IMG/VR virus record: IMGVR_UViG_3300025086_000198
Span: 1-26,421 of that record
Length of the DNA: 26,421 nt
Direction: 5' to 3' (one strand)
Source of the DNA: a virus
In this document: positions 1 to 26,421 of the stretch, in pieces
Position numbering within the stretch: the stretch's first letter is position 1
Layout of the letters: each line of letters opens with the position of its first letter
Made by a program: the position numbers and the translations under genes
Notes under the pieces: generated by a model
Database searches by the model: none
What the model was told of the DNA's origin: nothing
The model's input: only the letters and a program-made list of their open reading frames with translations

Positions 1-1482
1 ACCACCCTCTGGATTCTTACTACGATAGTAGAATACACCCGTCTGCTCATATATATCGTGGAGGTCCAGTGGCTGCAGCTCCCCTGCCTTACCTAGCTGG
101 ACGTTTTCCAACCCTTCGATATCAATAATCAAGCCGTCGGGTTTTGCCTTGGCTATAGCCTGCTGAAGCTTTAGGTGTGTCAGCTGCAACATGTCTGCAA
201 ACCCCACGCAGCTATCTACCATAGACTTAGGCATGTTAGATATCAGGTTAGTTGCAATTACCGAATACGACAAGTGAGCACGAGAAATGTCGTGCATGTT
301 CTTTGGCGTGTTGGTCTGCTTACCGTAGTTGATCAGGTGGTCTGTACCAAGGATGTACGTACCCTTGTATACGCACGCGATCTCCATTGTGTGGGGGGTT
401 CTGTCGTACACAGTCCCTTTCTTCTCCTTGTACTCAAATCCCTGATAAAAGAAGTTGGAGTTACCATGACGATTGGACTTCTCCTCGAAGTGCATGCAGT
501 CTACGGTAAGGAACTCAAAGTCTAGAACCTCAACCAAATACCCAGAGTACTCATCTTTCTCTGGACCCCTGCTTGAGTAGGGGTTGTTTGGGTATCGATT
601 TGATGTGCTGCGCCTGGCCTTTTTAGAAATCTTCTTCAGATCCTCTTCAGTGAGATCGTCCCCAGCCAATCGCTTCAACTCATGAAGGGGCATCTCTTTA
701 ACGTGGCCAGCGTAAACCAGGTCGTCGAAGTTGGGGTCGTCAGTGTAGCTGTGAATGAAATTCACTGGGTCTACATACTGTAAGTCAATCCCATAGTTAG
801 GATCGTTCTTTCGCTTTACTACGGCCATACCCAACGCCGCGAGGTCATTAACGCAGCGACGAAAGGTGTTGTCCTCAAAGCTTGACCAAGACAGAGTCAT
901 GTCTGTGGCCACTTGAGCTGCAATTTCCGCGTCGGTCTTGATGTTGGTGTCCATCAAAATCTCTGCTTCTTCTTCAGTTTCGGGTATTTGATTGGCATCG
1001 ACCCCCATCATCGGACGACCCATCATCTCCTGCATAGACGCAAGCTCTTCGCGGAGCTTGACTTGATTGCGCTGGATGTTTTTCTTTTGATTCTTCTCGC
1101 TTGAAGAAAGCGGATCTACCGCCTCAATATTAGGGTAGGGGTTCCGAGAAAGAATTTTATTGACTACGATACGGACGAACTTCGGAAGGATTGGGACTGC
1201 AGTAAAGTCCAAGTTCATCAAGCTTCCGTCGCCGTTGTTCGGGTCGTTTTGGTTTAGCAACTGCTTGTATATAGCAGTATCCTGAGTCCCGTTAGCGTAA
1301 TCTCTGTTTCTAATAAAAACGCTCTTTCTCCCTCCAAACGTAGACTTATTGTCTTGTATGTTTCCCCACTGCCCTTCAATTGCTTTTGCGTACTGAAGCC
1401 CGTATTCACGGCTCAGTTTTGTTTCTTGAGGAGCAAGCGGATCTGGGAACCCCCCTACAGAATCGCTTTTATTGTTATACAT
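1..1482 (-). CDS. Portal protein, partial (3' end outside window)
   Basis: An uninterrupted minus-strand frame of 494 codons starts MYNNKSDSVGGFPDP and runs off the left edge. Portal proteins form the dodecameric ring at the capsid vertex through which DNA is packaged and ejected. The call rests on position directly downstream of the terminase large subunit and on the general character: a polar N-terminus, an acidic stretch after a Met-rich segment (MQEMMGRPMMG, about residues 128-138), then a long alpha/beta body containing LGTDHLINYG and a helical stretch. There is no short catalytic signature to check. The ATG at 1482 is the first in frame after the terminase stop, leaving a 35-base gap. 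The C-terminal crown/barrel region lies outside the window. Confidence 0.72.
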   Translation of the reverse strand, partial: MYNNKSDSVGGFPDPLAPQETKLSREYGLQYAKAIEGQWGNIQDNKSTFGGRKSVFIRNRDYANGTQDTAIYKQLLNQNDPNNGDGSLMNLDFTAVPILPKFVRIVVNKILSRNPYPNIEAVDPLSSSEKNQKKNIQRNQVKLREELASMQEMMGRPMMGVDANQIPETEEEAEILMDTNIKTDAEIAAQVATDMTLSWSSFEDNTFRRCVNDLAALGMAVVKRKNDPNYGIDLQYVDPVNFIHSYTDDPNFDDLVYAGHVKEMPLHELKRLAGDDLTEEDLKKISKKARRSTSNRYPNNPYSSRGPEKDEYSGYLVEVLDFEFLTVDCMHFEEKSNRHGNSNFFYQGFEYKEKKGTVYDRTPHTMEIACVYKGTYILGTDHLINYGKQTNTPKNMHDISRAHLSYSVIATNLISNMPKSMVDSCVGFADMLQLTHLKLQQAIAKAKPDGLIIDIEGLENVQLGKAGELQPLDLHDIYEQTGVFYYRSKNPEGG

Positions 1483-1517
1483 GCGGGGATATTGCTTATC
1501 CAGCAAATATAATATAT

Positions 1518-3635
1518 TCAGCCTCGCACTTTGTAGCGACGGAAGAACCGCTTTTCATCGAAGCTAGACTCCTCTTTCTTAGCCTTAACCTTTTGGGCAG
1601 CCAGCAAAGCCAAACCAGAACTAATCGTCAAGTCAAACTTGGTCCTGTTGTTTATATCGTACCCAATCCAGTCCTCTAAGGTGCGGTTGAAATACATCTT
1701 CCCCACCTCACCGCTTTCTCGATTTACCCCTACGTGTTCATGAACAAAAGCTTCTATAGCTTGTGCGTGAGACTGAATAACGTCTACTGAGTTCGACGGT
1801 ATACCCTTGGTTTTCACTTTGACTTTTGCGCTACCACTCATTAGGTGTTGTGGCCTATCCATCAAATAGCCGTCGTATCCACGCTGCTCAAAGTATCTGG
1901 CTATACCATACTTGTTGTTCTCAATCAAGATTGGATACCCATAGAACACCGCCGCCATCAATACATCTTCGTAAAAGATAGAGGCCAAAGGAGGACGCGA
2001 AGCATACTCGAGCACAAACATATTGGCGGGCACCTCCATGTTAAACTTATTGTACAGATGTAGCGCACCCTTGGATCCCCTTCCATCTACGGTGGCATCG
2101 AGGTCGTAGCTGTCAACACCCCCGCAACCAAGGTGGGTGTGAGGGGGTATTCTTTTTGTACGGTCGAAAGCCTTCTTGTTTCTGAGCTCTGGGGGTGGCA
2201 TCCAAGCTACTTTAAATCTACCCTTTGGGTCTGGGGTAAAGACCACCTCGCTGTCTTGAACCCCGCCCTTCCAAGAAAACTGCCCAGATACAACAGGGTT
2301 GGGGAACAGCGCGTCGTTGTGCTCTACCTGCTCGTATATCTGACCGATGTTAAACAAGCTCCCTTCGATACTGTCTCGAAAGGCTTCGTCAGTGGTAAAA
2401 GGAAACTGACGTATGACTTCGTTAAGTTCTGACGCGTCGTGCTTCAGACTCTCCCTTTCGTTTTTCAAGAACGTCTTTGCCCCCATATGGACGTACTCTC
2501 CGTCAATCCCCTCTATGTGTTCCTTGGGGTCTTCTACTATAGCCCTCCCGTACCGATCAAAAAACCCCTCTAGAGAATCGTAAGACGGGATGAAAAGCCT
2601 GTACAGCCCCGAACGGGTTCTACCATTCTTGTTCCTCTCCAGTGGATCCGAGTCCTCCCAAAGGTCCTTGTACTCGTTTCCGCCTTTTGACATGGGATTT
2701 ACGGTGCTCCCGACCATAGCCTTCCCCACGATTTTTCTTCCTACGATCAAACACGTCCTCTGAATCCTCCAAGCCTCTCTTATGTCGGTGGGTTTTTCCC
2801 ATTTCCCTGCCTCGTCTAAATACAGTAAGTGTAGTTTCTCTCCGTCGTAGGCGTTGTTCGTGGTGTTCTTCCAGTTGATTACCGTATTCAAGGCATCCCC
2901 CACTATGGCTGTCTTGTTGTTCTTCGTGATCTTCTTAGAGGGTTCACGGAAAGCCAGCTCCATGCGAGGGTTGGTAGTACCATCCTGTATGGGCTTGAAG
3001 AAGAAAGGGTACTTGCGGAACATGTTGACCACCTTCTTCATGAAGATGTTCTCCTGTGCGTCTTTACCCGTCTTGCTCTGTATCCCCACCAGCTTGTCCT
3101 TGACCTGGGTGGCTTCGTCAACTATGACGGAGGAGCATATGTTGGTGTATCCTGATCTACGGCACTTGGTATATAGCTGTCCAATACAACGAGGGTCGGC
3201 CTCACACGCAGCCAAATGTAAGAAGATATCTCTTTGGAACTCAAGGTAGTAGGGGTGGCCGATATCTAGCACCGACCACTGCAGCATCATGTAGTGACGC
3301 CCCGTGATGTATGTAGCGTCGCCTCGGTTATAAAACCAAACGCCCTCACGCCGACGGCGAAATTCTTCTTCGATATATGGACGAAACTTTTCTCGAAACT
3401 CCCGAGGCATCTCCGCCCACTCATCCATAGAACGAATACGCGATATCTCTTTGGGTAGATCAGCTCTCCGCCAGTACTGATCCTTGATGGGTAGATTCTG
3501 GTAGAGGATGTCTTTGACTTTAGGGGGCTTCGGAAGGACAATGAGAATGCCACCGATTTCGATGTGGTCACCACGCGTCCCGTTGGGACATATCCCCACA
3601 GCTTTTTCATCATGTCCTTCTATTTCAACTAACAT
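1518..3635 (-). CDS. terL: Terminase large subunit (packaging ATPase/nuclease)
   Basis: This 705-residue protein is the DNA-packaging motor. The N-terminal ATPase half has a deviant Walker A-like stretch near residues 157-168 (KCRRSGYTNICSS) and a clear Walker B segment LLYLDEAG at about 269-276. The C-terminal half fits an RNase H-like nuclease, with an acidic cluster CGGVDSYDLDAT (about 504-515) and a later segment around IENNKYGIARYFEQRGYDG (about 571-589). The deviant Walker A and the length resemble terminases of large Bacteroidota podoviruses more than the classical lambda or T4 forms; this is from memory of the families. It starts 9 bases after the upstream T9SS-type gene and is followed by the portal gene, the usual packaging order. 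No separate small-terminase gene is recognised with certainty. Confidence 0.9.
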   Translation of the reverse strand: MLVEIEGHDEKAVGICPNGTRGDHIEIGGILIVLPKPPKVKDILYQNLPIKDQYWRRADLPKEISRIRSMDEWAEMPREFREKFRPYIEEEFRRRREGVWFYNRGDATYITGRHYMMLQWSVLDIGHPYYLEFQRDIFLHLAACEADPRCIGQLYTKCRRSGYTNICSSVIVDEATQVKDKLVGIQSKTGKDAQENIFMKKVVNMFRKYPFFFKPIQDGTTNPRMELAFREPSKKITKNNKTAIVGDALNTVINWKNTTNNAYDGEKLHLLYLDEAGKWEKPTDIREAWRIQRTCLIVGRKIVGKAMVGSTVNPMSKGGNEYKDLWEDSDPLERNKNGRTRSGLYRLFIPSYDSLEGFFDRYGRAIVEDPKEHIEGIDGEYVHMGAKTFLKNERESLKHDASELNEVIRQFPFTTDEAFRDSIEGSLFNIGQIYEQVEHNDALFPNPVVSGQFSWKGGVQDSEVVFTPDPKGRFKVAWMPPPELRNKKAFDRTKRIPPHTHLGCGGVDSYDLDATVDGRGSKGALHLYNKFNMEVPANMFVLEYASRPPLASIFYEDVLMAAVFYGYPILIENNKYGIARYFEQRGYDGYLMDRPQHLMSGSAKVKVKTKGIPSNSVDVIQSHAQAIEAFVHEHVGVNRESGEVGKMYFNRTLEDWIGYDINNRTKFDLTISSGLALLAAQKVKAKKEESSFDEKRFFRRYKVRG

Positions 3636-3644
3636 AAATTCAAC

Positions 3645-4940
3645 TTACCTGACCACTGTGACGTGGCCGTTTATAACATACGAGGCACCAGCCATAGAGC
3701 ACTGCAGCTGATACGGGTATACGTCGTTAGGAACGTAGTATTCATCGCCACCCAACCAAACGGCAGAGGGGTCCTGACTCTCCCATACAACCTCACCAAA
3801 CCTAGAGTAGACCTTTAGCAACCAACTTATCCAGCAAGAGGCGTTGGTGGTCGCGCCCCAAACATCGTTTAACCCGTCGTTGTCTGGGGTAAACGAGTTG
3901 GGGAAGTATATCGGGCAGTCAGGGATGGGGTCTGCGCAAGGGAGACCAGTGTCGCACTCTACACTTATCAGGTCGTATTCATAAGAATATAAGGTGTCAT
4001 ATACGTACTCTGTTGACAGCAAGGTGTCCAGAACGTATATATAGGTTGTGTCGTATATATAACTATCCACCCAGGTTGTATCATATACATACTCAGTCTC
4101 ATAGATTGTATCTGTAAGATACTCAGTTAGATAGAGCGTGTCAGTAGAATATATATAGGTGGTGTCGTAGAAGTACCAATTGATCGCAACTGGAATTGTG
4201 TCGTATTCAAATAGAATAACAGTGTCTGGGGGTAGCTCTACGTATACGGTGTCTACAACAACCTCGGGTATCGGGCACCCGCAAGGGCCTACCACCACCC
4301 AGTTGTCCATCCAGTTATCGTCGTCGTATACACCATTCCCTGTTGTAGTCCCATCCCCATTGATACCTACCTCCGCCCAACCCCCGTCCTCAGCATACAC
4401 TGTCGGGCCGAAGCTGATCTGCCAGATTACGACCTGTACGCTCAGGTCTAAACTCAACCAATACTCTACACCCCCTTGAAGGTTGCAGTACAGTTGAGCG
4501 GCGAAAGGGCCGTCTACGCAATCGCTTTGATACTGATTGTATATAGGGAATGTTATGGTGTCCCCCGTGTAGTATGGTGGATCTATAGACTCGTCGTATA
4601 GGTTGGTCCAGTTCGTTGCACTCTCCATACTAGTGGCAGAGTACAGCCAGCCAGGGTGGTTGGATTCGTCAGATATAGAGAACCCAGAGGGGAAGTCCCA
4701 CCCTTGATTCATTGCGTTACAATCGCTGTCTAAAGCTTGAAACCCAAACTGAATTTCGGCCACGCCGTCTGGACCTGCTGTCCCCCCGCAGTTCTCGGTG
4801 TTGTTAAACGCGATGGTGATGTATCCCCCAATGAGGTCTACGTCAAGTATCTCTAAGTCACACTGTGCGTGTGACACAAAGGGGAAATAAAGAAGTAGTA
4901 GTAACGGGTTTAAAACTCGTCTGGGTGACCTATGTCGCAT
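3645..4940 (-). CDS. Secreted protein with T9SS type B (CHU_C, gliding-motility-associated) sorting domain
   Basis: This 431-residue protein has the architecture of a Bacteroidota T9SS cargo. Residues 1-25 are a signal peptide: basic MRHRSPRR, a Leu-rich core, and SHA before the likely cleavage ahead of QC. A Cys-containing, beta-rich domain of unknown function follows (about 26-226). Residues 227-335 are a low-complexity linker with about ten YDT(T/I/L)(Y/W)-like repeats spaced roughly ten residues apart. Residues 341-431 match the CHU_C pattern, with FPNSFTPDNDGLNDVWG, VYSRFGEVVWES, PNDVYPYQ and the terminal GHVTVVR. The family tail directs export across the outer membrane. The start is the only usable ATG and overlaps the upstream gene by 31 bases. 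Its place next to terL makes it a late gene. A role in surface modification, superinfection exclusion or receptor masking is inference; a virion protein reusing the fold is the alternative. Confidence 0.85.
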   Translation of the reverse strand: MRHRSPRRVLNPLLLLLYFPFVSHAQCDLEILDVDLIGGYITIAFNNTENCGGTAGPDGVAEIQFGFQALDSDCNAMNQGWDFPSGFSISDESNHPGWLYSATSMESATNWTNLYDESIDPPYYTGDTITFPIYNQYQSDCVDGPFAAQLYCNLQGGVEYWLSLDLSVQVVIWQISFGPTVYAEDGGWAEVGINGDGTTTGNGVYDDDNWMDNWVVVGPCGCPIPEVVVDTVYVELPPDTVILFEYDTIPVAINWYFYDTTYIYSTDTLYLTEYLTDTIYETEYVYDTTWVDSYIYDTTYIYVLDTLLSTEYVYDTLYSYEYDLISVECDTGLPCADPIPDCPIYFPNSFTPDNDGLNDVWGATTNASCWISWLLKVYSRFGEVVWESQDPSAVWLGGDEYYVPNDVYPYQLQCSMAGASYVINGHVTVVR

Positions 4941-5215
4941 GCCCTGCCAAAATCTAGATCGATGTACAGTGGTGTCTTTTCGCCCACATAGGCATCGATA
5001 ACATTGAACTCTAAATATTCTCGAGCGTCTTCTGGAGTCATATCCTCTTTTTTGAAGAGATGCTCAATCATTCTATTGATGTCGTAAACTGCAACAGGGT
5101 TTGGCCCTTCAGTAATACCTATTAAAGCCGAGTCAAACCCATCAGCCAAGAGGCACTCGTTTTCCTCTAGCAACTCCATGAGCCTGTCGTATTGAAGTGT
5201 GTCGTCTACTTTCAT
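4910..5215 (-). CDS. Conserved small phage protein, unknown function
   Basis: This 101-residue acidic protein has the segments VYDINRMIEHLFKKEDMT, PEDAREYLEFNVIDAYVGEKTP and a Cys near the end. The combination of an EDAxEYxxFNVxxAYVGExTP motif following DINRMIEHL resembles a small protein that recurs in many environmental phage genomes, with no known function that I can name. It begins with an ATGA overlap on the upstream gene (5212-5215), implying translational coupling, and its 3' end overlaps the signal-peptide start of the T9SS-type gene. That it is a real gene is well supported; function is open. Confidence 0.8.
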   Translation of the reverse strand: MKVDDTLQYDRLMELLEENECLLADGFDSALIGITEGPNPVAVYDINRMIEHLFKKEDMTPEDAREYLEFNVIDAYVGEKTPLYIDLDFGRACDIGHPDEF

Positions 5216-5505
5216 TTTTTACTAAATTTTTCTGCGAAGCCCCCAGTGTAGTCTTTGTCATCGGACACTCCGTTTCCCATTGTAAGGTCCTTCATCATCT
5301 GCTCTAGTCTCTGCCTCTCTAACAAAAGTTCTTTACAGTCCACGGCTGTCTGCTTGATGGACTGCAACTCCGCCTTCCTTGCGCTCCCGTTCACTTCGGA
5401 GTCTACAGGTCTTTTGATCTCTTCGATCATATTGTCTATGGCGATCTCCATGCTCCCCATCAATCGCTTCGCTGCATCCAGCGTAGTAAACTTTTTAGAC
5501 GGCAT
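5212..5505 (-). CDS. Small helical protein, unknown (possible small-terminase or scaffold position)
   Basis: This 97-residue protein is predicted to be nearly all helix, with a coiled-coil-like central part (IKQTAVDCKELLLERQRLEQMMKDL split over residues about 50-75) and a charged tail ending KFSKK. It starts at ATG 5505, overlapping the co-chaperonin stop by 11 bases, and ends in an ATGA overlap with the next gene. Helical oligomerising proteins a few genes ahead of terL can be small terminases, but no helix-turn-helix is visible, so this is only a possibility. Unknown function is the safe reading. Confidence 0.72.
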   Translation of the reverse strand: MPSKKFTTLDAAKRLMGSMEIAIDNMIEEIKRPVDSEVNGSARKAELQSIKQTAVDCKELLLERQRLEQMMKDLTMGNGVSDDKDYTGGFAEKFSKK

Positions 5506-6070
5506 AGAGCAAGTCTTGAGTGCGGGTTCTGAAGTACTCTTTGTCGTTGGCCTTGAAGGTGTAGTCCATGTTCTTTCTGAAACCGACAGTGTCCCCTACT
5601 TTCAGTCCTAGATCCTCTAAGTCTTTACTCGGGGACGCTACAACACCAGTCGTCCTAACCTTGTCTTTGAAGCTAACCACATCGAACATGGCGCTTTCCA
5701 CTTCTTCTTCAAAGGCGGGCTCTAGAATACTCCATCCGTCAAGCGGCATGAGGTCATCCTTGCCTTTGGGTTTGTAAGCATAGGCATGACTGTTGACCGC
5801 CACCTTCGGGTCAAAGCTGACCACGTAGTGATCTTTGTAGTCAGCAAACGGCATGCCCCCGTTGATTACTACGTTGTGATGGAAGTAGAGTGTGTCGCCA
5901 GGCTTTACAGGGGTGTCGAACTTGAGGGGGGTATGCACCACCTCACCTTCGTTCACCCTGTGTTTAAACTCGTCGAACTTAGTCTCCATATATATTTTCT
6001 GATCGCCCAACGCGACCTCGTCGTGAAAAAGCTTCGGGAGCTTTACGACAAAGTAGTAAAGTAGTTTCAT
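5495..6070 (-). CDS. GroES-like co-chaperonin with two tandem Hsp10 domains
   Basis: This 191-residue protein appears to carry two GroES-type beta-barrels. The first half contains PVKPGDTLYFHHNVV (about residues 54-68). The second half repeats the pattern from GWSILEPAFEEE to the end, with GLKVGDTVGFRKN, then NDKEYFRTRTQDLLYAV, closely following the GroES C-terminal pattern (vGDkVlf... yl.lre.DILAv). Hsp10 proteins are about 95 residues, so the length fits a duplication. Phage co-chaperonins such as T4 gp31 cap host GroEL so that the capsid protein folds, and a late-operon position agrees with that role. It starts at ATG 6070, two bases after the stop of the upstream gene. The N-terminal repeat is more divergent than the C-terminal one. 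Confidence 0.75.
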   Translation of the reverse strand: MKLLYYFVVKLPKLFHDEVALGDQKIYMETKFDEFKHRVNEGEVVHTPLKFDTPVKPGDTLYFHHNVVINGGMPFADYKDHYVVSFDPKVAVNSHAYAYKPKGKDDLMPLDGWSILEPAFEEEVESAMFDVVSFKDKVRTTGVVASPSKDLEDLGLKVGDTVGFRKNMDYTFKANDKEYFRTRTQDLLYAV

Positions 6071-6071
6071 G

Positions 6072-6311
6072 TCAGAAGTTGCAATCGAACTCTACTATAC
6101 AGGGCATGTCGTCTATGGCCTTCCACAAAACCTGACTGTTGTCTACCTCTAGGAATACCAGGTACCTGGTTTTAGAAAATCTATGCAGGTGCCCTTCGTC
6201 TAAAACTATAGCCGCTACCCGCCCATCGTTCCCAGCCCTCATGCCGAGGTAATAAGCCATGGCGTCCTTCGGGTCTCTCCCGATCACAATTTTTCGGATT
6301 AATCCGTTCAT
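6072..6311 (-). CDS. Conserved small phage protein, unknown function
   Basis: This is a 79-residue protein beginning MNGLIRKIVIGRDPKDAMAY and ending IVEFDCNF, with a mixed alpha/beta pattern and no transmembrane segment. The ATG at 6311 shares a base with the upstream stop codon (TGATG), which marks it as the coupled start; an extra in-frame TTG just upstream is less likely. It is not recognised beyond a vague similarity to short conserved proteins in late operons of marine Bacteroidota phages. Two Cys residues, at the -7 and -3 positions from the C-terminus region (PCIVEFDCNF), might be structural. Confidence 0.72.
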   Translation of the reverse strand: MNGLIRKIVIGRDPKDAMAYYLGMRAGNDGRVAAIVLDEGHLHRFSKTRYLVFLEVDNSQVLWKAIDDMPCIVEFDCNF

Positions 6312-6652
6312 CAATTTAATTTTTCGGGGGAGTCCAAGTCGTCAAACAAATCCCTCCACCAATTTTCGCTTTCGTATTCTTCGTCCTCGTCAGGGTACTG
6401 GTTTTCTTCAAAAGGACCCTCGTAAGAGAACCTCAAGAAGTCCAAAGCTTCAGAAAGAATGTCTTCGTTTTCAACGTCAACAGAGAACACCGCCTTTAGT
6501 ATCGGCTCCCCAAACGAATCGTAATCTATTACGCCAGTAAGCATGATGTTTACAGCGTCCCCCTTCATACCAAACGCATGTGTTAACGCATCTAACTCGA
6601 TGTGCAGGATTTGTATTGCGTGCAAGAACTTGTCTGTATGTTCGCTATCCAT
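6311..6652 (-). CDS. Acidic small protein, unknown
   Basis: This 113-residue acidic protein starts MDSEHTDKFLHAIQILHIEL and ends with a very acidic tail (QYPDEDEEYESENWWRDL and on). The frame stays open upstream for 25 codons, but that extension would lie inside the divergent gene. The ATG at 6652 is therefore preferred, and it overlaps the ATG of the plus-strand gene at 6651 (shared CATG). The N-terminal half reads as an alpha/beta domain (VNIMLTGVIDYD ... LKAVFSVDVENED). Function is not recognised. Confidence 0.68.
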   Translation of the reverse strand: MDSEHTDKFLHAIQILHIELDALTHAFGMKGDAVNIMLTGVIDYDSFGEPILKAVFSVDVENEDILSEALDFLRFSYEGPFEENQYPDEDEEYESENWWRDLFDDLDSPEKLN

Positions 6653-7073
6653 GCCTAAGAGTAAGGTAAGTAAAAAGAAGATGTTTAGGGAGTTCTCACC
6701 TCTCCCACAAAAGTACGTAAACAGCAATCACCTCAAGTATTTAAAGCTGAGGATGATAGAGGTTGAGGAGGCCAACGAGATCTACAGGAAAGAGCTTTTG
6801 TTTTTGCTGTGGGGGTATGACCTAGAGTTCTTTACCCTTGACTATGCATCCAAAGATTACGGTATGCGCAAGAATCACCTTGGAGATAGGATAGTATACC
6901 CATTGGTAAACGAGGGGTGGTTGTACAAGCACTTCGATAAGATGACCCCCAGCAACGAGAGGGAGGATCACCTCTTCCGTGAAGAAACCAAGTTCAACTA
7001 CAGGGTGAGGTACGCACTAACGCAGAAAGCCAGGCTGATGGTGCAGCGCTTTTATAGAGCGCTAGAGCCATGA
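6651..7073 (+). CDS. Winged helix-turn-helix protein (MarR-like), putative transcription regulator
   Basis: This 140-residue basic protein is the only plus-strand gene inside the late minus-strand block. Residues about 40-95 look like a winged helix: a helix EIYRKELLFLLWGYDLEFF, then DYASKDYGMRKNHLGDRI (candidate recognition helix), a turn into EGWLYKHFDK, and a wing-like stretch followed by RYALTQKARLMVQRFYR, like the ALTxKG(R)xLV tail of MarR-family wings. It begins MPKSKVSKKKM, and ATG 6651 overlaps the divergent start codon; ATG 6681 is an alternative. Its stop (7071-7073) abuts the convergent stop of the DUF5675 gene with no gap. The opposite direction suggests separate, perhaps regulatory, expression; that is inference. 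Confidence 0.7.
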   Translation: MPKSKVSKKKMFREFSPLPQKYVNSNHLKYLKLRMIEVEEANEIYRKELLFLLWGYDLEFFTLDYASKDYGMRKNHLGDRIVYPLVNEGWLYKHFDKMTPSNEREDHLFREETKFNYRVRYALTQKARLMVQRFYRALEP

Positions 7074-7550
7074 CTATCTGGGTGTGTCGAAGTCAGTGTA
7101 CAGGATGGTGACCTCTTCCTTGCGTTCTAAAGCAGCAGCGATGTATGGGTATACTCGGAAGTACGCCCGCGTGCTGTGACCTACGAAACCATCCTTTTTT
7201 ACTTGGTTGTTTTCTTGCGTGTCACCCAAGAGGAGACAGCCTGACGAATGCTCGTCAGTGTTGCCACAATGGATGAGTATGTACTCGAAATCAGGGACAT
7301 CACGAACCCACAGCATTCCGCGATGAATCGTGCGAAATCGAGAGGCATATTTTTCATGAAAGCCACCAATCCTCCGAAGAGTAATGTTATACTCTCCAGC
7401 AGGTATTCGGGTTTCCCCAGCCACTTTTTCATCTCTATGCTCGTCTTCTAATGTATAACAAAGGAATCGGCGATTGCCGTCTGTAATGTCGAATAGTGCC
7501 CCGCTCGTTGAGTCCATCTCGGAGCTGAACCGTACTACCTCTAGCTTCAC
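7074..7550 (-). CDS. DUF5675 family protein (possible cell-wall/lysis-associated)
   Basis: This 158-residue protein matches the DUF5675 pattern: FLCYTLEDEHR (about 29-39), GETRIPAGEYNI (45-56), GMLWVRDVPDFEYILIHCGN (78-97) and SSGCLLLG (102-109). The invariant His of IHCGN and the Cys of SGCLLLG recall the HxxN...SxGC arrangement of L,D-transpeptidase-like folds, which is why a wall-active role is sometimes suspected, but the family has no firm function. The start codon is GTG at 7550; an in-frame stop lies four codons upstream and no ATG is available. A small hydrophobic reading frame (7199-7432) lies inside it in another frame. Confidence 0.78.
   Translation of the reverse strand: MKLEVVRFSSEMDSTSGALFDITDGNRRFLCYTLEDEHRDEKVAGETRIPAGEYNITLRRIGGFHEKYASRFRTIHRGMLWVRDVPDFEYILIHCGNTDEHSSGCLLLGDTQENNQVKKDGFVGHSTRAYFRVYPYIAAALERKEEVTILYTDFDTPR
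7199..7432 (-). CDS. Nested hydrophobic ORF inside the DUF5675 gene (speculative holin-like)
   Basis: This 77-codon frame lies wholly inside the DUF5675 gene and begins MKKWLGKPEYLLESITLLFG. It reads as a short basic N-terminus, two hydrophobic stretches (about residues 11-27 and 33-60) and a basic tail WVTRKKTTK. That charge and hydrophobic layout is what small holins show, and holins commonly sit with lysis genes. Against it: a fully embedded frame is the usual shape of a chance shadow, and a Ser/Thr-rich helix can arise by chance opposite real codons. It is listed only because the layout is unusually coherent. Confidence 0.2.
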   Translation of the reverse strand: MKKWLGKPEYLLESITLLFGGLVAFMKNMPLDFARFIAECCGFVMSLISSTYSSIVATLTSIRQAVSSWVTRKKTTK

Positions 7551-7626
7551 GTTTGGTTGCTTTTAATTTATCGTATCTCTTTAGTCTGGGGTTAAAGTAT
7601 CCTTTACTCCCCATATCAGCAAGCCA

Positions 7627-7947
7627 TCATGGTTGAGATTGACTCTGCATCGCGTAGAACTTCCTAACCCTAGGATCACCCCCAGCCAAATACTTGAACT
7701 GGCCGCTCTGCCTATCAAACTGTGGCGCGTACTTGGCCCCGTCAATTACGTATTTATTCAACATGCTGCCAGCATTCCTGTCTTCTAAAGCTTTCATAAA
7801 GTCCGAGATGGGAACTTTACTCCCCTTGATGTAAAAACCAACGTTCATTTTAGAGTTGGGGTCCGTGGGGTCAACGGGTTCTGGACGCGCAAATAGATCG
7901 TCAAATAGCTTTACGTCACCGCCACCTGGCCCGTGAATCATCTTCAT
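7627..7947 (-). CDS. Unknown late protein
   Basis: This is a 106-residue protein from MKMIHGPGGGDVKLFDDLFA to MQSQSQP. The ATG at 7947 overlaps the upstream stop (ATGA), so it is preferred over a start ten codons earlier. The first third is Pro/Asp-rich (RPEPVDPTDPNSK), and the rest contains GFYIKGSKVPISDFMKAL and a basic stretch near the end. No family is recognised. Its place beside the beta-rich candidate virion protein suggests a structural or assembly role, as inference from neighbourhood only. Confidence 0.65.
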   Translation of the reverse strand: MKMIHGPGGGDVKLFDDLFARPEPVDPTDPNSKMNVGFYIKGSKVPISDFMKALEDRNAGSMLNKYVIDGAKYAPQFDRQSGQFKYLAGGDPRVRKFYAMQSQSQP

Positions 7948-8396
7948 GTTAGGGCAGCGAAGACTTCTACTTGACAAGAAGCAGTATCCGCTTTAGCCAA
8001 TACGTTATCGATTGCGGTCAGGTTGCCTGCAGCGGCGCTATTGTCCCCTGCTGCATTAGCATCGAGACTGCTGTTGAACAACACGTAGCTCTGCCCAGCC
8101 TCTAGCTTCACCATATATTCTTCAGTGCTGTCGTTCTGCACTGTAATGGCCACGAAGTTAGATCCGTCCAGATTGGTGATACGCAAGTACTTAACGTTGT
8201 CGCTGAAGAGTTTACCACCAGCTGAGTTCCCCTCTGTGGCATCCATCTCTAAGATCGTCTGTGTCCCCGAGGTCTTCACATCCATAATGCGGTGAAAGGT
8301 CTCAGTAATACTGGAGATGTCTTTAGATATAACACTGCCACGGTCTTTACCGTTCAGGTTAAGCTTCTCAGATATAGAAACTGATAGTGTTGACAT
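7944..8396 (-). CDS. Beta-rich probable virion structural protein
   Basis: This 150-residue protein starts MSTLSVSISEKLNLNGKDRG and alternates short beta strands with polar turns: ITETFHRIMDVKTSGTQTIL, then KYLRITNLDGSNFVAITVQ, then YMVKLEAGQSYVLFNSS. The layout (repeated beta strands, an RITNLDxSN motif and an EAGxSYVL motif) resembles small structural proteins that recur in marine phages, probably head or tail decoration. That similarity is from memory and not a formal family assignment. It has few Cys residues, no signal peptide, and is coupled to the next gene by an ATGA overlap. Confidence 0.68.
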   Translation of the reverse strand: MSTLSVSISEKLNLNGKDRGSVISKDISSITETFHRIMDVKTSGTQTILEMDATEGNSAGGKLFSDNVKYLRITNLDGSNFVAITVQNDSTEEYMVKLEAGQSYVLFNSSLDANAAGDNSAAAGNLTAIDNVLAKADTASCQVEVFAALT

Positions 8397-8414
8397 ACTA
8401 CAAATATAATATGA

Positions 8415-8549
8415 TTATCCGCTGCAGGATTCGCAGTCCTCTGGGGAGTCTATGTTACAAGATATCTCCCCGCTCTTTAGCTTCTCCGCTGTTTCTTCCA
8501 ACTTCTTCTTGTCAAGGAATGTCGGGGTATCCCATTCTTCTTCTTTCAT
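8415..8549 (-). CDS. 44-residue Cys-tailed small protein
   Basis: This short frame reads MKEEEWDTPTFLDKKKLEET, then a helical Lys/Glu stretch and a tail SCNIDSPEDCESCSG with three Cys (C31, C39, C42). Its ATG overlaps the stop of the 627-residue upstream gene (ATGA at 8546-8549), the same coupling used throughout this arm. It fills the otherwise empty gap before the beta-rich gene, so it is probably real despite its size. The Cys tail could bind a metal or form disulfides. Function unknown. Confidence 0.6.
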   Translation of the reverse strand: MKEEEWDTPTFLDKKKLEETAEKLKSGEISCNIDSPEDCESCSG

Positions 8550-10429
8550 ACCGTTCTGTATCCTGGTTTCTTTTTCTTTTTGACCTTGATCTTGCCCCCG
8601 TACTTAAAGTCTTGAGTGGCAGCTGCTGATCCAGTCCCGAGTAGAACTGCGCTGAGCTTGTTCATTTGATCCGCCATAATCTTGGCGTTGTTAACCCCAC
8701 TTGCATTTGTTCTAGTAGGGTCGAAGAGCTCAAGGATTCTCAAAGAACCAGGATCACGCATAATAGCCTGGTCCGCAAACCTGCGCTTCTTCTCAGGGGT
8801 GTAGTATTCGTCAAAGAACCTAAGGATGTCTGACTCAGTGACATCGGTAGACCGAGCAGCGATCACCCCCTTGTCAATCATGTCCTGCTTCAGCTCAGCC
8901 AACATAGGGGTTCTTTCAACTATCCTGTCAGGGAATACACTACGACCTGAAAAACCACCAAGACCACCAGTTGGAGACCCGCCTCTAGCTCTCTCAAAGT
9001 ACTTCAGGGCGTCTTCATAGTCTTCAATTTCCGTTACACCACTCGTCCTGCCACTGACTTTCCTTGGAACCATTTCACCCAGTGCTACAGCAACCTGTTC
9101 CAAATTCTCCATCTCGTCAGCGGTCGTCATGTGACTCTTCAGTATTTCTGGGAATCTTTGCAGTGCGTGCTCAAACTCATGCTCCCTTATGATGCGAGCA
9201 GCTTGCGGATTCACAAGTCTTTGACCTCCGAGGTAAATTTCCCTGTTGCCATAACTATAATAAGCATTAGGATCTAAAAATCCTGTCGTGCTGATTTCAA
9301 CCTCATTCTGCATGCTTTGCACCTCCCGCTCCAGAGCATCTCTTTCCATTCGAGTCTGATCTGGATCCCCGAATTTTTCTGATGTCTCTCGTCTGTACTG
9401 CCGCTCTAGGCGCTTCATCTCTCTCTGCTTGTCCGCAATCATAGTCTTACGTGCAGCAATTTGATCGGCATCAAGGAACTGATGACGACCACCTAGGTTT
9501 TCGTAATTAAGTGCGGTCTGTTGAATGCGCTGATTGGTTTTTGTCAGCCCCTCGGTAACCAACAGTGAGTTCGGGTCCACCTTGCCATTTACCATGGCAC
9601 CCTGAATTTTCAAGAGGTCGTCGGCAACCATAGCGCCCTGATTTAAGCCTGACGCATCAGGACCTATAGCCCTCAACGCGGCCTGTATCTCTTGGAAACT
9701 CAAGGCGCTGCCAGTTCTCTTTTGCATGTCGGCAATGAAGTCGTCGTAGAAGGCCTGCGTCTGTTCTGCAATTCGCCCTCTTTGACGCTGCTGCAAAACA
9801 GGGTCAGTCAAAAACTCCTGTTGCCTAGCGATGTGCTGGTCCACCATCTCACGACCAGTCTGATTCAAGGTCTGGAGGTTAATAGTTCCAGCTAGTACCT
9901 CGGGCTCCGTTCGGTTTACGTAGCTCAAAACATCCTCCCCCTTCTGTGCCACCCGATCTCCTACGCGCTGTCCTAACCTATTGAGCTGTCTGCCTGCATA
10001 GGTGCTAGGGATGAACGGGAGGGCAGCCTCAATACCCATATCTATTGGGGTGAACGCCATGGCAGATGCTATCTGTCCGATGGGGGAGGTCAACATATTG
10101 TCCTGTTGGTACTCAGCCGCTGCCTGCGGGTCGCCCTGCAATCCAGGCGGCATCGTAAACGCGAGGTTAGGGTTGATGCCTCGGGCAATGGCGTCCCTTC
10201 TGCGCATCTCTCTATTATACCGCTCTTCGTCTATCGGGGTCGCGGGACCGATAGTTGGGCCTATGGGCCTTGTGTCTGGCAGGGGCTGTAGCACTGGCTG
10301 AAACTGCAGCTCTGGCATAAAGACAGACGTAGCGTCTGAGGGGGCGGTATACGGGGGGTCCCCATGAACACCACCGTGGAAGTATTTATTTACGTATACC
10401 CCTGGCTTCCGTTTCTTCTTACTCCTCAT
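8546..10429 (-). CDS. Large internal/ejected virion protein candidate with HExxH zincin motif and GGK tail
   Basis: This is a 627-residue protein. The N-terminus is basic (MRSKKKRKPGVYVNKYFHGG), followed by Pro-rich and Ala/Gly-rich stretches (about 112-150). A charged helical region (about 325-375) is followed by IIREHEFEHALQ at about 413-424, a zincin HExxH motif (H417, E418, H421); acidic residues in EMENLEQ (about 439-445) could give a third ligand. The C-terminus has YGGKIKVKKKKK, related to the tails of the next two proteins. A large, late, multidomain protein with a peptidase motif fits phage proteins packaged in the head and ejected with the DNA (polyvalent-type), but this is inference. 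It overlaps the upstream stop by ATGA. Confidence 0.72.
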   Translation of the reverse strand: MRSKKKRKPGVYVNKYFHGGVHGDPPYTAPSDATSVFMPELQFQPVLQPLPDTRPIGPTIGPATPIDEERYNREMRRRDAIARGINPNLAFTMPPGLQGDPQAAAEYQQDNMLTSPIGQIASAMAFTPIDMGIEAALPFIPSTYAGRQLNRLGQRVGDRVAQKGEDVLSYVNRTEPEVLAGTINLQTLNQTGREMVDQHIARQQEFLTDPVLQQRQRGRIAEQTQAFYDDFIADMQKRTGSALSFQEIQAALRAIGPDASGLNQGAMVADDLLKIQGAMVNGKVDPNSLLVTEGLTKTNQRIQQTALNYENLGGRHQFLDADQIAARKTMIADKQREMKRLERQYRRETSEKFGDPDQTRMERDALEREVQSMQNEVEISTTGFLDPNAYYSYGNREIYLGGQRLVNPQAARIIREHEFEHALQRFPEILKSHMTTADEMENLEQVAVALGEMVPRKVSGRTSGVTEIEDYEDALKYFERARGGSPTGGLGGFSGRSVFPDRIVERTPMLAELKQDMIDKGVIAARSTDVTESDILRFFDEYYTPEKKRRFADQAIMRDPGSLRILELFDPTRTNASGVNNAKIMADQMNKLSAVLLGTGSAAATQDFKYGGKIKVKKKKKPGYRTV

Positions 10430-10458
10430 TTCTTCAGGATCTTAAACTTCCCACCCCT
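10425..10458. repeat. 34-bp direct repeat, copy 1 (gene junction)
   Basis: This 34-bp block is identical to 11573-11606. It spans the ATGA overlap of two genes and encodes on the minus strand the last nine residues GGKFKILKK plus the stop and start of the neighbours. Perfect identity over 34 bases, including third codon positions, exceeds what protein constraint alone would require. Confidence 0.92.
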
Positions 10459-11577
10459 TTTGTAGAAAAGGAATCTAGGATCATCCATGTTCATAAGAGC
10501 AACCTCCACTTTATCTTCATACCAAGCATCCGTAAGATCGGATATCATTAGGCCGTCAGCTTCTCTCAAATTGACATCAGGAAAAGCAAATTGTAGATCG
10601 TCTAATTGTGGGGCGCGTATACCTAAGTGATACGCTGCCTCTTCGATGTCCCCTGATAAACCACCTGGAATATCTTCCTTCCCGCCTATTTGTTTAACAA
10701 CTCCACGATCTTTTAGCTTCAAGTATCTACTTAGACCTTTTGCACTGTGATCACCAGAACTAGAAAGTCTTAGTCCCTGCTCTTTCATAGCTTGGTTCAG
10801 GGCAGAGGTCATCAAACTCGAAGCCCCGCTACCGACGAGCTGATCTCTCAAGGGTGTGGCCGTACTCTTCTCGAACGGGAAATCACCCACTCGAGTCATG
10901 ACTGTCACCATATTGCCTTCATCCATCAGGGCGCCAGCCTTACCTCTACTATGAAATCCCATTGATCCTGTTGGGATCACGGTACCGTCAGCCAATCTAA
11001 GGTTTACGTCTACCCCGCCACTTGATGTTTTCACATCACCAGCTGCATCGGTAAATTCCCTGAGCGGTCCCCCCTTCAACTCCATGGTTCCTCCAATGTC
11101 TTTCTTGAGCTGCATAGGGGCGGATTTCGGGTTGGCTTGATAATCTGCCAACAGTTCATTGGCCCGCTTTGTGATCTTTTGCCAGATGGGTTCATCTACA
11201 ATGCGAGTCAATGGGGCAATCTTACGTCCCGCTGGGACTGCTGCGGCAGCCAGAGAGGCTGCGTTTTGCCCCTCTGCGGCTGCACTAGCAAGGTAAGCTG
11301 CGCCTGCTGGTGCGGTAAGTGCCAGGGGTAAATCCATAGCCGTTCTGTTTCTATCGACTTCCGCTCGTGTTGGGATGCGCATCGGGTAGTCCGATCCAAA
11401 ACCAGCTGCTCTCAATCCAGCAAGTGGAGTACTGGCTGCATACATAATATCTCCGATCACGTCCGCGTAGGATCTTTCTGGCGCTTGACTAAACCCTCCC
11501 TGACTTATTGCAGGAATTTTAGACAAAGCTTCTTGCGGAGTAATGCTAGGTCCAGTGGGTGACTTTAGTATTCTCAT
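10426..11577 (-). CDS. Internal virion protein candidate with GGKFKILKK tail
   Basis: This 383-residue protein has a Pro/Ala-rich N-terminal third with an Ala-rich hydrophobic stretch (about 82-115), then an alpha/beta region. Around residues 258-296 (SALNQAMKEQGLRLSSSGDH and the following Leu-rich helix) it faintly resembles the C-terminal half of acetyltransferase-like domains found in phage polyvalent proteins; this is weak. It ends FLFYKRGGKFKILKK, a tail identical over nine residues to that of the next protein. The start and stop junctions both carry the ATGA overlap and lie in a 34-bp repeated sequence. Function is not established; a DNA-ejection cargo is the leading inference. Confidence 0.66.
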   Translation of the reverse strand: MRILKSPTGPSITPQEALSKIPAISQGGFSQAPERSYADVIGDIMYAASTPLAGLRAAGFGSDYPMRIPTRAEVDRNRTAMDLPLALTAPAGAAYLASAAAEGQNAASLAAAAVPAGRKIAPLTRIVDEPIWQKITKRANELLADYQANPKSAPMQLKKDIGGTMELKGGPLREFTDAAGDVKTSSGGVDVNLRLADGTVIPTGSMGFHSRGKAGALMDEGNMVTVMTRVGDFPFEKSTATPLRDQLVGSGASSLMTSALNQAMKEQGLRLSSSGDHSAKGLSRYLKLKDRGVVKQIGGKEDIPGGLSGDIEEAAYHLGIRAPQLDDLQFAFPDVNLREADGLMISDLTDAWYEDKVEVALMNMDDPRFLFYKRGGKFKILKK

Positions 11578-11606
11578 TTCTTCAGGATCTTAAACTTCCC
11601 ACCCCT
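11573..11606. repeat. 34-bp direct repeat, copy 2 (gene junction)
   Basis: This is the second copy of the junction repeat, again centred on the ATGA overlap and the GGKFKILKK tail. The two copies are 1148 bp apart and bracket the 383-residue gene, so recombination between them would precisely delete or exchange that gene while leaving both neighbours in frame. Confidence 0.92.
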
Positions 11607-13004
11607 ATCGTATCTAATCTTACGGTTTGGGGACAGCAGCATAAAAGGAACATCGTTCTCCATCAACCCCGTCTTCAACACATTAAACGCTTGCCGTGCA
11701 GAAACCCCAAACTCATCTTCCCCTTGAAACGCACCAGCCCCCGTACCAGAAGATGGCTTCAGCATGTCTGCCCTAGTTATAGGCATCCCCTTGGTGTTTA
11801 TGATCTTGAAGCTGGGTCTTCGCGGATCATACAGGTCATCCATTAGCGACACGTCTGTATCAGACATTTTTAGATAAGGTTCGTCACCAAAATCGAAATC
11901 ATCATAGCCAATATCTCCCGCCTCTTCAGCCGCCATCATCTGATTCAAGTCGTCCGTCCCTTTCTTCTCATTAATGTCTATCCCGAACCCTTTTCGGTTT
12001 GCTTCAACGTCTGTTCCAGAGAAACTCACAATTCGATCTTTACCCTCATATGTACCTGAGGATTCCTGAGAGAGACTACGGATAATATCACCCTCTTCAA
12101 TATCTCCAGACTTCACCATGATTTCATCCCCATCTCTAATCACTCTGTACTGTTGAGTATGCACGGGGGTTCGCACGAGGGGTACGTCTTTCGCCATCCG
12201 TTGCATCTGGTCAGAGGGAACCAAACCAGTTTTACCTGCACTCCCGTGACCTTGGTGCAAAAGCGCTGACATAACTGCCCGCTCCGATGGCGTACCCTCT
12301 ACGAGCTCCATCCCCCTCTTGTCAGCTATGCTGATAGGGGGTCCTCCTAGAGGGTTCCCGCTCCTGTACTCAAGGCCAGCCCGACGAGGATCTGGGACAT
12401 ATCCAGTATATCCAAGGTCTCTTGCCCTACCCGACACAAATACGTCGGCAGCGGCATCATCTGACGCCATATTCCTTGCAAAAGCCTCTTGAGGGTTTGC
12501 TTCTCTCGCGACCTCCATGATGGCTTGGTCGTAAGCCTGTGGGTTTGTGTTCCTGAATTGCAGCGCGTCTTGGTTCAACCTGTCCAGGTCCCCCATAATT
12601 TTTCTACGCTGCTCGTTCTTCTCTATCATGCCCAACTTAGACATGTTGACCTTGCGTAACTCGTCAACACTCTTGCGCAACCTCTTGCTCATCGCACTAG
12701 GGAGAATCATAAACAGCGGTGCCAGCGCGGCTTCGACGTATCTACCGTCTTTTGCTGCCTCTGCAGAGGCGATGAGCGCCCCGATATCCCCTAATGGAGT
12801 AAAATTCTCTAAGAATTGGTCACTTGTACTAGGCAATCCCGCTGGATCCACATTATAAACACTCCTGTTCGGGTCATATGCGGGGATTTGGTCCTCTACA
12901 GACACTGGGCCACGGTCACCCAGCCCCAATAGCCTACCTAGAAGGCTGTTGTCTACGGTTTGACGCAAACTCCTGACGGGATCTCCTGATCTACGTACAT
13001 GCAT
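11574..13004 (-). CDS. First late-arm protein, internal virion candidate with GGKFKILKK tail
   Basis: This 476-residue protein is the first gene of the minus-strand arm. It starts MHVRRSGDPVRSLRQTVDNS, with the ATG at 13004 immediately after the divergent control region. A moderately hydrophobic helix lies at about 88-105 (EAALAPLFMILPSAMSKR), followed by a charged helical segment and then a mixed domain with acidic stretches (for example DIGYDDFDFGDEP). It ends KIRYDRGGKFKILKK. No catalytic motif is recognised. Its tail and its junction sequence are shared with the next gene, and it most likely belongs to the same set of packaged proteins. Confidence 0.66.
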   Translation of the reverse strand: MHVRRSGDPVRSLRQTVDNSLLGRLLGLGDRGPVSVEDQIPAYDPNRSVYNVDPAGLPSTSDQFLENFTPLGDIGALIASAEAAKDGRYVEAALAPLFMILPSAMSKRLRKSVDELRKVNMSKLGMIEKNEQRRKIMGDLDRLNQDALQFRNTNPQAYDQAIMEVAREANPQEAFARNMASDDAAADVFVSGRARDLGYTGYVPDPRRAGLEYRSGNPLGGPPISIADKRGMELVEGTPSERAVMSALLHQGHGSAGKTGLVPSDQMQRMAKDVPLVRTPVHTQQYRVIRDGDEIMVKSGDIEEGDIIRSLSQESSGTYEGKDRIVSFSGTDVEANRKGFGIDINEKKGTDDLNQMMAAEEAGDIGYDDFDFGDEPYLKMSDTDVSLMDDLYDPRRPSFKIINTKGMPITRADMLKPSSGTGAGAFQGEDEFGVSARQAFNVLKTGLMENDVPFMLLSPNRKIRYDRGGKFKILKK

Positions 13005-13102
13005 ACCTCAAATGTACAGGTTTTTAAACTGTTGATCCTCCCGTACTTAAAGTATCACTTTAACTAAAACACGATTTGGGATACAGTAGCCCTTATTACA
13101 AA

Positions 13103-13146
13103 CCATCTTAACTGATGGCGAATTGGTGGTTCGAAAACCCCCACCA
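13103..13146 (+). other. Two adjacent hairpins, weakly tRNA-like
   Basis: A 5-bp stem CCATC/GATGG with a 6-base loop (13103-13118) is followed five bases later by TGGTGG/CCACCA (13124-13129 with 13141-13146), whose loop contains GGTTCGAAAACC. The order recalls an anticodon arm and a T arm, but the T loop is too large and only a poor acceptor stem can be drawn, so no tRNA is called. Confidence 0.35.
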
Positions 13147-13195
13147 AAACTCGAGCTGGATTTCTAATGCGTTACTACGAAGGTACAAACAAAAG

Positions 13196-13208
13196 TTGAC
13201 AATGTCAA
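13196..13208. promoter_or_regulatory. Operator-like palindrome TTGACAATGTCAA
   Basis: The 13-mer is a perfect inverted repeat of TTGACA around a single central base, a size typical of a dimeric repressor site. It lies about 190 bases upstream of the late-arm start codon. No second copy was seen. Confidence 0.4.
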
Positions 13209-13232
13209 GTCTTGTTGAAAAAGGGGTATCAG

Positions 13233-13282
13233 GCGTCCTTGGATGTTCGGCGGGGGCCTTTCGGGCCCGCCTCTCAGGACGC
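13233..13282. other. Large nested GC-rich hairpin
   Basis: An outer 7-bp perfect stem GCGTCCT/AGGACGC (13233-13239 with 13276-13282) encloses a 6-bp GC stem GGCGGG/CCCGCC (13249-13254 with 13266-13271). Neither strand shows an immediate T-run, so an intrinsic terminator is unlikely. It could be a structured RNA, a leader attenuator or an origin cruciform. Confidence 0.55.
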
Positions 13283-13372
13283 TAATACGTAATTAACCCA
13301 GCTCAAGCAGTTGTGGCTTGGAAGATCGAACCAGTTTTGAACAAAGAGGCGAGAAACCCGTAGAAAGGGGAT

Positions 13373-13386
13373 TATATATATATATA
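13373..13386. repeat. TA dinucleotide run
   Basis: Seven TA units sit in an otherwise mixed-composition region between the nested hairpin and the CGGTA palindromes. Such a stretch melts easily and could serve as an unwinding element or a promoter core; no direct evidence distinguishes these. Confidence 0.5.
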
Positions 13387-13487
13387 AACGATCGCGCCTT
13401 GCAACCGAACTCTTCCCACGCGACCCCCTCCCTTGCTCTAACTCGCTGATTCTCAGGAATTTCTGCCTTTTTTACCACGTATACACG

Positions 13488-13773
13488 CGGTAGACTACCG
13501 TAGCCCTTCCTCGCCAATGGTGGTCAACTCCCACCCCCCTAAGTTGCTGATTCCCAAGCCCATCCCACTCAGGGTGGCCTCGCACGCGCTAATAAAGACT
13601 CATCAATCGCCTGTGCGTTGCGCCTTGCGGTAGCTTACCGTACCCCATTTCCCGCCATTTGAGTGTTGATAACTTGTTGGTCTCAGTCCTTGACTACCGT
13701 GGGGTGCGTGCGGTAGATTGCCGTGGTCTCTTTCGGTCGATGTCAACAGCTTTTCGGCCACGGTATTTAACCG
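13488..13773. repeat. Four CGGTA-N3-TACCG-type 13-mer palindromes (iteron/operator cluster)
   Basis: Copies are at 13488-13500 (CGGTAGACTACCG), 13628-13640 (CGGTAGCTTACCG), 13711-13723 (CGGTAGATTGCCG) and 13761-13773 (CGGTATTTAACCG). The first two have perfect 5-6 bp arms and the last two have one arm mismatch. All four are followed by GT, and spacing shrinks toward the early arm (140, 83, 50 bases). Extra half-sites ACTACCGTGG (13693-13702) and TACCACGTATAC (near 13473) occur nearby. Repeated dimer-sized sites in a divergent control region fit binding of a regulator or replication initiator. Candidates encoded here are the DnaA-like, Fis-type or winged-helix proteins; this assignment is inference. 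Confidence 0.7.
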
Positions 13774-13848
13774 TGTGTGTGTCAATGACTTAGAGTCTAT
13801 ATCAACAAAGTCAGAGAGTAAGAGCGACCCCCAACTTTCCGAACCCTT

Positions 13849-13916
13849 AGAGACTCTAAGTTTATATACTCTCTCTATTCACTTTAGTGAAGAGAGTATA
13901 TAAACATAGAGACTCT
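13849..13916 (+). promoter_or_regulatory. Inverted-repeat leader element, copy 1
   Basis: The inner arms TTTATATACTCTCT (13861-13874) and AGAGAGTATATAAA (13891-13904) are a perfect 14-bp inverted repeat. A further stem TTCACT/AGTGAA lies in the loop, and the outer arms are AGAGACTCTA/TAGAGACTCT with a single A-A mismatch. The ATG of the histone-like gene follows 24 bases later after a CCCTAAACCCC leader. Five more copies share this plan. Confidence 0.85.
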
Positions 13917-13939
13917 TAAACCCTAAACCCCAATCCAAA

Positions 13940-14428
13940 ATGAGTACTTCCTCCTCCTCCTCCGAAGCCAAGTCAGGCTACACTCCGTTCTTCAAGTCTG
14001 ATGGCACTCCGTTGTCCAAGGCTGAACGTCGAGCTGCTAACAAAGCAAAGTTTGCCGCCGAGCAAGCCGCGAAGCGCAAGGCTTCAAAGTCAAAGACAAA
14101 GAAGAAGCCGACCAAGGCTGAACGGTCTGCCATCAACAAAGCCAAATGGGCCGCCGAGCAAGCCGCCAAGTCAAAGTCAAAGTCAAAGACAAAGACCAAG
14201 CCCAAGACGGCTCGGCTCAAGGTCGATGCCATCAAAGAGTGGTCTGCCGCTCACCCCGACCGCAAGACGGTGACCCCTCTTGACCTTGCCGATTGGTCGC
14301 CGCAGTCAAAGACAAAGACTGCCAAGGCCCTCGACCGCAAGGGCCGCTCGGACAGCGGGATGTCCAAGCGCAACAACAAGCTTGAGGTTCAGGCTCAGTA
14401 CAAGGGCGGCCAACTCGCCGCCTTCTGA
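13940..14428 (+). CDS. Histone H1-like Lys/Ala/Ser-rich DNA-binding protein
   Basis: This 162-residue, strongly basic protein is the first gene of the early arm. A Ser-rich N-terminus is followed by two copies of a module: PLSKAERRAANKAKFAAEQA (from about 24) and PTKAERSAINKAKWAAEQAA (from about 57). Each is followed by a Lys/Ser/Thr tract such as KASKSKTKKK or KSKSKSKTKTKPK. A more ordinary C-terminal part has a helix VDAIKEWSAAHPD. The composition resembles H1/HU-tail-like bacterial nucleoid proteins, so binding to phage or host DNA is the probable role. It sits directly behind inverted-repeat copy 1, suggesting strong early expression. The module duplication is seen directly; the role is inferred from composition. 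Confidence 0.75.
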   Translation: MSTSSSSSEAKSGYTPFFKSDGTPLSKAERRAANKAKFAAEQAAKRKASKSKTKKKPTKAERSAINKAKWAAEQAAKSKSKSKTKTKPKTARLKVDAIKEWSAAHPDRKTVTPLDLADWSPQSKTKTAKALDRKGRSDSGMSKRNNKLEVQAQYKGGQLAAF

Positions 14429-14506
14429 GCGCCACACCCTCAGACACACTGACGAGACCTGATTGGTCGAAACGCCGTGAGGCGTCTGTGTCAAACCCAC
14501 ACACCT

Positions 14507-14692
14507 ATGAACACCCAGACCCACACCCCCGCAACCCCGTTGACGGAAGATGACATTCGGGACATTGCCATCAAAGTCGTAGACCTGCTCGTACTTAAGG
14601 GCCACGTGCCCAATTGCACGGACACGGACAACCCCGCAGAATTTGAGGTCCAAGACACTATCGTTGAGGCCCTGATGGACCTGTTCTCTTAA
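14507..14692 (+). CDS. Small acidic protein, unknown
   Basis: This 61-residue protein starts MNTQTHTPATPLTEDDIRDI and continues as two amphipathic helices ending ALMDLFS. ATG 14507 is chosen over an upstream in-frame ATG because the region before it reads as the C/A-rich leader seen at other starts. It has no recognised family. It lies 78 bases after the histone-like gene and probably shares its transcript. Confidence 0.62.
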   Translation: MNTQTHTPATPLTEDDIRDIAIKVVDLLVLKGHVPNCTDTDNPAEFEVQDTIVEALMDLFS

Positions 14693-14714
14693 ATACCCTC
14701 AACCCCCCACACAC

Positions 14715-14864
14715 ATGAAATACGTCTACCCCGCGCTCTTCGCGCTCTCCCTCGCCTACATCTCGCTCGCGGATCTGTCTGCGTGGAAGGTCGGCATCGC
14801 CGCAGGTGTCTGCGTGGTCACCTACCTGCTGGCCGTTGACCCTTTCGAAGGCCACATCGACTGA
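14715..14864 (+). CDS. 49-residue membrane protein with two hydrophobic segments
   Basis: The short frame reads MKYVYPALFALSLAYISLAD, then SAWKVGIAAGVCVVTYLLAV and a polar tail DPFEGHID. Two transmembrane helices with a short loop are predicted. The codon choice (GC-rich third positions) matches neighbouring early genes, and its ATG follows the same ACACAC/C-rich leader as its upstream neighbour. It could be an early inner-membrane effector, but nothing in the sequence says which. Confidence 0.62.
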   Translation: MKYVYPALFALSLAYISLADLSAWKVGIAAGVCVVTYLLAVDPFEGHID

Positions 14865-14871
14865 ATCCCTT

Positions 14872-14926
14872 ACTCACTCTAAGTATATACTCTGAACAGA
14901 GTGAAGAGTATATACATAGAGAGAGT
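14872..14926 (+). promoter_or_regulatory. Inverted-repeat leader element, copy 2
   Basis: The inner arms GTATATACTCT (14883-14893) and AGAGTATATAC (14905-14915) pair perfectly around GAACAGAGTGA. The outer arms ACTCACTCTA and the TAGAGAGAGT region pair with one A-A mismatch. A CCCCAACCCCAACCC leader and the ATG at 14956 follow. Confidence 0.85.
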
Positions 14927-14955
14927 TACCCAACAGAAACCCCAACCCCAACCCT

Positions 14956-15222
14956 ATGGAATTTTTCGCCTCTACTACCCCTGCCGTCACCCTCGCCAAT
15001 ATGCGCTACATCACCGCTGATGCGATGGAACACTTTCGCCGTCTCCGTCACCTTACCTGCCCTGAGTCCCGTGCCTTCCACCTGAGCAAGCTCGCCAAGC
15101 TCGAGCAGGCCATGCAGTCCCTCGAATCGGACTTCTGCGTGGGGGCCATGCCCTCAAGCGTGGGGTTCGACCTCGCACCGAATGAGTGGTGGTTTGACGT
15201 CGATTGGCCGTCTGCCAACTGA
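14956..15222 (+). CDS. Unknown early protein
   Basis: This 88-residue protein starts MEFFASTTPAVTLANMRYIT, has a helical centre with HFRRLRHLTCPESRAFHLSK and ends NEWWFDVDWPSAN. It is mixed in charge, with two Cys and no membrane segment. It is the first gene after inverted-repeat copy 2 and the only clear coding frame before the tRNA-like RNA. No homologous family comes to mind. Confidence 0.68.
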   Translation: MEFFASTTPAVTLANMRYITADAMEHFRRLRHLTCPESRAFHLSKLAKLEQAMQSLESDFCVGAMPSSVGFDLAPNEWWFDVDWPSAN

Positions 15223-15281
15223 TAACCGATAAGTCCCACGGAGGCTGTATCCGTAGCAGAGGGAGGACGCTCCTAACTGCG

Positions 15282-15366
15282 AAACAGGCAGAACCTGTTT
15301 AGGCACACACTGGTGACCAACGCTCCGAAAAGAGCAACGGTGGAGGTTCGATTCCTCTTGTGTCTC
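15282..15366 (+). ncRNA. tRNA-like RNA 1: acceptor stem plus T arm, no proper D arm
   Basis: A 7-bp hairpin AAACAGG/CCTGTTT (15282-15300) is followed at once by a tRNA-like unit. The acceptor strand AGGCACA (15301-15307) pairs over all 7 positions with TGTGTCT (15359-15365), including one G-T. A T arm GGAGG-TTCGATT-CCTCT lies at 15342-15358. In between is only one hairpin (GCTC/GAGC with loop CGAAAA, plus ACC/GGT outside), with 34 bases where a tRNA needs about 41, and no D stem. It fills the gap between two coding genes. It could be a decayed tRNA, a D-armless tRNA or a functional tRNA mimic. Confidence 0.55.
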
Positions 15367-15386
15367 TAACCCTTAAACCCCGAACA

Positions 15387-15533
15387 ATGACACGTTCAAA
15401 CTTCGCCCTCCTGACTATGTTGGGCATCATCCTGCTCGCCTGCCTGGTGTCCTCGTGCGCCACCACCGAGTACACTTCAAGCACCTATCGCCACCACAAC
15501 CACGGGACGTGCGATGCATACCAAAACCCCTGA
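15387..15533 (+). CDS. Small putative lipoprotein (48 residues)
   Basis: The frame reads MTRSNFALLTMLGIILLACL, then VSSCATTEYTSS and a His-rich tail. The N-terminus is a lipoprotein signal peptide with the lipobox LVSSC, predicting cleavage before Cys24 and a mature peptide of 25 residues. It starts after a CCCTTAAACCCCGAACA leader. Small phage lipoproteins often act in superinfection exclusion or as spanin-like subunits. It lies in the early arm, which favours the former, but that is inference. Confidence 0.65.
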   Translation: MTRSNFALLTMLGIILLACLVSSCATTEYTSSTYRHHNHGTCDAYQNP

Positions 15534-15537
15534 AACC

Positions 15538-15927
15538 ATGACTGAAATGCAACTCGGATACATCCCACACGATGACATGCCCGTGAACCTGTACTTGGGT
15601 CCGATGTCTCAAGCCAACTACGATGCCCTGTGGGACTACCAAAAGAGGGCAGGTTCCTTCGCATCCGCAATCATCAATGCGTTCTGGCACGCTGACGGCA
15701 ACAACCGAATCAAGCTTCTCGATGCTTTCCCATGGCTGTTCGTTCTTCGCGAGGACATGATCGCGGAAGCGGAGACGTGGTGGGAAGAGTACGATGACGA
15801 GAACAAGGTCTGCGAAACCTGCGATGGCAACGGCTCCTACCTCACGGGCCACTACGCCGACCCCAACTCCCGCGAGGTCACCTGCCCTGACTGCGACACC
15901 CACGACCCTGACACCCGCGACCGATGA
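15538..15927 (+). CDS. Unknown early protein with DnaJ-type zinc-ribbon tail
   Basis: This 129-residue protein starts MTEMQLGYIPHDDMPVNLYL and has a helical alpha/beta N-terminal two-thirds. It ends with CETCDGNGSY (Cys92, Cys95) and CPDCDTHD (Cys116, Cys119), the CxxCxGxG...CPxC layout of DnaJ-like zinc ribbons. ATG 15538 is preferred because the previous gene ends at 15533; an upstream in-frame ATG at 15514 would overlap it. The ribbon suggests zinc-dependent protein or nucleic acid contact. The N-terminal part is not recognised. Confidence 0.68.
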   Translation: MTEMQLGYIPHDDMPVNLYLGPMSQANYDALWDYQKRAGSFASAIINAFWHADGNNRIKLLDAFPWLFVLREDMIAEAETWWEEYDDENKVCETCDGNGSYLTGHYADPNSREVTCPDCDTHDPDTRDR

Positions 15928-16070
15928 AAGACCTCACACTCGAACAACAGGCGGACCTATCCCGCGCCCTAAAAGAAGCTGAATACGCCGCCCGCCGCGC
16001 TCTGAAACAGGCCATCCGCGCCTCACACAGAGGCACCATGGGCGACCCCATGAGGCCGACAACTCGATGA
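15924..16070 (+). CDS. 48-residue basic helical protein
   Basis: The short frame MKDLTLEQQADLSRALKEAE continues into an Ala/Arg-rich helix and ends PMRPTTR. Its ATG overlaps the previous stop (ATGA at 15924-15927), which supports translation. The amphipathic, basic helix could bind nucleic acid or a partner protein. Unknown function. Confidence 0.55.
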   Translation: MKDLTLEQQADLSRALKEAEYAARRALKQAIRASHRGTMGDPMRPTTR

Positions 16071-16080
16071 ACCCTTAGTA

Positions 16081-16134
16081 TCTCTTAGTATATATACTCT
16101 CTTCATTTATGAAGAGTATATATACTTAGAGAGA
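16081..16134 (+). promoter_or_regulatory. Inverted-repeat leader element, copy 3
   Basis: The inner arms AGTATATATACTCT (16087-16100) and AGAGTATATATACT (16113-16126) pair perfectly over 14 bp. The loop itself folds as CTTCAT-TT-ATGAAG, giving an almost continuous hairpin. It precedes four tandem CCCCAAA units and the ATG at 16172. Confidence 0.85.
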
Positions 16135-16138
16135 CTTA

Positions 16139-16166
16139 CCCCAAACCCCAAACCCCAAACCCCAAA
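16139..16166 (+). repeat. Four tandem CCCCAAA units in the leader
   Basis: Four perfect 7-base CCCCAAA units lie directly upstream of a start codon, between the inverted repeat and ATG 16172. Shorter versions (CCCTAAACCCC, CCCCAACCCC, CCCTGAACCCC) stand before other early genes, so the array is an expanded form of a common unstructured, C/A-rich leader that takes the place of a Shine-Dalgarno site. Confidence 0.9.
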
Positions 16167-16171
16167 CCACC

Positions 16172-16558
16172 ATGGCAAAGAGACAACGAAAGAACGACGG
16201 TTACGCCGCAAAGGTCGAACAATGGACCGACCACCTGAACCTCGCCCTCAAGGGAGAAGGCCGCTACTCCATCGAGCGGTGCGAAGAAAGCCTGACCTAC
16301 TTCAAGGGCAAGCGGGCCGCATACATAGCCAAGCACGGAGAGACCTCCGAGGCCGATGTCCAATCCGCTAAAGACCGCGCCATCCGCAAGTGCAAGGAGC
16401 GGTTCGAGGGCCTGAACGAGAGCGAGCGAATGTTGCTTGCCAACAAGGTCATCAAGGATGCCGCAGACATAGGCATCAGCGTGAACGAAACGATGGCCTT
16501 CCTCAAGGACGCGGAGGTCATGAACGACACCGAATTGATTCACTCCCTTACCTTTTAG
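16172..16558 (+). CDS. Unknown early helical protein
   Basis: This 128-residue basic protein starts MAKRQRKNDGYAAKVEQWTD and is helical throughout, with IERCEESLTYFKGKRAAYIA in the first half. A second helical part, LLANKVIKDAADIGISVNET, ends in NDTELIHSL. The basic N-terminus and helical content would suit a nucleic-acid or RNA-polymerase binding role, but no family is recognised. It is a single-gene unit between inverted-repeat copies 3 and 4. Confidence 0.68.
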   Translation: MAKRQRKNDGYAAKVEQWTDHLNLALKGEGRYSIERCEESLTYFKGKRAAYIAKHGETSEADVQSAKDRAIRKCKERFEGLNESERMLLANKVIKDAADIGISVNETMAFLKDAEVMNDTELIHSLTF

Positions 16559-16608
16559 ACACTCTAATAATACTCTGAACAAAGTGAAGAGTATTATATA
16601 GAGAGTCT
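16557..16608 (+). promoter_or_regulatory. Inverted-repeat leader element, copy 4
   Basis: The inner arms TAATACTCT (16568-16576) and AGAGTATTA (16588-16596) pair perfectly. They differ from other copies at compensating positions on both sides. The outer arms AGACACTCTA/TAGAGAGTCT keep a single A-A mismatch. Its left arm overlaps the stop codon of the preceding gene. Confidence 0.85.
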
Positions 16609-16629
16609 TAACCCTAAACCCCAACCCCA

Positions 16630-17367
16630 ATGGCAAAAGTTCCATCTCGAATTGCATGGCATGACGGCAACGTACTGCACGTCATCCGCCTCGGCAAGAC
16701 CACCAACGCCAAGATTGCCCGCCCTACGGACAAGGTGTTGCAGACGTATCACTTCGACCTTCGACAGCTGGCCCTCGTGCGGTCGCACCTCGACAGCACG
16801 AGCAAGTTCAGTATGAAGCAGTTCTTCGACCTCGACGAGGCGTGCTGTCTCGACTGCCCGCTGTCCAACAACTCTGGCAACGGCAAGTGCTACACCCACA
16901 AGGTCGGGCAGTACAAGGGCTTCCTGTCCATGCTCCGCTCCATATGCAACAAGGACGAAGTGTTCTACGGACTCGATGAGGTGGACCGATTGGGCATCAA
17001 GCAGATGGCAGAGCGTGCTGACTTCATCCGCTTCGGCACATACGGTGAGCCTTCCCTGCTCCCCATCGACCTTGTGGGCGACATCGTGGTGGCAGGGCAA
17101 TGCAAGTGGACGGGGTACACACACCAGGCTCGCAAGCCTTGGGCGCAAGACTACTCCCAATACTTCATGGCATCGGCCCACTCTGACAAGGACGCCGCAT
17201 CCATCACGGGGTGGAGGGCCTTCGTCTGCACCGAACCCGACGACACTTCGACGGGGGTGCAATGCCCTGCATCCAAAGAGTTCAGCGTCTCCCACTGCGC
17301 AAAGTGCGGGCTATGCTCAGGGATCTCGGGCATAGGCAAGAAGAACATCAAAATCAATATGCACTGA
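16630..17367 (+). CDS. Conserved phage protein with two cysteine clusters, function unknown
   Basis: This 245-residue protein has a first Cys group ACCLDCPLSN...GKCYTHK (Cys72, 73, 76, 87) and a C-terminal group QCPASKEFSVSHCAKCGLCS (Cys212, 223, 226, 229). Between them lie FIRFGTYGEPSLLPIDLVGD (about 132-151) and a WTGYTHQ motif (160-166). I recognise the combination of a CxxCP...CY start, a YGEP/YGDP segment, WTGYTHQ and a terminal CxxCxxC as a family spread through phages and plasmids of several phyla. I know no experimentally assigned function. The Cys sets suggest zinc or an iron-sulfur centre. It starts at ATG 16630 after copy 4 and a CCCTAAACCCCAACCCC leader. Confidence 0.75.
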   Translation: MAKVPSRIAWHDGNVLHVIRLGKTTNAKIARPTDKVLQTYHFDLRQLALVRSHLDSTSKFSMKQFFDLDEACCLDCPLSNNSGNGKCYTHKVGQYKGFLSMLRSICNKDEVFYGLDEVDRLGIKQMAERADFIRFGTYGEPSLLPIDLVGDIVVAGQCKWTGYTHQARKPWAQDYSQYFMASAHSDKDAASITGWRAFVCTEPDDTSTGVQCPASKEFSVSHCAKCGLCSGISGIGKKNIKINMH

Positions 17368-17368
17368 C

Positions 17369-17539
17369 ATGAAAAAGAAACGTCTGTCCAAGGTGTGCCG
17401 TGGTCTCGGCATCACCTCTCCCGAGGGCATCCGCATACTCGGTCTCTACGGTCGCAAGATTGTGCGCAGACCCAACACAAAACTGTCACGCTTGGAACGT
17501 GCGGTTATCACCGTTCACACATTCATCTTCAACAACTGA
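17369..17539 (+). CDS. 56-residue basic protein, unknown
   Basis: The frame reads MKKKRLSKVCRGLGITSPEG, then IRILGLYGRKIVRRPNTKLS and a C-terminal helix/strand ending HTFIFNN. It is very basic (about 15 Lys/Arg). It begins one base after the previous stop and is followed one base later by the next start (TGACATG spacing), an operon arrangement that supports it. Possibly nucleic-acid binding. Confidence 0.58.
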   Translation: MKKKRLSKVCRGLGITSPEGIRILGLYGRKIVRRPNTKLSRLERAVITVHTFIFNN

Positions 17540-17540
17540 C

Positions 17541-17759
17541 ATGACAAAAGCAGAACTCATCAAGGCCCTCGACGGCATCCCTGACGCTACCCCGCTGTAT
17601 GTATGGGTACAATCCACTCATGACATTTACGGCATTGACATGGACGTCATCGACCGTGAAGACGGAAGCATTCACGAAGTACACCTGAACGTCTACGACG
17701 GAACCAATGAGCATGAGCAGGAGATGCAAGAGCTTAACGCACACCTCGGACGGATATAA
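17541..17759 (+). CDS. Small acidic protein, unknown
   Basis: This 72-residue protein starts MTKAELIKALDGIPDATPLY, is rich in acidic residues and ends MQELNAHLGRI. An N-terminal MTKxELIxxLxxxPD...PVYV-like pattern is shared by many small phage proteins of unknown role. The ATG at 17541 comes directly after the previous stop; the frame is open further upstream but overlaps the preceding basic gene. Confidence 0.68.
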   Translation: MTKAELIKALDGIPDATPLYVWVQSTHDIYGIDMDVIDREDGSIHEVHLNVYDGTNEHEQEMQELNAHLGRI

Positions 17760-17787
17760 TCAACTTGTCGAAATGCTCTGAACCATT

Positions 17788-17842
17788 AGATACTCTATAG
17801 ATATACTCTGAACATAGTGAAGAGTATATATATAGAGAATCT
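17788..17842 (+). promoter_or_regulatory. Inverted-repeat leader element, copy 5
   Basis: The inner arms ATATACTCT (17801-17809) and AGAGTATAT (17821-17829) are perfect around GAACATAGTGA. The outer arms AGATACTCTA/TAGAGAATCT keep the same central A-A mismatch. A CCCTGAACCCCA leader and ATG 17861 follow. Confidence 0.85.
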
Positions 17843-17860
17843 TAGAAACCCTGAACCCCA

Positions 17861-18133
17861 ATGACTGAAGTATTACCCCTCCGAACCCTTTACCGCCGCC
17901 GCTGTGACATCACAGGTGAAGGCATGAACTCAGGATACTGCATCTGCGAAGGAGCGATGTACATCAAGAGTGAGAAACACCTCAGCGAACACATCACCAA
18001 CGAGACGGACTACGCTTCGGTGGAGGATGCCTACGAAGACGACTATTACTACTACACAGAATGGGAAGACGACCTCGAAGACGGGGACACCTACTACGAT
18101 GCAGACGGAAACGAATACACACACAACGCATGA
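17861..18133 (+). CDS. Conserved small phage protein (RCDITGEGMNSGY motif)
   Basis: This 90-residue protein has RCDITGEGMNSGYCICEGAM near the N-terminus, then a Tyr/Asp/Glu-rich tail (VEDAYEDDYYYYTEWEDDLE). A CxxTGEGMxxGY start with a YYYYTEWED tail recurs in phages of Bacteroidota and others; I recall the family but no function. Three Cys in the first third may bind zinc. It is the first gene behind inverted-repeat copy 5. Confidence 0.75.
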   Translation: MTEVLPLRTLYRRRCDITGEGMNSGYCICEGAMYIKSEKHLSEHITNETDYASVEDAYEDDYYYYTEWEDDLEDGDTYYDADGNEYTHNA

Positions 18134-18591
18134 CTGACAGACAAGTAAACGCCAAGGTCATCTATCCTACCCTTGGCTACACCGTACTCAGTACGGGACA
18201 GGATATCCGCCGCGACGAGAACGTCGAGGTCATCATTCACGTTGGACACGGCGCTCACGGCAGGTGGTGGTTCGAGTTCTACGACAGTAAGACAGAGGGG
18301 GAGGCGTACTACGCCGAGGGAGAACTCGAGGTTGAGGAGGGCAAGTTGGTGGGGTACGATGGTGTCGGAAGCCTACCGACTGTGGTGATGGACATCGCAC
18401 GAGACAAGTTCGGTGTCGATGTGTCAGAGGTGTACGCTGATGACGGACAGCCCAACGAATACGAGGTGTTCATGTACTGGGTGGACGGCAAGTGCTTCCA
18501 CACCTTACATGACACCCGACAATACATCCACTCCCTCAAGCTCGATCTTGACGCTAACCGCGCCAAGTTCAAAGAGATTCAGAGGAAGTGA
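18130..18591 (+). CDS. Unknown early protein
   Basis: This 153-residue protein starts MTDRQVNAKVIYPTLGYTVL at an ATGA overlap with the previous stop. The N-terminal half looks beta-rich (EVIIHVGHGAHGRWWFEFYD), and the C-terminal part is helical and basic (LDLDANRAKFKEIQRK). No family is recognised. The start is fixed by the overlap; the frame is open further upstream within the previous gene. Confidence 0.68.
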   Translation: MTDRQVNAKVIYPTLGYTVLSTGQDIRRDENVEVIIHVGHGAHGRWWFEFYDSKTEGEAYYAEGELEVEEGKLVGYDGVGSLPTVVMDIARDKFGVDVSEVYADDGQPNEYEVFMYWVDGKCFHTLHDTRQYIHSLKLDLDANRAKFKEIQRK

Positions 18592-18593
18592 CT

Positions 18594-18725
18594 GTGGTGG
18601 GGACCACGGGGTAGAGGGTGAGAGCGCACCACCCATTTGGATAATTCATCGTGCGCCGAGGGGGTGAGAGGCCCCTACATGATGCGAACGGTTTAGCCAA
18701 GAGGGTTCGAGTCCCTCCCGCATCA
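18594..18725 (+). ncRNA. tRNA-like RNA 2: hairpin chain ending in an acceptor/T-arm minihelix
   Basis: Starting three bases after a stop codon there are hairpins GTGGT/ACCAC (18594-18607), GCGCAC/GTGCGC (18624-18656) and AGGGG/CCCCT (18659-18676). Then comes GATGCG (18681-18686) paired with CGCATC (18719-18724), closing a perfect T arm GAGGG-TTCGAGT-CCCTC (18701-18717). Only 13 bases separate the acceptor strand from the T arm, so both the D and anticodon arms are absent. This is a bare minihelix of the kind that RNase P, CCA-adding enzyme and EF-Tu can recognise. It may be a relic of tRNA decay or a tRNA mimic. Confidence 0.5.
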
Positions 18726-18751
18726 CATGAGTAATACACGAGGCTCTCCGC

Positions 18752-18952
18752 ATGGGGCCACCGTTCATGCGCAAGCTAAGATTCTGGCGAGTAGAGACTA
18801 CCCACGTTTCGGGGTACACCGCTCCCCTCTTCTACGTCTTCACTGAGGAGAAGCGTAAAGAGAAAGCACAGGCCAAGGCCATTGAGATTGCAAAGTCTCA
18901 GAGCCGATTGGCTGACTTCCCTCAATACACCTTCACCGCACACGAGGTGTGA
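18752..18952 (+). CDS. Small basic protein, unknown
   Basis: This 66-residue protein contains MRKLRFWRVETTHVSGYTAP, then a Lys/Glu/Ala-rich helix and ends TFTAHEV. ATG 18767 would drop the first five residues and is an equally good start. It stands alone between two RNA features, and no family is recognised. Confidence 0.55.
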   Translation: MGPPFMRKLRFWRVETTHVSGYTAPLFYVFTEEKRKEKAQAKAIEIAKSQSRLADFPQYTFTAHEV

Positions 18953-18959
18953 TGGGGTG

Positions 18960-19032
18960 GCCCACGTAGCTCAGGGGATAGAGCAACTGCCTTCTAAGCA
19001 GTCGGTCGCAGGTTCGAGTCCTGCCGTGGGTA
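18960..19032 (+). tRNA. tRNA-Arg (anticodon TCT)
   Basis: A complete 73-base cloverleaf can be drawn. The acceptor is GCCCACG/CGTGGGT, the D stem GCTC/GAGC, the anticodon arm ACTGC-CTTCTAA-GCAGT with TCT at 18993-18995, the variable loop CGGTC, and the T arm GCAGG-TTCGAGT-CCTGC, with discriminator A. CCA is not encoded. It reads AGA codons. It lies between two small early genes, on the same strand. Confidence 0.97.
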
Positions 19033-19057
19033 CTAACACAGACCACAGACAAAAAAA

Positions 19058-19198
19058 ATGACTGAAGAACAAGCACGAAACCTCGCCAACGATTGCGTCA
19101 ACGCACTTGTCGATGCAGGTGTACTCGAAGAGCAAAGAGATTTTTTTGCCTTGGACATCATTACCGAGCGCATCTTGGTAAACACACAGAACGAATGA
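19058..19198 (+). CDS. 46-residue acidic helical protein
   Basis: The frame reads MTEEQARNLANDCVNALVDA, then GVLEEQRDFFALDIITERIL and ends NTQNE. It starts after an A8 run downstream of the tRNA and overlaps the next start by ATGA (19195-19198). Two amphipathic helices are predicted. Function unknown. Confidence 0.6.
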   Translation: MTEEQARNLANDCVNALVDAGVLEEQRDFFALDIITERILVNTQNE

Positions 19199-19509
19199 AA
19201 CATTTTGACAAGACCGTATTGGAAACGGTGAAGCGCGACATCGAAGCCGTTGAGAACATCGGCAGTATGCAGGGGCTGATTGGGTGGTGGTCCGTCACGG
19301 ACAGCCACAACACGGGCCTCGCAGGTGAAGACCAATGGAACTTCGTCACGGATAGCTACCCCAAGTTCGTGGAGTGGGTACTCGAGCGGTGGCTGGAAGG
19401 TCACGCCCACCCGATGGATGACGACCGCAAGATTCACTGGCGAGACATCGATGACTACGAGGTCATGACCGCATACATCGAGGAGATGGGTGGCATCGAC
19501 AACATTTGA
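19195..19509 (+). CDS. Unknown early protein
   Basis: This 104-residue acidic protein starts MKHFDKTVLETVKRDIEAVE and has a Trp-rich middle (GLIGWWSVTDS, then EWVLERWLEG). The ATG overlaps the previous stop (ATGA) and is preferred over an upstream frame extension. The pattern of helix-loop-helix with many acidic residues is common among small phage inhibitors, but nothing specific is recognised. Confidence 0.65.
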   Translation: MKHFDKTVLETVKRDIEAVENIGSMQGLIGWWSVTDSHNTGLAGEDQWNFVTDSYPKFVEWVLERWLEGHAHPMDDDRKIHWRDIDDYEVMTAYIEEMGGIDNI

Positions 19510-19521
19510 CACACAGAACAC

Positions 19522-19743
19522 ATGACACAAGAACAATGCGAGCGGGCAGTCAAGGCCCTGCAAGAAGAGGGATTCCAAGCCTCACCCGTACAGGGAGCGC
19601 CTAACGACCACGGCGTGTGGTTGGACGAGGTGTGGAACGCTGGCCTTGGCGTGGCGACAAGCTTCCGAATCCACGACGAAGAAATTCAATTTTGGGAATC
19701 ACACGCAAATAGAGAGAGATACTTAGAGAGACTTAAACCCTGA
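19522..19743 (+). CDS. Unknown early protein, 3' end overlaps a half repeat element
   Basis: This 73-residue protein starts MTQEQCERAVKALQEEGFQA and has a compact alpha/beta look. Its last codons (NRERYLERLKP) are encoded by sequence matching the right half of inverted-repeat element 3 (19720-19735), so its C-terminus appears to have been read out of a control element. A leader ACACAGAACAC precedes the ATG. Confidence 0.65.
   Translation: MTQEQCERAVKALQEEGFQASPVQGAPNDHGVWLDEVWNAGLGVATSFRIHDEEIQFWESHANRERYLERLKP
19720..19735 (+). promoter_or_regulatory. Solo right half of the inverted-repeat leader element
   Basis: The 16 bases TACTTAGAGAGACTTA are identical to the right flank of copy 3 (16123-16138) and are followed, as in full copies, by AACCCTGAA and a start codon at 19754. 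The left arm is missing and the stretch lies inside the preceding coding sequence. Confidence 0.7.
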
Positions 19744-19753
19744 AACACAACCG

Positions 19754-19888
19754 ATGACTAAGGAGAAAGCCATGAGGATTCTAGAAAGCTCCTCAATATT
19801 CAAGAAGTTTCAAGCCCAAGCTTCAATACAGGAACATCCCTGTCTTGAAAATGAATGGGAACAAGACTTGCACACACAGAACACATGA
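19754..19888 (+). CDS. 44-residue small protein, unknown
   Basis: The frame reads MTKEKAMRILESSSIFKKFQ and ends EQDLHTQNT, after a CCCTGAAACACAACCG leader. It overlaps the next start by ATGA. The tail DLHTQNT reads through the ACACAGAACACATGA stretch that also stands before the neighbouring gene at 19522, so part of it may be a duplicated leader. Confidence 0.5.
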   Translation: MTKEKAMRILESSSIFKKFQAQASIQEHPCLENEWEQDLHTQNT

Positions 19889-20046
19889 CACAAGCACACC
19901 TCGACGAACTACAGTCTCGCATTGACGAGCTGTATGATAGGCTTCTCGATGAGCCTGAGTGCAGGGCGACAGCTATGCTGTTGTCTGCATGCATCGACAA
20001 CTACAATGCAAAACTCAGACTCCTATATCAACCATGCGCCAACTAA
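19885..20046 (+). CDS. 53-residue small helical protein
   Basis: The protein is MTQAHLDELQSRIDELYDRL followed by a second helix (ECRATAMLLSACIDNYNAKL) and a short tail. It looks like a helical hairpin. The start overlaps the previous stop (ATGA), and the end overlaps the sigma-factor start by 13 bases, so it is probably coupled to that gene. A small partner or anti-sigma role is conceivable from position alone. Confidence 0.55.
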   Translation: MTQAHLDELQSRIDELYDRLLDEPECRATAMLLSACIDNYNAKLRLLYQPCAN

Positions 20047-20900
20047 AAATCACACAGAAACTCACCAACCGCGACTGCAAATCCTTAGAAAAATATCTCA
20101 ATGACGTATCACCCATCGGACTCATCGACTCCCAAAGAGAAGTTGAGTTAGCCATCGCTATCAAGCGTGGTGACAAGCGTGCAGAAGAAGAGTTGGTGAG
20201 GGCGAACCTTCGCTTCGTAGTGTCCGTTGCCAAGCAGTATCAGGGGCAGGGGCTGAGGCTCGAAGACCTCATCAACGAGGGCAACCTCGGACTCATCAAG
20301 GCGGCAGGCAGGTTCGACCATACCAAGGGGTTCAAGTTCATCTCTTATGCAGTGTGGTGGATACGTCAGCACATCTTGCAAGGGCTGGCACAGCAAGCCC
20401 GTACCATACGTGTTCCGCAAAACAAGATTGCCACCATCAATAAGATGAGGGCGGCCACCTCTGACTTAATGCAGCTGCACGAACGCAAGCCTACGATCGA
20501 CGAACTCGCCGACTACATCGGTGTCACCCAACAAGAGATTGAGGTTTGCATGGCTTTGCAGAATCGCCCACCCTCTCTCGACGCTCCGATAGGTAACGAC
20601 GTAGACACGAGCGTCATGTCTGAAGTCCTGCCTGACAAAGACAGCCCTCCCCCTGATTGGGAGATGGACTTGATGTCCCTTCGGCAGGACATAGCAGATG
20701 TCTTGGATACGGTAACTCCACGAGAGGCAATGGTCTTGAAGCTGATGTTCGGGATTGACGTGCAGTATGCACACAGCCTGGACGAGATATCAGAGATGCT
20801 TGAGGTCAGCCGTGAGCGAGTGCGACAAATCAAAGACAGAGCCTTGCAGAGACTGCGCCGAGAGTTGGTCAACTCCAAACTGAAAAGCCACCTTGGTTAG
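20034..20900 (+). CDS. rpoD: RpoD-like primary sigma-70 factor (Bacteroidota type)
   Basis: The 288-residue protein is a full-length group 1/2 sigma factor. It begins MRQLKITQKLTNRD, the distinctive start of Bacteroidota RpoD. Region 2 has RANLRFVVSVAKQYQGQGL, DLINEGNLGLIKAAGRF and FKFISYAVWWIRQHILQGL. Region 3 follows, with ERKPTIDELADYIGVTQ. Region 4 has LKLMFGIDVQY and the HTH SLDEISEMLEVSRERVRQIK. The length equals the short Bacteroidota form. It should bind RNA polymerase core and read promoters of the host type or a modified set. The ATG at 20034 matches the family start. Differences from a typical host sequence, such as WEMDL and a long acidic/Pro linker (DKDSPPPDW), suggest a diverged copy. 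It was probably acquired from a host; that is inference. Confidence 0.95.
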   Translation: MRQLKITQKLTNRDCKSLEKYLNDVSPIGLIDSQREVELAIAIKRGDKRAEEELVRANLRFVVSVAKQYQGQGLRLEDLINEGNLGLIKAAGRFDHTKGFKFISYAVWWIRQHILQGLAQQARTIRVPQNKIATINKMRAATSDLMQLHERKPTIDELADYIGVTQQEIEVCMALQNRPPSLDAPIGNDVDTSVMSEVLPDKDSPPPDWEMDLMSLRQDIADVLDTVTPREAMVLKLMFGIDVQYAHSLDEISEMLEVSRERVRQIKDRALQRLRRELVNSKLKSHLG

Positions 20901-20953
20901 ATACTCTAAGTATATACTCTGAACAAAGTGAAGAGTATATACATAGAGAATCT
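20899..20953 (+). promoter_or_regulatory. Inverted-repeat leader element, copy 6
   Basis: The inner arms GTATATACTCT (20910-20920) and AGAGTATATAC (20932-20942) pair perfectly around GAACAAAGTGA. The outer arms AGATACTCTA/TAGAGAATCT keep the A-A mismatch. It starts at the sigma-factor stop codon and leads into the Fis-type gene. No further copy is seen downstream, so it may drive the whole replication operon. Confidence 0.85.
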
Positions 20954-20968
20954 TAATGATTAGAAACC

Positions 20969-21145
20969 ATGACACTGAAAGAACAACAAAACCATCAAGA
21001 CCGACAGCGGATTATGACGGCTTTGGTAAACAACAAGGGCCATCGACGTGCCTCCAGCATTGACCTCTGCATGAGCGAACGCACCTTGTACAGATACCTG
21101 AGCCGCCTTGACCTGAAATCATTTGGCAAAAGCTTTGATAACTAA
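20969..21145 (+). CDS. Small Fis/NtrC-type helix-turn-helix protein
   Basis: The 58-residue frame is MTLKEQQNHQDRQRIMTALV, then NNKGHRRASSIDLCMSERTL and YRYLSRLDLKSFG. The second half is a Fis-family HTH: NKGHR..A..LCMSERTLYRYL matches the NkG(N/H)...AA..LGiSrrTLYrkL pattern of the NtrC C-terminal domain. It is the whole protein, with no receiver or AAA+ domain, so it is a candidate DNA-binding regulator. It lies directly downstream of the sigma factor and inverted-repeat copy 6. Confidence 0.72.
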   Translation: MTLKEQQNHQDRQRIMTALVNNKGHRRASSIDLCMSERTLYRYLSRLDLKSFGKSFDN

Positions 21146-21185
21146 TCAACATTCTATATATTCGCATAAACCTAAACCCCTCAAC

Positions 21186-21767
21186 ATGTCAGAAGACACA
21201 ACCCCCGAACACAACGGCATCCTTGTCGTTGCCAACAACTACCGCCGCAACTGGGGCACAGGTAAGACTGTGCAACAAGCCCGCAAGAACGGCTACGGTA
21301 TCCGCAAGACGGAGCATCAAACCATCTACTACTTCCGCCACAACGAATGGGCTGTGCAAGATGGTGGGCACCCCTCTTACCCCCCTGACGTAGAACCCCC
21401 CGTGGCAGTGACCATGTACAAGGGTGAGATTATCAAGCTCACTATCTGTGGAAGTGGAAAGTTCGACGACTGGTGCAACTTCCTCGGTTTCACACGTGAT
21501 GTGCACATCATGCATCACCCTGACTCCGATGCCGCTGAGAAGGACAAAGTCAAGGGTAAGATGGTGTATGACGAGCAGAACTCCGAGTACGAGTTCAACG
21601 AGGCCAACAACGATTGGAACAGCCCGACATGGATGATGAAGACGGACATGGTGGAGTACGAGCCAGGCAAGTGGCGTGACAAGAAGTTTGTCCCCAATGA
21701 CCACGGAGGTAAATGGATTACCGACGACCCGAACGAGTCGGTTGTACGACTTAGCGCAAAGCAATGA
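21186..21767 (+). CDS. Unknown protein of the replication operon
   Basis: This 193-residue protein starts MSEDTTPEHNGILVVANNYR. The N-terminal part looks like a small alpha/beta domain (GYGIRKTEHQTIYYFRHNEW), and the C-terminal half is polar and acidic with two Trp-rich stretches. It starts at ATG 21186 after a CCTAAACCCCTCAAC leader, and its stop overlaps the next start by ATGA. No family is recognised. Confidence 0.7.
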   Translation: MSEDTTPEHNGILVVANNYRRNWGTGKTVQQARKNGYGIRKTEHQTIYYFRHNEWAVQDGGHPSYPPDVEPPVAVTMYKGEIIKLTICGSGKFDDWCNFLGFTRDVHIMHHPDSDAAEKDKVKGKMVYDEQNSEYEFNEANNDWNSPTWMMKTDMVEYEPGKWRDKKFVPNDHGGKWITDDPNESVVRLSAKQ

Positions 21768-21922
21768 TTACTGACGGCAAGAAAGACATCCGATCCTGCC
21801 TGTTAGAACTCGAGCAGTCCGCAGTAGGGCGTGACGACATGGAAGACCTCGAGCTGGTGCAACGGGTACAGAAGTTCGTCGATGACCAAGAGAACACCAT
21901 CCTAAATCTTTTCAAGCAATGA
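21764..21922 (+). CDS. 52-residue acidic helical protein
   Basis: The frame reads MITDGKKDIRSCLLELEQSA, then a coiled-coil-like stretch and ends LNLFKQ. It is coupled by ATGA overlaps on both sides (21764 and 21919), which strongly supports translation. It is probably an oligomerising or partner-binding peptide. Unknown function. Confidence 0.62.
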   Translation: MITDGKKDIRSCLLELEQSAVGRDDMEDLELVQRVQKFVDDQENTILNLFKQ

Positions 21923-22227
21923 GCCACGATCACGTAGACCCCCTATTCCAGAACTTATTGAACGCAGTCAGCGGACAGATGGAGTTCGTTACCAAGCGCA
22001 TCGACATCAAACTCAAAAACAAAATGCCAGACACACAGCGCCTGACCGTTCAGCAGGCAGAAGCACTGAACAAGCTGCTCGACCTCATTCACGACCTGAT
22101 GTGGGAGGTGGATGAAAAGAAAAGCAAGGATAAGTACGAACGTAGGTATCAACTCATCCTCGACCGCCTCTTCCCTGAGCGCAAGGAGTGGAGAAACACA
22201 GAAGCAGATGGCACGAAACAATCCTGA
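21919..22227 (+). CDS. Unknown helical protein
   Basis: This 102-residue protein starts MSHDHVDPLFQNLLNAVSGQ and is helical with a charged coiled-coil centre (RLTVQQAEALNKLLDLIHDL). The C-terminal third is basic and acidic in alternation. It overlaps both neighbours. No family is recognised. Confidence 0.68.
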   Translation: MSHDHVDPLFQNLLNAVSGQMEFVTKRIDIKLKNKMPDTQRLTVQQAEALNKLLDLIHDLMWEVDEKKSKDKYERRYQLILDRLFPERKEWRNTEADGTKQS

Positions 22228-22402
22228 ACACTTCAACTACATTGTCGCCTACATGGGTGGAACAGAGATGGAGGGGGTGAGCGAAGCGTTCATCCCATGC
22301 AAAACCATGGATGACGTAGTCGATGCCATGGATAACATCAAAGAGTCGCACGGCTTTTGGAAGATGGCCGTGTGTCAAATCATAGAAGAATATGAAAGTT
22401 AA
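22208..22402 (+). CDS. Unknown small protein
   Basis: This 64-residue protein is MARNNPEHFNYIVAYMGGTE followed by MEGVSEAFIPCKTMDDVVDA and a tail ending IIEEYES. ATG 22208 overlaps the previous gene by 20 bases, and the frame ends overlapping the next by 11, consistent with the packed operon. It has a compact alpha/beta look. Confidence 0.62.
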   Translation: MARNNPEHFNYIVAYMGGTEMEGVSEAFIPCKTMDDVVDAMDNIKESHGFWKMAVCQIIEEYES

Positions 22403-22766
22403 AGTCAGATTCCATCTTGCTCGAGGGCAGAACTACCAGCGATGGCAAGTGAAGCGCGGAGAGATGGTGCAATACTATGACCCTGAAGACGTGATGCTGG
22501 AGATGTGCGGCGCTACACTGCGCAACCAACGCAAGGCGGCAGAGCGGATATGTGACGGGGCCAACAAAAGTGTTTGTGCTTGGGTGGAGTGTGACGATAT
22601 AAACGTCGTGCCGTGCGTGGCAAACTCAGTGCCACCCGTAAAAGACTTCGCTCACTACAATCCCAAGCGTAGACCGTATTGGCACAACACCTTGAAAGAG
22701 AACATAGACAACAAGCAGTTCAATCGCCTCGCTACATACGGGAGGCTAATCGTGATACCAAAATGA
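22392..22766 (+). CDS. Conserved phage protein, unknown function
   Basis: This 124-residue protein has QRWQVKRGEMVQYYDPEDVM, a Cys-containing middle (MCGATLRNQRKAAERICDGA, then KSVCAWVECDDINV) and an unusual tail RPYWHNTLKENIDNKQFNRL. The sequence of yyDP, CGAxLxNQxxxAxxIxxGxxKxVCAWVxC and HYNPxxxPYWH recurs in marine phage genomes. The two Cys-rich stretches may form a metal site. No function is known to me. It is coupled to the DnaA-like gene by ATGA. Confidence 0.72.
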   Translation: MKVKVRFHLARGQNYQRWQVKRGEMVQYYDPEDVMLEMCGATLRNQRKAAERICDGANKSVCAWVECDDINVVPCVANSVPPVKDFAHYNPKRRPYWHNTLKENIDNKQFNRLATYGRLIVIPK

Positions 22767-23404
22767 CAGAAGCACACACACCAGCGCAGAAGTTTCAGAT
22801 GGCGCTGGAAAGAGTAGAGAAGGAACGGAAGCGGATGAGGAAGATGGCCTCCACTATGCGGATGAGGACAGAGAGTTCAGACCACATCATGCAGGAGATC
22901 ATGGGGATTGTATGTGACGTATTCGGAGTGAGTGAAGAAGATGTGGTGGGTCGAACAAGACACCGAGAGGTGGTGGTTGCAAGACACACGTACTGCTTCT
23001 TGTGCTCCAAGCTAGACCCCATGGGTACGTTAAAGCGAGTGGGGATGAGCATAAATAGGGACCACAGCACCGTGCTACATGCCATCAAAAAGGTCAACGA
23101 CATGCGCCTTACTGACTACCGATACATGGCCATCTTCAAGATGTGCCTGATGCAGGTAGCCAACAGCAACAAGGATTTTATGGAGCGCATACAGTTTGAG
23201 CCAGACCAGATGGATGAAGTGGACCCCCACAAGACAGACCTCATTAAGGCACTCAACGCCCAACGGGTAGTGCAAGAGTTCATCTTGGCGTGGGATGAAT
23301 ATGAGTTGAAGAAAGAGTACGAAGACGACCAAGAAAACAAAGAGCAGTCGTTGATAGACAGATTGAGGGCAGTAAAAGACCTCGCAATTGAGAAAGGATT
23401 TTAA
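22763..23404 (+). CDS. DnaA domain IV-like DNA-binding protein without AAA+ domain
   Basis: The 213-residue protein has the DnaA C-terminal double-stranded DNA-binding fold at about residues 43-113. It contains IMGIVCDVFGVSEEDVVGRT, then RHREVVVARHTYCFLCSK and finally INRDHSTVLHAIKKV. The last segment corresponds to the DnaA box-reading signature GRDHTTVLHA. No Walker motifs are present; the flanks are charged helices. In bacteria this domain reads DnaA boxes at oriC, so this protein could mark a phage origin or compete with host DnaA. ATG 22763 overlaps the previous stop. It stands before the recombination and primase genes, a normal replication-module order. Confidence 0.85.
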   Translation: MTEAHTPAQKFQMALERVEKERKRMRKMASTMRMRTESSDHIMQEIMGIVCDVFGVSEEDVVGRTRHREVVVARHTYCFLCSKLDPMGTLKRVGMSINRDHSTVLHAIKKVNDMRLTDYRYMAIFKMCLMQVANSNKDFMERIQFEPDQMDEVDPHKTDLIKALNAQRVVQEFILAWDEYELKKEYEDDQENKEQSLIDRLRAVKDLAIEKGF

Positions 23405-23413
23405 TAAACAACC

Positions 23414-23992
23414 ATGAGTAACTACAAATTCAAGACCACGAACATCCGTGGCAAGCAGTACGTTGAAGTCAACGAACGCATCAAGTTCTTCCGTCAGGAG
23501 GAGCAGTACAAGAACTGGGCTATCAACACCGAGTTCCCCATGCTCACCACTGACGAGGCGCTGTGTCGGTGTACCATCACGGATCGTGACGGCATGGTCA
23601 TCGCTGTTGGTCATGCCCATGAGGTGAAGACGGCAAGCAACATCAACAAGACCAGCTACGTAGAGAACTGCGAGACCTCAGCTGTAGGCCGTGCCCTCGC
23701 TATGCTTGGCATTGGCATCGATGCATCTATTGCTTCAGCCAACGAGGTGGAGACGGCTATCGAGCAACAGGACGACAAGCCTGCGCCGAAGAAGCGTGCC
23801 GCCAAGAAGGCGCCAGCCAAGAAGGCCGAACCGAAGAAGGAGGATGCTCCAGTCGAGGACATCATGGATAAGGCCGTGAACTACATCAAGGGTCAGCCTG
23901 ATAAGCGCAAAGCTTATGACCTCATCATCTCCAATTATGGGGACCAACTGTCCGATGCACAGCAAGCTGGACTACTCAAGTTTGTACGATGA
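23414..23992 (+). CDS. Putative ssDNA-annealing recombinase (Rad52/Sak-like)
   Basis: This 192-residue protein starts MSNYKFKTTNIRGKQYVEVN. It contains CRCTITDRDGMVIAVGHAHE and then KTSYVENCETSAVGRALAML (about 76-96) and GIGIDASIASANEVETAI. The ENCETSAVGRAL block after a GHAxE strand recurs in phage proteins annotated as single-strand annealing (Sak/Rad52 clan). A Lys/Ala/Pro linker (KKRAAKKAPAKKAEPKK) leads to a helical C-terminus. The protein is coupled to the PD-(D/E)XK exonuclease, the usual annealase-exonuclease pair. I am confident of the family type but not of the exact subfamily. Confidence 0.62.
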   Translation: MSNYKFKTTNIRGKQYVEVNERIKFFRQEEQYKNWAINTEFPMLTTDEALCRCTITDRDGMVIAVGHAHEVKTASNINKTSYVENCETSAVGRALAMLGIGIDASIASANEVETAIEQQDDKPAPKKRAAKKAPAKKAEPKKEDAPVEDIMDKAVNYIKGQPDKRKAYDLIISNYGDQLSDAQQAGLLKFVR

Positions 23993-24759
23993 GTATGCGC
24001 GACCAACTGCAGGAGAGGTACGGTAAGCCGCACCTATCCTATTCCTCACTGAAGTATGCCCTCGGGGACATGCGGCAGTTCGAGATGTACATGCGTGGTG
24101 ATCTCTTCAAAGAGAGCGACGCACTGCGCTTCGGTAGCCTGTACGATTGCCTCTTGCTCACCCCATCAGAGTTCCCAGACATCTATGCTGTGACCAACGA
24201 TGAGGAGATGTTGCAGGGTATCTCGGGGCGTAACCCGAGGGCAACCAAGGAATACAAGAAGAGGCTGGCTGACTTCCAAGAGATAGCGAAGGGGGAGAAC
24301 AAGACCGTAGTAACGGGGGAGGAGTTCCAGAGGGCGCGAGACATGATCGAGCGCATGAGTGACGAGGGCCTGCTCGATGAGGTTTTGTCTCTTGGTCAGC
24401 CGCAGGTAGAGTTCAATGAGGACGTCGATGGGATTCCGCTCAAGGGATTCATCGACTACCTGCACCCCGACTTTGTACTGGACAGCAAGTCCACACGGAG
24501 CATGAGCAAGTTCAGGTACGATGTCAACTCCTTCTGCTATGACATACAAGCGTATATCTATACGCTGGTCACAGGAAAGCAAGACTTCTATTGGTTGGTG
24601 CAAGAGAAGACTGAGCCGTTCTTCCCTGGCGTCATCAAGTGTAGCGAGAAGACCCTGTTCTCGGGAGAGATGAAGTTCAACGAGGCGGTAGAGAACGTGA
24701 AAGCGTGGTTGTCAACAGAAGAGAGTGAACAAGATGGGGTCGCAAGGTTCGAAGTTTAA
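23989..24759 (+). CDS. PD-(D/E)XK exonuclease (RecE/Cas4-like)
   Basis: This 256-residue protein starts MSMRDQLQERYGKPHLSYSS. It has FGSLYDCLLLTPSEF (about 48-62), then EFNEDVDGIPLKGFIDYL (about 143-160) and PDFVLDSKSTRSMSKFRYDV (about 162-181), the D...(D/E)xK core with Asp159 or Asp166 and Lys168. Motif QAYIYTLVTG (about 188-197) is the downstream RecB-family helix. Such exonucleases resect double-stranded ends for the adjacent annealing protein. It is coupled by ATGA to that gene. The likely role is end-processing during recombination-dependent replication. Confidence 0.82.
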   Translation: MSMRDQLQERYGKPHLSYSSLKYALGDMRQFEMYMRGDLFKESDALRFGSLYDCLLLTPSEFPDIYAVTNDEEMLQGISGRNPRATKEYKKRLADFQEIAKGENKTVVTGEEFQRARDMIERMSDEGLLDEVLSLGQPQVEFNEDVDGIPLKGFIDYLHPDFVLDSKSTRSMSKFRYDVNSFCYDIQAYIYTLVTGKQDFYWLVQEKTEPFFPGVIKCSEKTLFSGEMKFNEAVENVKAWLSTEESEQDGVARFEV

Positions 24760-24766
24760 TTTAGAC

Positions 24767-24823
24767 ATGGACGTGGTGTTCCTCATAGCGGTCACTATAT
24801 TCGTCCTGTTACATATCTTATAA
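24767..24823 (+). CDS. 18-residue hydrophobic micropeptide (tentative)
   Basis: Between the exonuclease and the SSB-like gene the frame MDVVFLIAVTIFVLLHIL codes a single transmembrane-type peptide starting at ATG 24767, with stop TAA at 24821-24823 and the next start three bases on. It fills the gap exactly. No independent evidence of translation exists, so it is a candidate only. Confidence 0.3.
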   Translation: MDVVFLIAVTIFVLLHIL

Positions 24824-24825
24824 TA

Positions 24826-25119
24826 ATGTCAGAAACGAAGTACGACAGCATACTTGTAGGCTGGGTCGATGAACCGAACTACAGTGAAAGTGGAGACCTC
24901 ATGAACTGGAGGGTGAAGCTGAAGGAGCACGAAGTCAAGGATATGCTTGACAAGTATCTCACTGCAAAGAGTGAGCGCGGTGGCGGTAACGTATACCTCA
25001 CCCTGTTCATGAGCAAGTCAGGTAAATCATGCTGCCGAGTGTATGACCCCAACAGTGAGGGGGCCAAGGAATCAAGAGCCAAGAAGTCAGCGGCTGTAGC
25101 CGATGACCTCCCATTCTAA
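24826..25119 (+). CDS. SSB-like protein with DDLPF tail
   Basis: This 97-residue protein starts MSETKYDSILVGWVDEPNYS. It has a short beta-rich core (NWRVKLKEHEVKDMLDKYL, then VYLTLFMSKSGKSCCRVY) followed by a Lys/Ala/Ser linker ending AAVADDLPF. That acidic-hydrophobic tip, DDLPF, is the hallmark C-terminus through which SSB recruits partner proteins. The core is shorter than an OB-fold SSB and is not itself recognised, so single-strand binding is inferred from the tip and the position between exonuclease and primase. Other possibilities are an SSB mimic or a replication partner. Confidence 0.6.
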   Translation: MSETKYDSILVGWVDEPNYSESGDLMNWRVKLKEHEVKDMLDKYLTAKSERGGGNVYLTLFMSKSGKSCCRVYDPNSEGAKESRAKKSAAVADDLPF

Positions 25120-25426
25120 ATCGCCTATCTATTACATCACTGCGAAGGTCTCATACACGAGAAACAAGCGCGATGTACATGTGGTGACTTGGATTATTAC
25201 ACGACACCTAGACCCGATAGACATCATGCTTTATGACGATTGGACGATGAAGCGTCTGCGTCGAAAGTTCTACGGGAAAAGGAAAGTGAAAGAAAGAAAG
25301 GTCACCGTGCATGAGATAGTCACCAAGCAAATCTTAGGTAGAGAGAATCAACCCAAGAATGACAAGAAGAGACCAGATAGTAGCAGCTACGAACAAGGTT
25401 CAGGAGCTGTTGCTGGAGAAGAATGA
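25103..25426 (+). CDS. Unknown basic protein
   Basis: This 107-residue, strongly basic protein starts MTSHSKSPIYYITAKVSYTR and overlaps the SSB-like gene by 17 bases. It contains RNKRDVHVVTWIITRHLDPI (about 20-39) and MKRLRRKFYGKRKVKERKVT (about 49-68). The end overlaps the next start by 68 bases. It may bind nucleic acid; no family is recognised. Confidence 0.62.
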   Translation: MTSHSKSPIYYITAKVSYTRNKRDVHVVTWIITRHLDPIDIMLYDDWTMKRLRRKFYGKRKVKERKVTVHEIVTKQILGRENQPKNDKKRPDSSSYEQGSGAVAGEE

Positions 25427-25718
25427 TGCTTATGGCGACAGTGTGCTGTCCCCTCTGAACATTTTTTCTTCCGCCAGTGCCGAGCATGGGATACGAACCC
25501 GTATTGACGACAAGTTGAAGCGCATAAAAAACGCTGGCTTGAACGATCATACGGAGGATACCCTGCTCGACCTGGTGGGGTATCTTGTCCTGCTCATCAT
25601 TGCTAGAGATGAAGGCCACGATATTCCAAACCATATTCGCCAAAAACCAGCCAGTACCGATAACAGTACCTCAAGCTCTACAACGCATAAGAGAGGGTCG
25701 TTCACGTACAACGGTTGA
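25359..25718 (+). CDS. Nucleotide modification associated domain 1 (NMAD1/DUF1599-type) protein
   Basis: This 119-residue protein has KVQELLLEKNDAYGDSVLSP (about 13-32), then HGIRTRIDDKLKRIKNAG and DTLLDLVGYLVLLIIARDEG (about 67-86). The pattern KNxDYGDS...RIDDKLxRI...DTLLDLIGYLVLL fits the family known as nucleotide modification associated domain 1, an all-helical MazG-like group linked by association to nucleotide metabolism or DNA base modification. The last 36 residues (HDIPNHIRQKP onward) overlap the primase gene by 110 bases and look low-complexity, so the ancestral stop may have been lost. Confidence 0.72.
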   Translation: MTRRDQIVAATNKVQELLLEKNDAYGDSVLSPLNIFSSASAEHGIRTRIDDKLKRIKNAGLNDHTEDTLLDLVGYLVLLIIARDEGHDIPNHIRQKPASTDNSTSSSTTHKRGSFTYNG

Positions 25719-26421
25719 GTCAGTAAGACTAGGCAACAAAGAGGATAAGTTGAAGCTCCCCGCTGTGCTATTCAGCGGGGAGTTTTCGTCTCGTCACGAC
25801 GACGACATACACGAGCACAGCGGATTCATCGTGCTTGACTTCGACCACGTCGAGGTAGAAACAACCAAGAAAGCTTTAGCTACCGACGACTTTATCTATG
25901 CCTGTTGGGTGTCCCCGTCAGGCACGGGCTTGAAGGCGCTGGTTAGGGTAAGCAGCCCCGAGCGTCACCGCGATCACTTCCGTGCGCTCATGCGATACTT
26001 CGATGAGCGGTATGGGTTGGAGCTGGACAGCAGTGGAATCAATGAGAGCCGCGCATGCTTTGAGTCATACGACCCCGAGCTGTTTCAGAATCAGCTATGC
26101 GAGAAGTTCTCTATGCTGTTGAGCGAAGAGGGGTTGAACGCAAAGCCTGAGGCACCTACGCTTTCGCACACAGACTATGGGAAGCTGAACGTGGCTGCCC
26201 GCATGGTACGTAGCGCTGCCGACGGAGAGAAGCACAACGTACTTATCAAAGCGGCCACCCTTTGCGGCGGGTACATAGCAGCAGGGAGGCTAGAGGAAGA
26301 GGAGGTGGTGCGCGTGCTGTCAAGAGAGATTGAGAAGCGCGACATAGACAGCCTTGAGCAAGCTGTTAAAGACATCCGCCAGGGGATAGACCATGGCAAG
26401 ACCCGACCTATACGAGACACC
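25609..26421 (+). CDS. VirE_N/BT4734-type primase, partial (3' end outside window)
   Basis: 271 codons are present. The start MKATIFQTIFAKNQPVPITV is homologous to family members from the first residues, so ATG 25609 is chosen despite the 110-base overlap. Key blocks are LQRIREGRSRTTVESVRLG, then LKLPAVLFSGEFSSR (about 48-62), HSGFIVLDFDHV (about 69-80), CWVSPSGTGLKALVRV (about 99-114), and SSGINESRACFESYDPELF (about 141-159). LDFD and the SPSGTGLKAL pattern mark the VirE_N domain, a primase-type fold widespread in Bacteroidota elements. The rest probably runs into a helicase/ATPase domain beyond the window. A terminator-like hairpin lies inside its coding sequence. Confidence 0.88.
   Translation, partial: MKATIFQTIFAKNQPVPITVPQALQRIREGRSRTTVESVRLGNKEDKLKLPAVLFSGEFSSRHDDDIHEHSGFIVLDFDHVEVETTKKALATDDFIYACWVSPSGTGLKALVRVSSPERHRDHFRALMRYFDERYGLELDSSGINESRACFESYDPELFQNQLCEKFSMLLSEEGLNAKPEAPTLSHTDYGKLNVAARMVRSAADGEKHNVLIKAATLCGGYIAAGRLEEEEVVRVLSREIEKRDIDSLEQAVKDIRQGIDHGKTRPIRDT
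25756..25786 (+). terminator. Terminator-like hairpin inside the primase gene
   Basis: CTCCCCGCT (25756-25764) and AGCGGGGAG (25774-25782) form a perfect 9-bp stem with a 9-base loop, followed by TTTT (25783-25786). It has the shape of an intrinsic terminator. It encodes the conserved LPAVLFSGEF stretch, so it may be coincidental or an attenuator of the replication operon. Confidence 0.55.

Follow-up and report, generated by a model that had tools for sequence, protein, structure and literature searches.

The data presented here support the reading that a gene lying inside the packaging and late operon of a marine Bacteroidota phage has the architecture of a T9SS type B cargo, in which a predicted signal peptide, a head domain and a DT-repeat stalk are followed by a C-terminal sorting domain (Table 1), as judged from sequence comparison and structural modelling. 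Based on the same comparisons, we consider it probable that the product of this gene is an accessory phage protein displayed outside the infected cell, and export of this cargo by the host T9SS is strongly predicted. The window, as we call the whole stretch of DNA analysed here, is 26,421 bases long and corresponds to the whole of its source virus record.

Table 1. Position of the cargo gene, of its parts and of its neighbours in the window
Feature	Position	Strand	Remarks
Cargo gene	3645..4940	minus	ATG start, 431 aa; predicted T9SS type B cargo architecture
Predicted Sec signal peptide, residues 1-25	4866..4940	minus	Sequence inspection; cleavage before invariant QCDL
Head domain, residues 26-220 (mature 1-195)	4281..4865	minus	Beta-rich, paired cysteines, exchanged between phages
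DT-repeat stalk	3906..4280	minus	Variable length; recombination breakpoint near its end (~aa 313)
C-terminal CHU_C / T9SS type B sorting domain	3648..3905	minus	PF13585 and TIGR04131 profiles; fold match
terL, large terminase	1518..3635	minus	phrog_6681, E 2.5e-202
Portal protein	1..1506	minus	phrog_6547; cut by window end
g101, 101-aa gene	4910..5215	minus	phrog_13182; shares 31 nt with cargo start
g97, 97-aa conserved gene	5212..5505	minus	Directly precedes terL in L113 (empty site)
GroES-like co-chaperonin	5495..6070	minus	phrog_13932

Results

Genomic context of the cargo gene

The first-pass annotation had placed this gene between small late genes and terL with no strand given, and both the gene and its setting hold up, as a real ORF of 431 aa is read on the minus strand (4940..3645) and its neighbours could be matched to PHROG families. 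A chance ORF can be dismissed because homologues of the head are encoded in 83 IMG/VR contigs identified with a head profile (80 of which were kept), and because the head is under purifying selection, with dN/dS values of 0.04-0.12. The spacing between the end of the cargo gene and terL is 9 nt. No match to the cargo protein was found in PHROG, an absence that is also compatible with a virion protein, and a sequence search of the whole protein against the PDB also gave no match. A scan for promoters and terminators between window positions 3000 and 7600 returned sites no more numerous than those seen in shuffled sequences. The closest named relatives of terL are found in phages of Flavobacterium, Cellulophaga, Tenacibaculum, and Maribacter, and these relatives suggest that the host of the window phage is flavobacterial. 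An attempt at host assignment through terL in MAGs was discarded: phage contigs were binned with many unlike genomes, some of them archaeal, and for this reason binning was dropped as host evidence. We acknowledge that all the phage material used in our study is uncultivated, that the contigs are mostly fragments, and that hosts are deduced from relatives.

Other features of the window are also worth recording. The GroES-like protein (5495-6070, minus strand) is 191 aa long, about twice the usual GroES length, and matches Cpn10 in its last quarter only. A lone plus-strand ORF (6543-7073) lies within the minus-strand late operon, and its position and strand are kept in most related contigs. Three adjoining large ORFs on the minus strand (8546-10429, 10426-11577, and 11574-13004), which have no clear family matches, share similar basic tails (YGGKIKVKKKKKPGYRTV, KRGGKFKILKK, and DRGGKFKILKK), and a GGKFRILKK tail also terminates large ORFs in contigs L003 and L007. 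In the plus-strand half, the window encodes an RpoD-like sigma-70 factor (19959-20900); also on the plus strand are a protein with a DnaA C-terminal DNA-binding domain (22679-23404) and a tRNA-Arg(tct) (18960-19033).

Signal peptide, head and stalk

The cargo protein begins with MRHRSPRRVLNPLLLLLYFPFVSHAQ, directly followed by CDLE, and this N-terminus reads by inspection as a Sec signal peptide, in agreement with what had been claimed for it; the hydrophobic leader, present in the window copy, ends just before the invariant QCDL in all of the 31 homologues inspected. A lipoprotein reading of the invariant Cys was rejected on inspection, as the residue preceding it is Gln and not the Ala, Gly or Ser of a lipobox. 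The DT-repeat linker described in the first-pass annotation is likewise real, residues ~227-340 being rich in DT, and an extra domain of ~100 residues lies between head and stalk in some of the homologues (L038, L039, L040, and L043).

Conservation across 30 aligned homologues is highest in the head, where the QCDL, GFQA, HPGW, and WAE motifs are invariant. Of 62 heads, 35 have cysteines at both positions 116 and 127 and 27 have neither, with no head carrying one alone (the indel by which 116 is lost does not include position 127). Cysteines 176 and 177 are likewise paired (both in 18 heads, neither in 44), and the cysteine count is even in 55/62 heads, with the caveat that these heads are related and thus are not independent observations. 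Such pairing would fit, as an indirect indication, the formation of disulfides in an oxidising compartment, as occurs in exported proteins.

Although the core of an AlphaFold2 model of the head is usable (mean pLDDT 73.8, pTM 0.75; mostly beta, with residues 153-179 unreliable), Foldseek against the PDB returned no convincing match (best E 0.21), and the best VIA-align score (Z 6.2, to FlaF) was under match level. No enzyme or sugar-binding domain was recognised in the head using domain profiles, Foldseek against the PDB, and VIA-align. The lack of an identifiable fold in the head counts against the display reading. Foldseek searches in BFVD matched the head to A0A516LPX6 at 57% identity and, weakly, to A0A7S9STS8 (Virus NIOZ-UU157) at 20% identity.

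C-terminal domain

The first-pass annotation had staked its claim on a CHU_C match, and such a match was found, as the PF13585 profile aligns to residues 346-416 with 36.2 bits against a cut-off of 27 (E 6.7e-9), and reaches 40.7 bits in a six-frame search. Calling this a full CHU_C sorting domain was slightly generous, given that profile positions 3-73 of 86 are covered, even though the match itself is above the Pfam cut-off. The NCBIfam profile TIGR04131 ("T9SS type B sorting domain") does span its full length, over residues 345-431, with 32.9 bits against a cut-off of 35, a slight shortfall that counts against the display reading; among the relatives, scores for this profile are above the cut-off in L002 (42.9), L071 (39.3), and L039 (35.3), and just under it in L004 (34.7). 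Exactly one CHU_C gene above cut-off is present per record in 17/17 of the larger records. The full-length AlphaFold2 model is poor overall (mean pLDDT 58). In structural comparisons, the modelled C-terminal domain (CTD) matched PorZ (5m11; Z 8.4, 87 aligned, 2.8 A) in the top row and NucA (8glk_D; Z 8.2, 74 aligned, 2.2 A), values that would be weak if taken alone, as Z is near 8; other T9SS CTDs, namely those of mirolase (8qb1), RemZ (8gl8_D), and RgpB (7pq4), were matched lower down, among unrelated beta sandwiches.

Head and tail recombination

Sequence comparison indicates that the window copy has a head of the L002 type joined to a tail of the L004 type. Nucleotide identity to L002 is 88.7% in the head and 53.5% in the CTD, while the corresponding values for L004 are 65.6% and 73.5%, and the signal-peptide region is also L004-like (76% vs. 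49% for L002). A maximum chi-square analysis of 390 informative sites placed the breakpoint at about residue 313, where the stalk ends, with a chi2 of 116 against values of at most 19 in 1000 permutations. A comparable picture is given by L100, a lineage B contig: its signal peptide, head, and CTD are 100, 68, and 92% identical, respectively, to those of L035, and 50, 90, and 45% identical to those of L086, which belongs to lineage A. The signal peptide and CTD of L100 are B-type and, leaving aside the near-identical L099, its head shares 59-68% identity with the remaining B-type copies in the comparison. Head identity is 69% within lineage A and 68% between lineages A and B, whereas CTD identity is 77% within lineage B and 42% between A and B, and head types and CTD types are found in many combinations. 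Because heads are equally alike within and between lineages and tails are lineage-bound, the sequences argue that the head is exchanged as a cassette between phages and that the export parts remain with the lineage.

Distribution among phages and origin of the two domains

Searching with the whole protein identified homologues of the cargo in 46 viral contigs, and the head was found in four phage lineages, where it occupies four genomic sites. The check for homologues at the same locus, proposed in the first-pass annotation, showed that related phages carry them, in the order groES-g97-(g101)-cargo-terL-portal in some 30 contigs, with a further gene of 238-246 aa sometimes located between the cargo gene and terL (L013 and L086). 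The cargo gene is found among structural-region genes in lineage B (terL ~47-53% identical), beside a DUF5675 gene in lineage C (terL 20%), and, in phages of ~110 kb, beside the gene for a secreted M43 metalloprotease and near that for a fasciclin-domain protein. In these ~110-kb phages (L071:4476-7950), the metalloprotease directly precedes the type B cargo, and the fasciclin-domain protein is near. In L113, a related phage contig with no cargo gene, the g97 match ends at 2427 and the terL match starts at 2439, and no CHU_C domain was found when phages elemoA_7-9A and MW202828 were searched for it; because these three lack a CHU_C gene, we classify the cargo gene as accessory. No cultured phage with the same head was found in INPHARED, where a search with the CTD identified three records only, all uncultured.

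In prokaryotes, no relative of the head could be confirmed in 84,980 genomes using a pattern scan of limited reach, and in about 1,230 Bacteroidota genomes searched by profile there was none, with the exception of one doubtful contig end. In this sole bacterial match, at the end of G455:C47, head residues 1-140 are continued by a PAF-AH-like hydrolase, the head breaks off mid-domain, and GC content steps from 0.49 to 0.37 to 0.25. Due to these GC steps and the mid-domain break, this sequence was rejected as a host copy of the head and deemed a probable misassembly; the region (L151:18270-20000) consists of host DNA, the head fragment, and a low-GC PAF-AH-like gene. At the search sensitivity used, the head appears to be phage-specific. 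A profile of the phage CTD, on the other hand, had matches in 299/299 of the Flavobacteriales genomes sampled, the best host CTDs being 41-47% identical to those of the phages, and the CTD is probably of host origin.

A second T9SS-linked module in related phages

A T9SS type A domain was found above cut-off in 6/17 records, in a protein of ~800-900 aa carried in addition to the type B cargo. In the records examined (L039, L162, and L163), this type A cargo is followed by a conserved secreted protein of ~344 aa, which has a signal peptide and a C-terminus that resembles that of an outer-membrane barrel (L162:672-3359 and 3356-4390; L163:2045-4956; L039:12416-15990; L172-L251). Genes for relatives of this ~344-aa protein occur in 394 viral contigs; of 80 such contigs compared, 76 also match the type A cargo. 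Searches of Pfam, PHROG, NCBIfam, and the PDB gave no match of note for this protein, and profile comparison argued against it being a SprF-like shuttle. The length of the type A cargo varies among marine phages, and in L162 (672-960) its ORF is continuous in frame with a basic protein at the N-terminus (phrog_7595, with a weak match to phrog_220, minor head/DNA pilot), so that the cargo and a small head-region protein may there be fused or overlapping.

Discussion

Type B cargo needs cognate PorP/SprF-like shuttles for secretion, and some "orphan" type B cargo shares a shuttle encoded elsewhere (PMC12618676). PorP/SprF-like proteins are also believed to anchor type B cargo at the cell surface (PMC9143113). 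A shuttle gene close by is a frequent trait of type B cargo but does not define it. When we searched for such a shuttle (PF11751), none was found near the cargo or elsewhere in the phage in any of 17 records, while 3-8 genes each were detected in 4/4 host genomes used as a control. Because no phage PF11751 gene was found, the phage cargo should act as an orphan that borrows a host shuttle, and a borrowed shuttle would explain why CTDs follow lineage. Alternatively, the link between CTD and lineage may come from the places at which recombination occurs, and not from a fit to the shuttle. In the route that we propose, the cargo protein would be exported by Sec, its CTD would be recognised by the host T9SS translocon, and a host PorP/SprF-like shuttle would carry it to the surface or the medium late in infection, so that the head would be presented on its DT stalk outside the infected cell. 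The lineage-bound CTD would in this case match the shuttle of the host, and the head would be traded between phages like an arms-race module, a pattern that points to a function at the surface in the contest of phages and hosts.

Gliding/T9SS adhesins may serve as phage receptors in this group of hosts (PMC13288928), and phage receptors within the gliding machinery have also been proposed (PMC7345892). Cargo that enters the T9SS pathway could mask or displace adhesin receptors of this kind. The role that we rate most likely, even if we advance it tentatively, is the exclusion of competing phages, with the head masking surface adhesins or receptors or competing for them. Superinfection blocking or receptor masking, both listed in the first-pass annotation, are possible, and the exchange of heads between phages fits them. 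Superinfection exclusion is often an early function, which counts against such a role since the cargo gene is in a late operon.

The main rival to surface display, which we regard as rather unlikely, is that the protein is exported by the T9SS but then shed, to act outside the cell in aggregation, as a decoy for phage or host factors, in polysaccharide binding, or in easing the spread of progeny. T9SS cargo may indeed be either released or anchored (PMC12618676), and the position of the gene in a late operon would suit a function near lysis, as would the secreted M43 metalloprotease and the fasciclin-domain protein be suitable company for a released effector in the ~110-kb phages. The type B cargo characterised to date, however, is surface-bound by PorP-like proteins (PMC9143113), and the head carries no recognised enzyme or sugar-binding domain. 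Quite improbable, in our opinion, is that this is a protein of the virion, whose head would be an ordinary structural or receptor-binding part and whose CHU_C-like end would be an Ig-like fold of the particle. Ig-like domains are common on phage particles, which counts in favour of a virion protein, as do the position of the gene among packaging genes (and, in lineage B, between structural-region genes of 478 and 244 aa and the genes after them) and the swapping of heads, typical of receptor-binding proteins. Such a protein would nonetheless be difficult to reconcile with a signal peptide in every homologue inspected, with paired cysteines, with a CHU_C domain above cut-off in 17/17 records and T9SS CTDs as top structural matches, with the lack of a PHROG match, and with related complete phages from which the gene is missing.

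The least probable of the readings considered is that the gene is a moron recently captured from a Flavobacteriales surface protein, with no phage-specific role. Type B CTDs are plentiful in hosts, and because of this the CTD is very probably host-derived originally; furthermore, at the host-like contig end of G455:C47, part of a head is joined to a PAF-AH-like hydrolase. That single match, however, resembles a misassembly, and it comes from one of ~1,230 Bacteroidota genomes by profile, no head having been confirmed by pattern scan. Because the head family is common to four phage lineages, where it is under purifying selection, and is essentially absent from host genomes at the sensitivity used, the earlier suggestion that a host gene was acquired through recombination is unlikely to hold as a recent event.

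Phage-encoded T9SS cargo is already known. Type A cargo was described by Bellas et al. (2020) in "Cryophage" (PMC7468147), where, like here, phage proteins with T9SS sorting domains vary between related phages; the Cryophage domains, however, are type A and are found on enzyme-like proteins (endoglucanase, GH39, PA14), while in our case a type B domain is joined to a head of its own family, the gene adjoins terL, and heads and tails are exchanged over four lineages. Going by their description, crAss-like cluster 2 phages, which also infect Bacteroidota, similarly have ORFs with T9SS sorting domains, located upstream of the head module, but these are gut phages and the ORFs were reported with BACON domains (PMC6949934). 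With host type B cargo, such as SprB and the Flavobacterium johnsoniae orphan substrates, the phage protein shares a signal peptide and a type B CTD (PMC12618676, PMC9143113), and with the orphan substrates also the lack of an adjacent PorP/SprF gene, these substrates borrowing a shuttle (PMC12618676). It differs from host cargo in being far smaller than SprB, in having a head absent from the hosts searched, and in being encoded in a phage late operon. The two proteins identified by Foldseek, A0A516LPX6 and A0A7S9STS8, are both viral, and the latter is annotated as "Gliding motility-associated C-terminal domain-containing protein", which denotes the same kind of CTD; both are database entries, for which our literature search found no functional study. 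In the open-access literature, our searches turned up neither a type B family with the present head nor any report of head/tail exchange.

Phages are not usually thought to use the dedicated outer-membrane secretion system of their host, and a recombining, conserved family seems to do so here, with a cargo gene inside the packaging operon and a shuttle that would be borrowed from the host. Phage use of the T9SS may also extend beyond the type B cargo gene, with the type A module more widespread in marine phages. It is conceivable, and we suggest it with reserve, that marine Bacteroidota phages share a modular display system in which a phage-specific head, exchanged as a cassette between unrelated lineages, a DT stalk, and a type B domain tuned to the PorP/SprF shuttle of the host would remodel the surface of the infected cell against competing phages. 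Such a system would lead to the prediction that the export domain follows the host and the head follows phage competition, and it opens to experiment the ways in which phages of a major marine phylum change the surface of the cells they infect.
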